This document shows positions 1 through 64,000 of a DNA stretch of 64,000 nucleotides, one piece after another (position 1 is the stretch's first letter; each line of letters begins with the position of its first letter). The notes below the pieces were generated by a model, which had not been told where the DNA came from, made no database searches, and saw only the letters and a list, made by a program, of their open reading frames with translations. The position numbers and the translations under genes were made by a program. Location of the stretch: assembly GCF_003052165.1 (NCBI RefSeq), contig NZ_CP024869.1, positions 2,576,001 through 2,640,000 on the forward strand, in the 5' to 3' direction. The stretch comes from Dietzia sp. JS16-p6b. Its GTDB lineage: Bacteria > Actinomycetota > Actinomycetes > Mycobacteriales > Mycobacteriaceae.

Positions 1-324
1 CTGGCGACGCGTCTGCGCGAGACCCGCGCGGTACACGACGTTGTCCAGACGCGACTCGAGGATCTGGAGGAGGTTCTCACCGGTCTTACCGCCGCGGCGG
101 TTGGCCTCCTCGTAGTAGCGACGGAACTGCTTCTCCATCACGCCGTAGGTGAAGCGGGCCTTCTGCTTCTCCTGCAGCTGCGTGCGGTACTCGGACTCCT
201 TGATCCGCGCGCGGCCGTGGTGGCCGGGCGGGAAGGGCCGACGTTCGAATGCGGTGTCCCCACCGACGAGGTCCACGCCCAGACGGCGGGACTTGCGGGT
301 GACGGGGCCGGTGTAACGTGCCAT
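1..324 (-). CDS. rpsD: 30S ribosomal protein S4, 5' part only
   Basis: S4 is a primary 16S rRNA binder that starts assembly of the small subunit. Only the first 108 codons are inside the window; the gene runs off the left edge. The N-terminus reads [16 protein letters not shown]. It is followed by the conserved stretch [18 protein letters not shown] and the start of the S4 RNA-binding domain ([13 protein letters not shown]). There is no cysteine in this N-terminal part, so it is the zinc-free (C-minus) form. It follows rpsK by 22 bases and is the last gene of the infA-rpsM-rpsK-rpsD string seen here; rpoA and rplQ are expected beyond the edge. Confidence 0.97.
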
Positions 325-346
325 GGTTCTCTACGTTCCTTCCGGC

Positions 347-754
347 TCAGACTCGACGCCGCTTGGGCGGACGACAGCCGTTGTGGGGCTGGGGGGTGAC
401 ATCGGAGATCGTGCCCACCTCGAGGCCTGCGGCCTGGAGTGAACGGATCGCGGTCTCACGACCCGAACCCGGGCCCTTGACAAAGACGTCGACCTTCTTC
501 ATGCCGTGCTCCTGCGCCTTGCGGGCCGCGTTCTCGGCGGCGAGCTGAGCGGCGAAGGGCGTCGACTTGCGCGAGCCCTTGAACCCGACGTGGCCCGAGG
601 ACGCCCAGGCCAGAACGGCACCGGACGGATCGGTGATCGAGACGATCGTGTTGTTGAACGTGCTCTTGATGTGGGCCTGGCCGTGAGCGACGTTCTTCTT
701 CTCCCTGCGACGGCCCGTCTTCTTGGGGCCCGCAGCGCGTGACTTGGGGGGCAT
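347..754 (-). CDS. rpsK: 30S ribosomal protein S11
   Basis: S11 lies in the platform of the 30S subunit and helps shape the mRNA path near the E site. The 135-residue product has the usual length. It contains [10 protein letters not shown], then [16 protein letters not shown], and the conserved C-terminal tail [15 protein letters not shown]. The N-terminal 22 residues are basic and variable, as in other actinobacteria. Its ATG overlaps the rpsM stop by one base (TAATG), a sign of translational coupling. Confidence 0.98.
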
Positions 755-1122
755 TACTTCTTCTTTCCGGCGACGGTCTTCTTCGGGCCCTTACGGGACC
801 GGGCGTTGGTCTTGGTGCGCTGTCCGCGGACGGGCAGACCCCGGCGGTGGCGGATGCCCTGGTAGCTGCCGATCTCGATCTTCCGGCGGATATCGCCCTG
901 GATCTCACGGCGGAGGTCACCCTCGACCTTGTAGTTGCCTTCGATGTCGTCACGAAGGACGGTCAGCTGCTCGTCGGTGAGATCCTTGGTGCGCAGGTCC
1001 GGGCTGATCCCGGTCCGCTCGAGGATCTCGACGGCCCGCGTGCGACCGATGCCGAAAATGTAGGTGAGCGCGATCTCCATACGCTTGTCGCGTGGGAGAT
1101 CGACGCCGGCAAGACGTGCCAT
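754..1122 (-). CDS. rpsM: 30S ribosomal protein S13
   Basis: S13 sits in the head of the small subunit and contacts the P-site tRNA and the large subunit (bridge B1). The 122-residue product begins [14 protein letters not shown], carries the helix-hairpin-helix [10 protein letters not shown], and ends in the basic tail [17 protein letters not shown] that reaches towards the tRNA. The usual neighbour rpmJ (L36) is absent between this gene and infA; the 168-base gap codes for nothing I can recognise. Confidence 0.98.
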
Positions 1123-1290
1123 GTGGCGTTTCTCTTTCGTCGTGCGGTAGGTCTGCTCCCCGACCGTCCCCGCTGGCGCATGGTCATCTCACGATGAGCA
1201 TCCGTCCGGGGCCCTGGCCTCCGCATCCAGGGGTGTGGTACCCGCCTCGCCGACGATGCGGGAAGCGGCTGGTACGGGGAGTTGAGCGAT

Positions 1291-1512
1291 TTACTTGTAG
1301 CGGTAGACGATCCGACCGCGGGTGAGGTCGTACGGCGACAGCTCGACGACCACGCGGTCCTCGGGAAGGATGCGGATGTAGTGCTGCCGCATCTTCCCAC
1401 TGATGTGCGCCAGGACCTTGTGTCCGTTCTCGAGCTCGACGCGGAACATTGCGTTCGGCAACGGCTCGACAACCCGGCCCTCGACCTCGATGGCTCCGTC
1501 TTTCTTTGCCAT
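1291..1512 (-). CDS. infA: translation initiation factor IF-1
   Basis: IF-1 binds the A site of the 30S subunit during initiation. The product is a single OB fold of 73 residues, the normal length, from [16 protein letters not shown] to [13 protein letters not shown] chose the ATG at 1512 because IF-1 proteins begin MAKKDG; an upstream in-frame ATG at 1548 would add 12 non-conserved residues. The gene appears to have its own promoter in the gap after the lipase gene, so it need not depend on read-through from map. Confidence 0.97.
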
Positions 1513-1588
1513 GCTGGTAACGGTCCTCCACGATTCCCCGGATGTCATCTACCGGATTCTGGTGCACTGGTGGGCACACCGACGTATA

Positions 1589-1618
1589 AGCCTACGTCAG
1601 TGCGCGGTGCAGTGCCAA
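1589..1618 (-). promoter_or_regulatory. candidate promoter for infA-rpsM-rpsK-rpsD
   Basis: On the minus strand TTGGCA (1613-1618) is followed after 18 bases by TAGGCT (1589-1594). This resembles a housekeeping -35/-10 pair with the actinobacterial TAnnnT -10 form. It lies in the 113-base gap between the lipase stop and infA, about 75 bases before the infA start. This is pattern reading only; no transcription start is known here. Confidence 0.45.
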
Positions 1619-1625
1619 TCGGCGG

Positions 1626-2903
1626 TCATCCGTAGCAGGCGCGTCCCGCCGGGACCCCGTCGAACCGTTCCTGCAGCCAGTTCATCGCCGCCGGCAGCTT
1701 CTCCACCGCGCCGAGGAGATGCTCGGGCGCCAGGCCCGGCTCCCAGGTCAGCGGGGTCCCCTCGCGGCAGTAGCGCGCAGCGGTCTCCTCCGCGTCCCAG
1801 AAGGGCACCAGCGGGTCGGTCCGGGAATGCCACATGAACACCGGCACGCGGGGGGCGACCGGCGACAGTCGCACGCTGTTCTCGGCGAACGCGCGCATCA
1901 GACCCTCCTCGGCGACCAGGTCTCCCCCCTGCAGGACCAGCGGCACGGAGCGGAACGCGCCGAAGAACAGCAGGGAGGCCGTGCACCGCCCCTTCATCTG
2001 CTCGAACAGCGCCCATCCCTCGGGGGTGAGTCTGTCCTCCAGTCGGATGTCCTCCGGGTATTCCCGGGCCATCCCCACGGCGGCGGCGAAGGCCAACCCG
2101 AACGCCGGGTGCGGCCCGTTGCCGATCATCCGGGCCATCGTCGTCATGTCCGTCGGGATACCGCCCTGCGCGACGCCCACGAGGTTGACGTCCGGCGCGT
2201 AGTCGTGGTGCATGACCGAGACCCAGGCACTGGCGATGCCTCCGCCGGAATACCCCAGCGCGCCGAAGCGGCTGTCCCGGGCGTCGAAGCGGGGGTCGTC
2301 GCGCACCGCCCGCATCCCGTCCAGCACGATCCGCGCGGACAGTTGACCACCGGGGTAGGCCACCTTGGGCCCGAGATGGTCGGGAATGATCACCGTCCAC
2401 CCCTGGTCCAACCGGACGCGGAGGAACGCCATCGCGTTGTCCTGCGCGGTCTCCAGGGTCGGGTTGACCAGGGTCTCCGTGGGGGCGCACCGCTGGCCGA
2501 GGGCGTTCAGGTAGTGCTGGTAGCTCAGGACCGGCCCGTTGGGTCGGGCGTGGGGCGGCCGGACCACCGTCGCCGTCGCGAGGATCGGACGATCCCGGGT
2601 GTCGGTCGACCGGTACGCGATCTCCGTCACCTCGTACCCGGCGAACGCCGGCATGGTCACGACGCGGGTGTTGATCACCTCACCGAGTGCCGCTCCCGCG
2701 AGCACCGCGGGGTCGGCGTGATAGAACGGCGCCGGCTGCGGGTCCTCCATGAGGGATCCCGTTCCGCCCTCCATGACCGACTGGGCCCCCGCCGAGGGGG
2801 CTGGTCCCGTGAGCTGGGCCAGGATCACGAGCACCGCGAGGGCGGCCGCGATCGCCGCGCGCGTCGAGGTGGTGGTTCGGCGCACGTGTGGGTGAACGGG
2901 CAT
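1626..2903 (-). CDS. secreted lipase (LIP family alpha/beta hydrolase)
   Basis: This is a predicted exported lipase/esterase of 425 residues. It has a basic N-terminus, a hydrophobic stretch at about residues 15-32, and a likely signal-peptidase site near SAGAQS at about 37-42. The nucleophile elbow is GYSGGG, with serine 219. Later in the chain, HSRTDPLVPF supplies a plausible catalytic aspartate and LAPEHLL a plausible histidine. This arrangement fits the secretory lipase family (PF03583). The ATG at 2903 is preferred over one at 2942, because it has GAAAGG just upstream and puts the signal peptide at the very N-terminus. The gene lies between map and infA, inside a ribosomal gene string, where it has no obvious role. 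The substrate is unknown; triacylglycerols or wax esters are possible. Confidence 0.85.
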   Translation of the reverse strand: MPVHPHVRRTTTSTRAAIAAALAVLVILAQLTGPAPSAGAQSVMEGGTGSLMEDPQPAPFYHADPAVLAGAALGEVINTRVVTMPAFAGYEVTEIAYRSTDTRDRPILATATVVRPPHARPNGPVLSYQHYLNALGQRCAPTETLVNPTLETAQDNAMAFLRVRLDQGWTVIIPDHLGPKVAYPGGQLSARIVLDGMRAVRDDPRFDARDSRFGALGYSGGGIASAWVSVMHHDYAPDVNLVGVAQGGIPTDMTTMARMIGNGPHPAFGLAFAAAVGMAREYPEDIRLEDRLTPEGWALFEQMKGRCTASLLFFGAFRSVPLVLQGGDLVAEEGLMRAFAENSVRLSPVAPRVPVFMWHSRTDPLVPFWDAEETAARYCREGTPLTWEPGLAPEHLLGAVEKLPAAMNWLQERFDGVPAGRACYG

Positions 2904-3005
2904 GCCCTGACCTTTCGGGCCGGTGGTCGACAGTGGGAACACCCTAACCCGGACCCGTCTGCCACCGGCACGGCTCCCCCGGGCGCCGCCCGGTCCGTAC
3001 GGGAC

Positions 3006-3809
3006 TCAGTCTCGGGGGCGGGGGGTGAGCACCCGTGGGCCGTGGGCGGTGACGGCGACCGTGTGCTCCCAGTGCGACGACGGCGAGCCGTCGACCGTGA
3101 CGACGGTCCAGTCGTCCGCCAGGGTCCGGGTGTCGGTTTCCCCACCGAGAACCAACATCGGCTCGACGGCCAGGACCGACCCCTCCTGGAGCCTCGGCCC
3201 CTTGCCCGGCTTGCCCTCGTTGGCGAGGAAAGGCCACTCGTGCATCTCACGCCCGATCCCGTGCCCACCGAACCCGTCGACGATGCCGAGGGCGACGCCG
3301 TGGCGCTGTTCCGCGCGGCGGGTGGCGAGCTCGAGGGCATGGGAGACGTCGGTCAGCCGGTTTCCCGGCGACATCGCCAGGATGCCCTCCTCGAGGACCT
3401 CGCGGGTCGCCTGGTTGAGGAGGGCGACATCGGGGTCCAGCTCGCCGACGCCGAAGGTCCAGGCGGAGTCCCCGTGCCACCCGTCGAGGATGGCGCCGCA
3501 GTCGACCGAGACCAGGTCACCCTCGCGGAGCACGGTGGCCGATCCCGGGATACCGTGCACGACCACCTCGTTGACCGAGGAACAGATCGAGCCGGGGAAG
3601 CCCTCGTACCCCTTGAACGAGGGCACCGCGCCGGCGTCCCGGATCAGTTGGTCGACGAGCTCGTCGAGATCCGCTGTGGTCGCGCCGGGCACCGCGGCGT
3701 CGCGGGCGGCCACGAGCGCGCGACCGACGATCCGGCCGGCCGCCTCCATCGCGTCCAGCTCACCGGGGGTACGCGCGGTGACGACGCTGGTGCGCGACCG
3801 GCCGAACAC
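3006..3809 (-). CDS. map: methionine aminopeptidase, type I
   Basis: This cytosolic metalloprotease removes the initiator methionine from new proteins. The 267-residue product has the pita-bread fold signatures. The metal ligands are visible as the aspartates in VSVDCG and HGDSAWTFG, the histidine in [13 protein letters not shown], and the glutamates in VLAVEPM and HWEHTVAV. The start is GTG at 3809, six bases beyond the adk stop. A short N-terminal MFGRSRTS precedes the typical [16 protein letters not shown]; an internal GTG a few codons on is a possible alternative. It forms a unit with secY and adk, as in many Gram-positive spc operons. Confidence 0.96.
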
Positions 3810-3815
3810 GTCGGA

Positions 3816-4361
3816 TCAGCGATCCAGCGCGGCCAGGGCGCGCGCGTTGATCTCGTCCACCTCGCCCACCGCGTCGACGGTGGTGACGTCCGCGCCGTAG
3901 TACTCGAGAAGGGGTGCGGTCTCGGAGCGGTACACCGCCATGCGGTTGCGGATCACGTCCTCGGTGTCGTCCTCGCGGCCACGGGCCAGCATCCGCGCGA
4001 CCACGGTGTCCTCGTCGACCTTGAACTCGATCACGGCGTCGAGCTCCTGACCCGCCGCGGCGAGCATCTCCTTGAGCGCGTCCGCCTGCTCCACGCTGCG
4101 GGGGTACCCGTCGAGCAGGAAGCCCTCCGTGGCGTCGGGCTCGGCGATACGGGCCTCGACCATCCGGTTGGTGACGTCCGCGGGAACGAGGTTCCCGGCG
4201 TCGATGTAGGACTTGGCCTCCATGCCGAGGTCCGTCCCCTGCGAGATGTTGGCGCGGAAGAGATCACCCGTGGAGATGTGCGGCACGCCGAGCTTCTCGG
4301 AGAGCAGGGCCGCCTGGGTTCCCTTGCCGGCACCGGGAGGGCCGAGGAGGACGAGACGCAT
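3816..4361 (-). CDS. adk: adenylate kinase
   Basis: The enzyme interconverts ATP + AMP and 2 ADP. The product has 181 residues, the short-LID form usual in actinobacteria, without the zinc-binding LID. The P-loop [10 protein letters not shown] is at the N-terminus, the AMP-binding segment HISTGDLFR and the family signature FLLDGYPRS follow, and [15 protein letters not shown] lies in the LID region. It lies 49 bases after secY and six before map. Confidence 0.98.
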
Positions 4362-4410
4362 GGTGAGGACCAGCCTTTCTACAGTGTGATGTGCTCGGGG
4401 TCGCGAACGC

Positions 4411-5733
4411 CTACTTGAGGAAGCCCTCGTAGTTGCGCTGCATGAGCTGCGCCTCGATCTGCTTCACGGTGTCGAGACCCACGGACACCATGATGAGCAC
4501 AGCGGTGCCACCGAACGGCATGTTCTGCATGTCACCACCCCCACTGCCCATGTCGAGGAAGATGTTGGGCAGCACGGCGATCAACCCGAGATACAGCGAT
4601 CCGAACAGCAGGATCCGGTTGAGCACGTAGCCGAGGTACTCGGCCGTCGGGCGCCCCGGGCGGATGCCCGGGATGAACCCGCCGTACTTCTTCATGTTCT
4701 CGGCCTGCTCCATCGGGTCGAACTGGATGGCCACGTAGAAGTACGCGAAGAAGATGATCAACGCGAAGTACAGCAGGATATAGCCCCAGCTGGACGGGTT
4801 CTGCAGGTACTGCATGACGTAGCGCTGCCAGAAGCCGTCCGCCGCCGGCTCGGGACCCTGGATCAACTGGGTGATGAGGATCGGCACGTACATCATCGAG
4901 GACGCGAAGATCACCGGGATGACGCCGGCCTGGTTGACCTTGAGCGGCAGGTAGGTGGAGGTGCCCCCGTACTGACGCCGGCCGACCATGCGCTTGGCGT
5001 ACTGGACCGGGATTCGACGCTGGCCCTGTTCGACGAAGACGACCGCGACCACGATCAGGACCACCGCGAACATGACCGCCGTGAACTTGAGCGTCGAGGA
5101 GTTCTGGTAGATGTTGACGCCCTCGGCGGGGATCCTCGAGGCGATGCCGGCGAAGATCAGGAGCGACATGCCGTTGCCGACCCCGCGGTCGGTGATGAGC
5201 TCACCGAACCACATGACGAGAGCGGCGCCGGCTGTCATCACGATGACGATGGTGACGAGCGTCAGGATGTCGTTGTCCATGAGGACCGACTCCCCGTTGC
5301 CCAGCAGCTGCCCCCGGTCGGCCAGGGCCACGATGCCCGCGGACTGCAGAAGGGCGAGCGCGATGGTGAGATACCGCGTGTACTGCGTCATCTTGGCCTG
5401 ACCGGACTGCCCCTCCTTCTTGAGCTGCTCGAAGTAGGGGATCACCACGGTGAGCAGCTGCACGATGATGCTCGCCGTGATGTACGGCATGATGCCGATC
5501 GCGAACACGGACAGCTGCAGGAGCGCCCCGCCGGAGAACAGGTTGACCAGGGAGTACAACTGCGCGTTGTCTCCGGTCAGGGCGGTGTCGAGCAGGCCCC
5601 GGAGCTTGGGGTAGTCGACACCGGGCGACGGGATCTGCGCGCCGATGCGGTAGAGGATGATGATCCCGAGGGTGAAGAGGATCTTCTTCCTCAGGTCCCG
5701 GTCCTTGATCGCGGACGCGAGTGCGGAGAGCAC
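4411..5733 (-). CDS. secY: protein translocase subunit SecY
   Basis: SecY is the channel subunit of the SecYEG protein exporter in the plasma membrane. The 440-residue product has ten predicted membrane helices and the family signatures [18 protein letters not shown] and [12 protein letters not shown]. The start is GTG at 5733 with AGGAGG four to five bases upstream. The ATG two bases earlier is out of frame. A strong hairpin region separates it from rplO, so secY-adk-map probably has its own promoter or is attenuated relative to the upstream ribosomal genes. Confidence 0.98.
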
Positions 5734-5859
5734 ATGTCCTCCTGGTCATGGACGGCCCGTGGCCGCCACCTTCGTCGAATGCCGATGCGTCGGGGAGGTC
5801 AGACCGGCGGCAGTGAGCCGGGCCCCGAACGCACAACAAGAAAAACTGTATCAAGATGA

Positions 5860-5930
5860 GTGCAGGGGCCGGATCCGAGACTCTCGGACCCGACCCCTGC
5901 ACCCGTCAGCCGGTCCCCTCACGGGGACCG
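5860..5930 (-). terminator. double hairpin between rplO and secY
   Basis: Two inverted repeats follow the rplO stop codon in the direction of transcription. The first is CGGTCCCC-TCAC-GGGGACCG at 5911-5930. The second and larger one is at 5860-5902, with arms of 21 bases matching at 19 positions. About 15 bases further on lies a T-rich run (AGTTTTTCTTG on the minus strand). This fits a terminator or attenuator dividing the spc genes from secY-adk-map. Confidence 0.7.
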
Positions 5931-5938
5931 TCGGGGAC

Positions 5939-6388
5939 TCAGGCCCCGGCCTCCGACACGCTTCCGCCGGCGGCCTCGATCTTGGACTTCGCCGACGCGG
6001 AGACCTTGTCGGCGGCCACGGTCACGGCCACGGAGATGTCCCCGTCGCCCAGGACCTTGACCGGCTGGTTCTTGCGGACGGCGCCTGCGGCGACGAGCTC
6101 GGCCACGCCGACCTGCCCACCGGAGGGGAACAACCGCTGGATGTCGGACACGTTGACGACCTGGAAGACGACCTTGTTGCGGTTCTTGAAGCCCTTGAGC
6201 TTCGGGAGCCGCATGTGGATCGGCATCTGGCCACCCTCGAACGCCGCGGGGACGTTCTTGCGTGCCTTGGTGCCCTTGGTACCGCGACCGGCGGTCTTGC
6301 CGCCCTTACCGCCCTCACCACGACCCACGCGGGTCTTGTCGGTGTGGGCGCCGGGTGCCGGGCGCAGGTGGTGCAACTTGATGGTCAT
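5939..6388 (-). CDS. rplO: 50S ribosomal protein L15
   Basis: L15 is a late-assembly protein of the large subunit. The 149-residue product begins [15 protein letters not shown] and has the glycine- and basic-rich extension [19 protein letters not shown] that threads into 23S rRNA, then the globular part with [16 protein letters not shown] chose the ATG at 6388, preceded by ACGGAG. A GTG two codons upstream, overlapping the rpmD stop, is also possible. Confidence 0.97.
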
Positions 6389-6390
6389 GC

Positions 6391-6573
6391 TCACTCCGTC
6401 TCTTCGACCACGACGAGGTGGTTCACGACGTTGATGAGACCCCGTGTCTGGGCGTTGTCCTCACGGACGACCGTCTTCCGGATGCCCTTGAGTCCCAACG
6501 TCCGCAGGGAGTCCTTCTGGTTCTGCTTGGTCCCGACCGTGCCGCGGACCTGGGTGATCTTGAGGTTGGCCAT
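6391..6573 (-). CDS. rpmD: 50S ribosomal protein L30
   Basis: L30 is a small 23S rRNA-binding protein; the product has 60 residues, the bacterial length. The conserved core [19 protein letters not shown] and [11 protein letters not shown] is clear. It sits between rpsE and rplO in the standard spc order, three bases after rpsE, and its stop lies two bases from the rplO ATG. Confidence 0.98.
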
Positions 6574-6576
6574 GAT

Positions 6577-7242
6577 CTACGCCCCCTGTCCGGCACGTGC
6601 GCGGAGCATGCCCGCGGGAGCGACGTCCTCGATGGGCAGGCCGCGGCGGGCCGCGACCTCCTCGGGACGATGCAGACCCTTGAGCGCTGCCACCGTCGCG
6701 TGAACGACGTTGATGGCGTTGTCCGACCCCAGCGACTTGCACAGGATGTCGTGCACGCCGGCGCACTCGAGGACGGCGCGCGCGGCGCCGCCGGCGATCA
6801 CACCGGTACCCGGAGAGGCCGGGCGGAGCATGACGACGCCCGCAGCGGCCTCACCCTGGATCGGGTGCGGGATGGTGGAGCCGATGAGCGGGACGCGGAA
6901 GAAGTTCTTCCGTGCCTCCTCCGACCCCTTCTGGATCGCCGCCGGCACCTCCTTGGCCTTGCCGTACCCGACGCCGACCATGCCGTTGCCGTCGCCCAGG
7001 ATCACGAGGGCGGTGAAGCTGAACCGCCGACCGCCCTTGACGACCTTGGACACGCGGTTGATGGTCACGACGCGCTCGATGAACTGTGACTTCTCGTCGT
7101 CGCGGCCCCCGCGACGATCGTTTCCGCCACGGCCGCGGCCCCCGCCGCCGCTGCGGCCGGCCTGGGCGTTGTCGTTGGTGGTGGTGGTCTTGTTGTCCGC
7201 GGCGGGCCCGGTGCCGCCGTCACGACGCTGACGTCCCGGCAT
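6577..7242 (-). CDS. rpsE: 30S ribosomal protein S5
   Basis: S5 lines the mRNA entry tunnel and influences decoding accuracy. The product has 221 residues. The conserved part starts at about residue 50 ([20 protein letters not shown]), with the RNA-binding double-stranded fold through [19 protein letters not shown] and then [18 protein letters not shown] low-complexity, Gly/Arg/Asn-rich N-terminal extension of about 48 residues precedes it, as is common in actinobacterial S5. Confidence 0.98.
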
Positions 7243-7285
7243 CAGACGGTCCTTCCGTTAAAGGTCAGTGCAGTGGTGTTGGTCA

Positions 7286-7681
7286 TCAGAACTCCAGCCC
7301 ACCCTCGCGGGCGGCGTCGGCCAACGACGCGATCCGGCCGTGGTACTTGTTGCCACCACGGTCGAACACGACGGCGTCGATGCCGGCTGCCTTGGCGCGC
7401 TCGGCCAGGAGCTGGCCGACCTTGGCGCTGCGGTCCTTCTTGTCGCCCTCGAGAGTGCGCACCTCGGCCTCGATCGTCGACGCCGCGGCCAGCGTGTGGC
7501 CGGCCTGGTCGTCGATGATCTGGGCGTGGATGTGACGCGAGGACCGGTTGACGACCAGCCGCGGACGCTGGGGGGTGCCGGCGACCTTCTTGCGGAGGCG
7601 GTAGTGGCGCCGGGCGCGGCTGACTCGACGCGCCGTCGAGACATCGGTACCCAGCGGGGAACGCTTCTGTGTGCTGCTCAT
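7286..7681 (-). CDS. rplR: 50S ribosomal protein L18
   Basis: L18 binds 5S rRNA and docks it on the large subunit with L5 and L25. The 131-residue product contains [20 protein letters not shown], the 5S-binding basic part, and ends [20 protein letters not shown] with the usual terminal GGLEF. The ATG at 7681 is used; a GTG two codons upstream that overlaps the rplF stop is an alternative. Confidence 0.97.
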
Positions 7682-7683
7682 GG

Positions 7684-8220
7684 TCACTTACCCGTCTTTC
7701 CGACCTTGCGACGGACCTGCTCGCCCTCGTAACGGATGCCCTTGCCCTTGTACGGGTCGTGCTTCCGCAGACGCTTGATGTTGGCGGCGATCTGGCCCAC
7801 CTGCTGCTTGTCGATCCCGGAGATCGAGAACTTCGTGGCCCCCTCGACGGCGAAGGTGATGCCGTCGGGTGCCGCGATCGGCACGGGGTGCGAGTAGCCG
7901 AGGGCGAACTCGAGGTCCTGGCCCTTGGCCACGACGCGGTAGCCCACGCCGAAGATCTCCATCTTCTGCACGTACCCCTCGGTGACTCCCACGACCATGT
8001 TGTTGACCAGGGAACGGGAGAGACCGTGCAGGGAGCGGTTGTCGCGGTGGTCGTCGGGACGGTTCACCGTGAGGGTGCCCTCCTCGACCGTCACCGTGAT
8101 CGGTGCGGGCAGGTCCTGGGTGAGCTCACCCTTGGGACCCTTGACGGTGATCGTCTGGCCGTCGACCTTGATGTCGACTCCGGACGGAACGGTGATCGGA
8201 GCCTTGCCGATACGTGACAT
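7684..8220 (-). CDS. rplF: 50S ribosomal protein L6
   Basis: L6 lies near the factor-binding site of the large subunit. The 178-residue product begins [15 protein letters not shown] and has the two L6 repeats, with [17 protein letters not shown] in the first and the conserved C-terminal [19 protein letters not shown]. The reading frame stays open upstream into rpsH, but the L6 start at 8220 is unambiguous from homology. It follows rpsH by ten bases. Confidence 0.98.
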
Positions 8221-8230
8221 ATCTCGCCCC

Positions 8231-8629
8231 TTACCAGACGTAGGCGAGGACTTCCCCGCCCACCTTCTTGTTGTTCGCCTGACGGTCCGTGAGCAGACCC
8301 TGGGAGGTCGAGATGATCGCGATACCGAGGCCGCCGAGGACCTTGGGCAGGCCGGTGGACTTGGCGTACACGCGGAGACCCGGCTTGGAGACTCGCTTGA
8401 TGCCCTGGAGGCTGCGCTGGCGCGACGGGCCGTACTTGAGGTCGATGGTGAGCTTCTTGCCCACCTCGGCGTCCTCGACGGTGTAGTCGCTGATGTAACC
8501 CTCTTGCTTGAGGATCGCCGCGATGTTGCCCTTGAGCTTGGAATGCGGCATGGAGACGGTGTCGTGGAACGCCGAGTTGGCGTTACGCACACGCGTCAGC
8601 ATGTCCGCGATGGGGTCGGTCATCGACAT
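8231..8629 (-). CDS. rpsH: 30S ribosomal protein S8
   Basis: S8 binds the central domain of 16S rRNA and in many bacteria also represses its own operon. The 132-residue product begins [18 protein letters not shown] and ends with the conserved [20 protein letters not shown] and EVLAYVW. The ATG at 8629 gives the typical actinobacterial N-terminus; an upstream in-frame ATG at 8665 adds non-conserved residues. The 272-base gap upstream, where rpsN (S14) usually sits, holds no recognisable gene. Confidence 0.97.
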
Positions 8630-8901
8630 GGAGTTACCATGTTCCTTTCTCGTCACGGTTCCCATGCAGCACGGTCCGCGCCGACCTGTGGGCCGGCCCC
8701 GTCCGTCGTGGGCCTATCACGAAGAGTTCGAATGTTCGGTTGTGTGGGTGCCGCCGATCGTCGCCGATCTAAAGCGGAACCCGCCGTGCGTGACGCTCTT
8801 CTCGTCATTCACGACCCGACGGCTGGGCCGTCTGCCCGCCGCCGGGGACCCGCTGGATGCGGTGCCCCGACGCGGACGGCCGGTCCGGCCCGAGGAGGGG
8901 G

Positions 8902-9474
8902 TCAGTCCTCCTTGAAGGGGAAGCCGAGGTGCTTGAGCAGCGCCCGACCTTCTTCGTCGTTCGTCGCGGTGGTGACCACCGTGATGTCCATGCCCCGGGG
9001 GCGGTCGACCTTGTCCACGTCGATCTCGTAGAACATGGTCTGCTCGTTGAGGCCGAAGGTGTAGTTCCCGTGACCGTCGAACTGCTTGCCCGACAGGCCG
9101 CGGAAGTCGCGGATACGCGGGAGGGCGATCGTCGTCAGGCGATCGAGGAACTCCCACATGCGGTCACCGCGGAGCGTCACACGGGCGCCGATGGGCATGC
9201 CCTCGCGGAGCTTGAACTGCGCGATGGACTTGCGGGCCCGACGGACCTGCGGCTTCTGGCCGGTGATGAGCGTGAGGTCGTTGATGGCGCCGTTGATCAG
9301 CTTGGCGTCACGGGCGGCGTCGCCGACGCCCATGTTGACGACGACCTTGACGACGCCGGGGATCTGCATGACGTTCGCGTACTCGAACGTCTCGTTCAGC
9401 GCCGGCCTGATCTCGGAGCTGTACCGGGCCTTGAGGCGCGGGGTGTACGCGGTGGGAAGTGCGGTGTCGGTCAT
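8902..9474 (-). CDS. rplE: 50S ribosomal protein L5
   Basis: L5 binds 5S rRNA and touches the P-site tRNA. The 190-residue product contains [38 protein letters not shown] and the C-terminal [20 protein letters not shown]. The ATG at 9474 has AAGGA nine bases upstream. A GTG at 9480 overlapping the rplX stop is too close to the same site to be likely. Confidence 0.98.
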
Positions 9475-9476
9475 GG

Positions 9477-9791
9477 TCACAGGTCCTTCCCGGTCTTGCG
9501 CGAGACCCGGACGCGCTTACCGTTCTCGTCGGTGCGGATTCCGACGCGCGACGGGGTGCCGTCGGCGTCCACGACCATCACGTTGGACACGTGGATCGGG
9601 GCCTCCTGCGTGACGATGCCACCGGAGGAGGCACCACGCTCGGCAGCCGAGTTGGCGGTGTGCTTCTTGATGCGGTTCACGCCCTCGACGAGGACCTTCT
9701 CCTGCGCCGGGTAGGCCTGGATGACCTTGCCCTTGGCGCCCTTGTCCTTGCCGGCGATGACGAGCACCGTGTCGCCCTTGTGGACCTTCAT
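9477..9791 (-). CDS. rplX: 50S ribosomal protein L24
   Basis: L24 is an early assembly protein at the exit-tunnel rim. The 104-residue product begins [20 protein letters not shown] with the KOW motif and continues [13 protein letters not shown]. The start at 9791 is given by the family N-terminus. The frame is open far upstream through rplN, which is a GC-rich artefact. It lies one base after the rplN stop. Confidence 0.98.
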
Positions 9792-9792
9792 G

Positions 9793-10161
9793 TCAGAGCA
9801 CCTCCGGAGCCAGCGAGACGATGCGCATGAACTTCTTGTCGCGCAGTTCACGACCGACGGGCCCGAAGATGCGGGTCCCGCGCGGGTCGTTGTCGTTCTT
9901 GATGATGACGGCGGCGTTCTCGTCGAACTTGATGTACGACCCGTCCGGGCGACGGCGCTCCTTGGCGGTGCGCACGATGACGGCCTTGACGACCTCACCC
10001 TTCTTGACGTTGCCACCGGGGATGGCGTCCTTGACGGTGGCGACGATGATGTCGCCCACGCCGGCATAGCGACGCTTGGATCCACCGAGAACGCGGATGC
10101 AGAGAATCTCCTTGGCACCCGTGTTGTCGGCGATCTTGAGTCGCGACTCCTGCTGGATCAT
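9793..10161 (-). CDS. rplN: 50S ribosomal protein L14
   Basis: L14 contacts the 30S subunit and the 23S domains near the factor-binding site. The 122-residue product has the normal length: [20 protein letters not shown], then [20 protein letters not shown] and [20 protein letters not shown]. It opens the second half of the spc genes. It is separated from rpsQ by the inserted mycolyltransferase-like gene and 146 bases of non-coding DNA, so it must have its own promoter or rely on read-through. Confidence 0.98.
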
Positions 10162-10307
10162 GGTTCTCCTGACCAGGCTTGTTCAGATGTGTGCCGGATT
10201 CCGACCCGACACACGCGGTCATGTCGCCCCGGCCGGATCTCTCGACTCGGCCACCACGGGCAACTGTTCCAGTGTAGGGCTCCCGGTGGCCGGGCCCCAA
10301 ATCGGCG

Positions 10308-11708
10308 TCAGCCGCCGAGGGAGCCGGCCGATCCGGTCGACCCCAGCGACCCCGCCGAGCCGGCGGAACCGGGATCCACTCCCCCGGACGCCGGCCGGGC
10401 GCTCGGGACCGCCGGCGCCAGACCCGACAGGATGTGATCCATCCCCGGCAGCATCTGGGTCACGAAGACGGGCCAGTTGTGGATGCCGGTCGGCATGTAG
10501 TTCATCCGCAGATCGACCCCCGGGACCCCCGCGAGTTCGGACTCGAGCCGCCTGGTGCTCTCGTAGGAGCCCTTCTCCAGGATGTGCCCGTCCACCAGGA
10601 TCATCTCGTTGCTGCCGAAATGACCCAGCTCGGCCGAGCCCACCCGACCCGTGGCGGCACTGAGGTACACGGTCTTGCCGGCGAGGCCGGACGGGTCGGA
10701 CACCGTGTCGTGGTCCCGCCACGCCTGGGAGCCCCGCGGGCCCCACATGTTGGTGACGTCGCCGTTCCGCGCGGCCACGGTCAACCGTGCGTACTGGTAC
10801 CCGAGTTCGTCGGTCGTGGAATAGGCCCCGCTGACCCCGGCGACGGCGTCGAACATGCCGGGGTTCGTGTTGGCCAGATGGACGGCGGCGGACGCGCCCA
10901 TCGACAACCCCATCACGCCCCAGCTGCCGTTGTGCGCGAGAGGCGCGGCCGCGCCGGGCAGACCGGCCTCCAGCAACGGGGGCAACTCGTCGATCAGGAA
11001 GGTCTCCCACATGTTCGGCCCCAGGACCGGGTCGTCGGACTGCCAGTCCGACCACATGGAGGCCGGAGCGCCCGTCGGCGCGATCACGTTGACCGCGCGG
11101 TCGCGCAGGGCCGGGTCGCCCCAGCCCATGCCGGTGCTCCACCCCGACGGGGATTCGCTTCCCACGCCGTCGAGGAAATACACGTTCGGCGCGTCCACGC
11201 CGTCCGGCGCCCGGTACACCTCGACCCGGACGGTCCGCTGCATCGATGCCGATGTGACGGTCCAGACCTCCGCCCGGCGGTCGACGGGGTTCAGCGACCC
11301 CGGGAACAGCGGGGCGATGTCGCGCACCGTCGTCTGCGTGATCGAACCGTCGCGCGTGGAGACGGGCCCCGAGGGCGATTGGGAGCTGCCCGGGCGGGGG
11401 AAGTCACCGGACCCGGCCGCGGCGACCGAACCGAGCACGGACGTCAGCGGGATGGGGGCGCCCAACTGCGTGAGGGCGGCGACGCTCAGTGACGGGACCC
11501 CGAGCAGGCTGCCTGGTGCGACGCTCGGCACCAGGGATCCGGGATCGAGGCTCTGCGCCCCCGCCGTCCCCGCACCCGCGCCGGCCCCGATCAGCAGTGC
11601 CGACACGGCCACGGTCGTCGCCCGGAGTGCGCCGGGGGTGCGTCGGCGCGCTCCCCCGCGTCCCGCTGTGCGGCGTCCGTCCCGATGGATATCCGGCCTT
11701 CTCGTCAT
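10308..11708 (-). CDS. secreted mycolyltransferase/esterase (antigen 85-like)
   Basis: This is a predicted exported alpha/beta hydrolase of 466 residues. A basic, Arg-rich N-terminus leads into a hydrophobic segment (about residues 30-48) ending GAGAGTAGAQS, a likely Sec signal. The mature part has NVYFLDGVGSES, MWSDWQSDDP, the nucleophile elbow GLSMGAS, and a C-terminal histidine in MPTGIHNWPVF. These are the hallmarks of the trehalose mycolyltransferase (Fbp/Cmt, esterase_phd) family, which moves mycolic acids onto trehalose or arabinogalactan outside the membrane. The chain ends in a Gly/Ser-rich tail of about 20 residues (GSAGSLGSTGSAGSLGG) whose role is unknown. The gene interrupts the ribosomal cluster between rpsQ and rplN and is bounded on its 5' side by a perfect hairpin. 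Activity on mycolates is inferred from family only. Confidence 0.85.
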   Translation of the reverse strand: MTRRPDIHRDGRRTAGRGGARRRTPGALRATTVAVSALLIGAGAGAGTAGAQSLDPGSLVPSVAPGSLLGVPSLSVAALTQLGAPIPLTSVLGSVAAAGSGDFPRPGSSQSPSGPVSTRDGSITQTTVRDIAPLFPGSLNPVDRRAEVWTVTSASMQRTVRVEVYRAPDGVDAPNVYFLDGVGSESPSGWSTGMGWGDPALRDRAVNVIAPTGAPASMWSDWQSDDPVLGPNMWETFLIDELPPLLEAGLPGAAAPLAHNGSWGVMGLSMGASAAVHLANTNPGMFDAVAGVSGAYSTTDELGYQYARLTVAARNGDVTNMWGPRGSQAWRDHDTVSDPSGLAGKTVYLSAATGRVGSAELGHFGSNEMILVDGHILEKGSYESTRRLESELAGVPGVDLRMNYMPTGIHNWPVFVTQMLPGMDHILSGLAPAVPSARPASGGVDPGSAGSAGSLGSTGSAGSLGG

Positions 11709-11846
11709 TTCCCGATCCCGTCCTCGTGCGCGACGCGGCCCACGGGAACTGACGCCCCGGGCCGCAGGGTGAACTCCGGCTCGGTAGCCGATGACACAAT
11801 ACTGACTTGTCGTATCAAGACTAGGATTTTGTTACATCCCCGTACG

Positions 11847-11886
11847 CCGCCGGCCCGGCCCCGAGGTCTCGGGGCCGGGCCGGCGG
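11847..11886. terminator. perfect 19-bp hairpin after rpsQ
   Basis: The arms CCGCCGGCCCGGCCCCGAG (11847-11865) and its exact reverse complement (11868-11886) are separated by two bases. It lies just downstream of the rpsQ stop and upstream of the mycolyltransferase gene, so it probably ends the S10 operon and insulates the inserted gene. No strong T-run follows, which is common for actinobacterial terminators. Confidence 0.7.
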
Positions 11887-11904
11887 ATGTCACAGGAGCG
11901 GGTC

Positions 11905-12201
11905 TTACTTCGCGCGCTCCAGGACCTCGACGAGGCGGTACCGCTTGGTGGCGGACAGCGGGCGGGTCTCCATGATCCGCACGCGGTCGCCGACTCCGGC
12001 GTCGTTGGTCTCGTCGTGAGCCTTCACCCGCTCGGTACGGCGCATGATCTTGCCGTAGAGCGCATGCTTCACGCGGTCCTCGAGCTCGACGACGATGGTC
12101 TTGTCCATCTTGTCGGACACGACGTACCCGATGCGCACCTTGCGGCTGTTGCGCTCGATGTTCTCGCTGGCCTCAGTCACGGCTGCTTCCTTGTCACTCA
12201 C
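11905..12201 (-). CDS. rpsQ: 30S ribosomal protein S17
   Basis: S17 is a primary 16S rRNA binder with an OB fold. The 98-residue product has a 20-residue variable N-terminus, then [19 protein letters not shown] and [17 protein letters not shown] and [20 protein letters not shown]. The start is GTG at 12201, which overlaps the rpmC stop by four bases (GTGA). It is the last gene of the S10 operon before a strong hairpin. Confidence 0.98.
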
Positions 12202-12428
12202 TTGGCATCACCCGGCGCCGCCGACAGCCCGAGCTCGCGCTCGCGGATGACGGTGTAGATGCGTGCGATGTCGTGACGGACGACCCGCAGGCGACGGTTG
12301 TTGGTCAGCTGACCCGTGGCCATCTGGAAGCGCAGGTTGAACAGCTCCTCCTTGGCCTCACGGAGACGCGCGGTGAGCGCATCGGCGTCGAGTTCGCGCA
12401 ACTCGGGGGCGGTGGTTCCACTAGCCAT
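12198..12428 (-). CDS. rpmC: 50S ribosomal protein L29
   Basis: L29 is a two-helix protein at the peptide exit, part of the docking site for trigger factor and SRP. The 76-residue product includes [20 protein letters not shown] and the second helix [14 protein letters not shown]. The ATG at 12428 shares one base with the rplP stop (TGATG), and its own stop overlaps the rpsQ start. Confidence 0.97.
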
Positions 12429-12844
12429 CAGAACTGCTCCTCCCGGGTCACGATACGGGTCTTGCACGGGAGCTTGTGCTGCGCGCGGCGCAGTGCCTCG
12501 CGTGCGGTCTCCTCGTTGGGGTACGACATCTCGAACAGGATGCGTCCCGGCTTGACGTTGGCCACCCACCACTCGACGGATCCCTTACCGGAACCCATGC
12601 GGACCTCGGCGGGCTTCTTGGTCAGCGGACGATCGGGGTAGATGTTGATCCACACCTTGCCGCCACGCTTGATGTGGCGGTTGATCGCGATACGAGCGGA
12701 CTCGATCTGACGGTTGGTGACGTACGCGGGCTCGAGGGCCTGGATGCCGTACTCACCGAACGTCACCTTGGTGCCGCCCTTGGCCCCGCCACTGCGGCCG
12801 GGGTGGTGCTGCTTGCGGTGCTTGACGCGCTTGGGGATGAGCAC
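12428..12844 (-). CDS. rplP: 50S ribosomal protein L16
   Basis: L16 helps organise the A-site region of the large subunit. The 138-residue product begins [19 protein letters not shown] and contains [20 protein letters not shown] and [19 protein letters not shown], all strongly conserved. The start is GTG at 12844 with GGAGG about eight bases upstream. It follows rpsC by three bases. Confidence 0.98.
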
Positions 12845-12847
12845 TTC

Positions 12848-13681
12848 TCACGCCTCCCTGGTCTGATTCTGCGGAGCCTGGGCGGGTGCCTCGGCAGCCG
12901 AACCGGAACCGGCGCGGCCGGTCTCGGTGCTGGTGGCGGTGGTCCCCTGGGCGCCGGAACGACGCGGCCGGCCCGCGCCACGCTCACGGCGGGGTCCCCG
13001 GTCGGCTCCGCCGCGGTTGCTGGACTGGGCGTACTGGTCGGACTCGCGACGCCCGCCGACGACGTCACCCTTGTAGATCCACACCTTGACGCCGATACGA
13101 CCGAAGGTGGTCTTGGCCTCGTAGGTGCCGTAGTCGATCTCGGCACGCAGGGTGTGGAGCGGGACGCGACCCTCGTGGTAGCGCTCCGAACGCGACATCT
13201 CGGCACCGCCGAGACGGCCCGAACAGACCACCTTGATGCCCTTGACCTGGGGCTGACGCATCGCGGACTGGATGCCCTTGCGCATCGCGCGACGGAACGC
13301 CACGCGGTTGGACAGCTGCTCCGCGATCCCCTGCGCCACGAGCTGGGCGTCGGCCTCGGTGTTCTTGATCTCGAGGATGTTGAGGTGGACCTGCTTCGCG
13401 GTGAGCTTCTCGAGCTCGCCACGGAGACGGTCGGCCTCGGCACCCCGGCGACCGATCACGATGCCCGGGCGGGCGGTGTGGATGTCCACGTTGACCCGGT
13501 CACGGGTGCGGGAGATGTCCACGCCCGAGATGCCGGCCCGCTCCATGCCCTTGGACAGGAGCTGACGGATCTTGATGTCCTCGGCGACGTAGTCCGCGTA
13601 CTGCTTGTCGGCGTACCACTTGGACGTCCAGTCCGAGGTGATGCCGAGACGGAAGCCGTGCGGCTGGATCTTCTGTCCCAT
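12848..13681 (-). CDS. rpsC: 30S ribosomal protein S3
   Basis: S3 forms part of the mRNA entry and has helicase-like activity with S4. The 277-residue product begins [18 protein letters not shown]. It carries the KH domain with [16 protein letters not shown] and the C-terminal domain [21 protein letters not shown] disordered tail of about 60 residues rich in Arg, Gly, Ala and Gln extends it, as usual in high-GC Gram-positives. Its ATG directly abuts the rplV stop. Confidence 0.98.
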
Positions 13682-14122
13682 TTAGCGGGCACCTCCCTGG
13701 TTACGACGACCCCGGCCGGCGGAACCGGCCTTCTCGGGCACGCTGGTCACCTCGACGGTGATGTGGCTCGTGCGCTTACGCACGCGGAACGCACGACCCT
13801 GGGCACGCGGACGGAACCGCTTCAGGGTCGGGCCCTCGTCGGCGAACGCGGCCGACACGACGAGGGTCCGGGGATCCAGGTCGAGGTTGTTCTCGGCGTT
13901 CGCCATGGCGGACGCGAGGACCTTGCCGACCGGCTCGCTGGCGGACTGCGGGGCGAACCGCAGGATGTCCAGCGCGTCGGAGGCGTCCTTGCCCCGGATC
14001 AGGTCGATCACGCGACGCGCCTTCATGGGCGTGACGCGGACGAACTTGGCGGTGGCCCGGGCGGTGAGCTTCTGCTCCTCCTGCGCCGTGCCTTCGGCGG
14101 TCTTGCTGGTATCAGTGCTCAT
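13682..14122 (-). CDS. rplV: 50S ribosomal protein L22
   Basis: L22 spans the large subunit, and its beta-hairpin narrows the exit tunnel, the site altered in some macrolide-resistant mutants. The 146-residue product has [20 protein letters not shown], a tunnel hairpin around [20 protein letters not shown], and a basic tail. The hairpin has no obvious insertion or deletion. Its start overlaps the rpsS stop by four bases. Confidence 0.98.
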
Positions 14123-14400
14123 CGACGCTTACTCTTCCGATCGTCCTTGATGTGCCCCTTGAACGTGCGCGTCGGCGCGAACTCGCCGAGCTTGTGACCC
14201 ACCATGGAATCGGACACGAACACGGGCACATGCTTGCGGCCGTCGTGGACGGCGAACGTGTGGCCGATGAAATCGGGCAGGATCGTCGAGCGACGCGACC
14301 AGGTCTTGATGACCTGATGGGTACCCTTGTCGTTCTGCGCGTCCACCTTCGCGAGGAGGTGTTCGTCGACGAACGGACCCTTCTTGAGACTACGAGGCAT
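14119..14400 (-). CDS. rpsS: 30S ribosomal protein S19
   Basis: S19 is in the head of the 30S subunit with S13. The 93-residue product is the standard length: [36 protein letters not shown] and [20 protein letters not shown]. It follows rplB by 14 bases and overlaps rplV. Confidence 0.99.
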
Positions 14401-14414
14401 CCTAGTTTCCCTCC

Positions 14415-15251
14415 TTAGCGCTTCTTACCGGTGCGACGGCGGCGGACAATCATCTTGTCGCTCGCCTTGTTGGGCTTGCGGGTCCGGCCCTCGGGCTGGC
14501 CCCACGGGCTGACGGGGTGACGTCCACCGGACGTCTTGCCCTCGCCACCACCGTGCGGGTGGTCGACGGGGTTCATCACGACGCCGCGGACGGTCGGGCG
14601 GACGCCCTTCCACCGCATGCGGCCGGCCTTGCCCCAGTTGATGTTCCCCTGCTCGGCGTTGCCCACCTCGCCGATCGTCGCGCGGCAGCGGACGTCGACC
14701 CGGCGGATCTCACCGGACGGCATCCGGAGGGAGGCGTACGCGCCCTCCTTGCCGAGCAGCTGGATCCCGGCACCCGCGGCGCGGGCCATCTTGGCGCCGC
14801 CGCCGGGGCGGAGCTCCACGGCGTGCACGACGGTACCGGCGGGGATGTTGCGCAGCGGCAGGTTGTTGCCGACCTTGATGTCGGAACCGACACCCGACTC
14901 GACCTTCATGCCCTGCTTGAGGTTGCGCGGGGCGAGGATGTACCGCTTCTCGCCGTCCGCGTAGTGCAGGAGGGCGATGTTGGCGGTGCGGTTGGGGTCG
15001 TACTCGATGTGCGCGACGGTGGCGTCGACGCCGTCCTTGTCGTTGCGACGGAAGTCGATGACGCGGTACTGGCGCTTGTGTCCACCGCCCTTGTGGCGGG
15101 TGGTGATGCGACCGTGGCCGTTACGGCCACCGGTCTTGTGTAGTGGGCGAAGCAGCGACTTCTCGGGCGTCGAGCGCGTGATCTCGGCGAAGTCCGAGAC
15201 GCTCGAGCCGCGACGGCCGGGCGTCGTGGGCTTGTACTTGCGGATAGCCAT
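14415..15251 (-). CDS. rplB: 50S ribosomal protein L2
   Basis: L2 is needed for subunit joining and peptidyl transferase assembly. The 278-residue product has [40 protein letters not shown] and the C-terminal signature [19 protein letters not shown] containing the conserved histidine near the catalytic centre. It lies 31 bases after rplW. Confidence 0.99.
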
Positions 15252-15282
15252 GAGGTTCTCTCGTCCTTAACTCGTCCCGCCG

Positions 15283-15585
15283 TCAGGCGGTCAGACCCGG
15301 GATCTCGATGGGCTTGCTGTCGGCCGCGAGGGTCACGATGGCGCGCTTGGTGCTCTTGCGCTGTCCGAACCCGGTGCGGGTGCGCTTGCGCTTGCCCTGA
15401 CGGTTGGCGGTGTTGACGGACTCAACGGTGACGCCGAAGATCTCCTGGAGGGCGATCTTGATCTGCGTCTTGTTGGCGTCCGGGGCGACCAGGAACGTGT
15501 ACACGCCCTGCTCGAGCAGGCCGTAGGCCTTCTCGGAGACGACCGGGGCGATGATCACGTCCCGGGGATCTGCGACGGTGCTCAC
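15283..15585 (-). CDS. rplW: 50S ribosomal protein L23
   Basis: L23 sits at the tunnel exit and binds trigger factor and SRP. The 100-residue product runs from [20 protein letters not shown] through [19 protein letters not shown] to a basic loop [18 protein letters not shown]. The start is GTG at 15585, overlapping the rplD stop by four bases (GTGA); no ATG is available. Confidence 0.97.
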
Positions 15586-16280
15586 TTGTCGGCCTCCTTC
15601 GCGGCGGTGTTCTCCGTGCCTGCGGCACGCTTGCTGGCCTGCGAGACGAACGCGTCCAGAGCCTCGACCGTGAACACGACGTCGTCTGCGTTCAGCACGT
15701 CGTAGGTGTTCAGCTGATCCGGGGCGATGGGATGGACGTTGTCCAGGTTGCCCACCGAACGCCACGCCGCGATGTCCTCGCGGCCCACCACGAGCAGGAA
15801 CTTCTTGCGGTCCGACAGGCTCGCGAGGAAGTCCCGCACGCCCGCCGTCGACGGGGTCTGGCCCTCGACGACCTCGGTGACCACGTGGATGCGATCGTTC
15901 GCGGCCCGGTCGGACAGGGCCCCGCGGAGGGCGGCGGCCTTCATCTTCTTGGGCGTGCGCTGCGAGTAGTCACGCGGCTTGGGGCCGTGGACCGTGCCAC
16001 CGCCGGTGTAGGCCGGGGCGCGGGTCGAGCCCTGGCGCGCACGGCCGGTGCCCTTCTGGCGGAACGGCTTGCGGCCACCGCCACGGACCTCGCCGCGGGT
16101 CTTGGTCGAGTGGGTGCCCTGCCGCGCCGCGGCGAGCTGCGCCACGACGACCTGGTGCATCAGGGACAGGTTGGGCTCGACGCCGAAGATCGCGGCGGGG
16201 AGCTCGACCGACCCGTCGGCCGAACCGGCCGGGGTACGGACGTCCAGCTTGAGATTCACGGGGTTCTCCGTCGTGGTCAT
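15582..16280 (-). CDS. rplD: 50S ribosomal protein L4
   Basis: L4 lines the exit tunnel and in some bacteria represses its own S10 operon. The 232-residue product has [20 protein letters not shown] and [20 protein letters not shown], the tunnel loop, followed by [17 protein letters not shown]. The ATG at 16280 overlaps the rplC stop by four bases. The long structured leader upstream of rpsJ may be its regulatory target, but that is inference. Confidence 0.98.
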
Positions 16281-16942
16281 GCGCGCGCACCGCCCTTCAC
16301 TGCGGAACGGACCATCACGAGGCCGCCGTTGCGACCCGGGATGGCTCCCTTGATCAGGAGGACGCCGGCCTCGGCGTCGACCTTGTGGACCTTGAGGTTC
16401 ATCGTGGTCACGCGCTCGTTGCCCATGCGTCCGGCCATCTTCTTGCCCCGGAACACCCGGCCCGGGGTCGATGCGCCGCCGATGGAACCGGGCCGACGGT
16501 GCACGGCCTGGGTACCGTGCGAGGCACCCTGGCCCGCGAAGCCGTGACGCTTCATCGTGCCGGCGAATCCCTTGCCCTTGGAGGTGCCGGTGACGTCGAC
16601 GAAGGCGCCGTCGGAGAACACGTCCGCGCCGAGCTCCTGGCCCAGCTCGTAGCCGGCCGCCTGCTCGGCGTTGTCGAGTCGGATCTCCGCGACGTGGCGA
16701 CGCGGGGTCACACCCGCCTTGGCGAACTGACCCGACACGGGCTTGGTGACCTTGCGGGGGTCGATCGCGCCGAAGGCGATCTGGACGGCGTTGTAGCCGT
16801 CGGTCTGCTCTGTACGGATCCCGGTGACGACACACGGCCCGGCCTTGATGACGGTAACCGGGACGACCCGGTTGTTCTCGTCGAAGACCTGGGTCATGCC
16901 GAGCTTCGCGCCCAGGATTCCCTTGATCTCGGTTGTACTCAT
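16277..16942 (-). CDS. rplC: 50S ribosomal protein L3
   Basis: L3 starts assembly of the 50S subunit and reaches the peptidyl transferase centre. The 221-residue product begins [20 protein letters not shown] and has the loop [20 protein letters not shown] together with [20 protein letters not shown]. The gap to rpsJ is 52 bases. Confidence 0.99.
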
Positions 16943-16994
16943 CTGTTCACTGTCTCCGCTGCACGTTGCTTGCTGACCGCTGCTCGGTCGGAGG

Positions 16995-17300
16995 TCACTG
17001 GATGTTGACGTCGACGCTGGCAGGCAGGTCGATGCGCATGAGCGCGTCCACGGTCTTGGGCGTGGGGTCGAGGATGTCGATCAACCGCTTGTGGGTGCGC
17101 ATCTCGAAGTGCTCGCGCGAATCCTTGTACTTGTGCGGCGAGCGGATGACGCAGTACACGTTCTTCTCGGTCGGCAACGGCACCGGGCCGACGACACGAG
17201 CTCCCGTGCGGGTGACCGTCTCGACGATCTTGCGCGCCGAGGCGTCGATGGCCTCGTGGTCGTAGGCCTTGAGCCGGATGCGGATCTTTTGTCCCGCCAC
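16995..17300 (-). CDS. rpsJ: 30S ribosomal protein S10
   Basis: S10 is a head protein of the 30S subunit that also binds NusB/NusG in antitermination. The 101-residue product reads [20 protein letters not shown] and ends [11 protein letters not shown]. The start is GTG at 17300 with GAGGA about five bases upstream; the open frame further upstream is leader, not protein. It is the first gene of the S10 operon, after an unusually long leader of about 400 bases. Confidence 0.98.
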
Positions 17301-17714
17301 TTCGTCCTCTTTCTCCCTCCGCCCGTGAAGGCGGCTGTCGTGAGCGCCCTCGCTGCGCGGGGGACACCTGGTGTGTTCGCTTGTCGTACATGACACCGTC
17401 AGACCGTCTACCGCCCGGTCTCGTGCATCGGTGCTCCGTCGTGGAGGGCCGCCGTCGTGCGCTCACGAACGTGACACGACGATGAGCCCTCCAGAGGACG
17501 GAGAGCCGCACTCCCGCGAGGCGAGGGTGACGGCGGAACCGATCCGCTGCCGCTGTTGACGTGTCACGACGCGTCCACGCGGTCGGGCGTGTCGCCCTCC
17601 CACTTTTCCGGCGGGTGATCGCTCACCCGCCCCTGTCGTGCTCGCCCGACCAACCCGGTTCGCCCGCGGCCCGAGGGCCACACGAGTTCGCCGCCTTGTC
17701 CGGGCAACTCGACC
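17301..17714 (-). promoter_or_regulatory. S10 operon leader region (non-coding)
   Basis: This stretch between the candidate promoter and rpsJ has no credible gene. It contains a large interrupted hairpin at 17443-17492: GGAGGGC pairs with GCCCTCC, CGTCGTG with CACGACG, and an inner CAC with GTG. A second hairpin lies at 17611-17630, with GCGGGTGA and TCACCCGC around a TCGC loop. A structured leader of this size before rpsJ suggests post-transcriptional control, by analogy with S10 leaders elsewhere; the ligand is not known. Confidence 0.5.
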
Positions 17715-17743
17715 AGTATGCCGCACTGACCCCACGGGATCAA
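17715..17743 (-). promoter_or_regulatory. candidate promoter of the S10 operon
   Basis: On the minus strand TTGATC (17738-17743) and CATACT (17715-17720) are spaced by exactly 17 bases, close to the housekeeping consensus TTGACA-TATAAT. It is the best match in the 550-base gap before rpsJ. It would give a leader of about 400 bases. Confidence 0.55.
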
Positions 17744-17850
17744 AATCGCCGCGGACGACCGGTCGCGGACGGCGTGCGCGGCTCGCCTCGGCTTCGGTAC
17801 CGTCGAACCATCAGAGCCTCTCGGCGCCTCGTCCCCCAGGAGTGCAGAAC

Positions 17851-18123
17851 GTGAACAGCCGACGCGAACCACGCGACCCCGCCGCCTACAAGCGGGACCG
17901 GCGTCAAGCCGTCCTGCGGCATCACCCCGACAAGGGCGGCGACCCCGACGCGATGCTCCGCGCCCTCGAGGAGGTCGACCGCCGGCACGGCGTCGGCGGT
18001 CCCCGCCGTCCGGATCACGCCGCGACCGCCGAGCAGGTCGCCGCCGTGGCGGTGACCGCTCTGGCCGGGGTGGCCGCGGTGGGACTCTCGGTGGCCATGA
18101 GCGTCATCGGTCGCCGCCGGTAG
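17851..18123 (+). CDS. small J-domain-like membrane protein, function unknown
   Basis: This 90-residue protein is on the opposite strand to its neighbours. Residues 12-31 read [20 protein letters not shown], which matches helix II plus the HPD motif (residues 25-27) of a DnaJ domain. Helix I of a true J domain is missing and helix III is short. The C-terminus (about 64-86) is a hydrophobic helix rich in Ala, Val and Gly, ending in RRR, so a membrane anchor is likely. I chose the GTG at 17851 because AGGAG lies eight bases upstream. If functional, the HPD motif would stimulate a DnaK-type ATPase at the membrane, but this is inference from the motif alone. Confidence 0.7.
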
Positions 18124-18179
18124 CCCGTTCCGGCGACGGGCACCCGTTCCGGCCCCCACGGCACGAGCCTCGGGACGAC

Positions 18180-18221
18180 GACGAAGGGGCGCCCCACCTC
18201 GCGGTGGGGCGCCCCTTCGTC
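18180..18221. terminator. perfect 19-bp hairpin shared by two convergent genes
   Basis: The arms GACGAAGGGGCGCCCCACC and its exact complement surround a TCGC loop. It lies between the 3' ends of the small plus-strand gene and tuf on the minus strand, so it can act as a terminator for both. Confidence 0.8.
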
Positions 18222-18262
18222 ATACGGTCCGGACGTCGCGTCCGACCCGACGGGTCAGTCGA

Positions 18263-19453
18263 TCACTTGATGATCTTGGTGACCTGACCGGCGCCGACGG
18301 TGCGGCCACCCTCACGGATCGCGAAGCGCAGTCCCTCGTCCATGGCGACCGGCTGGATGAGCTCGACGCTCATCTCGGTGTTGTCGCCCGGCATGACCAT
18401 CTCGGTGCCCTCGGGGAGGGTCACGACGCCGGTCACGTCCGTGGTGCGGAAGTAGAACTGCGGACGGTAGTTGTTGAAGAACGGCGTGTGGCGGCCGCCC
18501 TCGTCCTTGGACAGGATGTACGCCTGGCCCTCGAAGTTCGTGTGCGGGGTGTACGCGCCCGGCTTGATGACGACCTGGCCGCGCTCGACCTCCTCGCGCT
18601 TGAGGCCACGGACGAGCAGACCGACGTTGTCGCCGGCCTCGCCGTAGTCGAGGAGCTTACGGAACATCTCGATGCCCGTGATGGTGGTCTTGGTGGCCTT
18701 GTCCTTGATGCCGATGAGCTCGACATCCTCGTTGACGTTGATCTGGCCACGCTCGATACGACCGGTGACGACGGTGCCACGACCGGTGATCGTGAAGACG
18801 TCCTCGACGGGCATGAGGAACGGCTTGTCCGTCTCACGCTCGGGGTCCGGGATGGAGTCGTCACAGGCCTGCATGAGGTCGCGGATCGCCTGGACCCACT
18901 TCTCGTCACCCTCGAGCGCCTTGAGCGCCGAGATGTGCACGACGGGGGCGTCCTCGTCGAACTCCTGCGAGCCGAGGAGCTCACGCACCTCCATCTCGAC
19001 GAGCTCGAGGATCTCCTCGTCGTCGACCATGTCGCACTTGTTGAGGGCGACGAGGATGTAGGGGACGCCGACCTGGCGGGCGAGCAGCACGTGCTCACGG
19101 GTCTGCGGCATCGGGCCGTCGGTGGCCGCCACGACCAGGATCGCGCCGTCCATCTGGGCGGCACCCGTGATCATGTTCTTGATGTAGTCCGCGTGGCCCG
19201 GGGCGTCGACGTGCGCGTAGTGGCGCTTCTCGGTCTGGTACTCGACGTGGGAGATGTTGATCGTGATACCACGAGCCTTCTCCTCCGGCGCCTTGTCGAT
19301 CTCGTCGAACGCGAACGCGTCGTTGAGATCCGGGTAGGTGTCCGCCAGGACCTTGGTGATGGCCGCGGTGGTGGTGGTCTTGCCATGGTCGACGTGACCG
19401 ATGGTGCCGATGTTAACGTGCGGTTTGGTCCGCTCGAACTTCGCCTTCGCCAC
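18263..19453 (-). CDS. tuf: elongation factor Tu
   Basis: EF-Tu delivers aminoacyl-tRNA to the ribosome as a GTP complex. The 396-residue product has G1 GHVDHGKTT, the switch region [13 protein letters not shown]3 [12 protein letters not shown] and G4 [10 protein letters not shown], then domains 2 and 3. The start is GTG at 19453 with AGGAGG seven bases upstream; it translates as [17 protein letters not shown]. It lies 176 bases after fusA. The leader holds a perfect 16-bp palindrome. Confidence 0.99.
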
Positions 19454-19479
19454 TGTGTGTCCTCCTGGACTGGTCTGTC

Positions 19480-19495
19480 CCCACCTCGAGGTGGG
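19480..19495 (-). promoter_or_regulatory. 16-bp palindrome in the tuf leader
   Basis: CCCACCTCGAGGTGGG is a perfect palindrome 27 bases before the tuf start codon. It could fold as a short hairpin in the mRNA or bind a dimeric protein. Nothing in the sequence decides between these. Confidence 0.35.
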
Positions 19496-19629
19496 CACTG
19501 CATTGTGTGGGATCTGATCTTACTCATCGTGCCGTCGAGGGCACGAACCGGCGGCCACCCGGAGGTTCGACCGTGCGCCGCCGGCATCGGCCCCGCCCCT
19601 GCCTCTCGGCCGGGCGGGACCAGTACCGG

Positions 19630-21741
19630 TTACTCGCCGGTCGCCTTGGCGATGATCTCCTTGGACACACTCGCCGGAACCTCGGCGTAGTGGGAGAAGA
19701 CCATCGAGTAGTTGGCCCGGCCCTGCGTCCGCGACCGGAGGTCGCCGACGTAGCCGAACATCTCCGACAGCGGCACGTTGGCCTTGACGACGCGGGCGCC
19801 GGAGCGCTCCTCCATCGCCTGGATCTGGCCGCGTCGGGAGTTGATGTCGCCGATGACGTCGCCCATGTAGTCCTCGGGGGTGATGACCTCGACCGCCATG
19901 AGCGGCTCCAGGATCACCGGCTGACACTTGCGTGCGGCCTCCTTGAAGGCCATCGAGCCCGCGACCTTGAACGCCATCTCCGAGGAGTCGACCTCGTGGT
20001 ACGCGCCGTCGACCAGGGTCGCCTTGACGTTGACCATCGGGTACCCGGCCAGGACGCCGTACTGCATGGCGTCCTTGATGCCGGCGTCCACGGAGGGGAT
20101 GTACTCCTTGGGGACGCGACCACCGGTGACCTTGTCGTCGAACTCGTAGGTCTCGCCCTCCTCGACCTGCTCCTGGGGGAGCGGCTCGAGACGGATCTGG
20201 ACCTTGGCGAACTGACCCGAACCACCGGTCTGCTTCTTGTGGGTGTAGTCGTACTTCTCGACCGTGCCCTTGATGGTCTCGCGGTACGCGACCTGCGGCT
20301 TGCCGACGTTGGCCTCGACCTTGAACTCACGCTTCATCCGGTCGACGAGGACGTCCAGGTGGAGCTCGCCCATGCCGCCGATGACGGTCTGACCGGTCTC
20401 GTCGTCCAGGCGGACGGAGAACGTCGGGTCCTCGCGGGCCAGCTTCTGGATCGCGGTGCCGAGCTTCTCCTGGTCCGCCTTGGTCTTGGGCTCGATCGAC
20501 ACGTCGATCACCGGCGCCGGGAACGTCATCGACTCGAGGATGACCTGGTTGTTCAGGTCGCACAGGGTGTCACCCGTGGTCGTGTCCTTGAGCCCGATGA
20601 ACGCGTAGATGTGGCCGGCCACGGCCTCCTCGACGGGCATCTCCTTGTTGGCGTGCATCTGGAAGAGCTTGCCGACGCGCTCCTTCTTGCCCTTGGTCGC
20701 GTTCATGACCTGGGTGCTCGGGTCGATCCGGCCCGAGTACACGCGGACGAAGGTGAGCTCACCGAAGAACGGGTGCACGGCGATCTTGAACGCCAGCGCC
20801 GCGAACGGCTCGTCCTTCGACGGCTGACGACGGATCTCCGTCTCCTCGTCCCCGACGGCGTGACCGTGGATCGAGCCGACGTCCAACGGGGTGGGCAGGT
20901 AGGAGATGACCGCGTCGAGCAGGGGCTGGACGCCCTTGTTCTTGTACGCCGAGCCACACAGCACCGGGTAGATCTCGGCGTTCACCGTCATCTTGCGGAT
21001 CGCGGCCTGGATCTCGTCCTTCGTCAGCTCCTCGCCGCCGAAGTACTTCTCCATGAGGGCCTCGTCGCTCTCGGCGACGGCCTCGAGGAGCTTCTCGCGG
21101 TACTCGTCCGCCTTGTCCTTGAGCTCCGCGGGGATCTCCTGGACCGTGGCCTCGGTGCCGATCGGCGTGACGCCGGGCCACACGAGGGCCTTCATGTCCA
21201 CGAGGTCGATGACCCCGTCGAACTCGTCCTCCGCACCGATGGGCAGCTGCAGGACGAGCGGCTTGGCACCGAGCCGGTCGATGATGGTCTGCACGGTGTA
21301 GTAGAAGTCCGCGCCCATCTTGTCCATCTTGTTGACGAAACAGATGCGCGGGACGTCGTACTTCTCCGCCTGGCGCCAGACCTGCTCCGACTGGGGCTCG
21401 ACGCCCTCCTTGCCGTCGAAGACCGCGACCGCGCCGTCGAGCACACGGAGCGACCGCTCGACCTCGACCGTGAAGTCGACGTGGCCCGGGGTGTCGATGA
21501 TGTTGATCTGGTTGTTGTCCCAGAAGCAGGTGACGGCGGCCGACGTGATGGTGATGCCGCGCTCCTTCTCCTGCTCCATCCAGTCGGTGGTCGAGGCGCC
21601 GTCGTGCGTCTCGCCGATCTTCCGGTTGACACCCGTGTAGAACAGGATGCGCTCGGTGACGGTCGTCTTACCGGCGTCGATGTGCGCCATGATGCCGATG
21701 TTGCGGACCTTGTTGAGGTCGGTCAGCACGTCCTGTGCCAC
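19630..21741 (-). CDS. fusA: elongation factor G
   Basis: EF-G drives translocation of tRNA and mRNA. The 703-residue product has the normal five-domain length, with G1 [31 protein letters not shown]3 [14 protein letters not shown] and G4 [14 protein letters not shown]. Domain IV contains [14 protein letters not shown] and the C-terminal domain [14 protein letters not shown]. The start is GTG at 21741, preceded by a weak GGGGA. The 201-base gap from rpsG contains a large nested hairpin. Confidence 0.99.
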
Positions 21742-21885
21742 GGATGATCCCCGATCATGAGTCTTAGGTGGGCCGGGCGGTCATGGTGGACCGTCCGGAC
21801 CGGGTCTGTTGTCCTGGGCCGTGCCGTGACTCGCTCACGCGAGAGGCGACCCTCGTTCAATGATGCCACCCTCGGGGCGGCCGGG

Positions 21886-21935
21886 GGGCCCCGGAGCGGT
21901 GACGCCCCGTGGGCGTCCCCCCCGCTCCGGGGCCC
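21886..21935 (-). terminator. nested hairpin between rpsG and fusA
   Basis: The outer arms GGGCCCCGGAGCGG (21886-21899) and CCGCTCCGGGGCCC (21922-21935) enclose an inner hairpin GACGCCC-CGT-GGGCGTC (21901-21917). It follows the rpsG stop by a few bases. No T-run follows, so it may be a partial terminator or an RNA-processing or stability element that sets different levels for rpsL-rpsG and fusA-tuf. Confidence 0.6.
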
Positions 21936-21942
21936 GGCTGGA

Positions 21943-22413
21943 TCACCAGCGGTAGTGTGCGAACGCCCGGTTGGCCTCGGCCATCTTGTGGGTGTCCTCG
22001 CGGCGCTTGACCGCGGCACCCAGGCCGTTGGAGGCGTCGAGGATCTCGTTGGCGAGCCGCTCGACCATGCTGTTCTCGCGACGCTGCCGGGAGAAGTTCA
22101 CCAGCCAGCGCATGGCGAGGGTCGTGGAACGCCCGGGGCGGACCTCGACGGGCACCTGGTAGGTGGCACCGCCGACGCGGCGGGAGCGGACCTCGAGGGC
22201 GGGCTTGACGTTGTCGAGCGCCTTCTTGAGGGTGAGGACCGGATCGGTCCCGGTCTTCTCACGGCAGATCTCCAGCGCGGAGTAGACGATGCGCTCGGCG
22301 GTCGTCTTCTTGCCGTCGAGGAGGATCTTGTTGACGAGCTGCGTGACCAGCGGCGAACCGTAGACCGGATCGTTGATCAGCTGGCGCTTCGGGGCGGGAC
22401 CCTTACGAGGCAT
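21943..22413 (-). CDS. rpsG: 30S ribosomal protein S7
   Basis: S7 starts assembly of the 30S head and forms part of the E site. The 156-residue product begins [20 protein letters not shown] and ends [17 protein letters not shown], both typical. It shares one base with the rpsL stop (TAATG). Confidence 0.99.
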
Positions 22414-22784
22414 TACTTCTCCTTCTTGGCGCCGTAGCGGGAGCGGGCCTGCTTGCGGTCCTTCACGCCCTGCGTGTCGAGGGAGCCGCGGATGATCTTG
22501 TAACGGACACCCGGGAGGTCCTTCACACGACCACCGCGAACGAGCACCATCGAGTGCTCCTGGAGGTTGTGGCCCTCACCGGGGATGTAGGCGGAGACCT
22601 CGATGCCACTGGTCAGGCGCACACGGGCGACCTTGCGCAGCGCGGAGTTCGGCTTCTTGGGGGTGGTGGTGTACACACGGGTGCACACGCCACGACGCTG
22701 GGGCGAGCCCTTGAGCGCCGCCGTCGCTGTCGAGGACTTCTTGTCCTGGCGGCCCTTGCGGACCAGCTGGTTGATGGTTGGCAT
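22413..22784 (-). CDS. rpsL: 30S ribosomal protein S12
   Basis: S12 controls decoding accuracy and is the classic streptomycin target. The 123-residue product has [18 protein letters not shown], with lysine 43, and [12 protein letters not shown], with lysine 88. Both residues linked to streptomycin resistance are therefore in the wild-type, sensitive state. It is the first gene of the str string; 176 bases without a gene separate it from the TetR gene upstream and should contain its promoter, but I could not settle on one. Confidence 0.99.
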
Positions 22785-22960
22785 GAACCGACTTTCTCTA
22801 GCTGGCGGCCTCCTCGGGGGCGACCACCGGTCACTGGGACGTTGCTCGTATCCGGACTCTCGCGCTCCCCGACGGGCGCACGGGCGACCACGTCAGCCGC
22901 TCTCGCTGGCCTACTGGGCACGATCCTCCAGCTCGCGTACTGCGAGCACGATGGTCAAGC

Positions 22961-23635
22961 CTAACCGCCCCCGTGAGGATCGGTCAAAACGCGGCCGGGG
23001 TGCAGGCCCCGGTCCGACGCCGCCGGGACCTGCGCGAGCATCAGGTCCAGCGTCTCGGCCCAGTACCGGATGACCTTCTCGCGACGGGCCGAGTCATCGG
23101 AGAGCACGTCCGCGAGGCCGAGCCCGCGCGCCAGGTCGAGGGTCGCCTGCAGGGGCCGACGCACCCGGAGGTCGGCGGGGTCGTACCCGAGGGCCTCGGC
23201 CGCGATCACCAGCACCTCGCGGGACATGTGGGTCTCGAACGGGAGCACCCGGTCGCGCAGCGCCGGGTCGCTGGCCGCGGCGGTCCACACGTGGAGCGCG
23301 GCCTTGAAGAGATCCGAGGTGTAGTGCTGGACGATCAGCCGGACCACGGCGACCGTGCGTTCGGGACCCGGCTCCGGCAGATCCAGGCCGACCCTCCGCA
23401 CGTCCTCGAGCCGCTGCTCGATCATGTGCCCGAGGGCGGCGGTGATGAGGTCCTCCCGGGTCGGGAAGTGGTGCTGGGCGGCACCCCGTGAGACGCCGGC
23501 GGCGGCGGCCACCGCCCCCACGGTGGTCGCCGCCCAGCCCTGGGTGGCGAGGAGGTCGATCGACGCACCGAGGAGTCGTTCCCGCGTCAGGCGGCTACGG
23601 TCCTGCTTGGGGGCCCGCTTCTCGGGTGCCGTCAT
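22961..23635 (-). CDS. TetR-family regulator of the catabolic operon
   Basis: A 224-residue repressor-type protein. The N-terminal helix-turn-helix is at about residues 15-60 (RERLLGASIDLLATQGWAAT, then GAVAAAAGVSRGAAQHHFPT). The C-terminal part is all-helical and would bind a ligand, plausibly an acyl-CoA. It begins 11 bases after the alcohol dehydrogenase stop, with AGGAGG before its ATG, so it looks like the last gene of the operon it probably controls. A matching operator candidate is the perfect palindrome at 34419-34436, at the head of that operon. Confidence 0.9.
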   Translation of the reverse strand: MTAPEKRAPKQDRSRLTRERLLGASIDLLATQGWAATTVGAVAAAAGVSRGAAQHHFPTREDLITAALGHMIEQRLEDVRRVGLDLPEPGPERTVAVVRLIVQHYTSDLFKAALHVWTAAASDPALRDRVLPFETHMSREVLVIAAEALGYDPADLRVRRPLQATLDLARGLGLADVLSDDSARREKVIRYWAETLDLMLAQVPAASDRGLHPGRVLTDPHGGG

Positions 23636-23646
23636 CTGTCCTCCTG

Positions 23647-24780
23647 TTACCAGTCCTGCTCGTCGTAGATGATCACACCGCGGATGTTCTTGCCGTCACG
23701 CATGTCCTGGTACCCCTGGTTGATCTCGTCCAGCCGGTACGTCCTGGTGACCAACTCGTCGAGCTTGAGGTTGCCGGCGCGGTACTGGTGGAGCAGGTGC
23801 GGGATCTGCTTGCGGGGTCCGGTGCCACCGAAGATCGCGCCCTGCAGGGTCTTCTGCTGCATGGCCAGGTCGAGGATGGAGATCTGCGCGTCGACCGCCA
23901 TCATGTCCCCCAGACCCACCACCACACAGCGACGCCCCTTGCCGGTGAGCATCAACCCGGGCAGCAGGTCCTTGCCCTCCACGATCCCCATCGTGAGCAG
24001 GACCAGGTCCGCCATCCGTCCCCAGCTCAGCTCCCCCACCAGCGCCATGGCCTCGTCCATCGAGGCACACGTGTGGGTGGCCCCGAACTCCATGGCCTTC
24101 TCCCTCTTGAACTCCACGGGGTCCACGGCCACGATGACACGCGCGCCCGCGGCGGCCGCGCCCTGCACCGAGTTGATCCCGATTCCGCCCACCCCGACGA
24201 CGACCACGACGTCGCCCTCCTTGGCCTGACCGATCTCCGTGGCCGAGCCCCAGCCCGTGCAGACGCCGCACCCGAGCAGGGCGGCCTTGTCCAGCGGGAT
24301 GTCCTTCTCGATCTTGACCACCGAGGACTGATGGACGGTGACGTGCGGCGCGAACGTGCCGAGGACGCACATGGTGGCGACGGGTTGACCGTCGGCGGTG
24401 TGCACACGGTAGCCGTCGTCGCTGATCGCCCGGCCGCTGAGCAACCCGGCGCCGTTGTCGCAGAGATTCTGGAGGCCCTCCGAACAGGGCGGACAGACGC
24501 CGCAGGCGGGGATGAACGCGAGGACGACGTGGTCCCCTTCCTCCAGCCCGGTGACGCCCTCTCCCACCTTCGTCACCACACCGGCACCCTCGTGGCCACC
24601 CATGATCGGGTAGGTCTCGAACTGGAGGTCGCCGGTGAGCAGGTGCTCGTCCGAGTGGCAGAGGCCCGAGGCGGCCAGTTTGACCTGCACCTCCCCGGCC
24701 TTGGGATCGTCGATGTCGACGTCGACGATCTCCCAGGCGTCCTGCTTGGGCTCACGGATGATGGCTGCTCTGGTGCGCAT
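23647..24780 (-). CDS. zinc-dependent alcohol dehydrogenase (NDMA-dependent type)
   Basis: A 377-residue medium-chain dehydrogenase. The catalytic zinc ligands are the cysteine in ASGLCHSDEH, the histidine of GGHEGAGVV, and a cysteine in the LLGCGVCTGWGS region. The structural zinc site is CGVCPPCSEGLQNLC. The nucleotide fold is VVVVGVGGIGINSVQGAAAA. The overall pattern fits the actinobacterial NDMA-dependent alcohol dehydrogenases (TIGR03989), in which NAD is tightly held and mycofactocin-type carriers may be used. The ATG at 24780 has AGAGG nine bases upstream. In this operon it would oxidise the alcohol form of the substrate before CoA activation. Confidence 0.88.
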   Translation of the reverse strand: MRTRAAIIREPKQDAWEIVDVDIDDPKAGEVQVKLAASGLCHSDEHLLTGDLQFETYPIMGGHEGAGVVTKVGEGVTGLEEGDHVVLAFIPACGVCPPCSEGLQNLCDNGAGLLSGRAISDDGYRVHTADGQPVATMCVLGTFAPHVTVHQSSVVKIEKDIPLDKAALLGCGVCTGWGSATEIGQAKEGDVVVVVGVGGIGINSVQGAAAAGARVIVAVDPVEFKREKAMEFGATHTCASMDEAMALVGELSWGRMADLVLLTMGIVEGKDLLPGLMLTGKGRRCVVVGLGDMMAVDAQISILDLAMQQKTLQGAIFGGTGPRKQIPHLLHQYRAGNLKLDELVTRTYRLDEINQGYQDMRDGKNIRGVIIYDEQDW

Positions 24781-24846
24781 GGCATTACCTCTCGGTTCGA
24801 ACTCGGGCGATGTGGGGGAGGTCACACATCAACGACATCGCATACG

Positions 24847-25644
24847 CTACGCGTCCGGCGTCGCCCAGGAGGGCGGACGGCGTTCAAGGAAGGCCGTCAT
24901 CCCCTCGGCCACCTCGGCGGTGGTGAACAGGCGTGCGGTCACCCCGGCCAGTTCCTCACCCCGGGCGTCGAGATCGGCCAGGATCGGTGCGGCGAGCAGT
25001 GCCTTGTTCTCCGCGAGTCCCTGCGGCGAGCAGGGCCGGAACGCGTCGACGAGGTCACCGACAGCGGCCTCGAGATCCTCGACCGCCTCCGTGAGCAGGC
25101 CGATCCGCCGGGCGTGCTCGGCGTCGAACCTCTCTCCGGTCAGCAGGGCGCGGGAGAGGTCCCGCGAGGTGATCCGCGCGGCGAGCGGCACCGAGATCAT
25201 GGCCGCCGCCAGACCGAGGCGGACCTCGGTGAGCGCGAACGTCGAGGCCGGCCCCGCCAGCGCGAGATCGCAGGCGGCCACCAGCCCCATCCCCCCGGCT
25301 CGGACGTGGCCGTCCACGGCGGCGATCACCGGCTTGGGGTGCGAGAGGATCGCGCGCAGCAACCCGAGGAAGACCCGGGTCCGCTCGGCGGCCTGATCCT
25401 CGGGACTCCCCTGGCTCGCGGAGGCCTCGGAGAGGTCGGCGCCGGCGCAGAAGGTGCCGCCGGCGTGACCGAGGACCACCACGCGGGCGTCGTGGTCGGT
25501 GGCCGCCCGGTCCAGCGCGGCGTGCAGCTGCCCGACCAGCGCGGTGGAGATGGCGTTGCGGTTGTGCTGCGAGTCCAGGGTCACACGGGCCGCACCGCCC
25601 GAGACCTCGTACCGCACCAGCACCTGCTCACCCTGCGCGGTCAT
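24847..25644 (-). CDS. enoyl-CoA hydratase, LiuC/AtuE-like
   Basis: A 265-residue crotonase-fold protein. The oxyanion-hole segments are GGTFCAGADLSE and GHVRAGGMGLVAACDLA. Of the two glutamates used by classical hydratases, the first position is glycine here, and the second is present in FALTEVRLGL. The GLVAACD and ALTEVRLGL pattern is, to my knowledge, typical of methylglutaconyl-CoA (LiuC) and isohexenylglutaconyl-CoA (AtuE) hydratases, which act right after the biotin-dependent carboxylase. The ATG at 25644 lies one base after the acyl-CoA dehydrogenase stop. Substrate assignment rests on the neighbourhood. Confidence 0.85.
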   Translation of the reverse strand: MTAQGEQVLVRYEVSGGAARVTLDSQHNRNAISTALVGQLHAALDRAATDHDARVVVLGHAGGTFCAGADLSEASASQGSPEDQAAERTRVFLGLLRAILSHPKPVIAAVDGHVRAGGMGLVAACDLALAGPASTFALTEVRLGLAAAMISVPLAARITSRDLSRALLTGERFDAEHARRIGLLTEAVEDLEAAVGDLVDAFRPCSPQGLAENKALLAAPILADLDARGEELAGVTARLFTTAEVAEGMTAFLERRPPSWATPDA

Positions 25645-25645
25645 G

Positions 25646-26827
25646 TCAGTAGCTCCTCGGCAGCCCGAGCGAGTGCTGGGCAACGTAGTTGAGGATCATC
25701 TCCCGACTCACCGGCGCGATGCGCGGCAGGCGTGACGCGGCGAGCATCCCGGCGAGGCCGTACTCCACCGACAGGCCGTTGCCGCCGAGGGTCTGGATGG
25801 CCTGGTCGACGGTCCGGGCGGAGACCTCGCCGGAGGCGTACTTGGCCATGTTGGCGGCCTCGCCCGCGAGGTCGTCCAGGCCGGCGTCCACGAGCGCGGC
25901 GGCCTTGCGCATCATGAGACGCGCCAGCTCCAGCTCGATCTTGCACTGCGCGAGTGGGTGCGCGATCCCCTGATGAGCGCCGATCGGGGTCTTCCACACG
26001 GAGCGCTCGTTCGCGTACGTCGTGGCCTTGTCCATCGCGTAGCGCGCGGACCCGATCGCCATGCCGGACGCCATGATGCGCTCGGGGTTGAGGCCCGCGA
26101 AGAGCATGAGCAGCGCCGTGTCGCCGTCGCCGATGAGCGCGTCGGCGGGCAACCGGACGTCGTCGAAGTACAGCTGGAACTGCCGCTCGGGCGTGCGCAC
26201 CTCGGTGGGGATGTGGGTGCGCTCGAGGCCCGGTGCGTCGGTGGGCACCATGAACAGCGCCGGCTGGAGCTTGCCGCTGGTCGCGCCCTCGAGACGGGCC
26301 ACCACGAGGATCGCGTCGGCCTGGTCGACCCCCGAGATGTAGGTCTTCTGCCCGCTGAGCAGGAAGTCCGCGCCGTCCCGGCGGGCCGTGGTGGTGATGG
26401 CGTGGGAGTTGGACCCGGCGTCCGGCTCGGTGATGGCGAACGAGGTGATGATCTCGCCCGAGGCCAGGCCCGGGAGCCAGCGCTTCTTCTGCTCCTCGGT
26501 ACCGAAGCGCGAGATGATCGTGCCGTTGATGGCGGGCGAGACCACCATCATGAGCAGCCCGGCGCCCGCGGCGGAGAGTTCCTCCTCGACCATCGCGAGC
26601 TCGGTCATGCCGGCCCCACCCCCGCCGTACTCCTCGGGCAGGTTCACCCCCAGCAGCCCGAGCTTGCCCGCCTCGGTCCACAGCTCGTCGGTGGTCTCAC
26701 CGGCGTCGGACTTCTCGCGCATGTACTCCATGCCGTATCGCGATCCCAGGTCAAAGGCCACCTTGCGGAGCTGCGTCTGCTCCTCGGTGTCGACGACGGG
26801 GTTGGGGATCTGTGAGATGTCGGTCAT
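25646..26827 (-). CDS. acyl-CoA dehydrogenase
   Basis: A 393-residue FAD enzyme. Substrate- and FAD-binding segments are FAITEPDAGSNSHAITTTAR and QTLGGNGLSVEYGLAGM. The usual C-terminal catalytic glutamate (in an EGT motif) is missing: RIAPVSREMI stands in its place. Instead LNPERIMASG in the middle carries a glutamate at the position used by isovaleryl-CoA and long-chain dehydrogenases. This suggests a branched substrate. The ATG at 26827 lies five bases after the carboxylase alpha stop. In the proposed pathway it makes the 2,3-double bond before or after carboxylation. Confidence 0.9.
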   Translation of the reverse strand: MTDISQIPNPVVDTEEQTQLRKVAFDLGSRYGMEYMREKSDAGETTDELWTEAGKLGLLGVNLPEEYGGGGAGMTELAMVEEELSAAGAGLLMMVVSPAINGTIISRFGTEEQKKRWLPGLASGEIITSFAITEPDAGSNSHAITTTARRDGADFLLSGQKTYISGVDQADAILVVARLEGATSGKLQPALFMVPTDAPGLERTHIPTEVRTPERQFQLYFDDVRLPADALIGDGDTALLMLFAGLNPERIMASGMAIGSARYAMDKATTYANERSVWKTPIGAHQGIAHPLAQCKIELELARLMMRKAAALVDAGLDDLAGEAANMAKYASGEVSARTVDQAIQTLGGNGLSVEYGLAGMLAASRLPRIAPVSREMILNYVAQHSLGLPRSY

Positions 26828-26832
26828 CGTGG

Positions 26833-28905
26833 TCACTCCTGGGTGGTGGGGTCGGTGCTGCCGGACTCGGTGACGACGGCGAGGGTGGTGCCGGTCTCGA
26901 CCTGCGTGCCCACCTCGACGGGGAGCTCGCTGACGACGCCGTCCACCGCCGCGGAGATGGTGTGTTCCATCTTCATGGCCTCCATCCACAACAGCGGTTG
27001 GCCGGCGGTGACGGTGTCGCCCACGGAGACGGCGACCCGGATGACCGCGCCCGGCATGGGGGCGAGCAACGACCCGGCGGCGACCTCCGCGCCGGGATCG
27101 GTGTAGCGGGGCGGTTCGACGAGTGAGACCGGCCCGAGGGGCGAGTCCACCTCCACGACGGTGTCCGAGCCGGCCACCTCGTACCGGTGTACGCAGAAGG
27201 TGTGGCGCACCCCCCTGATCTCGAGGTCCACCGCGTCGGGACGGACCCGGCCGACGTCGACGATCTCCGCGAGATCGCCATCCGGGTGGGCGCCGGAACG
27301 GTCGCGGAGATAGGCCACCTCGAGGTCCTTCTCGCCGTGGCGCAGCGTCCGCTTCTGCAGGGTGCGGCCGACGTTGCGGAATCCGGCCCGGGCCAGGGGC
27401 ACGGGGCCGGCGGCGTGGTCGGCGGTCCCGGACACCAGCGCGGCGGCGAGGGCCGAGATCCGCACGGCCTCGTCGTCGGCGAGCGGGGCGGCGAGCGCGG
27501 CGGACCCGTGGTCGTCGAGGAACGCGGTGGACAGGTTGCCGGCAATGAACTCGGGATGGCGCAGGACCCGGACGAGCTGGGCCCGGTTGGTGGTCAGACC
27601 GTGGATCTTCGCCCGTGTCAGCGCGCCGGCGAGCGCGGCGCAGGCCTCGGAACGCGTACGTCCGTAGGAGATGACCTTGGCGAGCATGGGGTCGTAGTGC
27701 ACCCCGACGAGCGCCCCGTCCGGCCCCGGCTCGACTCCGCTGTCCAGCCGGATGCCGGGTCGATGGGGGCCCTCGAACCGGGTGGAGACCCCGGGGACGT
27801 CGAGCGCCCAGAGCGTCCCCGAGCCCGGGGCGTAGTCGTGGGCCGGGTCCTCGGCGTAGAGACGCGCCTCGACGGACCAGCCGTGTGCGGCCGGGGGTTC
27901 GCCGGACGGCAGCGGCAGACCCGCGGCCACGTCCAGCTGGAGCGCCACCAGGTCCAGGCCGGTCGTGGCCTCCGTGACGGGGTGCTCCACCTGGAGACGG
28001 GTGTTCATCTCGAGGAAGTAGAACTCGCCGTCGTCGGTGGCGAGGAACTCGACCGTGCCGGCCCCGGTGTACCCGATCGCGGACGCGGCGTCGCGGGCGG
28101 CCGAATACAGTTTCTCCCGCATGCCCGGGGTCCGCTCAACCAGCGGGCTCGGCGCCTCCTCGATGACCTTCTGGTGTCGCCGTTGGATGGAGCACTCGCG
28201 CTCCCCCACCGCCCAGACGGTCCCGTGGGAGTCGGCCATGACCTGGACCTCGATGTGGCGGCCCCGTTCGAGGAACCGCTCGCAGAACACCGCGTCGTCA
28301 CCGAAGGCCGACCTGGCCTCGCGTCGCGCGGCGGCGATCTCGTCGTGGAGCGCGTCGAGGGTGCGGACGATCCGCATGCCCCGACCGCCGCCGCCCGCGG
28401 ACGCCTTGACGAGTACCGGAAGCATGTCCTCGGTCACGTCGGCCGGCTCGAGATCGGTGAGCATGGGCACGCCCGCCTCGCCCATCATCTTCTTGGCCTC
28501 GATCTTCGAGCCCATCGCCTCGATGGCGGGCACCGGCGGGCCGACCCAGGTGAGCCCCGCGTCGATCACGTCGCGGGCGAACCCGGCGTTCTCGGACAGG
28601 AACCCGTAACCCGGGTGGATCGCGTCGGCGCCGGCAGCCCTCGCCGCGGCGATGAGAAGGTCACCACGCAGGTAGGTCTCCGTGGGGGTACTGCCGGGCA
28701 ACCGGACCGCCGCGTCCGCCTCACGGGCGTGCGGGGCGTCCGCGTCGGCATCGGAGTAGACGGCGACCGTGGTCATGCCCAGGCCACGGGCGGTGTGGTG
28801 GACGCGGCGGGCGATCTCACCGCGGTTGGCGACGAGAACCGAGGTGATCGGGGCGACGGTGGTCTGGGCCGGAGTCGTCGGCGCAGGGGTGGGTGCGTTC
28901 TGCAT
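26833..28905 (-). CDS. biotin-dependent acyl-CoA carboxylase, biotin carboxylase/carrier subunit
   Basis: This 690-residue alpha subunit carboxylates its own biotin with ATP and bicarbonate. The order is: biotin carboxylase domain (from about residue 20, VLVANRGEIARRV; ATP-grasp loop SAGGGGRGMRIV; EMNTRLQVEHPVTE), a linker region, and the C-terminal biotin carrier domain with EAMKMEH (lysine 645). I chose the ATG at 28905 because GAGGA lies eight bases upstream; another ATG at 28920 overlaps the stop of the beta subunit. It pairs with the adjacent carboxyltransferase. The pair resembles 3-methylcrotonyl-CoA or geranyl-CoA carboxylase (LiuDB/AtuFC). Confidence 0.92.
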   Translation of the reverse strand: MQNAPTPAPTTPAQTTVAPITSVLVANRGEIARRVHHTARGLGMTTVAVYSDADADAPHAREADAAVRLPGSTPTETYLRGDLLIAAARAAGADAIHPGYGFLSENAGFARDVIDAGLTWVGPPVPAIEAMGSKIEAKKMMGEAGVPMLTDLEPADVTEDMLPVLVKASAGGGGRGMRIVRTLDALHDEIAAARREARSAFGDDAVFCERFLERGRHIEVQVMADSHGTVWAVGERECSIQRRHQKVIEEAPSPLVERTPGMREKLYSAARDAASAIGYTGAGTVEFLATDDGEFYFLEMNTRLQVEHPVTEATTGLDLVALQLDVAAGLPLPSGEPPAAHGWSVEARLYAEDPAHDYAPGSGTLWALDVPGVSTRFEGPHRPGIRLDSGVEPGPDGALVGVHYDPMLAKVISYGRTRSEACAALAGALTRAKIHGLTTNRAQLVRVLRHPEFIAGNLSTAFLDDHGSAALAAPLADDEAVRISALAAALVSGTADHAAGPVPLARAGFRNVGRTLQKRTLRHGEKDLEVAYLRDRSGAHPDGDLAEIVDVGRVRPDAVDLEIRGVRHTFCVHRYEVAGSDTVVEVDSPLGPVSLVEPPRYTDPGAEVAAGSLLAPMPGAVIRVAVSVGDTVTAGQPLLWMEAMKMEHTISAAVDGVVSELPVEVGTQVETGTTLAVVTESGSTDPTTQE

Positions 28906-28916
28906 GATGGAGTTCC

Positions 28917-30515
28917 TCACATCCGGAAGACGCCGAAGCGGTCGGTTCCGGCGACGTCTCCGGAGTGGATCGCGGACAGGCTCAGACCCAGGACGGTCCG
29001 GGTGTCGCGGGGGTCGATGATGCCGTCGTCGTAGAGCATCCCGGACAGGAAGGCCGGCAGCGATTCCTTCTCGATCTGGTCGGCGATCATGGTCTTGAGA
29101 CCGTCGATCGTCTCCTGGCTCATCTCCTCACCCCGCGCGGCCGAGGCCGCGGCGGCCACGGAGGTCACCACGTCGGCGAGCTGCTGACCCCCCATGACCG
29201 CGGACTTGGCGCTCGGCCACGTGTAGAGGAACCGGGGGTCGAACGCGCGGCCGCACATGCCGTAGTGGCCCGCGCCGTAGGAGGCCGCGGTGATGAGCGA
29301 CAGGTGCGGGACCTCGGAGTTGGAGACCGCGTTGATCATCATCGAACCGTGCTTGATGATGCCGCCGCGCTCGTACTCCGAGCCCACCATGTAGCCGGTG
29401 GTGTTGTGCATGAAGAGCAGCGGGGTGTCGTACCGGTTGGCCAACTCGATGAACTGCGTGGCCTTCTGCGCCTCCGCGCTGAACAGCACACCGCGGGCGT
29501 TGGCGATGATGCCGACCGGGTACCCGTGGATCTCGGCCCACCCGGTCACCAGGCTCGCCCCGTAGAGCGGCTTGAACTCGTCGAAGTCGGACCCGTCCAC
29601 GACGCGCGCGATGATCTCCCGCGGATCGAACGGGATCTTGAGGTCGTCGGGGACGATGCCCAGGAGGTCCTCGGCGTCGTACAGCGGCGGGGCGACCTCG
29701 GCGCGCGGGGCGCGCCCGGCCTTGGTCCAGTTGAGCCGGCGCACGATGCCGCGCGTGATACGCGCGGCGTCGGCCTCGTCGGTGGCCAGGTGGTCGGCCA
29801 GACCGGAGACGCGGGCGTGCATGTCGGCGCCGCCGAGGGTCTCCTCGTCGGCGATCTCGCCGGTGGCGGCCTTGACGAGGGGCGGCCCCGCGAGGAACAC
29901 CTTCGAGCGCTCCTCGATCATGACCACGTGGTCGCTCATCCCCGGGACGTACGCTCCGCCCGCGGTGGAGTTCCCGTAGACCACCGCGATGGTGGGGATG
30001 CCCGCCTTCGACAACCGGGTGAGGTCGCGGAAGAGCGCCCCTCCCGGGATGAACACCTCCTTCTGGGTGGGCAGGTCGGCGCCCCCGGACTCGACGAGGC
30101 TGATCACCGGGAGCCGGTTCTTCATGGCCACGTCGTTGAGTCGGAGGATCTTGCGCAGGGTCCACGGGTTGGACGTGCCCCCCTTGACCGTGGGGTCGTT
30201 GGCGATCACGAGGCACTCCACGCCCTCGACGACGCCGATGCCGGCGACCACGGAGGCGCCGGTCTGGAAATCGGATCCCCACGCGGCGAGCGCACACAGC
30301 TCCAGAAACGGGGATTCGCGGTCGAGGACCATGTCGATCCGCTCCCGGGCGGTGAACTTGCCCCGCTCGCGGTGGCGGGCGACCTTGCGCTCGCCGCCTC
30401 CGGCGAGAGCGGGGTCGAGATCGGCCGCGAGCCGGGCGAGCTTGTCCTCCATCGCGGCTCTGGCGGCACCGAACTCCGCGCCGGTGGTGTCGAGCGTGGA
30501 TCGTAGGAGGCTCAT
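28917..30515 (-). CDS. acyl-CoA carboxylase, carboxyltransferase beta subunit
   Basis: A 532-residue crotonase-superfamily carboxyltransferase with N and C halves. VESGGADLPTQKEVFIPGG, GNSTAGGAYVPGMSDH and VFLAGPPLVKAATGEIADEE with LGGADMHARVSG are close to methylcrotonyl-CoA carboxylase beta rather than propionyl-CoA carboxylase. In the C half, FMHNTTGYMVGSEYERGGII and GAGHYGMCGRAFDPRF are conserved. The ATG at 30515 overlaps the preceding dehydrogenase stop by four bases. It transfers the carboxyl group from biotin to a 3-methyl-2-enoyl-CoA in the proposed pathway. Confidence 0.92.
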   Translation of the reverse strand: MSLLRSTLDTTGAEFGAARAAMEDKLARLAADLDPALAGGGERKVARHRERGKFTARERIDMVLDRESPFLELCALAAWGSDFQTGASVVAGIGVVEGVECLVIANDPTVKGGTSNPWTLRKILRLNDVAMKNRLPVISLVESGGADLPTQKEVFIPGGALFRDLTRLSKAGIPTIAVVYGNSTAGGAYVPGMSDHVVMIEERSKVFLAGPPLVKAATGEIADEETLGGADMHARVSGLADHLATDEADAARITRGIVRRLNWTKAGRAPRAEVAPPLYDAEDLLGIVPDDLKIPFDPREIIARVVDGSDFDEFKPLYGASLVTGWAEIHGYPVGIIANARGVLFSAEAQKATQFIELANRYDTPLLFMHNTTGYMVGSEYERGGIIKHGSMMINAVSNSEVPHLSLITAASYGAGHYGMCGRAFDPRFLYTWPSAKSAVMGGQQLADVVTSVAAAASAARGEEMSQETIDGLKTMIADQIEKESLPAFLSGMLYDDGIIDPRDTRTVLGLSLSAIHSGDVAGTDRFGVFRM

Positions 30516-31690
30516 GCGGTGTACCCCAGACGACGTCCGGCGAGGGTGGTGAGGATCTCGGTGGTGCCTCCGCCGATGCCCAACAGGCGGACATCGCGGA
30601 ACTGTCGGCTCACCTCGGACTCGGCCATGTATCCGAGTCCCCCGAAGAGCTGGAGTGCCTGCGTCGCGACCCACTCCGCGCACTCGACAGCGGTGTTCTT
30701 GGCAAAGCAGACCTCGGCGATCGCATCGTGCCCCGCCTCGGCCAGGTCCACGCAGCGGTGGGTGTAGGTGCGGGCGACGTCGATGCGGCGGGCCATCTCG
30801 GTGACGGTGTTCTGCACGGCCTGCCGGGAGAGCAGGGGTCGGCCGAAGGTCTCGCGTTCGCGGACCCAGTCCAGGGTCAGGTCCAGGCAGCGCTGGGCGT
30901 GGGAGTACCCCTGCGCGGCCAGCGCCGCGCGCTCTCCCACGAAGCCGATCGCGATCTGGGCGAACCCGTCGTTCTCGGCGCCGACGAGGTTCTCCACGGG
31001 AACCCGGCAGTCGGTGAACGTCAGCTCGGCGGTGTCCGAGGCGCGCCAGCCCAGCTTGTCCAGCGGAGCCGAACGGTGGAAACCGGGGGTGTCGGTGGGG
31101 ATCACCAGCAGACTCACGCCTGCCGCTCCCCTGAGCTCGTCGCCACCGGTGCGCACGGCGGTCACCACGAAGTCGGCGCGGGTGCCGGAGGTGATGTAGG
31201 TCTTGGCGCCGTTGACGACGTAGTGGTCCCCGTCCCGGCGGGCGGTGGTGGTGAGACGCCCGACGTCGGAGCCCCCACCGGGTTCGGTGATCGCCAGGGA
31301 GCCGATCATCTCGCCGGCGAGAGTGGGGGCGACCCAGCGCTCGATCTGGTCGGGCCTGCCGGACTGGGCCAGGTGTGGCGTGGCGATACCGCAGGTGAAC
31401 AGTGAGGCGAACACACCGCCGGAGACCCCGGCCTCGTGGAGGGCCTCGCACACGATCAGCGAGTCCCGCATGCCGCCGCCCCCGCCGCCGGCCTCCTCCG
31501 GGAACGAGACGCCGAGCAGGCCCAGCTGACCGGCCTTGGCGTGGAGCTCACGAGGGAGCACGCCCGCGGCCTCCCACTCGTCCTGGTGGGGCAGGATCTC
31601 GCGCTGGGCGAAGCGGGTCGTGGTCTCGCGCAGGGCGAGACTCTCGTCGGAGTACCAGGGGTCGCCCGGTACGTGGGGCGGGATGGTCAC
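30512..31690 (-). CDS. acyl-CoA dehydrogenase (second copy)
   Basis: A 392-residue FAD enzyme distinct from the one at 25646. It has LAITEPGGGSDVGRLTTTAR and LQLFGGLGYMAESEVSR. The C-terminal EGT motif is replaced by GIGGGTTEIL, and VGERAALAAQ supplies a glutamate at the isovaleryl-CoA dehydrogenase position. The start is GTG at 31690 with AAGGAG six bases upstream, overlapping the AtuA stop (GTGA). Two such enzymes in one operon suggest two dehydrogenation steps or a wide substrate range. Confidence 0.9.
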   Translation of the reverse strand: MTIPPHVPGDPWYSDESLALRETTTRFAQREILPHQDEWEAAGVLPRELHAKAGQLGLLGVSFPEEAGGGGGGMRDSLIVCEALHEAGVSGGVFASLFTCGIATPHLAQSGRPDQIERWVAPTLAGEMIGSLAITEPGGGSDVGRLTTTARRDGDHYVVNGAKTYITSGTRADFVVTAVRTGGDELRGAAGVSLLVIPTDTPGFHRSAPLDKLGWRASDTAELTFTDCRVPVENLVGAENDGFAQIAIGFVGERAALAAQGYSHAQRCLDLTLDWVRERETFGRPLLSRQAVQNTVTEMARRIDVARTYTHRCVDLAEAGHDAIAEVCFAKNTAVECAEWVATQALQLFGGLGYMAESEVSRQFRDVRLLGIGGGTTEILTTLAGRRLGYTA

Positions 31691-33573
31691 GAGTTCTCCT
31701 TCGCGGGTGCCGGAACGGCGAGGACGGGGGCGGTGATGTCGTGGGGGACGTCGACGACGCGGGAGCGCAGCCACTCGGCGAGACCCTTGGCCTGCGGATC
31801 CCAGCGGTAGCCGTGGGCGACTCCCTTGCCGAGCAGGCCGTCGACGACGAAGTTCAGGGCGTTGATGCGCGGCAGCTCGTACCGCTCGATCGCCAGGTCG
31901 GCGGTCTCGGGGAGAAGTCGGCGGATCTCTTCGACGGTGAGGGTGTCGCGCATCCAGCGGTAGGCCTTCTGATCACCGGCCCACAGTCCGATGTTGGCGG
32001 TGCCGCCCTTGTCGCCCGAGCGGGCGCCGAGCACGTCCCCCAGCGGCCTCCGGGTGGTGGACTCCGAGGACGACCACTCCGGCAGCGGAGCTCCCTCGGC
32101 GTCGAGTCCGTCGGACGCGTGGCCGTCGCCCATCTCACGGGTGTCCTCCGGAGGCGCTATGTCGACCCTCGTGCCGTCGGGCAGCACCGCGACATGAGGG
32201 ATCGCGTCCTGCGGGAGGTAGGCGGGGACGTACACGCCGTACGGGCCCCCGCGTCCGGGCGGCGCGCTGGGGGTGGCACCCGGGTAGCTGGCCAGCGTCA
32301 TCGCGACGGCGGCGTCCGAGAAGGCGCGGCCCACGACGTCGGGGTCCGGATCCCACGCGACGATGGTGAGCAGCGCGGTCGCGGCGGCCTGGGTGTCGGC
32401 GTCGGGGTGGTCGGTGCGCTGCAGACGGAAGTCGATCTCCGCGGGTCGCGTGGCCAGCCCGGCGAGGAACTGGCGCTCCACGAGCGCCGCCTTGTCCTCG
32501 ATGTCCAGCCCGGTGAGCAGGAAGGTGAGCTCGTTGCGGAAGCCGCCGAGGCACGTCACGGAGACCTTGGTGGTGGGCGGGGCCGCCTCTCCCACCACGC
32601 CGGAGATCCTCACCCGGTCGGGCCCCTCCTGCGTGAGAGTGGCGGTGTCGAGTCGGGTGACGACGTCGGGGCCGCCGTACCGGGCCCCGGTGACCTCGTA
32701 CAGCAACTGCGAGGTGACGGTGCCGACGGTGACCGCACCTCCCGTTCCGGGGTGCTTGGTGATGACGGAGGTGCCGTCGGACGAGATCTCGGCGATCGGG
32801 AAGCCGGGGGCGACGGGGTCGGCGATCTCACCCCGGTTGAAGAAGGCGTAGTTGCCGCCCGTGGCCTGGGTCCCGCACTCGATGACGTGACCCGCGGCGG
32901 TGGCGCCGGCGAGCGCGTCGAGGTCGTGTCGGCCCCAACCGAAGTGGCTGATGGCCGGCCCCACGATCACCGACGCGTCGGTGACGCGACCGGTGACGAC
33001 GATGTCGGCGCCGGCGTCCAGGCACCGGGCGATGCCGAAGGCACCGAGGTAGGCGTTGGCCGTGACGGGGAACCCTGCGTCGGCGGGGATGTCGAGCTCG
33101 CCGACCCGGGCGATGAGGTCGTCACCCTCGACGTGGGCGACCTCGGGGGACAGTCCGAGGCGGCCCGCCAGTTCGCGGACGGCGTCGGCGAGACCCGCCG
33201 GATTGACCCCGCCCGCGTTGGCGACGATGGTGACGTTCTTCTCCAGTGCCAGTGCGAGGCAGTCCTCGAGTTGGCGCAGGAACGTTTTGGCGTATCCCAG
33301 CTCGGCGTTCTTCATCCGGTCGCGGCCGAGGATGAGCATGGTGAGTTCGGCCAGGTAGTCACCGGTGAGGACGTCGAGCTCGCCGCCGTCGAGCATCTCG
33401 CGCATGGCGGAGAACCGGTCGCCGTAGAACCCGGACATGTTGCCGACGCGGAGCGGAGGCACCGTCGACTCAGGGCCGACGCGGAGCGGAGGCACCGTCG
33501 ACTCAGGGCCGACGCGGAGCGGAGGCACGGCCGACTCAGGGCCGACGCGGAGCGGGGCGGTGTTCGCGGTCAT
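31687..33573 (-). CDS. AtuA-family protein (acyclic terpene utilisation; DUF1446)
   Basis: A 628-residue protein of the AtuA family, which is needed for citronellol/geraniol use in Pseudomonas although its reaction is unsettled. The conserved N-terminal domain starts LRVGNMSGFYGDRFSAMREM and continues VTIVANAGGVNPAGLADAV, DIVVTGRVTDASVIVGPAI and GHVIECGTQATGGNYAFF. The C-terminal ferredoxin-like domain has GARSGDKGGTANIGLWAG and ELPRINALNFVVDGLLG. The first 44 residues are a run of four PLRVGPES-type repeats made by a 33-bp tandem repeat, an unusual expansion of the normal start. It is coupled by four-base overlaps on both sides. Confidence 0.9.
   Translation of the reverse strand: MTANTAPLRVGPESAVPPLRVGPESTVPPLRVGPESTVPPLRVGNMSGFYGDRFSAMREMLDGGELDVLTGDYLAELTMLILGRDRMKNAELGYAKTFLRQLEDCLALALEKNVTIVANAGGVNPAGLADAVRELAGRLGLSPEVAHVEGDDLIARVGELDIPADAGFPVTANAYLGAFGIARCLDAGADIVVTGRVTDASVIVGPAISHFGWGRHDLDALAGATAAGHVIECGTQATGGNYAFFNRGEIADPVAPGFPIAEISSDGTSVITKHPGTGGAVTVGTVTSQLLYEVTGARYGGPDVVTRLDTATLTQEGPDRVRISGVVGEAAPPTTKVSVTCLGGFRNELTFLLTGLDIEDKAALVERQFLAGLATRPAEIDFRLQRTDHPDADTQAAATALLTIVAWDPDPDVVGRAFSDAAVAMTLASYPGATPSAPPGRGGPYGVYVPAYLPQDAIPHVAVLPDGTRVDIAPPEDTREMGDGHASDGLDAEGAPLPEWSSSESTTRRPLGDVLGARSGDKGGTANIGLWAGDQKAYRWMRDTLTVEEIRRLLPETADLAIERYELPRINALNFVVDGLLGKGVAHGYRWDPQAKGLAEWLRSRVVDVPHDITAPVLAVPAPAKENS
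33443..33562. repeat. 33-bp tandem repeat within the AtuA-family gene
   Basis: Copies begin at 33443, 33476, 33509 and 33542; the last is partial. The unit is 33 bases, in frame, and encodes the 11-residue PLRVGPES(T/A)VP. It duplicates the segment PLRVG that begins the conserved domain. Because the unit is a multiple of three, the frame is kept. Confidence 0.97.
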
Positions 33574-34388
33574 GCCCGGGCTCCCTTCTCGCGGCCGCCG
33601 CCGGGGAGGCCGGCGAACGCCTGGGCGATGCGCAGCCAGCCCCGCGCGTCCTCGCCGACGGCCTCGAGAGCCGTGTCGTCGAGGTGCACCCGCTGCGTCA
33701 CCAGCAGGCAGAAGTCGAGGATCGGTCCGGTGACGCGCTGCCGGGCGTCGTCCGGGCCGAACTCGAGGACGGTGCCGTCGGCCCGGCTGAGCGCGAGATG
33801 CACCTCGGAGGCGGGGACCTCGAGCCCGTTCATCAGGTAGGAGAAGCCTCTGGTCTTCCAGCCCAGCCGGGCGACGTGCGGGAGGGCGGCGCGGAAGGCC
33901 GGGTCGGCATCGACGGCCACGCCGAGCCCGTCCGCGACGTCCACCCCGTGGGCCCAGGTCTCCATGATCCGGGCGGTGGTCATGGACTTGGGCCGCATCG
34001 GCGGGCCGAACCACGGGATCTGCTCCCCCGGGTCGGCGGCCTTGAGGGCGTCGGCGAGTTCCCCACGGGCGAGGCGCCATCGTGCCAGGACCTCGTCGCG
34101 GCCGGCGGCCGCGACCTCCGTGGCGCCGGCGTCCACGAAACCGGCGGGGTCGGCCATCGCCGTGTCCACCACGGCCTGGAAGGCGTCCGCGTCGCGGATG
34201 GCGGTCACGGAGACCTCGTCGGTCCAGGCCAGGTGGGCGATCTGCATGGCGACGTCCCAGCCCGCGGCCGGGGTGGCGGTGTGCCAGCGATCGGACCCGG
34301 CGACCTCGACGAGCTCGTCCACCCGGGCGCTGAGGGCGGCGAGGGCGGCGTGCGGGTCCTCCGTCTCGGAGGGCGGGGGGTTGGTCAT
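33570..34388 (-). CDS. TIGR03084-type protein with mycothiol-binding maleylpyruvate isomerase/DinB fold
   Basis: A 272-residue cytosolic protein. The four-helix DinB/MDMPI_N fold is suggested by GWDVAMQIAHLAWTDEVSV near the N-terminus and ARIMETWAHGVDVADGLG in the middle, whose histidines are the usual metal ligands; a second, SCP-like part follows. Family members are predicted to use mycothiol. In actinobacteria such genes often sit next to AtuA-family genes, as here. The ATG at 34388 is chosen; the Shine-Dalgarno match is weak. It is the first gene of the minus-strand operon, 30 bases from the palindrome at 34419. Reaction unknown. Confidence 0.8.
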   Translation of the reverse strand: MTNPPPSETEDPHAALAALSARVDELVEVAGSDRWHTATPAAGWDVAMQIAHLAWTDEVSVTAIRDADAFQAVVDTAMADPAGFVDAGATEVAAAGRDEVLARWRLARGELADALKAADPGEQIPWFGPPMRPKSMTTARIMETWAHGVDVADGLGVAVDADPAFRAALPHVARLGWKTRGFSYLMNGLEVPASEVHLALSRADGTVLEFGPDDARQRVTGPILDFCLLVTQRVHLDDTALEAVGEDARGWLRIAQAFAGLPGGGREKGARA

Positions 34389-34418
34389 GGCGGGAACGAT
34401 TCCACCTCCGCCCAAATA

Positions 34419-34436
34419 AAGCAAGCATGCTTGCTT
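34419..34436. promoter_or_regulatory. perfect 18-bp palindrome, TetR operator candidate
   Basis: AAGCAAGCATGCTTGCTT is perfectly symmetric about 34427/34428 and lies in the 147-base divergent gap between the catabolic operon and the acyl-CoA ligase gene. Its size and symmetry fit a TetR-dimer site. The TetR gene at the far end of the operon (22961) is the natural candidate regulator. Confidence 0.75.
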
Positions 34437-34535
34437 GCTTTTCTCCGCGACGACTGGGAGGGTGGCCCACGGTGACCCACATCACTCCCGACGCGGGACG
34501 CCCGACCCCTCTCCCCGACCCCTTACGGAGGCACC

Positions 34536-36143
34536 ATGCGACTGGACATGACCGGAATCGACCCCGTGGACCACGCCCTGGCCCGCCGGTGCTCGGTGGG
34601 CGACATCCCCACCCGGGCGGCGGCCACCTTCTCGAACCGGACCGCCCTCACGGACGATGCCGGGTCGTGGTCCTTCCTCGAACTCGAGTCCGTCTCCAAC
34701 CGGTTCGCCCACGGTCTGGTGGCGCACGGAATCGAGGCGGAGGAGCCGGTCGCGATCCTGTCGACGAACTGCCGCGAGTTCGTGGCCACCTACTTCGGCA
34801 CGGCCAAGGCCGGGATGGTCTCGCTGCCCATCAACCTGCTGTCCGGGCTGGACAACATCGCGCACGCCCTGACCGACTCGGGGACCCGCATCCTCGTCGT
34901 TCACGGTTCACTCGCGGAACTGGTGATGGGAGCGGTCGCCGCCATGCCCGGGATCCGGACCGTCGTCGTCATCGGAGGCGTCCCCGACGGACTGACGGCC
35001 TCCGCCGACGGTCCCGACCTGATCGGGTGGGACGACCTGCTGTCCGGCGACGACTCCAGCCCCGACACGGTGATCGGTGACCGCCAGGTCGTGCAGTGCC
35101 TCTACTCCTCGGGCACCACCTCACGCCCCAAGGGCGTCCTCACCTCGCACCTCGCCGTGTCCATGGCCGCCCTGGGCAACGGGGCCGTCTTCGGCCTGAA
35201 CTGGGGCGCCGAGGCCTCGGTGACCGTGTGCCCGCTCCCCCTCTTCCACACCGCCGGTCTCAACGGGGTCCTGCTGTCGGCGGTCACCATGGGGGCGACC
35301 GTCCACCTCCTGCCGGGTTTCGACCCGGTCGGATACGCCGAGACCGTCGCCCGCGTCCGGGCCACCCACCTGGTGGGCCTGCCCCTCATGCTGGAGGCCC
35401 TGGCGGACGCGACCGACCGCGGCCTCGACCTGTCCTCGCTCCGGTTCCTGCTCTACGCCATGGCCCCGATGTCCGAGGAGATGCGCCGGCGCCTCGACGC
35501 CGCACTCCCGGATGCCCGGATAGTCCTGGCCTCGGGGATGAGCGAGTGCACTCCGGCCACCGTCATGCAGTGGCCGGAGCTCAACCCGGACAAATCCGAC
35601 TCCTGGGGGTACCCCACCCCGATCGCGGAGAACAGGATCAGTGAACCGGGCGGTTCCGCACTCGTGCCCACCGGGGAGGACGGTGAGATCGTCTACCGCG
35701 GCCCCACGGTGATGGAGGGCTACTGGAACAACCCCGAGGCCAACTCCGAGGCGTTCGTGGGCGGCCGCCTGCACTCGGGGGACCTGGGGCGCATCGACAC
35801 CGAGGGGGTGGTGTGGTTCGCCGACCGCGTCAAGGACATCGTCAAATCCGGCGGCGAGAACGTCTCGTCACTGCACGTCGAGCGTGTCCTCATGGACCAC
35901 CCGCACATCGCCGAGGTCGCGTGCGTCGGCCGCCCCGACCCCAGGTGGGGCGAGCTCGTGGTGGTCGTGGTGGTCCCCGCCGAGGGTGCGCCGGACGGGG
36001 ACGAGCTCAAGGCCTCGGTCATGGAGTTCGGGGCCGAGCGTCTGTCCTCCTCACACCGGCCGCGAGACGTGGTGGTGGTCGACACCATCCCGCGCACGGC
36101 GACCGGCAAGATCCGGAAGGTCGAGCTCCGCGCGGCGACCTGA
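34536..36143 (+). CDS. acyl-CoA ligase (AMP-binding)
   Basis: A 535-residue ANL-superfamily enzyme that would activate a carboxylic acid to its CoA ester through an acyl-AMP. The adenylate P-loop is YSSGTTSRPKGVLTSH, the A5-like motif is MSECTPATVMQ, the hinge segment HSGDLGRIDTEGVVWFADRV is followed by KDIVKSGGENVSS, and the catalytic lysine is in RTATGKIRKVELR. GGAGG lies five bases before the ATG. It is divergent from the Atu/Liu-like operon and shares its regulatory gap, so it probably supplies the CoA ester to that pathway, like AtuH in Pseudomonas. Confidence 0.9.
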   Translation: MRLDMTGIDPVDHALARRCSVGDIPTRAAATFSNRTALTDDAGSWSFLELESVSNRFAHGLVAHGIEAEEPVAILSTNCREFVATYFGTAKAGMVSLPINLLSGLDNIAHALTDSGTRILVVHGSLAELVMGAVAAMPGIRTVVVIGGVPDGLTASADGPDLIGWDDLLSGDDSSPDTVIGDRQVVQCLYSSGTTSRPKGVLTSHLAVSMAALGNGAVFGLNWGAEASVTVCPLPLFHTAGLNGVLLSAVTMGATVHLLPGFDPVGYAETVARVRATHLVGLPLMLEALADATDRGLDLSSLRFLLYAMAPMSEEMRRRLDAALPDARIVLASGMSECTPATVMQWPELNPDKSDSWGYPTPIAENRISEPGGSALVPTGEDGEIVYRGPTVMEGYWNNPEANSEAFVGGRLHSGDLGRIDTEGVVWFADRVKDIVKSGGENVSSLHVERVLMDHPHIAEVACVGRPDPRWGELVVVVVVPAEGAPDGDELKASVMEFGAERLSSSHRPRDVVVVDTIPRTATGKIRKVELRAAT

Positions 36144-36169
36144 CCGGTCCCGGTCAGCCGCGGTCCCGG

Positions 36170-37578
36170 TCAGGGGCCGACCTCGAGGAGCTCACCCGGG
36201 ATCTCCAGGCTCGCGGCGGCGAGGTCGGACCCGAGGCCGGGTCGCAACACCTCGCCCCGCGGGGGCCGCGCGACGACGTTGACCGCCCGGAGGTTGGGCA
36301 GCAGGTAGCGGTGGAGGTCCATGCCCTCCAGCCCCGGGACGAGTTCACGGAACCGCTCATCGGTGAGTTCGCCGGCGAGCCACGCGAACGCGGCGTCGTC
36401 CCAGGTCCACACCGCGATGTTGACGCCGCGCCCCACGACTCCCCGGCGGACGCTCGCCACCGATCCCAGCGCGGCGGCGACCGGTCGTCCGCCCGGGATC
36501 GTGCCCGGGGTCCACGGGGACGGCAGGTCACCGGGCCCGATGTCCGCGGTCTCCCGCGGGACCGGGACCGCGACGCGCGACCCGTCGGGCAGAACCACCG
36601 AGTGCCCGGCGTCCTCCTGCGCGACCGGACGGGCGACACGGGAGGGACGCGCACCCTCCCCGTCCCCCGGCTCATGCCCACCACCGCCACGACCGGGGGG
36701 GCCGGTTCGCCACGCGCCCCGCTGATCCGGACCCGGTCGGCGCCCTCCTGGGCCAGCCGGAGCGAATCGAGGCGCAGTACCACGTCCGGCGCGGCGTAGC
36801 GGGCTCCCGCGACGCCGTCGAGGAGCTGGTCGGTGACGGTCCCGACGGTGACCGAGCCGAAGGCGGAGGGATGGCGCGTGACGACCGCGCACCCGTCGTC
36901 GGCGATCTCCGCGATGGGGTATCCGCCGGTCACGGGGTCGGTGGTGCGGGTGACATCGGTCGACGAATCCACGACCCCCGTCGCGCCGGGCCCGCCGGAG
37001 AGCACATGCCCCACCGCGACCGATCCGGCCAGCGCGTCGAGTGCGGACGGTGTCCACCCGTGGTGCGCCGCGGCGGCGCCGGTGACGAGGGCCTCGCGGC
37101 TGACGCGACCGGTGACGACGACGACGGCCCCGGCCGCCAGTGCCCTCGCGATGCCGAACGCCCCGTGGCGCACCGTCGCGACATCGACCTCCCCGAGACC
37201 CAGTGCGGTGGCCCGGCCCGTCACGTCACCGGCGTCGAGCCAGGCCACGGCGAGGTCCAGTCCGCGCGAGCGGGCGAGGTCGCGCAGCTCGACGGCGAGC
37301 CCCTCGGGGTCGAGGGCGCCGGCGTTGGTGACGATCCGGACCCCCCCGGCGCCGAGGCGGTCGAGGCACTCGCCGATCTGGACCACCGCGGCCCGCTCGT
37401 AACCCGGCCCGCCCGCCACCCGTTGCCCGGCGAGCTCGAGCACCGCTTCGTCGGAGAGCATGTCCAGGGCGAGGACGTCGAGCGTGGCGGCGTCGAGGAA
37501 CTCGGCCGTCGCGGTGGCGCGGTCACCACGTGAGGCCGAGACGTTTCCGATGCGGAGGGGGCTCTGGGTGGTCGTCAT
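36170..37578 (-). pseudogene. AtuA-family gene with internal deletion and frameshift
   Basis: The 5' part (37578 down to about 36670) encodes a normal AtuA N-terminal domain: SPLRIGNVSASRGDRATA, RIVTNAGALDPEGLAVEL and VVVVTGRVSREALVTGAAAA, with PVTGGYPIAEIADDGCAVVT. At about 36640-36690 the homology switches to another frame. It resumes with HSVVLPDGSRVAVPVPRE and VGRGVNIAVWTWDDAAFAWL and stops at 36170. Compared with the intact copy at 31687, about 100 residues from the middle are missing. So a deletion, not just a frame slip, has occurred. A run of seven G lies nearby. The first frame instead reads on into an Arg/Ser/Pro-rich shadow to 36154. A working protein is unlikely. Confidence 0.8.
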
Positions 37579-37798
37579 CGATCCTCGGACTCCTTGTCGG
37601 TGGACGGCGTACGCCTATCCCAGCATGCCCCCGGTCCCGGCGAGGCGAGCGTGGAACGACAGGCGCCCACGAGGATATGCGGGGTCGCCGTCCCGAAGGC
37701 CCGCCGGGCGTCCCGTCCCGCACGTCTGCCGGTCGCACGGGGACCGGGCGGATAGACTCGCCTGATCAGACGCCCGCCGTGTCCTCCAGGAGTGAGCC

Positions 37799-38305
37799 GT
37801 GCCCCCCAGGACCGCCCCGATCCCCGACCGCATCGACCAGGCCCGCGCCAACTGGGAACGCGAGGGATGGACCGACGCGGCCCAGGGGATGACCGTGGTG
37901 ACGTCGATCATGCGCGCGCACCAGATCCTCCTGGCGAGGGTGGAGGAGACACTACGCCCGTGGAACCTCTCGTTCCCCCGCTATGAACTCCTCCGACTGC
38001 TGGCCTTCTCGAGGTCAGGCTCACTGCCCATCACCAAGGCCTCCGAGCGACTGCAGGTACACGTCACCAGCGTCACCAGCGCCATGAAGCGTCTCCTGGA
38101 CGCCGGGCTGGTCGAACGCCGACCACATCCGACCGACGGACGGACGACCCTGGTGGAGATCACCGCCGAGGGTCGGCGTGTGGTCTCCGAGGCCACAGCA
38201 GCGCTCAACGCCGGGGTCTTCTCCGATCCCGGGATGGACCGGTCGGAACAGTCGGCGCTGATCGAGGCCATCTCGTCGCTCCGGCGGACCGCCGGCGACT
38301 TCTGA
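37799..38305 (+). CDS. MarR-family regulator
   Basis: A 168-residue winged-helix protein. The DNA-binding part is LPITKASERLQVHVTSVTSAM followed by the wing GLVERRPHPTDGRTTLVEIT, both typical of MarR. The N-terminal dimer helices include MTVVTSIMRAHQILLARVEE. The start is GTG at 37799 with AGGAG six bases upstream. It is divergent from the AtuA pseudogene and convergent with the transporter. Its target is unknown; the short palindrome GGCGTACGCC at 37606-37615 in the upstream gap is one possible site. Confidence 0.88.
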   Translation: MPPRTAPIPDRIDQARANWEREGWTDAAQGMTVVTSIMRAHQILLARVEETLRPWNLSFPRYELLRLLAFSRSGSLPITKASERLQVHVTSVTSAMKRLLDAGLVERRPHPTDGRTTLVEITAEGRRVVSEATAALNAGVFSDPGMDRSEQSALIEAISSLRRTAGDF

Positions 38306-38330
38306 CCAGCGGGGCCCCGGAGTAACAACA

Positions 38331-38367
38331 CCGCGCCCGGCCCCCTCTCGGGTGGGGCCGGGCGCGG
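38331..38367. terminator. hairpin between marR-type gene and transporter
   Basis: CCGCGCCCGGCCCC (38331-38344) and GGGGCCGGGCGCGG (38354-38367) form a perfect 14-bp stem with a nine-base loop. It lies between two convergent genes and can serve both. Confidence 0.8.
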
Positions 38368-38421
38368 CTGTCCGGGGAGGATCCGTCGTGCGGATCCTGG
38401 ACCGAGCTCGTCAGACCTCGG

Positions 38422-39900
38422 TCACGGCATCTCGGTGGCGACGAGCCGCGAGTCGTCCGGCTCGGCGTCGGCGTGGATAACGTTCTTGCTCGACTCCGTC
38501 ATGAGGAAGATGCAGATCATGGACATGATCGACAGGGCGGAGAGCATCAGGCCGACACCCAGGGTGTTGCCGGCGCCGATCATCGCGGCCGCGGCCAGCG
38601 GCGGCAACGCGCCACCGAGGATGCCGGCGAGGTTGTAGCCCAGGCCGGCACCGGTGTAGCGGTAGCGGGCCTGGAACAGCTCCGGGAGCAGCGCGCCGGC
38701 CGGGCCGTAGGCGATGCCGAAGATGACCAGCGTGACGAACAGGACCAGACCGAAGGCGACGGTCGACCCGGTGTCGAGGATCGGGAAGACGACCAGTGTC
38801 CACGGGATGGCGAGCCCGACCGAGGTGCCGATGACCTTCCTCCGGCCGATCTTGTCGGAGTACATCGCCGACAACGCGATGGCGGCGCCGAAGATCAGTG
38901 CGGCGATCATGCCCATGGCCAGGACGAACGGCCGCGAGTGCCCCAGGGTGGCGGTCGCGTAGTTGGTGAGGAACGAGGTGCCCATGTAGAAGAGGGAGAA
39001 CAGCGAGGTGAGCGCGCCACCCGCGATGATGATCTCCTTCCACTGGAAGCGCAGGGCATCGGCGAAGGGCAGCGTCTTGGGAGCGGTGGCCCTGTTCGCG
39101 GCCCGGTCCGCCGCCGCGGTCGCGGCGGCCTCCTTGGCCTCGCGGGCCTGGGTCTGGCGGAAGACGGGGGTCTCCTCGACGGTCAGACGGATCCACAGGC
39201 CCACCAGGACCAGGACGGCGGAGAGCAGGAACGGGATACGCCAGCCGTACTGCATGAACGGGCTGTCGAGGTCCGCGCCGCCACCGGCGACGAGGGAGAA
39301 CACGAGGAACGTGCCCGAGGAGAGGAAGAAGGCGAAGGCCACGCCCAGCTGCGGCCACATGGCCATCATGCCGCGCTTACCCTCGGGTGCGTATTCGGCC
39401 GTGAGCAGGGTGGCTCCGGCCCATTCGCCGCCGACCGCGAAGCCCTGGAAGAACCTGCACACCACGAGGAGTGTCGGTGCCCAGATCCCGATGCCGCCCG
39501 AGAAGACGCCGAAGGCCCCGGTGTTGTACCCGGGCAGCAGACCGATGAACACGGTCGCCACGCCCATGATGATGAGCGTCCACACGAGGGTGTTCTTGCG
39601 GCCGATCCGGTCACCGAAGTGGCCGAAGATCGCCGCACCGACGGGCCGGGCGAAGAACGCCACGGCGAACGTCGCGAACGAGGACAGCGTCGCCGTCGCG
39701 GGGTTCTGATCGGGGAAGAACAGCGCCGGGAAGACGAGCGCGGCGGCGGTGCCGTAGATGAAGAAGTCGTACCACTCGATGGTGGTACCGATCGAGGAGG
39801 CCGCGGCGACCTTCTTCAGCGAGGTCTTCTGCTCGACCGGCGGAAGGGTGGGGGACTGCGGTGCCGCGTCCCCCGGCGGGGTGGTTCGGGACTGCGTCAA
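38422..39900 (-). CDS. MFS transporter, metabolite:H+ symporter (MHS) type
   Basis: A 12-helix membrane transporter, about 492 residues from the TTG at 39900. The first helix segment SIGTTIEWYDFFIYGTAAAL and the loop GHFGDRIGRKNTL are diagnostic for the MHS (proline/betaine/shikimate/alpha-ketoglutarate) family. FFQGFAVGGEWAGATLLTAE follows, with a second conserved MYSDKIGRRKVIGTS between the halves. The TTG has GGAG five bases upstream; an in-frame ATG at 40008 would add a Pro/Arg-rich stretch. The family imports small organic acids and similar compounds with protons. Its substrate here is not evident. Confidence 0.88.
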   Translation of the reverse strand: MTQSRTTPPGDAAPQSPTLPPVEQKTSLKKVAAASSIGTTIEWYDFFIYGTAAALVFPALFFPDQNPATATLSSFATFAVAFFARPVGAAIFGHFGDRIGRKNTLVWTLIIMGVATVFIGLLPGYNTGAFGVFSGGIGIWAPTLLVVCRFFQGFAVGGEWAGATLLTAEYAPEGKRGMMAMWPQLGVAFAFFLSSGTFLVFSLVAGGGADLDSPFMQYGWRIPFLLSAVLVLVGLWIRLTVEETPVFRQTQAREAKEAAATAAADRAANRATAPKTLPFADALRFQWKEIIIAGGALTSLFSLFYMGTSFLTNYATATLGHSRPFVLAMGMIAALIFGAAIALSAMYSDKIGRRKVIGTSVGLAIPWTLVVFPILDTGSTVAFGLVLFVTLVIFGIAYGPAGALLPELFQARYRYTGAGLGYNLAGILGGALPPLAAAAMIGAGNTLGVGLMLSALSIMSMICIFLMTESSKNVIHADAEPDDSRLVATEMP

Positions 39901-40161
39901 GACAACTCCAGTCGTGTCTGGCTCGCCGGGTATCGGACCTCCGGCGAGAGGGGGTGATCGCCGACGCTCTGGCGTCGATTGAGGCGAACGGTATGTGATG
40001 ACCACCAACCCGATACACCCGAAAGTATGTGGGGCGTGATCCGTCCCACACCGGCGCTGACCGTGCGGACCGATCGGAGAGGGGGCGGGACCGGATGCCC
40101 CGACCTCCAGTCGGCCCTAGGGTGTGCGGCGTACCGTGCCCCCGACTGACTGGAGACACCG

Positions 40162-41460
40162 ATGTCGCCCAACGATCACCGACGGCTCCGCGAACAGTCC
40201 CTCGACTTCCTCCGTTCCGGATACCTCTTCACCTCCCGCGTGCGGCAACGCGCGGGACTGCCCGCCGACTCGCAGACGCCGGTGCGACTGCGCCTCATGG
40301 GTCGCAAGGCCGTGCTGCTGCGCGGAGTGGAGGGTGTCCGCCACTTCTACGACTCCGACAAGGTCAAGCGCGAGGGGGCGATGCCCGCGTTCGTCCGGCT
40401 CCCGCTCTTCGGACCCGGCGCTGTCCACGGCCTGGACGGCCACGCCCACACCGTCCGGAAGAACGCGCTCGCAGACCTGGCCTACGACGACGACCGGGTG
40501 GCGCGGTTCGCCTCCCTCGTGGCGGAGGAACTCGAGCACATGCTCGGCCAGTGGACGCGCCACGGATCGGGCACCGTCTACCACGACACCACCACCGCCT
40601 ACGGCCGCGCGGCCTTCCGCTGGGCCGGGCTGCCGCTGCGCCCCGAGGAGTCGGACAGGCGTGCGCGGCAGATGAGCAGACTCCTCGACACCTTCGGTCG
40701 GGTCTCGGGGAACCCCGTGGCGCAGGTGGAACGCCTCCGTCTCGACCGCTGGGCCACGTCCCTGGTGCGCAAGGTCCGGTCGGGTGCGCTACAGCCCGAC
40801 CCCGATTCGGTCGTCGCGGCGATGGCCGACCTCCGGGACGAGGACGGCCGGTTGGTCGACGACCGCACCGCGGCGGTGGAACTGCAGAACCTCACCCGCC
40901 CCACCGTGGCGGTCGCCCGCTTCGCGGCGTTCGCGGCCGTCGCCCTGGCCGAGAACCCGGGGTGGCGGGACCGCATCCGCGAGGCGTCGGCGGACGCCGG
41001 CCGTCTCACCGAGGTCCCCGAGGCGGTCGCGTTCGCCCAGGAGGTGAGGCGGGTCTACCCGTTCGTCCCGATGCTGCCGGCGCTCGCGACGACGGACTTC
41101 GAGGTCCGCGGGTGCCCGGTACACAAGGGTCACCGCGTCCTTCTCGACCTCCAGGGAACGGATACGGATCCGAACCACTGGCGCGACGCGGGGACCTTCG
41201 ACCCGGAACGGTTCCTCGGCGTCGACGACGCCGAGCAGCTGGAGGCGTTCATCCCCCACGGCGGCGCCGGGGTGCGCACCGGCCACCGGTGTCCCGGCGA
41301 GAAGATCGCGGTGACCGCCCTGTCCGCGACCGTCGCGGCGCTGTGCAGGCCGGGGGTGCGGATCAGCGACGACCCCGACGATCTGACGTTCCCGTGGACC
41401 ACGATGCTCACCCGGCCGGCGACCGGGGTCAGGGTCGGGGTGGACCCCACCCCCGCGTGA
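40162..41460 (+). CDS. cytochrome P450 peroxygenase, CYP152 type (fatty-acid hydroxylase/decarboxylase)
   Basis: A 432-residue P450 of the CYP152 kind, which uses hydrogen peroxide and long fatty acids rather than redox partners. The family-specific Arg-Pro pair that binds the carboxylate is in NLTRPTVAVARFAAF (Arg246-Pro247). ExxR is EVRRVYPFVPML (Glu294/Arg297). The heme loop is FIPHGGAGVRTGHRCPGEK (Cys377). The segment FGPGAVHGLDGHAH places histidine 89 where OleT-type decarboxylases have His85 and alpha/beta hydroxylases have glutamine. Products could therefore include terminal alkenes as well as hydroxy acids. GGAG lies six bases before the ATG. It is monocistronic, with a LuxR-type gene converging on it. 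Confidence 0.88.
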   Translation: MSPNDHRRLREQSLDFLRSGYLFTSRVRQRAGLPADSQTPVRLRLMGRKAVLLRGVEGVRHFYDSDKVKREGAMPAFVRLPLFGPGAVHGLDGHAHTVRKNALADLAYDDDRVARFASLVAEELEHMLGQWTRHGSGTVYHDTTTAYGRAAFRWAGLPLRPEESDRRARQMSRLLDTFGRVSGNPVAQVERLRLDRWATSLVRKVRSGALQPDPDSVVAAMADLRDEDGRLVDDRTAAVELQNLTRPTVAVARFAAFAAVALAENPGWRDRIREASADAGRLTEVPEAVAFAQEVRRVYPFVPMLPALATTDFEVRGCPVHKGHRVLLDLQGTDTDPNHWRDAGTFDPERFLGVDDAEQLEAFIPHGGAGVRTGHRCPGEKIAVTALSATVAALCRPGVRISDDPDDLTFPWTTMLTRPATGVRVGVDPTPA

Positions 41461-41479
41461 CGAGGGGCGGCTGGTCGGA

Positions 41480-42343
41480 TCAGGGCAGGACGCCGAGGAG
41501 CCGGGCCCGGGCCACGGACTCCATCCGTGACCGTGTGCCCAGCTTCGTCCCGATGTTGCGCAGGTAGGCCTTGATCGTCTCCGGCGACAGGGACAGCCGG
41601 GCGCCGACCTCGGCATTGGAACATCCGAGCGCCACCTGCGCGAGGACGTCGATCTCCCGCGGGGACAGGACCGTCGGCGCCTGGGGGACGTCCCGGCCCT
41701 CCTCGGGCGCCCTGCCGACCCCCGCCAGGGCGGACCCCGCGGCCAGCAGCCTCTCCCGGAGGCCGGGGTCGCCCAGCTCGGCGGCGATCGCACGCAACTC
41801 GCCGTGCAGGACACGCAGACGTTCCCGGTCCGCGGACTCCAGTCCGAAGTTCTGCTCCGCGACGGCGTGATCGGCCATACGCAGTCGTCTGTCGACCTCG
41901 TCGTGGATCCTGAACTCCGAGGCCAGGTCCGCGGCGACGGAGGTGAACGTCCGGGTGACCTGGTCGCCGAACTGGGTCGCGACCCGGGCCGATCCGTAGA
42001 GGATGGTCCGCGCCACCCCCGAGACCATCACGGGGACGGAGATGATCGCCCGCAAGCCCTCGCGGTCCACCGCGTCGGCGTAGTCCCGGGTGATCCTCGA
42101 GCACTCCTCGTAGTCACGGACCGTCGCCGGTCGACCCGAGGCCAGCACATGACCACCGAGGCCACGCCCCCTGGCCACGGCCAACCCCTGCATGGAGTCG
42201 GTGCGGACCCCGATGAAGCGGTTCAGCCTGGCGGTCTCACCGGTGACCTCGCCGGCGAAGACGACCGGCACACCGGTGGTGCGACGGGCCCTGCGCAGGG
42301 CCCCCAGTACAGCGTCTGAATCCTTGGGGCGGAGGGTGGACAT
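41480..42343 (-). CDS. GAF-LuxR transcriptional regulator
   Basis: A 287-residue regulator. The N-terminal two thirds resembles a GAF sensor (VARGRGLGGHVLASGRPATV, EGLRAIISVPVMVSGVARTI). The C-terminal LuxR helix-turn-helix is LSPREIDVLAQVALGCSNAE followed by LSPETIKAYLRNIGTKLGT. No phosphoacceptor receiver domain is present, so it probably senses a small molecule. I used the ATG at 42343 with GGGAG seven bases upstream. It starts only 25 bases after the mmsB stop, so it is probably co-transcribed with the valine-degradation genes. Confidence 0.88.
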   Translation of the reverse strand: MSTLRPKDSDAVLGALRRARRTTGVPVVFAGEVTGETARLNRFIGVRTDSMQGLAVARGRGLGGHVLASGRPATVRDYEECSRITRDYADAVDREGLRAIISVPVMVSGVARTILYGSARVATQFGDQVTRTFTSVAADLASEFRIHDEVDRRLRMADHAVAEQNFGLESADRERLRVLHGELRAIAAELGDPGLRERLLAAGSALAGVGRAPEEGRDVPQAPTVLSPREIDVLAQVALGCSNAEVGARLSLSPETIKAYLRNIGTKLGTRSRMESVARARLLGVLP

Positions 42344-42368
42344 GATGTTCTCCCGAGAGTGGAGGTGT

Positions 42369-43265
42369 TCAGCTCCGCGAGGACTCGCGGATGCTGGTGA
42401 TGATGGCGCTGAAGTCCTTGCCACCGTTGTCCTGCGCGAACTCGTCGTACAGGGCCGCCGCTGCTGCTCCCAGCGGAGCGACCGTACCAGTGCTCTCCAG
42501 GGCCGCGAGCGCCAGCCCGAGATCCTTGTTCATGAGAGCCGTGGCGAAGCCGGGCGTGAAGTCGTTGTTGGCGGGCGAGGTGGGGACGGGGCCGGGGACG
42601 GGGCAGTTGGTGTGCAGCGCCCAGCTGTTGCCGGTCGCGCCGGTGACCACGTCGAAGAGGGCCTGGTGATCGAGGCCCAGTCCCTCCGCGAGCACGAACG
42701 CCTCGGCGATCGCGATCTGGTGCACGGCCAGCACCATGTTGTTGCAGACCTTGGCGGCCTGCCCGGCCCCCGCCCCTCCGCAGTGGATGACCTTGCCCGC
42801 CATGGGCTCCAGGACGGGCTGCGCGGCCGCGAACGCCTCGTCCTCCCCGCCGACCATGAACGCCAGCGTGCCGGCGGTCGCACCCTTGACGCCACCGGAG
42901 ACGGGCGCGTCGACCTGGAGCATCCCGGCGTCCACCGCCTTGGCATGGACCGCACGGGCGTCGTCGACCGAGATCGTGGAGGAGTCGATGAACAGGGTCC
43001 CCTCCCCCGCCTCGCCCAGCACTTCGTCATAGGTCGAGGTCACCAGCGCACCGTTGGGCAGCATCGTGATCACCACACCTGCTCCCCTGACCGCCTCGGC
43101 GGGCGAGTCACACACGGTGACCCCGGCGGTGCGGGCCGCCTCCTGCGCCGCTTCCACCGGGTCGAACCCCCTGACGACGAATCCGGCGCCCACCAGATTG
43201 GCGGCCATGGGTCCACCCATGTTGCCCAGCCCGAGAAACGCCACGGTCTGCGATCGGTTGTCCAT
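42369..43265 (-). CDS. mmsB: 3-hydroxyisobutyrate dehydrogenase
   Basis: This enzyme oxidises 3-hydroxyisobutyrate to methylmalonate semialdehyde with NAD in valine breakdown. The 298-residue product has the Rossmann start FLGLGNMGGPMAANLVGAGF, the substrate segment VDAPVSGGVKGATAGTLAFM, and the catalytic lysine in GAGQAAKVCNNMVLAVH. It lies three bases after the isobutyryl-CoA dehydrogenase stop and in the same direction as mmsA, which supports the assignment over other beta-hydroxyacid dehydrogenases. Confidence 0.93.
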   Translation of the reverse strand: MDNRSQTVAFLGLGNMGGPMAANLVGAGFVVRGFDPVEAAQEAARTAGVTVCDSPAEAVRGAGVVITMLPNGALVTSTYDEVLGEAGEGTLFIDSSTISVDDARAVHAKAVDAGMLQVDAPVSGGVKGATAGTLAFMVGGEDEAFAAAQPVLEPMAGKVIHCGGAGAGQAAKVCNNMVLAVHQIAIAEAFVLAEGLGLDHQALFDVVTGATGNSWALHTNCPVPGPVPTSPANNDFTPGFATALMNKDLGLALAALESTGTVAPLGAAAAALYDEFAQDNGGKDFSAIITSIRESSRS

Positions 43266-43268
43266 GTC

Positions 43269-44444
43269 CTACGCTCCCAGTCCGCGCGCGGCGACGGCCC
43301 GGCCGACGACGACACGCATGATTTCGTTCGTCCCCTCCAGGATGCGGTGCACCCGGAGATCTCGCACGATCTTCTCTATTCCGTACTCGGCGAGGTATCC
43401 GTACCCGCCGAAGAGTTGCAGTGCCCGGTCCGCGATGTCGAAGCAGTGGTCGGTGACGAACAGCTTCGCCATCGCGCACTTCTCGACATGGTCCGGCTCC
43501 TTGGCGTCCAGGGCCGCGGCGGCCCGCCACAGCATGAGCCGGCTGGCCTCCAACTCCGTCGCCATCTCGGCGAGGGTGAAGCGGATCGTCGGCTCGTCGA
43601 TGAGCGCACCGCCGAAGGCCTCCCGGTCCCGCACGTGGGCGACGGCCCGCGAGTACGCGTCCTGGGCCCCACCCAGGGAGCAGGCGGCGATGTTGATGCG
43701 CCCGCCGTTGAGGCCCTTCATGGCGATGGTGAACCCGAGGCCCTCTCCCCCCGTTTCGGCGCCACCGATGAGGTTCGCGGCCGGGACCCGGACACCCTCC
43801 ATGATCACCTGCGCGGTCGGCTGGGCGTTCCACCCCATCTTCTGCTCGTCCGGGCCGAAGCTCAGTCCCTCGGAGTCCGCGGGGACGAGAAAAGCCGAGA
43901 TCCCTTTGGGGCCGGCCTCACCGGTGCGGGCCATCACCACGTAGACGTCCGACTGACCCCCACCGGAGATGAACTGCTTGGTGCCGGTGAGGACGTACTC
44001 CGCGGACTCGCCCTCGCCCTCCTTGACCGCCTTGGTCCGCAGGGCCGCCGCGTCCGAACCGGCACCGGGCTCGGTGAGGCAGTAGCTGGCGAACAGCTCC
44101 AGCGACGCCATCCTCGGGATCCACTCGCGACGCTGCTCCTCGGTGCCGAACTCGTCGACCATCCACACGCACATGTTGTGGATGGACAGGTACGCGGCCA
44201 CCGACGGGCATCCCCGGGCGAGCTGCTCGAAGATCCGGACACCGTCGAGGCGACGCATCCCGCTGCCCCCGACGTCCTCGGAGACGTAGATGGCGCCCAT
44301 CCCCATCTCGGCCGCCTCGCGGAGGACGTCTTTCGGGAAATGATGGCTCGCGTCCCACTCCTGCGCCATGGGCGCGATCCGCTTGGCCGCGAAGTCGCGG
44401 GCGGTGTCGACGATGACCTTGTCGTCGTCATCCAGGGTGAACAT
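43269..44444 (-). CDS. acyl-CoA dehydrogenase, probably isobutyryl-CoA dehydrogenase
   Basis: A 391-residue FAD enzyme. It has YCLTEPGAGSDAAALRTKAV, LQLFGGYGYLAEYGIEK and the C-terminal catalytic glutamate in HRILEGTNEIMRVVVGR, unlike the two dehydrogenases of the 25-31 kb operon. The position between mmsA and mmsB points to isobutyryl-CoA to methacrylyl-CoA. I chose the ATG at 44444 with AGAGGA seven bases upstream. A methacrylyl-CoA hydratase and 3-hydroxyisobutyryl-CoA hydrolase are not in this cluster and must be elsewhere. Confidence 0.9.
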   Translation of the reverse strand: MFTLDDDDKVIVDTARDFAAKRIAPMAQEWDASHHFPKDVLREAAEMGMGAIYVSEDVGGSGMRRLDGVRIFEQLARGCPSVAAYLSIHNMCVWMVDEFGTEEQRREWIPRMASLELFASYCLTEPGAGSDAAALRTKAVKEGEGESAEYVLTGTKQFISGGGQSDVYVVMARTGEAGPKGISAFLVPADSEGLSFGPDEQKMGWNAQPTAQVIMEGVRVPAANLIGGAETGGEGLGFTIAMKGLNGGRINIAACSLGGAQDAYSRAVAHVRDREAFGGALIDEPTIRFTLAEMATELEASRLMLWRAAAALDAKEPDHVEKCAMAKLFVTDHCFDIADRALQLFGGYGYLAEYGIEKIVRDLRVHRILEGTNEIMRVVVGRAVAARGLGA

Positions 44445-44506
44445 GGGTGTTCCTCTCATACGGTGCCCGGTTGTCGCGGTGCCCGGCTATCGCGCTGCGG
44501 GACCGG

Positions 44507-46033
<1,527 letters not shown>

Positions 46034-46303
46034 GGACATCCCTTCGTCGTGAGGCCGCGGTCCGTGGTGTCCGCGCGGCTCTTCTCCCGTGATGGCCATC
46101 ACCCTATACTTGCATCTCCTAGTAATCCAGGGGCGGGCGTCCGGCCACCCCCGACCCTCCCCTTTCGGGTGTACCGCGACCCTGGCGCGTGCCCATACTG
46201 TGAGCTGACTCACGTGCCGTGTGCGCCTTCACCCGTGCCCACGGTCGCCCGTGCCCGGTTCCCTCCGCGCCGTCCCACCCGTGCCCGCCCGTCAGGAGAC
46301 TCA

Positions 46304-48025
46304 ATGGCCCCGCTCGACACCGACGCCACCACCCGCTTCCGCGCCGCACGCGACTTCCTGCAGGCCACCGCGGAGGACTACGACGCCGCCCGGGCGGGCT
46401 TCGCCTGGCCCGAACTCGACGAGTGGAACTGGGCCCTGAACTGGTTCGACGTCGAGGCCGAGGGGAACAGCGACCCCGCACTGTGGATCGTCGAGGAGCA
46501 CGACGGCGGCGGCGCCCCCACCGAGGCCAAGTACTCCTTCGACGAGATGCGCGTCCGCTCGGACCGCACCGCCAACTGGCTGCGCGAGCGCGGTGTCGAG
46601 CCCGGGGACCGGGTCCTGCTCATGCTCGCCAACCAGGTGGAACTGTGGGACGTCATGCTCGCCGTGATCAAACTCGGCGCCGTCGTCATCCCCGCCACCA
46701 CCCTGTTGGCGGAGGCCGACCTCCGCGACCGCATCGCCCGCGGTGGGATCAAGCACGTGATCGCCCGCGACGAGCTCGCCGACCGGTTCACCACCATCGC
46801 CGGCGACTACCAGCGCATCTCGGTGGGCGGCGCCCCCGAGGGCTGGACCGACCTCGCCGCCGCGATGGACGCGTCCCCCGATTTCGAGCCCAGCCACACC
46901 ACCCGTGCCGACGACACCCTGCTGCTGTACTTCACCTCCGGGACCACCAGCAAGCCCAAGCTCGTCGAGCACACGCACGCCTCCTACCCCGCCGGGCACC
47001 TGTCGACCATGTACTGGATCGGCCTGCAGCCCGGCGACGTCCACCTCAACGTGTCCTCCCCCGGGTGGGCCAAGCACGCCTGGTCCAACGTCTTCACCCC
47101 GTGGATCGCCGGATCATGCGTGTTCATCTACAACTACTCCCGCTTCGACGCCACGGCGATGATGCGGGAGATGGACCGCTGCGGCGTGACGAGCCTGTGC
47201 TGCCCGCCCACCGTGTGGCGCATGCTCATCCAGGCCGACCTCACCCAGTTGATGGTCCCACCGCGGCTGGCCGTGGGCGCCGGTGAGCCGCTCAACCCCG
47301 AGGTGATCGGCCGGGTCCGCGACGCGTGGGGCGTGACCATCCGCGACGGCTTCGGCCAGACCGAGACCACCGTGCAGATCGCCAACACGCCGGGGCAACC
47401 CATCAAGGACGGGTCCATGGGCCGGCCCTGCCCCGGCTTCGACGTGGTGCTGGTCGATCCGGCCACCGGGCAGGAGGTCGCCGGCGAGGGCGCCGAGGGC
47501 GAGATCTGCCTGCGTCTGGACCCCCGCCCGCTCGGCCTGATGGTCGGCTACCACGGCGACGCCGAACGAACCGATGCCGCCTACGCGGACGGCTTCTATC
47601 ACACCGGCGACGTGGGGTCGCGCGACTCCGAGGGCTACATCACCTACGTGGGCCGGACCGATGACGTGTTCAAGTCCTCCGACTACCGGATCTCGCCGTT
47701 CGAGCTGGAGTCCGTCCTGTTGGAACACCCGGCGGTGGCCGAGGCCGCGGTCGTCCCCTCCCCCGACCCCGTTCGGCTCAGCGTGCCGAAGGCGTTCGTC
47801 GTCCTGGCCGGCGGCTGGGAGCCGACCGAAGACACCGCCCGCCAGATCTTCGACTACTCCCGCACCCACCTGGCCGGCTACAAGAGGGTCCGGCGGTTGC
47901 AGTTCACCGACCTGCCCAAGACCATCTCGGGCAAGATCCGCCGCGTCGAGCTGCGCAGGGGCGAGAGCGAGAACGGTCCGTCGGTGGACTTCCCCGGCGA
48001 GTTCCGCGAGGAATCGCTGCGCTGA
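46304..48025 (+). CDS. acyl-CoA synthetase, acetate/medium-chain type
   Basis: A 573-residue ANL enzyme. The P-loop is LYFTSGTTSKPKLVEHTH, the adenylation motif DGFGQTETTVQIANTP, the hinge FYHTGDVGSRDSEGYITYVG with TDDVFKSSDYRISPFELESV, and the catalytic lysine KTISGKIRRVELR. The pattern, including NVSSPGWAKHAWSNVFTPW, is like the MACS/acetyl-CoA-synthetase-like group. The ATG at 46304 has AGGAG five bases upstream. The long open frame to the left on this strand is an artefact antisense to mmsA. It is divergent from mmsA and could activate branched acids such as isobutyrate, which is inference. Confidence 0.9.
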   Translation: MAPLDTDATTRFRAARDFLQATAEDYDAARAGFAWPELDEWNWALNWFDVEAEGNSDPALWIVEEHDGGGAPTEAKYSFDEMRVRSDRTANWLRERGVEPGDRVLLMLANQVELWDVMLAVIKLGAVVIPATTLLAEADLRDRIARGGIKHVIARDELADRFTTIAGDYQRISVGGAPEGWTDLAAAMDASPDFEPSHTTRADDTLLLYFTSGTTSKPKLVEHTHASYPAGHLSTMYWIGLQPGDVHLNVSSPGWAKHAWSNVFTPWIAGSCVFIYNYSRFDATAMMREMDRCGVTSLCCPPTVWRMLIQADLTQLMVPPRLAVGAGEPLNPEVIGRVRDAWGVTIRDGFGQTETTVQIANTPGQPIKDGSMGRPCPGFDVVLVDPATGQEVAGEGAEGEICLRLDPRPLGLMVGYHGDAERTDAAYADGFYHTGDVGSRDSEGYITYVGRTDDVFKSSDYRISPFELESVLLEHPAVAEAAVVPSPDPVRLSVPKAFVVLAGGWEPTEDTARQIFDYSRTHLAGYKRVRRLQFTDLPKTISGKIRRVELRRGESENGPSVDFPGEFREESLR

Positions 48026-48057
48026 CGGCCGGCCCGCGGTCTGTGGGGGGCGCGGGC

Positions 48058-48112
48058 GCGGTCCGTGCCAGCCGGGTCGGCGCGGCTGCGGTCCGTGCCG
48101 GCCGGGTCGGCG
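48058..48112. repeat. 30-bp imperfect direct repeat
   Basis: GTCCGTGCCAGCCGGGTCGG is repeated 30 bases later with one change, in the gap after the acyl-CoA synthetase. Each copy is preceded by GCG. Two copies only. Confidence 0.7.
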
Positions 48113-48144
48113 GGGCCCGGCCGTGGCCCGTGCGGGCGCCTCGA

Positions 48145-48212
48145 CGAGTGGTCACAAATGCGGAGAAACCCGCGACCTGAGCTGGGAAAACGTGAGCGGG
48201 TCTGACCACTCG
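48145..48212. repeat. nested inverted repeat of 68 bp between convergent genes
   Basis: The outer arms CGAGTGGTCA (48145-48154) and TGACCACTCG (48203-48212) are perfect complements. An inner pair ACCCGC (48168-48173) and GCGGGT (48196-48201) is nested inside, with a 13-base bulge on the left side and a 22-base loop containing an A-run. It is less GC-rich than its surroundings. It could be a bidirectional terminator or a small palindromic mobile unit; only genome-wide copy counting can tell. Confidence 0.55.
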
Positions 48213-48253
48213 ACGCGGCGGGACGACCCCGGCGCGTCTCGGGCGGCCCCGGT

Positions 48254-48280
48254 CCCGGCCCCGGCCCCGGCCCCGGCCCC
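48254..48280. repeat. CCCGGC hexanucleotide repeat
   Basis: Four and a half copies of CCCGGC lie directly downstream of the SDR stop at 48283. This is low-complexity DNA prone to slippage, with no evident function. Confidence 0.85.
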
Positions 48281-48282
48281 GA

Positions 48283-49158
48283 TCAGGACCTGACGATGCC
48301 GTCGATCTCCTCGGGGGTCCACGGCGGACTGTCGTGGAAGTCGCGGAACGCCAGGATCTGCGCCTCCGGGGCCGGGAATCGCCCGATGAAGCCACCCGAT
48401 CCGGCGAAGACCCCGCCGGTGACACCCTGGGCCAACTCGGAGACGAGATAGGTGTAGAGCGGCGCCACGTACTCAGGGCCGGCCGGATCGAGGGCACCGG
48501 CCACGCTGAGCTCGTCGAGCATCCCCCGGCGGCCCAGCTCCCGGATCTGGTTCTCGTACCCCTGCCCGCTCGACAACCGGGTCCGGGCGCCCGGGCACAC
48601 GACGTTCGCCCGCACGCCGTGCTCGGCGAGCTCGGCCGCGATCGCCATGGTCAACGAGGTGACCGCGCCCTTGCCCGCCGGGTAGCCCGTTCCCCCGTAG
48701 TCGCCCTTCCAGGCGAACGAGGACGTGGTGACGATGGCGCCCGCCCCGGCGGCGACGAAATGCGGTGCGAACACGCGGCACGGCGCGAAGACAGACCCGA
48801 GGTGCGCGTCCATGAGTGCCTCGAAGTCGGCGTGACTCACGGTGAGGATCGAGGACCCCGCGGGTTCGGCCACGCCCGCGCAGGTGATCAGACCGGACAC
48901 CACCGACCCGTCGCGGGCCGCTTCGGCGAGCAGCGACTGCGCCACCGCGGGCTCGTGCGCCGACCCGGGGACCCCGGTGATGCGGCCGTCGGACCGCGCG
49001 GAGAGTTCGGCGACCCGATCGCGCAGCGCCGCCTCGTCGCGCCCGTTGAGCACCACGTCCGCGCCGCGGCCGGCCAGGTCGTCCGCGACCGCCGCACCGA
49101 TCCCGCGGGAGGACCCGGTGACCGCGAAGGACCGGCCGTCCAGCCGCAGCCCGGTCAC
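48283..49158 (-). CDS. short-chain dehydrogenase/reductase
   Basis: A 291-residue NAD(P)-dependent oxidoreductase. The cofactor motif is TGSSRGIGAAVADDL, the central NAG-type motif appears as ITCAGVAEP, the catalytic serine is in TTSSFAWKGDYGG, and the Tyr/Lys pair is GYPAGKGAV. The C-terminal 60 residues extend beyond the core fold. The start is GTG at 49158, overlapping the ligase stop by four bases (GTGA). It is the last gene of the long minus-strand CYP51 unit and would act on a hydroxyl/keto group of the pathway intermediate. Substrate unknown. Confidence 0.87.
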   Translation of the reverse strand: MTGLRLDGRSFAVTGSSRGIGAAVADDLAGRGADVVLNGRDEAALRDRVAELSARSDGRITGVPGSAHEPAVAQSLLAEAARDGSVVSGLITCAGVAEPAGSSILTVSHADFEALMDAHLGSVFAPCRVFAPHFVAAGAGAIVTTSSFAWKGDYGGTGYPAGKGAVTSLTMAIAAELAEHGVRANVVCPGARTRLSSGQGYENQIRELGRRGMLDELSVAGALDPAGPEYVAPLYTYLVSELAQGVTGGVFAGSGGFIGRFPAPEAQILAFRDFHDSPPWTPEEIDGIVRS

Positions 49159-50816
49159 GCCGAGCCGACGGCGTCCGTACGCCGGTCGTGGTCGGGGGCG
49201 CGCTCGGCCACCAGTCGCCGCGCCCATCCGTAGTCGGTCTTGCTGCTGGGGTGGCGCTCGACGCGGTCGACCACCCAGTACGCCGCGGGGATCTTGAAGC
49301 CGGCGAGGTGCTCGCGCAGCGCCTGCCCGACGGACTCGAGATCTCCGGCATCAGCGGTGTCCGACCACTGGATCACCGCGCCCACGCGGTGTCCGAACCG
49401 CTCGTCCGGGATGCCGAACGCCACCGCGTCCTCGATCCCGTCCACCGCCTTGAGCGCGGCCTCGACCTCCTCGGCGAAGATCTTCTCGCCGCCCGAGTTG
49501 ATCACCTGACTCGCCCGACCGAGCATGATGATCGTCTCCGGGCCGTCATAGCGTCCGCGGTCGCCGGTGAACACCCGACGGGTGCCCGCGATCTCCCGGA
49601 AGGTCTCGGCGGTCTTGGCCTCGTCCTTGTAGTACCCGGCGGGCTGGTAGCCGCTCTTGACGATCCAGCCGATCTCCGTCGAGTCGTCCGCGAGCGGCTC
49701 GTCGAAATCGTCGACGAGCTGCAGGGTGGTCCCCCTGGGGATCCGCGGACCGTGATCGGCGAACAGCGATCCGTCGTCGAGGTTCGCCTTGGTGACCACG
49801 CCCAGACCGCCGAAACCGCCTTCGGACGACCCGAACGCGTCCATGATCATCAGATCGGGGCGGAGCTCGAGCAGGTCCGCCTTGACCGACGGGGAGAACA
49901 GGGCGGCGCCCGAGGAGACCATGAACATGCTCGAGGTGTCGGGGTCGGTCCGACGCATCTGGTCCACGATCGGCCGGACCATCGCGTCCCCCGCCACCAC
50001 GGCGACCTGGATCTTCTCGCTCTCGATCTCCTCCAGGGCGTCCGCCACCCGGAAGTGCGGGAGATAGTGCATGGTGCCGCCGGCGAACAGTCCGGTGAAG
50101 CTGGGCATGATGCCCGAGGTGTGGATGAGCGGGAGCAGGATCAGGTAGCGCAGGGGATCGCCGCCGAGGCCGGACCGGGACTGGTGGTACTCGTCGGGCA
50201 CCGGCTCACCCGTGTGGTAGTCCGCACCGCCGCCGAGGCTGCGCCAGAGGTCCTCCTGACGCCACATCACGCCCTTGGGCTTTCCGGTGGTTCCGCCGGT
50301 GAACACCAGGTAGAGGTCGTCGCCGCTGCGCTCGAGCCGCGTGCGCTCCGTCGACGCCGCGTCCAGGATCTCCCGCGCGTCCAGGGCGCCGTCCGGGAGC
50401 GTGTCGACGGTCGATCCGTCCTCCACCACGATCGTGTGCCGGACGGAGTCGAGACCGCTGACGGCCTCGGTCACCGCACCACCGAATTCACGGTGGAAGA
50501 CCAACACGCTGGTGTCCGAGTAGTCGTAGAGGTAGCGCAGTTCCGCTCCCGAGTAGCGGTAGTTGATGCTGATGGTCACCGCCCGCAACTTGAGCACCCC
50601 GATGATCAGGGCCAGGCAGTCCACCCCGTTGCGCAGATGCACACCGACGTGGTCGCCGGCACCGACACCCAGGGAGGACAGTGCCGAGGCCCACCGGTTG
50701 GCCTCGGCCTCCAGGTCCGCGTAGGTGAGCCGACGTTCGTCCTCCACCACCGCCAGGCGGTCCGCGCCATAGGCGTCCACGGCGTGCTCGAAGAGGTCGG
50801 CCAGGTTGTGTGCCAT
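49155..50816 (-). CDS. FadD-type acyl-CoA synthetase
   Basis: A 553-residue ANL enzyme. The P-loop [20 protein letters not shown] with the VMWR extension is like FadD19/FadD17-type ligases of mycobacteria that activate steroid side chains or other bulky acids. Other motifs are [13 protein letters not shown] and [20 protein letters not shown] with [19 protein letters not shown]. At the C-terminus [12 protein letters not shown] appears in place of the usual catalytic-lysine motif, with the lysine retained. In this operon with two P450s it could activate a carboxylic acid made by oxidation. The steroid analogy is from memory of the family and is not proven. Confidence 0.88.
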
Positions 50817-50876
50817 GTGGTGTCCTCCGTGACTGGGGTGACGGGTGTCGGGTGGGTGGGTAGCGAGTGGCCTGTG

Positions 50877-52172
50877 TCAGACCGGGGTGATGGGCAGCGG
50901 CGTGCGGGTGGGTCCGAAGTCGAACGCGGCACCGGTACTGATGCGCGTGACCGCGACCTCCTCCGGCTCCGTTGCGGGTTCGTCGCCGAACCGGAGGACC
51001 GCCGCGACACGAGAGCCGTCCGAGGGCACGCGCTCGACCGTCCAGTGCGGGTCGACCGCCTGGGCCGCCGCGGCGAGGGGCCGCAGCCCCTCCCGGGCCA
51101 GCAGGGGCATCCAGGTGTCGTCGGCGAACGCGTCCGCCGCGGTGTCCCAGGAGACCGTGACACTCCGCCCGTCCCCGGAGACCGACGACGAGTACCCCGT
51201 GTACGCGGTCGGGCCGGCCAGGGGGTGGAGGTCGAGCACCGCCGCCAACCCGTGCGCGTCCCCGTCGGCGCCGAGACCACCGCCGAGCACGTCGCGGATC
51301 CGGCCCGCGGCGACCCCCGCGATGCCGGTCGCCTGATAGGCCAGCAACCGGTCCGCGGTCTCGGCGTCCGACCGACGGCGGACCGACTGGTGAAAGCCCA
51401 CCGCCAGCAGGTGCATCTGCAGGTACACCTCGCGCGTCATGCGGACGAGTGCGGCCGAGGTGAACTCGGGGAAGCTCAGATCCGTCAACAGCGGGCCGGC
51501 GTAGTCGTCGCGGGGGCCCTGACCGGTCGTGTCCTCCGGTGCCGGCGGCTCGAACGAGAAGTCGACCACCCGGCTGCTCGCGGACTCGACCGCCGGCTCG
51601 GGCCACGCCGCCGGCTCCGCGTCCGGGTCGATCCGAACGATCCAGTGGCAGTGCGGCGTCCGGCCCTCCGGGCTGCGTGGTGGCCGGTGGACCGGTTCCA
51701 CGACGGCCCGCGGGTTGGTGGCGAGCGCGGTGGCCGGGAAGGTGGGGTCCTCGATGTCGTGACACATCGTGGTGACGAGCCGGTCCCCCATCGGTTCGAC
51801 ATCCATCAGTGCGCCACAGTGGTCGAGCCAGAATTCCCCGTGATCGTGGTCGGTGATCCCGTAGCGGAAGTCCATGAACTCCGGCGGCGCCCCCACGTCC
51901 AGCTGGAAACCCTTGAAGATCTCCGCGACGCCGTCGCCCGTGATGGACAACGCCTCCTTCATCCGTCGGGTGTAGTGCGGGCTCGCGGCCTGCCACTCCT
52001 CGATCGCGACGTCCCGCATCCCGTCCACGCCGAACTCACCCAGGAGGGCCGGCATCCCCGCCCGGTCGATGAGCTGGCCGATCAGCAGCAGATCGGGGAG
52101 TAGCCGTGCGAGGGTCGCGTGATCGAGCGATTCCAGGGGGTCGCGTCTGACGACCGGGTCGCGCGTGGTCAT
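50877..52172 (-). CDS. protein of unknown function in the CYP51 operon
   Basis: I do not recognise this 431-residue protein. It has no signal peptide or membrane helix. A His/Asp-rich segment at about residues 105-130 (YGITDHDHGEFWLDHCG) and a later CHDIEDPTFPATALATN could bind metal. PRAVVEPVHRPPRSPEGRTP is Pro/Arg-rich. The C-terminal half is Ala-rich and probably helical. It lies between the NTF2-like and FadD genes, five bases after the former, and is clearly part of the unit. Base composition is like its neighbours, so there is no sign of recent transfer. Confidence 0.8.
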   Translation of the reverse strand: MTTRDPVVRRDPLESLDHATLARLLPDLLLIGQLIDRAGMPALLGEFGVDGMRDVAIEEWQAASPHYTRRMKEALSITGDGVAEIFKGFQLDVGAPPEFMDFRYGITDHDHGEFWLDHCGALMDVEPMGDRLVTTMCHDIEDPTFPATALATNPRAVVEPVHRPPRSPEGRTPHCHWIVRIDPDAEPAAWPEPAVESASSRVVDFSFEPPAPEDTTGQGPRDDYAGPLLTDLSFPEFTSAALVRMTREVYLQMHLLAVGFHQSVRRRSDAETADRLLAYQATGIAGVAAGRIRDVLGGGLGADGDAHGLAAVLDLHPLAGPTAYTGYSSSVSGDGRSVTVSWDTAADAFADDTWMPLLAREGLRPLAAAAQAVDPHWTVERVPSDGSRVAAVLRFGDEPATEPEEVAVTRISTGAAFDFGPTRTPLPITPV

Positions 52173-52177
52173 CGGAC

Positions 52178-52753
52178 TCAGACCTCGTCCGGCGTGGACA
52201 CCGGCCACAACGGGGCCGGGCTGTCCTCGATGCGGTACCACCCGGCAGGCTTGTCGCCGCCCGCCTCGAACCGGGCCTTCATCGAATCGGTGAGCGCGTC
52301 GGCCTCGTACATCCGCATGAACAGGTCCACCACGTTGCCGAAGTCGAAGAAGTCCCGCTGCCACTTCCACTGCTGCTCGCCGTTGTAGAGGAACCACGAC
52401 CCGCCGAGACCGTGGACCTCGTAGGGCGCGCCCGTCCTGGGGTCGACGGTGTCGCGGGCGATCTGCTTCCACAGGCACAGCACGTCACCGGTCTCGGGAT
52501 CGATGATGGTGCGGATGTAGGGGTACTCCCAGCCGTCGAGCCCGGCCATCTCCTGACCCAGCGCGACGTCACGGATCTCGTCCCGGCCGACGGCCATGAA
52601 GTCGTCCTTCGTGCCGTAGTTCCAGCCGTAGGTGGCGTCCTCGGCGTAGAACTCGGCGAGCGGGGTCCAGTCCTTGTTGCGCTCGCACTCGGCGTTGGCC
52701 TCGATCCATCGCTCCACGAACTCGGCGATCTCGGCGCGGTCGTATCGGGTCAC
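52178..52753 (-). CDS. NTF2/SnoaL-like protein
   Basis: A 191-residue protein with the cone-shaped NTF2 fold suggested by ANAECERNKDWTPLAEFYAE, DATYGWNYGTKDDFMAVGRD and the strand-rich segment GSWFLYNGEQQWKWQRDFFD. Such proteins include ketosteroid isomerases, polyketide cyclases and dehydratases, or they only bind ligand. I chose the GTG at 52753 with AGGAG eight bases upstream; a GTG at 52762 lies on the ribosome-binding site itself. It follows the ferredoxin gene immediately. A role as isomerase or hydratase on a P450 product is a guess. Confidence 0.82.
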   Translation of the reverse strand: MTRYDRAEIAEFVERWIEANAECERNKDWTPLAEFYAEDATYGWNYGTKDDFMAVGRDEIRDVALGQEMAGLDGWEYPYIRTIIDPETGDVLCLWKQIARDTVDPRTGAPYEVHGLGGSWFLYNGEQQWKWQRDFFDFGNVVDLFMRMYEADALTDSMKARFEAGGDKPAGWYRIEDSPAPLWPVSTPDEV

Positions 52754-52754
52754 G

Positions 52755-52991
52755 TCACTCACTCCTGGGGGTCCGGGTCCCGACGAGGCGGAGTGCCTGA
52801 GTCGGGCAGTACTTGACGGCGGCCTTGACTCCCGCCAGCTGGTCGTCGGGGATATCGCCCCGCTTGGCGCGCACCTTGGCCTCCGCGCCCTTGCCCACCG
52901 TGAACCAGTCGGGGGCCTCGGCCTGGCACTCCGCGTGCCCCTGGCACAGGTCGAAGTCCACTTCCACACGCATCGGCTGCTGTGCGGTCAC
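52755..52991 (-). CDS. [3Fe-4S] ferredoxin for P450
   Basis: A 78-residue ferredoxin. The cluster ligands are Cys16, Cys22 and Cys62 in DLCQGHAECQ and KYCPTQAL. Histidine 19 replaces the second cysteine of a [4Fe-4S] motif, as in the P450-linked ferredoxin beside CYP51 in M. tuberculosis (Rv0763c). The start is GTG at 52991 with GGAGGAGG upstream, overlapping the CYP51 stop by four bases. It should carry electrons to CYP51 and perhaps the second P450. No reductase gene is in the cluster. Confidence 0.92.
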   Translation of the reverse strand: MTAQQPMRVEVDFDLCQGHAECQAEAPDWFTVGKGAEAKVRAKRGDIPDDQLAGVKAAVKYCPTQALRLVGTRTPRSE

Positions 52992-54385
52992 CGGCGCTGC
53001 CTCCTCCGGTAGCGGACGGTGCACGGCTGGGCCAGCTGGACGACCATCTTGGAGTGGTCGTTGTGGTAGCTCTCCGGCGGTTGCGCGAGCTCGAACTCGA
53101 ACTCCCGCAGCAGGATCGAGAAGATGGCCTTGATCTGGAGCTGGGCGAACGCCGCCCCCACGCAGCGGTGTCGTCCGGCGCCGAAGGGGATCCAGGTCCA
53201 CCGGTTGACGATGTCCTCCTGTCGCGGCTCGGAGTAGCGCTCCGGGTCGAACGTGTCGGGGTCCGGGAAATCCTCGGGGAGCCGGTTGGAGACCGCCGGG
53301 GAGGCCGCGACGGTCTGCCCGGCACGGACGACGTGGTCGCCGATCCGGACGTCCTCCTGCGCCACCCGCATGAGGATGATGAGGGGCGGGTGAAGACGCA
53401 GCGTCTCTTTGAGGGCGTTCTCGACCTTGGGCATCTGACGTAGCGCCCCGAAGCTGTACTCGGCGCCGTCCGAGTAGACCTCGTCGAGTTCGGCGACCAC
53501 CTCCGCGAGGTAGTCCGGGTGCCTGAGCAGCTCGATGAGCATCCACGCACTGGTGCCGGAGGTGGTGTGATGCCCGGCGAACATCATGGAGATGAAGATG
53601 CCGGTGACCTCGTCCGGGGTGAAGCGGTACGTGCCGTCGTCGTTCTTGACGGACACCAGGACGTCGAGCAGGTCCCGGTCCTCCTTGTCCGCCGGAGGGT
53701 TGGCGACCCGCTCCTCCATGATCGCGGACACGAGCTCCACCAGTCCGGCCCGGGCCGCGTCCCGCTTGCGGAACGCGGGGATGTCGGCGTAGGCGTCGAT
53801 GTACGCGTGGGGGTCGGTGCCCTGCTCGAGGTCGTGATACAGGTGCGCGAACCGCGCGTCGAGCTGCTCCCGGAACTTCGGACCGATCAGGCACGCCGAG
53901 GAGGTGTAGATGGTGAGTTCGGAGAACCACTCGAGCAGGTCGATCTCGCCCTCGTCGCCCCACTCGCCCACCATCCGCTGCACCTCGTGGGGGATGGTGA
54001 CGGCGTGCTGGCGCATGTGCTCGCCGCGCAGCGCCGTGTTGTGCAGCATCTCCGAGCGACGCTCGGGACTGGCGTCGAACACGACGCCCTCCCCGAACAC
54101 CGGCGTCATGAACGGGTAGGCGGCGGCCTGGTCGAGGGACTCGTCCGGGGCGCGGAAGAAGGCCTCGTTGGCGGCCGCCCCGGAGGCCAGGCAGATGTCG
54201 CGGTCGACGATCTTGAACACGCCGAGGTCGCCGCACTCCTCGCGCACCCGCCAGAACAGGCCGATCGGGTCGGTACGGAGTTCGTCCATGTGCCCCAGCT
54301 CGCCCCCGCCGCCGGAGACCCGCCGCGGTTCGGTGAGGGTGGAGGTGTCGGTGGGCGTGTCGGTGGAGCCGTCGGTACTGGTCAC
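52988..54385 (-). CDS. cyp51: cytochrome P450 CYP51 (sterol 14-alpha-demethylase family)
   Basis: A 465-residue P450 that aligns by eye through its whole length with M. tuberculosis CYP51. It shares RVSGGGGELGHMDELRTDP, YPFMTPVFGEGVVFDASPER, the I-helix FAGHHTTSGTSAW, ETLRLHPPLIILMRVA and the heme loop PFGAGRHRCVGAAF (Cys about 408). The conserved tyrosine and phenylalanine of the substrate pocket are kept. CYP51 enzymes demethylate sterols at C14. Actinobacteria like this are not known to make sterols, so the natural substrate is open. The start is GTG at 54385 with GAGGAGG upstream. It is translationally coupled to the SDR before it and the ferredoxin after it. Confidence 0.95.
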   Translation of the reverse strand: MTSTDGSTDTPTDTSTLTEPRRVSGGGGELGHMDELRTDPIGLFWRVREECGDLGVFKIVDRDICLASGAAANEAFFRAPDESLDQAAAYPFMTPVFGEGVVFDASPERRSEMLHNTALRGEHMRQHAVTIPHEVQRMVGEWGDEGEIDLLEWFSELTIYTSSACLIGPKFREQLDARFAHLYHDLEQGTDPHAYIDAYADIPAFRKRDAARAGLVELVSAIMEERVANPPADKEDRDLLDVLVSVKNDDGTYRFTPDEVTGIFISMMFAGHHTTSGTSAWMLIELLRHPDYLAEVVAELDEVYSDGAEYSFGALRQMPKVENALKETLRLHPPLIILMRVAQEDVRIGDHVVRAGQTVAASPAVSNRLPEDFPDPDTFDPERYSEPRQEDIVNRWTWIPFGAGRHRCVGAAFAQLQIKAIFSILLREFEFELAQPPESYHNDHSKMVVQLAQPCTVRYRRRQRR

Positions 54386-55176
54386 GAGTAATCCTCCTCG
54401 ATTGGGGCCTCCGGCTGGATCTCCAGCTCGGTGATCTGGGCGCCGCGGGGCATCGCCACCATGGCGGCGACCCCCCGGGCGAGGTCGGCCGGTTTGCACA
54501 TGCGCGGGTGACGACCGAAGCCGTGCTTGACCCAGTCGTTGATGACCGACTCCGCGGTCTCCGCATCGAACTCGGTGCCCATCTCGGTCATCACCGGCCC
54601 GGGGCGGACCACCCCGAGGCGGATCCCCGTACCCTCGAGTTCCTTGCGGGCCTGGTGGGCCATCGTCTCCAGGCCGGCTTTGGCCGCGACGTACGCGCCG
54701 GAGCGGGGCCGGGCGGTGTAGGCCACATCGGATCCGATGAGGACCACGTCTCCCCGACGGCGGTCGACCATCCCGGGGACCACGGCGTGGAGGAGTCGCT
54801 GCACGGCGAGTAGGTGGATGTCGATCTGGGCGGCGAAGTCCTCGGGGTCCATCTCCCACACGCGGGCCATCTTCAGGCTGCCGGCACTGGAGACGAGGAC
54901 CTCGGGTGGGCCGTACGCCTCGCCGGCGGCGGCCACGAACCCGGCGACCGAGTCGGCGTTGGTCACGTCGACCGGTCGGGCGGTGGCCCGTCCCCCGGCG
55001 TCCCGGATCCGGCCCACGAGGTCGTCGAGGCGGTCGGCACGGCGGGCCCCCACGACCACGGGGTGCCCGAGCGCCGCCAGCGCCTCCGCGGAGGCGCGAC
55101 CGATCCCCGAGGAGGCGCCAGTGACGAGCGCGGGGCGCTCGGACGCGTCCGGCTGCGGGGGGAACTTCAGACTCAT
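54382..55176 (-). CDS. short-chain dehydrogenase/reductase (Rv0765c-like)
   Basis: A 264-residue SDR. The cofactor motif is VTGASSGIGRASAEAL, the arginine in VGARRADRL suggests NADP, the active site is VVLIGSDVAYTARPRSGAY then YVAAKAGLE with the Tyr-x3-Lys pair. It sits between the two P450 genes, as in the M. tuberculosis locus, and shares one base with the P450 stop before it. It probably oxidises or reduces the P450 product; substrate unknown. Confidence 0.9.
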   Translation of the reverse strand: MSLKFPPQPDASERPALVTGASSGIGRASAEALAALGHPVVVGARRADRLDDLVGRIRDAGGRATARPVDVTNADSVAGFVAAAGEAYGPPEVLVSSAGSLKMARVWEMDPEDFAAQIDIHLLAVQRLLHAVVPGMVDRRRGDVVLIGSDVAYTARPRSGAYVAAKAGLETMAHQARKELEGTGIRLGVVRPGPVMTEMGTEFDAETAESVINDWVKHGFGRHPRMCKPADLARGVAAMVAMPRGAQITELEIQPEAPIEEDYS

Positions 55177-56390
55177 CAGCGCCTGACCTCGACACGCATG
55201 GGCAGGTGCGCGAAGCCGCGCACGTTGGACGAGTGCACGCGCTCGGCGCCGGGGAGGATCTCGTACCCCGTGATCGACCGTGAGATCTGGTCGAGCGCGA
55301 TCCGCCCCTCGAGCCTCGCGAGGTGCGCTCCCAGGCAGAAGTGTGGCCCCTGCCCGAAGCTCAGACTGGCGGAGGTGTCGCGACCGAGACGGAAGGTGTC
55401 GGCGTCGTCGAAGACCTCCTCGTCGCGGTTGGCCGCGCCGATGAGCAGGAGCACCTTCTGGTCTGCGGGGATGGTGACGCCGCGGACCGTGACGTCCTGC
55501 ATCGTCGTGCGCAGGACCAACTGGCTCGACGTGTCGTAGCGCAGCGTCTCCTCGACCCAGTCGCTCACCCGCTCCGGGGCGTCGATCACCAGCTGCGCCT
55601 GGTCCGGGTTCCGGTGCCCCCAGAACATCGCGTTGGCGAGCAGCTTGGTGGTGGTCTCGTTGCCCGCCACCACCATGAGGAAGAGGAAGGACAGGATCTC
55701 GTCCTCGTCGAGCTTCTCCCCGTCGATCTCGGCGTCGATCAGCGCCGAGGTCAGGTCCTCGGTCCGCTCCTCACGCCGCTCGGCGACCATGCCCTGGTAG
55801 TAGGTGATGAGGTCGAGGGCCGCGACCATCGAGTCCTCGGGCACGTCCTGACCGCCCTCCTCGCGGTGCATGACCAGGTCTGCGAGCCGGCGGAGCTCGT
55901 CGCGGTCCGACTCGGGCACTCCCATCAGGTCCGAGATGACGTCCATCGGCAGCTTGCCCGCGTAGTCCTGGACGAAGTCGAACTCGCCGCCGTCGCGGGA
56001 CTTGGCCAGGCATTCGTCCCAGTACCGACGGGAGATCCGCGCGATTCCCTCCGAGAGCGCGTCGACCCTCCGGGAGGTGAAGCCCTTGCTCACGAGTTTG
56101 CGCAGTCGCGCGTGCCTGGGGTCGTCCATCGCCAGGAAGGACATGGTCTTGTAGGCGTGCCGACCGTACGCCGCGGGGTCGAGGGAGACCCCCAGGGAGT
56201 TGGAGAACACGTCGGGTGCGCGGAACGCCTCACGGACGTCGGCATGCTTGCTCAGCGCCCAGAAATCGAGGTCCGGGTTGTGGTACACGGGGGCCTCGGC
56301 GCGCAACCGGGCGTAGAACGGGTACGGGTCCTCGTGGACCGCGTAGTCGTACGGGCTGAACACGAGCGGGGCGGGTGTCGCGGTGGTCAT
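55176..56390 (-). CDS. cytochrome P450, CYP123-like
   Basis: A 404-residue soluble P450. The I-helix is FLMVVAGNETTTKLLANAM, ExxR is ETLRYDTSSQL, and the heme loop is SFGQGPHFCLGAHLARLEGR (Cys352). FLAMDDPRHARLRKLVSKGF is the usual C-helix region. Position between a TetR gene and an SDR-CYP51-ferredoxin string matches cyp123 (Rv0766c) in M. tuberculosis. Family assignment is by synteny; the sequence itself shows only a class I bacterial P450. It starts nine bases after the TetR stop. Confidence 0.9.
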   Translation of the reverse strand: MTTATPAPLVFSPYDYAVHEDPYPFYARLRAEAPVYHNPDLDFWALSKHADVREAFRAPDVFSNSLGVSLDPAAYGRHAYKTMSFLAMDDPRHARLRKLVSKGFTSRRVDALSEGIARISRRYWDECLAKSRDGGEFDFVQDYAGKLPMDVISDLMGVPESDRDELRRLADLVMHREEGGQDVPEDSMVAALDLITYYQGMVAERREERTEDLTSALIDAEIDGEKLDEDEILSFLFLMVVAGNETTTKLLANAMFWGHRNPDQAQLVIDAPERVSDWVEETLRYDTSSQLVLRTTMQDVTVRGVTIPADQKVLLLIGAANRDEEVFDDADTFRLGRDTSASLSFGQGPHFCLGAHLARLEGRIALDQISRSITGYEILPGAERVHSSNVRGFAHLPMRVEVRR

Positions 56391-56399
56391 GTCTCGGGG

Positions 56400-56972
56400 T
56401 CACCTCAGGATGAGTCGGGCGGCGGACTCGATGGCGTCCGCCATGTCGGAGTAGGAGCCGTAGCCCATGCCTGCGCGGACGAGCGCGCCGGCGTAGACCA
56501 TCTCCAGGGCGTCGATCACCTCGTCGTCGGCCTCATCACCCAGCGCGGCCGTCAGACGCCGACGGATGTCGGCACCGATCCGGATCCTCAGGTGGGACAC
56601 CTCCGGATCGTCGCCCAGGAGGGCCGCGGTGACCGCCGAGGAGAGCTCGGGCTCGTCCGCCACCAGCAGCGCGACATCGCGCAGGACCGCCACCACCCTG
56701 TCCACCGTGGTGCCGGCCGAGGCGCCCTCGGTGACGTGGTCGCGGAGGCGTCGCCAGAACACCTCCGCGATGAGGTGGCCCTTGGAGGAGAAGTAGGTGT
56801 ACGCGGTGGCCGGGGCGACGCCGGCCTTGGCCGCCACCGCCCGGACCGCGAGGCCGCCCGGCCCCTTCTCGCGCAAGACCTCGACGGCCGCGCTGGTGAG
56901 GCGGTCGACGGTCTCGGCCTGCTGGCCGTTGAGACGCCTTCGCGTGGATTCGAAACGCACGTCACTGGACAT
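56400..56972 (-). CDS. TetR-family regulator (Rv0767c-like)
   Basis: A 190-residue regulator. The helix-turn-helix is at about residues 18-62 (DRLTSAAVEVLREKGPGGLA, VRAVAAKAGVAPATAYTYFS). I chose the ATG at 56972, because the upstream in-frame part overlaps the divergent promoter region and is not conserved. It heads the minus-strand P450 unit. Two symmetric motifs in the gap before it are candidate operators. Confidence 0.9.
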   Translation of the reverse strand: MSSDVRFESTRRRLNGQQAETVDRLTSAAVEVLREKGPGGLAVRAVAAKAGVAPATAYTYFSSKGHLIAEVFWRRLRDHVTEGASAGTTVDRVVAVLRDVALLVADEPELSSAVTAALLGDDPEVSHLRIRIGADIRRRLTAALGDEADDEVIDALEMVYAGALVRAGMGYGSYSDMADAIESAARLILR

Positions 56973-56973
56973 G

Positions 56974-57022
56974 TGTCTGGACAGTACACCACTGGCCGGA
57001 CTATCGTCTAGACAGTTGTCTA
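56974..57022. promoter_or_regulatory. two TetR-operator candidates in a divergent promoter gap
   Basis: TGTCTGGACA at 56974-56983 and TAGACAGTTGTCTA at 57009-57022 share the half-site TGTC(T)/(A)GACA. They lie in the 88-base gap between the TetR gene and the aldehyde dehydrogenase gene. Their placement would let one repressor control both divergent units. Confidence 0.65.
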
Positions 57023-57060
57023 CCCACTGAATGTCCATCAACCCTGACGGAAGGCCCCCC

Positions 57061-58536
<1,476 letters not shown>

Positions 58537-58590
58537 CATTCCACCCCCACCCGAACCACCACCCCTGACGAGAAGGAAGAGACCACAGAT

Positions 58591-59343
58591 ATGGGACGTT
58601 TTGACGGTAAGTCCGTGATCGTGACCGGCGCGGCCGGCGGGATCGGCGAGGAGTACGCCAAGGCCCTCGCCGCGGAGGGCGCGAAGGTCGTGGTGGCCGA
58701 CGTCTCGGACACCGAGGGACAGCGCGTGGCGCAGGAGATCACCGCGGCCGGTGGGGAGGCGTTCTTCCAACACACCGACGTCTCCGACCCGGACTCGGCC
58801 GGGGCCTGCGCCGAGTCCGCCGTGGACAGGTTCGGCCGGCTGGACATGCTGGTCAACAACGCCGCGATCTTCGGCGGGATGAAACTCGACTTCCTCATCA
58901 CCGTGCCGTGGGACTACTACGAGAAGTTCATGTCGGTGAACCTGAACGGTCAGCTGATCATGGTCCGCGCCTGCTGGGAGAAGATGGCGGCCGCCGGCGG
59001 TGGCGCCATCGTCAACCAGTCCTCCACCGCCGCGTGGCTCTACTCGGGCTTCTACGGCCTGGCCAAGGTGGGTGTCAACGGCCTCACCCAGCAGTTGGCC
59101 ACCGAACTGGGCGGGTCCAACATCCGCATCAACGCGATCGCGCCCGGCCCGATCGACACCGAGGCCAACCGCTCGACCACCCCCCAGTCCATCGTCAAGG
59201 ACATGGTGGACAAGCTCCCGCTCAAGAGGATGGGACAGCCGGAGGACCTGGTCGGGATGCTGCTCTTCCTGCTCTCGGACGAGGCGTCGTGGATCACCGG
59301 TCAGATCTTCAACGTCGACGGCGGACAGGTCATCAGGTCGTGA
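58591..59343 (+). CDS. short-chain dehydrogenase/reductase (Rv0769-like)
   Basis: A 250-residue SDR: VTGAAGGIGEEYAKAL, an aspartate after the second strand (VVADVSDTEG) that favours NAD, LVNNAAIFGG, the serine in IVNQSSTAAWLYSGFYGLAK with Tyr and Lys, and the C-terminal WITGQIFNVDGGQVIRS. It follows the aldehyde dehydrogenase by 54 bases. It probably acts on a secondary alcohol or ketone of the same pathway. Confidence 0.92.
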   Translation: MGRFDGKSVIVTGAAGGIGEEYAKALAAEGAKVVVADVSDTEGQRVAQEITAAGGEAFFQHTDVSDPDSAGACAESAVDRFGRLDMLVNNAAIFGGMKLDFLITVPWDYYEKFMSVNLNGQLIMVRACWEKMAAAGGGAIVNQSSTAAWLYSGFYGLAKVGVNGLTQQLATELGGSNIRINAIAPGPIDTEANRSTTPQSIVKDMVDKLPLKRMGQPEDLVGMLLFLLSDEASWITGQIFNVDGGQVIRS

Positions 59344-60338
59344 GCGTGAACCCGGCCGACATCTCCGGGCAGGGCGCCGGAGCCGCACCCGTGGGTCCGG
59401 GCTCCCCGGAGGACTCCCCCGCGCCCGTCGGGTTCATCGGGCTGGGCAACATGGGCGCGCCCATCGCCCGTCGGTTGCTGTCGTGGCCCGGCGGCCTGGT
59501 CGTCTGCGACGTCCGCCCCGAGGCGACCGAACCGTTCACCGCGGAGGGGGCCACCTCCGGCGCGACACCGGCCGAGGTGGCCCGGACGGCCAGACTCGTC
59601 TCGGTGACGGTTCTCGACGACGCGCAGGTCCGTGACGTCGTCGACGGCCCCGACGGGATCCTGCGCACGGCCGGTCCGGGAACGGTGGTGGCGGTCCATT
59701 CCACCATCTCCGACTCCACGGCCGTAGAGCTCGCCAGGGCGTGCGGAACGCACGGCGTACACCTGGTGGACGCCCCGGTCTCGGGCGGGGCACCAGGCGC
59801 GGAAAAGGGGGAGCTCGCGGTGATGGTGGGCGGGACGCGCGAGGTCTACGAGGCCTGCAAGCCCGTCTTCGCGCTGTGGGCCGCGCTGCCGGTCCACGCC
59901 GGCGAGGTGGGGGCGGGTACGCGGATGAAGCTGGCCCGCAACCTGCTGCACTTCATCTCGTTCACCGCCGCCGCCGAGGCTTCCCGATTGGCGGAGGCCG
60001 CGGGACTCGACATCGCCAAGCTGGGCCGCGTGGTGCGGCACACCGACGCCATCACCGGTGGCGCCGGCGCGGTGATGTTGCGGGACACCACCGCGCCGAT
60101 CGCCCCCGACGACTTCTGGCACGGTGTCTTCACCCACGTCCGGGGCCTCGGCGAGAAGGACCTCTCACTGGCCCTGGATCTCGGGCAGCGGCTGGAGGTG
60201 GACCTGCCGCTCGGGACCATCGCGTTGCGCGACCTGGGCTCCGGTTTCGGCGTGGGGCCGGGAGAGATCGCCCGCCGCGCCGCGGGCGCGCCCGGGGATG
60301 ACGGCGGTATCACCGACGACGACGAGGGAGCACGATGA
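59340..60338 (+). CDS. 3-hydroxyisobutyrate dehydrogenase-like protein (Rv0770-like)
   Basis: A 332-residue beta-hydroxyacid dehydrogenase family member: Rossmann start GFIGLGNMGAPIARRLL, substrate segment VDAPVSGGAPGAEKGELAVM, and the catalytic lysine in GAGTRMKLARNLLHFIS. A Pro/Gly/Ala-rich N-terminus of about 30 residues precedes the fold. The start is taken as the GTG at 59340 that overlaps the SDR stop; GTG 59346 is an alternative. It differs from mmsB at 42369, and its place in this locus suggests a different substrate. Confidence 0.88.
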   Translation: MSVNPADISGQGAGAAPVGPGSPEDSPAPVGFIGLGNMGAPIARRLLSWPGGLVVCDVRPEATEPFTAEGATSGATPAEVARTARLVSVTVLDDAQVRDVVDGPDGILRTAGPGTVVAVHSTISDSTAVELARACGTHGVHLVDAPVSGGAPGAEKGELAVMVGGTREVYEACKPVFALWAALPVHAGEVGAGTRMKLARNLLHFISFTAAAEASRLAEAAGLDIAKLGRVVRHTDAITGGAGAVMLRDTTAPIAPDDFWHGVFTHVRGLGEKDLSLALDLGQRLEVDLPLGTIALRDLGSGFGVGPGEIARRAAGAPGDDGGITDDDEGAR

Positions 60339-60751
60339 GCGACACGGCAGAATCCGGGATGTCCCCGGAGCGCGAGCGCGGGCTGGCCATGATGACCGAG
60401 GTCTACGGCTTCGAGATGACCGACGGGCCGGGTGACTACTTCGCCGAGACCGCGGACCACCTGTTCGGGCGCGTGTGGTCCCGACCCGGTCTGAGCCACC
60501 GCGACCGCCGCCTGCTCCTGCTGGGCGCGCTCACCGCTCAGGGGAACACGGACATCGCCGACATCCAGGTGGGCGCCGCGCTGGGCAACGGCGAGCTGAC
60601 ACCCGAGGAACTGGAGGAGATCGTGCTGTTCCTCTGCTACTACGCGGGCTGGCCGAACGGCACCAAGCTGGGCAACGTGGTGGGCCCGCACGTCGCGCGC
60701 GCCCGGAAGGCCGCCCGGCGGGCCGAGGCGGGGAACGATGGCCGCGACTGA
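60335..60751 (+). CDS. carboxymuconolactone decarboxylase family protein (Rv0771-like)
   Basis: A 138-residue protein of the CMD/AhpD fold. It has LSHRDRRLLLLGALTAQGNT, IQVGAALGNGELTPEELEEI and LFLCYYAGWPNGTKLGNVV. The AhpD CxxC motif is absent, so this is the gamma-carboxymuconolactone decarboxylase type rather than a peroxidase. The ATG at 60335 overlaps the previous stop by four bases. In M. tuberculosis the same gene closes the locus. Confidence 0.9.
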   Translation: MSDTAESGMSPERERGLAMMTEVYGFEMTDGPGDYFAETADHLFGRVWSRPGLSHRDRRLLLLGALTAQGNTDIADIQVGAALGNGELTPEELEEIVLFLCYYAGWPNGTKLGNVVGPHVARARKAARRAEAGNDGRD

Positions 60752-60797
60752 GCGCCCGGCCGAGGGCGGGGATCGCGGGCGGAGTCATGAGCGATAG

Positions 60798-61466
<669 letters not shown>

Positions 61467-61494
61467 GGCCCGCACCACCGGCCCGCACGGCGGC

Positions 61495-63516
61495 TCACAC
61501 CGCCCACCGGCCGCCCGCGCTCCAGGCGTCACCCGAGCCCGGGCGGCCGCGCCGTGTGTGGAGGAACCTGCCGACCACGGCGGCCCCGAGGTCGTCGACG
61601 TCCGGGGCCACCACGGTGCCGCCGACCCGGCGGGCCAGCGCGTCGAGAAAGCGACCGAGCCCGGGGTCGTCGCCGAGCCGGAAGAACGTGGTCTGCGCAC
61701 CGAACCGCGCCACGCGGTCCAACTCGTCGACGGTCGTGCGGATGGTCTCCGGTGCGGGTGGGTAGCCGAACCACGGCTCCCCGCTGCCCAGGAGATGAGC
61801 TGTGGGCTCGCCGTCGGTGACGATGAGCAGGACCGGCTGCATCGACGGGTGTCTCCGGAAGAACCGGCCGGCCAGGAGTAGGGCGTGGTGGAGGTTGGTG
61901 CCCATCTCGTACTCCGCGTCGAGGGAGAGCAGGTCCTCCACCGTCCGGGTCCGGGCGAAGCGGCCGAACGAGATGAGTTGGAGCGTGTCCTGCCGGAACC
62001 GCGTACTCACGAGGTGGTGCAGGGCCAGCGCGGTGCGCTTCATCGGGACCCATCGGCCCTCCATGGCCATCGAGAACGACGTGTCGACCAGCAGCGCGAC
62101 GGCGGCCTGGGTCCGCGACTCCGTCTCCCTGACCTCGATGTCGTCCGGCAGCAGCCGGATTCCCTGTCCCGGGTCCCCACCCTCGGCCACGACCCGGGAC
62201 AGGGCGTTGGTGACGGTCCGCGGCACGTCCCACGACTCCACGTCACCGAACCGCCAGGCGCGGCTCGCTCCCGTCTGGTCCCCCGCCGCCCCGGACATCC
62301 GCGTCTCGCGGGCGCCGGTGCGACCCGAGAGCCGACGGGCGGCGTCACGCAGCAGGGAACCGCCGAGCTTGCGCAGTGCGGCCGGGGACAACCTCAGGTC
62401 GCCGTCGGGGCGCCTGCTCAGGTAACCCGAGTCGCGCATCGACTGCTCGAGCCGCGCCAGCGTGCGCAGGGAGACCGCGGCCTCTCCCCCGAGGTGGCGG
62501 GCCACGGCCTCGAGGTCCAGCTCGGACAGGGGCGAACCCTCGCTGCCCCGCGCCAGCTGCTCGGCGAGACGGTCCAGGTCACCGAGCTCCGCCATCGCCG
62601 CGGCACCCTCGGAGAAACCGAGTCCCTCCTCGCCGTCGAAGTCCGCGGAGCCGTCCCAGTCCTCGCCGGGTCTGAGCGACTGCAGTAGCCCGTCGAGCCG
62701 ACCCAGCTGCTCCATGAGTTCCGGTGAGCCGAACGCCTGCTGCGAGAGCGCCATCAACTCCTCCCGCTGCTCCGGCGTCATCGACCGCATCATCCGCTGC
62801 GCGGCCGCCGCGCGCCGGGCCAGCACGTCGATGAGCTCGTCGATGTCGGCCGGCTGCTCCGGGAAGGAGTCCGAGTGCTTGTCCATGAACCGCTCGAAGT
62901 CCTCGGGGGTGTCCTGCCCACGAGCGTGCTTCTCGAGCAACTCGGTGAGGTCGGCGAGCATCTCCGACACCGCCGCACGATCGGCGTCGGTCGCGTTCTC
63001 CAGGGCCTGTTTCATCCCCGCGAAGCGCGACTCGAGCGCCTCCGCTCCGAGGAGATCCTGGATCCTCCTGTAGGCCTCCCACGCATCGGAGGAGGCCCAG
63101 TCGTACTCGGCGAGCTCGCCGACCGCCGCGGCCGGGGAATCCGGGAGGTTCTCGATGGTCATCTCTCGCAGGGTGCGATCCATCGGGTCCATCTGCGTGT
63201 CCCGGGCGAGCTGCCCGCGTTCGGCCAACAGCGCCTTGTCCAACAGCTCGGACACCTCCTCCAGGGTCCCGCCCAGGTGGCCGCGCTCGAGCAGTTCACG
63301 GCGCCGACGCTGCACCCTGCCCGCGAGGTCGTCGAGACCGGCCTGGCCCCGACCGCCCCGGCGGAGGAACTCGCGCATCGACTGCTCGGGCGAGTACCCG
63401 GACATCACCCCCTCGGACACCGCCTCGAGCGCCTCGGACAGGTCGAGCGGGGGCGCGAGAGGGTCGGGGCCTCCGACGTATCGTCCGTACCGCGCGCGGG
63501 GCTCGTCTCGCGACAT
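61495..63516 (-). CDS. VWA domain protein, partner of an AAA/Mg-chelatase-like ATPase
   Basis: A 673-residue cytosolic protein. The long N-terminal part is helical and acidic (LAEYDWASSDAWEAYRRIQD, MMRSMTPEQREELMALSQQA). The C-terminal VWA domain carries the metal-dependent DxSxS motif in LLVDTSFSMAMEGRW, followed by GTNLHHALLLAG and VTDGEPT. I chose the ATG at 63516 with AGGAGG five bases upstream. It is paired with the next gene upstream as in Rv0958-Rv0959 of M. tuberculosis. Such MoxR-VWA pairs act like chaperones or metal chelatases; the client is unknown. Confidence 0.88.
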   Translation of the reverse strand: MSRDEPRARYGRYVGGPDPLAPPLDLSEALEAVSEGVMSGYSPEQSMREFLRRGGRGQAGLDDLAGRVQRRRRELLERGHLGGTLEEVSELLDKALLAERGQLARDTQMDPMDRTLREMTIENLPDSPAAAVGELAEYDWASSDAWEAYRRIQDLLGAEALESRFAGMKQALENATDADRAAVSEMLADLTELLEKHARGQDTPEDFERFMDKHSDSFPEQPADIDELIDVLARRAAAAQRMMRSMTPEQREELMALSQQAFGSPELMEQLGRLDGLLQSLRPGEDWDGSADFDGEEGLGFSEGAAAMAELGDLDRLAEQLARGSEGSPLSELDLEAVARHLGGEAAVSLRTLARLEQSMRDSGYLSRRPDGDLRLSPAALRKLGGSLLRDAARRLSGRTGARETRMSGAAGDQTGASRAWRFGDVESWDVPRTVTNALSRVVAEGGDPGQGIRLLPDDIEVRETESRTQAAVALLVDTSFSMAMEGRWVPMKRTALALHHLVSTRFRQDTLQLISFGRFARTRTVEDLLSLDAEYEMGTNLHHALLLAGRFFRRHPSMQPVLLIVTDGEPTAHLLGSGEPWFGYPPAPETIRTTVDELDRVARFGAQTTFFRLGDDPGLGRFLDALARRVGGTVVAPDVDDLGAAVVGRFLHTRRGRPGSGDAWSAGGRWAV

Positions 63517-63569
63517 CGCGTCCCTCCTGCTCCGGCGGCTCCTCGGCCACCATCGTCGACCCCGGGGGG

Positions 63570-64000
63570 TCAACCGTAGACGGCGGCGCCGTCCCCGGTC
63601 TCCTTGGACAGGCGCCGCGAGAGGTAGAGCCCCTCCAGCGCGAACTCGATCGCCCCCGCCCTCTGCCCCACGGTCTGGGCGCCCGCGCGCTCGGCGATCC
63701 GGTCGTAGAGGTCCGGATCGGAGAGCTCGGGCAGGTCGTCGAGGAACTCCGCCGCGGTGACACTGGCGCCGGTGGTCAGGGTCACCGACCCGTCGAACGC
63801 CTCGACGAGGGGGGCCAGGTCGAGACCGCGGAACATCTCGCGCACCACGTCGACCGTGGCGCTGCGCAGGAGATAGCGGAGGATCTCCGTCTCGCGGCCC
63901 TCCTCACCCGGCTCGAACTCGATCTTCCCGCGCAGCACCTCCACGGCGGCGTCGACGTCGACCAGCCGCGCGACCGCCTCGCCCGGGTCGTCGGTCCCCC
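63570..64000 (-). CDS. AAA/Mg-chelatase-like ATPase, 3' part only
   Basis: Only the last 142 or so residues are in the window; the 5' end lies beyond the right edge. The visible part has EVLRGKIEFEPGEEGRETEI, TVDVVREMFRGLDLAPLVEA and DRIAERAGAQTVGQRAGAIE. This is the C-terminal lid and helical region, and the nucleotide-binding motifs are not visible. The identification rests on its pairing with the VWA gene 53 bases downstream and on resemblance to the tail of Rv0958-type proteins. Confidence 0.7.
   Translation of the reverse strand, partial: GTDDPGEAVARLVDVDAAVEVLRGKIEFEPGEEGRETEILRYLLRSATVDVVREMFRGLDLAPLVEAFDGSVTLTTGASVTAAEFLDDLPELSDPDLYDRIAERAGAQTVGQRAGAIEFALEGLYLSRRLSKETGDGAAVYG

Follow-up and report, generated by a model that had tools for sequence, protein, structure and literature searches.

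A CYP51 cassette in Dietzia with a probable role in demethylating acquired sterols

The genes around CYP51 in Dietzia sp. JS16-p6b appear to form a TetR-controlled catabolic cassette that demethylates acquired sterols of the lanosterol, cycloartenol, or obtusifoliol kind, a reading to which we give a probability of about 0.6. We analyzed 64,000 nucleotides of contig NZ_CP024869.1 (the window; positions below are counted from its first letter). The layout of the locus as such is already known. An initial annotation had listed nine genes here, ferredoxin, CYP51, SDR, CYP123, and TetR on one strand and AldA, SDR, HIBDH, and CMD on the other, and all nine are present in the window at the place and on the strands it gave. 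It had ended the unit at 52755, which is too early: the Rv0762c-like gene directly downstream belongs to it.

Gene content and conservation of order

48283-49158, minus strand: third SDR, optional member (adh_short)
49155-50816, minus strand: acyl-CoA synthetase, operon end, optional member (PRK07798, 585 bits; cut-off, 543)
50877-52172, minus strand: U431, conserved and family-less, 5 bases after the Bsr gene
52178-52762, minus strand: predicted 8,14-Bsr homologue, NTF2 fold, Rv0762c-like, outside the span first annotated
52755-52991, minus strand: ferredoxin, 3Fe-4S type, Rv0763c-like (Fer4_15)
52988-54385, minus strand: CYP51, sterol 14-alpha-demethylase, Rv0764c orthologue
54382-55176, minus strand: SDR, Rv0765c-like (PRK07775, 335.6 bits; cut-off, 260)
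55176-56390, minus strand: CYP123-like second P450 (p450 family match)
56400-56972 (alternative longer start, 57077), minus strand: TetR regulator, Rv0767c-like (TetR_N)
56966-56979, no strand: operator site 1, TGGACATGTGTCTG
57009-57022, no strand: operator site 2, TAGACAGTTGTCTA
57031-58536, plus strand: AldA, aldehyde dehydrogenase, Rv0768-like (TIGR04284 "aldehy_Rv0768," 838 bits; cut-off, 775)
58591-59343, plus strand: SDR, Rv0769-like (PRK07774, 422 bits; cut-off, 303)
59340-60338, plus strand: HIBDH-like beta-hydroxyacid dehydrogenase, Rv0770-like (NAD_binding_2, NAD_binding_11)
60335-60751, plus strand: CMD-like protein, Rv0771-like (CMD, 43.6 bits; cut-off, 23)

Most adjacent genes share 1 to 8 overlapping bases, and the GTG start of the ferredoxin gene overlaps the CYP51 stop. 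All nine genes proved orthologous to their mycobacterial counterparts. Identities to a Mycolicibacterium locus (L030) were 71% for CYP51, 44% for ferredoxin, 47% for the SDR, 56% for CYP123, and 49% for TetR, and in the plus-strand set 63% for AldA, 68% for the SDR, 59% for HIBDH, and 57% for CMD. Orthology and order were scored against mycobacterial loci other than that of H37Rv itself, whose gene list (Rv0762c-Rv0771) was taken from a table in PMC10470581.

For order, we took the best 80 of at least 524 confirmed loci and kept the 63 with at least 20 kb, leaving out 17 shorter ones; a locus was counted if all nine genes kept both order and strands, with insertions tolerated if the span was <12 kb. 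Among these 63 long loci from the best 80 of at least 524, order and strands were kept in 47 (Mycobacterium, 21/21; Mycobacteroides, 1/1; Gordonia, 10/11; Williamsia, 5/5; Rhodococcus, 5/7; Haloechinothrix, 2/2; Jongsikchunia, 1/1; Speluncibacter, 1/1; and Dietzia, 1/2) and in none from Aldersonia (0/1) or Nocardia (0/11); an acyl-CoA synthetase was present in 13 and a third SDR in 37. The nearest named relative in the best 80 of at least 524 loci is Dietzia natronolimnaea, with a 96% identical CYP51.

The Dietzia locus shares with M. tuberculosis Rv0762c-Rv0771 the nine genes plus the Rv0762c-like gene, in an order and on strands that match the mycobacterial loci we fetched, and the divergent TetR-AldA gap holds two operator sites, as in most mycobacterial loci. 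In those loci, AdhB (Rv0761c-like, TIGR03989) and an Rv0760c-like gene follow, whereas both are absent at this place in Dietzia, where the unit instead runs on into U431, the CoA synthetase, and the third SDR.

Distribution and regulation of the unit

Long conservation outside mycobacteria had been read in the initial annotation as the mark of one pathway. Dietzia itself belongs to the order Mycobacteriales, which makes "outside mycobacteria" a small step. The one-pathway part of the claim gains support, on better evidence here than gene order among close relatives: a nested distribution, content kept despite shuffled order, an operator that travels with the genes, and a co-response in M. tuberculosis, in which Rv0762c-Rv0771 change jointly (PMC10470581).

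Across 296 actinobacterial genomes, the distribution of the locus genes is nested. CYP51 (E value, 1e-60) and Bsr (1e-15) occur in the identical 11 genomes; HIBDH (1e-50) and CYP123 (at least 55% identity) each occur in 10, all with CYP51 and in both cases the CYP51 set minus G294; AldA exceeds the TIGR04284 cut-off in 8, every one with CYP51; and U431 is found in 10 of the 11 CYP51 genomes, 7 of which belong to one family, so that the co-occurrence does not amount to 11 independent events. Outside the class, G016 keeps the full content in shuffled order, and G025 and G052 do so for those genes that could be reached on their short contigs. The C-14 part stands without the remaining genes in G294 (whole genome searched) and in Dietzia aerolata L017 (within 21 kb), as would be expected if the C-14 step comes first. 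The one reverse case is G064, with an SDR, a HIBDH split into two pieces, CMD, and the end of U431 on a 5-kb contig but no match to CYP51; this genome is 62% complete, and CYP51 may lie in the missing part. Two further genomes have U431 but no CYP51: G256 (73% complete) and, with a half-length version, G134 (100% complete).

The palindromic operator YRGACANNTGTCYR accompanies locus genes even at moved positions; it adjoins the locus in further genera, as well as in two genomes from outside the class. It is found at the promoter of the TetR gene itself and at pathway genes, and it may correspond to the published "motif X." In that work, 14 operons carry the motif of the orthologous regulator, and phytosterol induces 12 of these >3-fold; the authors suggested that some of the regulon serves side-chain oxidation, without limiting its function to that (PMC6593523). 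The Rv0767c/motif X regulon (PMC6593523) and the Dietzia locus have in common an orthologous TetR, a palindromic motif, and P450, aldehyde dehydrogenase, and SDR genes; the difference is that we also place the Dietzia-type site in other genera and in the two genomes outside the class. Rv0767c sites are described as rich in GAC and GTC (PMC10312376). The operator pattern was not enriched over the control in G016 (1 versus 3) or G150 (2 versus 2) and was absent in the CYP51 genome G294.

Further pattern sites look like chance in Dietzia (L154, L155, and L156) and within a ligase-like gene of G025 (its second site), and those at L163, L164, and L166 (G038) are without clear link. KstR was considered as the locus regulator and set aside, the TetR protein scoring 46 bits against a KstR cut-off of 280, a weak match.

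U431 is a previously undescribed protein that belongs to the CYP51 unit. Across 41 members, nothing in Pfam scored better than an E value of 0.013, and a sequence search against the PDB was without match. Its structure model has a pLDDT of 90.6, and the protein contains an internal duplication whose halves align (probability, 91; E value, 1.1e-6). Foldseek gave subthreshold matches only, the best to Bet3 of the TRAPP complex (E value, 0.042) and others to MopR, a phenol sensor, and to further subunits of TRAPP, which may serve as a lead toward a ligand-binding fold and are no finding. In G038, G096, and G150, which have the mycobacterial layout, U431 lies away from the locus, and other locus genes were not seen beside it.

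TIGR04284 is a family that we take to be tied to mycofactocin. MftC is present in Dietzia, and a maturase above the cut-off is also found in G294. Mycofactocin was rejected as the defining link: G016, G025, and G052, which have CYP51 and lie outside the class, have no maturase above the cut-off, and in G016 AldA exceeds its cut-off while MftC does not.

The C-14 module and the origin of the sterol

Among solved structures, the Dietzia CYP51 matches 7tef (a CYP51B1) at 728 bits and 1e9x (a protein named Rv0764c) at 719 bits. The next matches are 6mcw, 7jj1, and 6mi0 at 453 bits, presumably Methylococcus CYP51, and eukaryotic-type CYP51 reaches at most 255 bits. At an E value of 1e-60, 27 of 27 distinct matching sequences are named CYP51 or sterol demethylase, and the heme-cysteine motif FGAGxHRCVG is invariant in 10 CYP51 sequences; by sequence, the protein is assigned to the CYP51 sterol 14-alpha-demethylase family. 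The best solved match of the ferredoxin is 8amp ("Possible ferredoxin"), and the second is residues 470 to 539 of the CYP51 chain 6mcw.

The product of 52178-52762 has an NTF2-like model with corresponding Foldseek matches; a sequence search against the PDB was without match, and its identity as 8,14-Bsr came through PMC13277303. The pocket residues given there (Y37, Y43, Y78, Y80, D133, and D136) map, by number and spacing, to Y39, Y45, Y80, Y82, D137, and D140. Y39 is conserved in 30 of 32 sequences and the other five residues in 32 of 32; the Haloechinothrix aidingensis protein has Phe at the first pocket position, in agreement with PMC13277303. Fold, pocket residues, and position beside CYP51 and ferredoxin together identify the protein as a predicted 8,14-Bsr.

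Lanosterol is a substrate both of a Rhodococcus CYP51 (PMC11279926) and of M. tuberculosis CYP51, which also demethylates dihydrolanosterol and obtusifoliol (PMC6469627). The 8,14-diene that CYP51 forms from lanosterol is converted by M. tuberculosis 8,14-Bsr into the 8(14)-ene (PMC13277303). The view that the substrate is still unknown is thus outdated for the C-14 step, that is, for the first two steps, for which homologue activities are published. A CYP51-ferredoxin fusion and 8,14-Bsr form the same module in Methylococcus, but there the sterol is cell made (PMC13277303), whereas Dietzia has no PF13243 cyclase match, a separate ferredoxin, and extra oxidation genes.

A single Pfam cyclase model (PF13243; E value, 1e-10) matched in none of the 11 CYP51 genomes (G052 being 82% complete), which suggests that the sterol comes from outside the cell. 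The proposal that the substrate need not be a sterol made by the cell thereby gains support, and a hopanoid or self-made sterol is an unlikely substrate. The genetic context also favors a sterol: Nocardia, Rhodococcus, and Speluncibacter have Mce genes next to the locus or to CYP51, a CYP125-type P450 neighbors the locus in Nocardia, and KstD is present in Dietzia. KstD was not found at an E value of 1e-60 in the CYP51 genomes G016, G025, G052, and G294, nor was a Mce4-type match found in G016 and G294, so that the known steroid pathway is not a general outlet for the products.

Candidate C-4 demethylation and competing readings

We tentatively propose, at somewhat under even odds, that Actinobacteria have a further, unrecognised route for removing both sterol C-4 methyls, in which CYP123, AldA, a beta-hydroxyacid dehydrogenase, and a CMD-type decarboxylase form one regulated cassette with CYP51 and 8,14-Bsr. 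CYP51 and ferredoxin would remove the 14-alpha-methyl to give the 8,14-diene, which 8,14-Bsr would turn into the 8(14)-ene, both activities being known from homologues. CYP123 would oxidise a C-4 methyl to the alcohol and perhaps beyond, and the NAD-type SDR and AldA, in mycobacteria perhaps also the NDMA-type AdhB, would take the alcohol to the acid. The HIBDH-like enzyme would then oxidise the 3-beta-hydroxyl of the 4-carboxysterol, a role suggested because this compound is a beta-hydroxyacid with an alpha-methyl, resembling hydroxyisobutyrate. The CMD-like protein would decarboxylate the resulting beta-keto acid, and the NADPH-type SDR would restore the 3-hydroxyl, enabling removal of the second C-4 methyl. 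Demethylated products may feed ordinary sterol degradation in cells having that pathway.

All families of the C-4 part have other possible substrates, and CYP123, AldA, the HIBDH-like and CMD-like proteins, and the SDRs are candidates for these roles. The Rv0765c-like SDR has Arg-Arg after its second strand, which suggests NADPH, and the Rv0769-like SDR has Asp there, which suggests NAD. The HIBDH-like protein matches 3qha at 333 bits, and its family motifs are kept in at least 97% of 59 sequences. A sterol C-4 methyl oxidase of P450 type is known in Leishmania (PMC10402201). PMC13277303 cites the conversion of lanosterol into a C19 8(14)-steroid by Mycobacterium sp. (NRRL B-3805), which by carbon count would have lost both C-4 methyls, though "C19" may be loose wording. 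The proposed chemistry (C-4 methyl oxidation, 3-hydroxyl oxidation, decarboxylation, and re-reduction) is that of SdmAB/SdmAC (PMC10202945) and the eukaryotic SMO/ERG26/ERG27, but the oxygenase here is a candidate P450 and the decarboxylating part a candidate beta-hydroxyacid dehydrogenase plus CMD. The 20 window proteins scanned include no Rieske family, as in the oxygenase SdmA, and the locus does not qualify as SdmAB. Among the matches listed in a literature search, mostly of papers outside subscription, none described the mycobacterial locus as demethylating C-4.

We consider it rather unlikely that the side chain of the same exogenous sterol is the target of CYP123, AldA, and the remaining dehydrogenases, for example, a branched plant-sterol side chain, and that C-14 alone is demethylated here. 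A CYP125-type P450 adjoins the locus in Nocardia (580 bits) and a CoA synthetase closes the operon in Dietzia, both of which would suit such a role. To our knowledge, none of the established routes of side-chain oxidation uses a beta-hydroxyacid dehydrogenase together with CMD, and the HIBDH and CYP123 orthologues go along with CYP51 and Bsr, two enzymes that ordinary sterol side-chain cleavage would not require. The discoverers of the phytosterol-induced regulon partly interpreted it in this way (PMC6593523), yet CYP125, CYP124, and CYP142 already begin mycobacterial side-chain oxidation (PMC6593523 and PMC6469627).

It is improbable that the substrate is a nonsterol or highly modified terpenoid (a plant or algal triterpenoid or a cell lipid) and that the sterol activity of CYP51 and Bsr is an ancestral residue. 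KstD was not matched in four CYP51 genomes from outside the class, and the CYP51 gene is nonessential in M. tuberculosis (PMC6469627), as this would allow; mere ancestry, however, would hardly keep both CYP51 and Bsr together in 11 of 11 genomes with the tested pocket residues intact, and sterol-type genes adjoin the locus or share its operator in some genera. Very improbable is an operon that detoxifies aldehydes or xenobiotics and lacks a dedicated substrate: Rv0762c-Rv0771 do respond together in an aldehyde/copper study, but the response is a decrease (0.14 to 0.25) and no rise (PMC10470581), and few genomes (10 or 11 of 296) have this gene set.

Taken with what has been published on 8,14-Bsr, the gene content and distribution yield a concrete, ordered candidate pathway for the demethylation of acquired sterols, one that could be reconstructed in E. 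coli. The C-4 part, should it prove right, would be new C-4 demethylation chemistry and would explain how sterol degraders handle methylsterols. If true, the cassette would open the 4,4,14-trimethylsterols of plants, fungi, and animals to complete degradation, and a long-missing function would be found for the CYP51 locus of M. tuberculosis.

Locus content and adjoining genes

All nine genes of the initial annotation were found in place and in the families assigned to them, and the proposed gene-for-gene match to the mycobacterial CYP51 set is borne out by scores and by gene order in named mycobacterial loci, which carry identical genes in identical order. The CYP51 match to the structure annotated as Rv0764c reached 719 bits, AldA exceeded the cut-off of the family named for Rv0768, and both short-chain dehydrogenases (SDRs) exceeded their family cut-offs. 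The locus is an already known one: Rv0762c to Rv0771 are tabulated with matching names, and all are reduced together (0.14 to 0.25), in data presented in PMC10470581. Among the best 80 of at least 524 CYP51 loci, the nearest named ones were from Dietzia, of the order Mycobacteriales (D. natronolimnaea CYP51, 96%), and the nine-gene order was conserved in 47 of the 63 that reached 20 kb, the 17 shorter loci being left out of the count. The window's genome is a single contig of 3.72 Mb. The genes are arranged as follows.

TetR to the NTF2-fold gene (52178), minus strand: CYP51-side genes (TetR, CYP123-like P450, SDR, CYP51, ferredoxin, NTF2-fold gene), neighbors overlapping or almost abutting
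50877-52172, minus strand: U431, a protein gene, 5-base gap after the NTF2-fold gene
CoA synthetase gene, minus strand: 60-base gap after U431
Third SDR gene, minus strand: after the CoA synthetase gene, ending at 48283
AldA, SDR, HIBDH-like (beta-hydroxyacid dehydrogenase) and CMD-like genes, plus strand: in this order, last two junctions overlapping by 4 bases

The gene adjoining ferredoxin (52178-52762), which the initial annotation had overlooked, is predicted from sequence and structure model to encode an NTF2-fold homologue of the 8,14-sterol reductase Bsr. The model is NTF2-like (pLDDT, 90.4), with 317 Foldseek matches in the PDB at E of ≤0.001. An NTF2-superfamily 8,14-sterol reductase adjoining CYP51 and ferredoxin, active in its M. 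tuberculosis form, is described in PMC13277303, where six pocket residues with spacings of 6, 35, 2, 53, and 3 were tested. Their Dietzia counterparts, mapped by number and spacing, are Y39, Y45, Y80, Y82, D137, and D140 (6, 35, 2, 55, and 3); in an alignment of 32 sequences, the last five are invariant and Y39 is kept in 30. Haloechinothrix aidingensis carries Phe at the first position (PMC13277303), as confirmed in its locus. The claim that the substrate is unknown is superseded for the C-14 step, given the published activity of the M. tuberculosis homologue.

U431, likewise overlooked, belongs to the locus unit. A Pfam search returned no family match, and the protein is built of two diverged copies of a single domain; genome G134 carries a one-copy gene, and the copy in G016 is about half length. 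Its structure model has a weak Foldseek likeness to TRAPP Bet3 and MopR.

Near the locus, at window positions 42369-44444, lie HIBDH-family and acyl-CoA dehydrogenase genes that resemble mmsB-fadE9. The genes fadE9 and mmsA appear in one expression list with Rv0762c and Rv0764c-0765c (PMC3380936). A third P450 gene (40162-41460) adjoins a GAF-LuxR regulator, some 11 kb away from ferredoxin.

Distribution across actinobacterial genomes

Of 296 genomes in a single actinobacterial draw, the same 11 held CYP51 (E, 1e-60) and Bsr (E, 1e-15). HIBDH (E, 1e-50) was present in 10, every one CYP51 bearing, the sole absentee being G294. CYP123 was detected in 14 at E of 1e-70, of which the ten with at least 55% identity were again the CYP51 set less G294 and the remaining four had at most 46%; AldA exceeded its cut-off in 8, each with CYP51. 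U431 was found in 13 genomes, namely, the ten CYP51-bearing genomes other than G294 plus G064, G256 (73% complete), and G134 (half-length only). Fisher values for co-occurrence were ≤1.3e-13, which overstate independence because 7 of the 11 CYP51 genomes are of one family. G064 breaks the nesting, with SDR, CMD, and an HIBDH split in two on a 5-kb contig and no CYP51 found in a search of this 62%-complete genome; the missing portion may explain that absence.

Four CYP51 genomes lie outside the class by their kinship labels. G016 has the full gene set, reordered. G025 and G052 carry CYP123, SDR, CYP51, ferredoxin, Bsr, SDR, HIBDH, and U431 in one run, in differing orders, on contigs too short to reveal the rest. 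G294 has only TetR, CYP51, ferredoxin, and Bsr within 20 kb. In Dietzia aerolata, only CYP51, ferredoxin, Bsr, and a CoA synthetase are present within 21 kb, that is, the C-14 part alone inside the window's own genus, under a different TetR gene.

G284, which has no CYP51 match, carries at C2:38278-41921 an AldA relative just below the TIGR04284 cut-off (722.6 bits) adjoining a CYP123 relative (39%), possibly a paralogous pathway. The TIGR04284 family is described as tied to mycofactocin; G016 runs counter to this, having a member above the cut-off yet no mycofactocin maturase above its own.

A predicted operator

The third overlooked item is a palindromic operator, a predicted site proposed as the target of the locus TetR. 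The commonest 8-mer, CATGTCCA, occurs in 43 of 50 AldA-TetR (or AldA-CYP123) gaps, and TRGACANNTGTCYA with at most one mismatch marks 134 sites in 78 of the best 80 of at least 524 loci; the first 20 loci hold 25 sites versus an average of 1.15 over 20 simple shuffles. Where CYP51 is relocated, in Nocardia, sites are found ahead of CYP51 and also in the CYP123-AldA gap, and in one Nocardia locus (L046) a site precedes the Mce operon.

Genomes were scanned for exact YRGACANNTGTCYR, counting distinct palindromic sites against a control pattern (in parentheses): 8 (2) in the window's genome, 11 (2) in G050, 4 (1) in G235, 10 (0) in G038, 2 (2) in G150, 1 (3) in G016, 2 (0) in G025, and 0 (0) in G294. 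Counts alone are weak in G016 and G150, and the evidence is placement: the sole G016 site falls within the divergent gap at the locus, the two G150 sites adjoin TetR-AldA, and one of the two in G025 directly precedes TetR-CYP123. The regulon itself was known before. An orthologous regulator has been tied to a palindrome, "motif X," marking 14 operons, of which 12 were induced >3-fold by phytosterol; in the M. smegmatis and R. jostii data cited there, most motif X genes were unresponsive (PMC6593523). Our scan carries the predicted operator into further genera.

Several operator-associated genes were recognized by eye. In the window's genome, a site at 2644438 (4.4 kb beyond the window end) lies about 40 bases upstream of an oxidoreductase-like gene resembling F420-type LLM oxidoreductases (TIGR03619); genes of this type (cluster c2) occur at the CYP51 locus edge in Rhodococcus, Speluncibacter, Aldersonia, and Nocardia. 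Another, at 1061104, lies upstream of a gene for an aldehyde dehydrogenase, after which come enoyl-CoA hydratase-like and flavin oxidoreductase-like genes. In G050 (L157:11774-13240) and G235 (L158:1558-3030), a FAD dehydrogenase-like gene resembling the PRK07121 type seen in Rhodococcus loci lies after HIBDH or CMD, and an operator and TetR gene come next. In G038 (L162:4393-5728), a further TetR gene, apparently of the same type, lies beside an operator and a methyltransferase resembling that at window positions 60807-61466.

Substrate source and proposed C-4 demethylation

The PF13243 cyclase was absent from all 11 CYP51 genomes and found in 1 of 14 genomes searched (G204, without CYP51), so CYP51-bearing cells most likely cyclize neither sterols nor hopanoids; the sterol would come from outside the cell. 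Dietzia has KstD above the cut-off (927 versus 788 bits) and 13 Mce4_CUP1 matches, the closest Mce operon lying about 21 kb beyond the locus. Genome searches found no KstD in G016, G025, G052, or G294 and no Mce in G016 or G294; a connection with classical steroid degradation is thus not shared by all CYP51 genomes.

After the C-14 step, a lanosterol-type sterol retains two C-4 methyls. Candidates for their oxidation at the locus are the second P450 (CYP123) and AldA; the HIBDH-like dehydrogenase, the CMD-family protein, and two SDRs could act in the remaining steps. HIBDH keeps the family motifs DAPxSGG, GxGTxxKxARN, and KDxxLA, and one SDR is presumably NAD type and the other NADPH type, judging from the residue that follows the second strand. 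In eukaryotes, C-4 methyls are removed by an oxygenase together with a decarboxylating 3-hydroxy dehydrogenase and a 3-keto reductase, and in bacteria by SdmAB-type sets (PMC10202945); oxidation of C-4 methyls by a P450 has a precedent in CYP5122A1 (PMC10402201). A Mycobacterium is reported to turn lanosterol into a C19 8(14)-steroid, as cited in PMC13277303, which by carbon count requires C-4 demethylation. HIBDH, CYP123, and AldA occur with CYP51 and Bsr, not always the reverse, and this mostly nested pattern fits C-14 before C-4 removal. From gene content and distribution, we offer as a testable proposal that the remaining genes of the locus may carry out C-4 demethylation.
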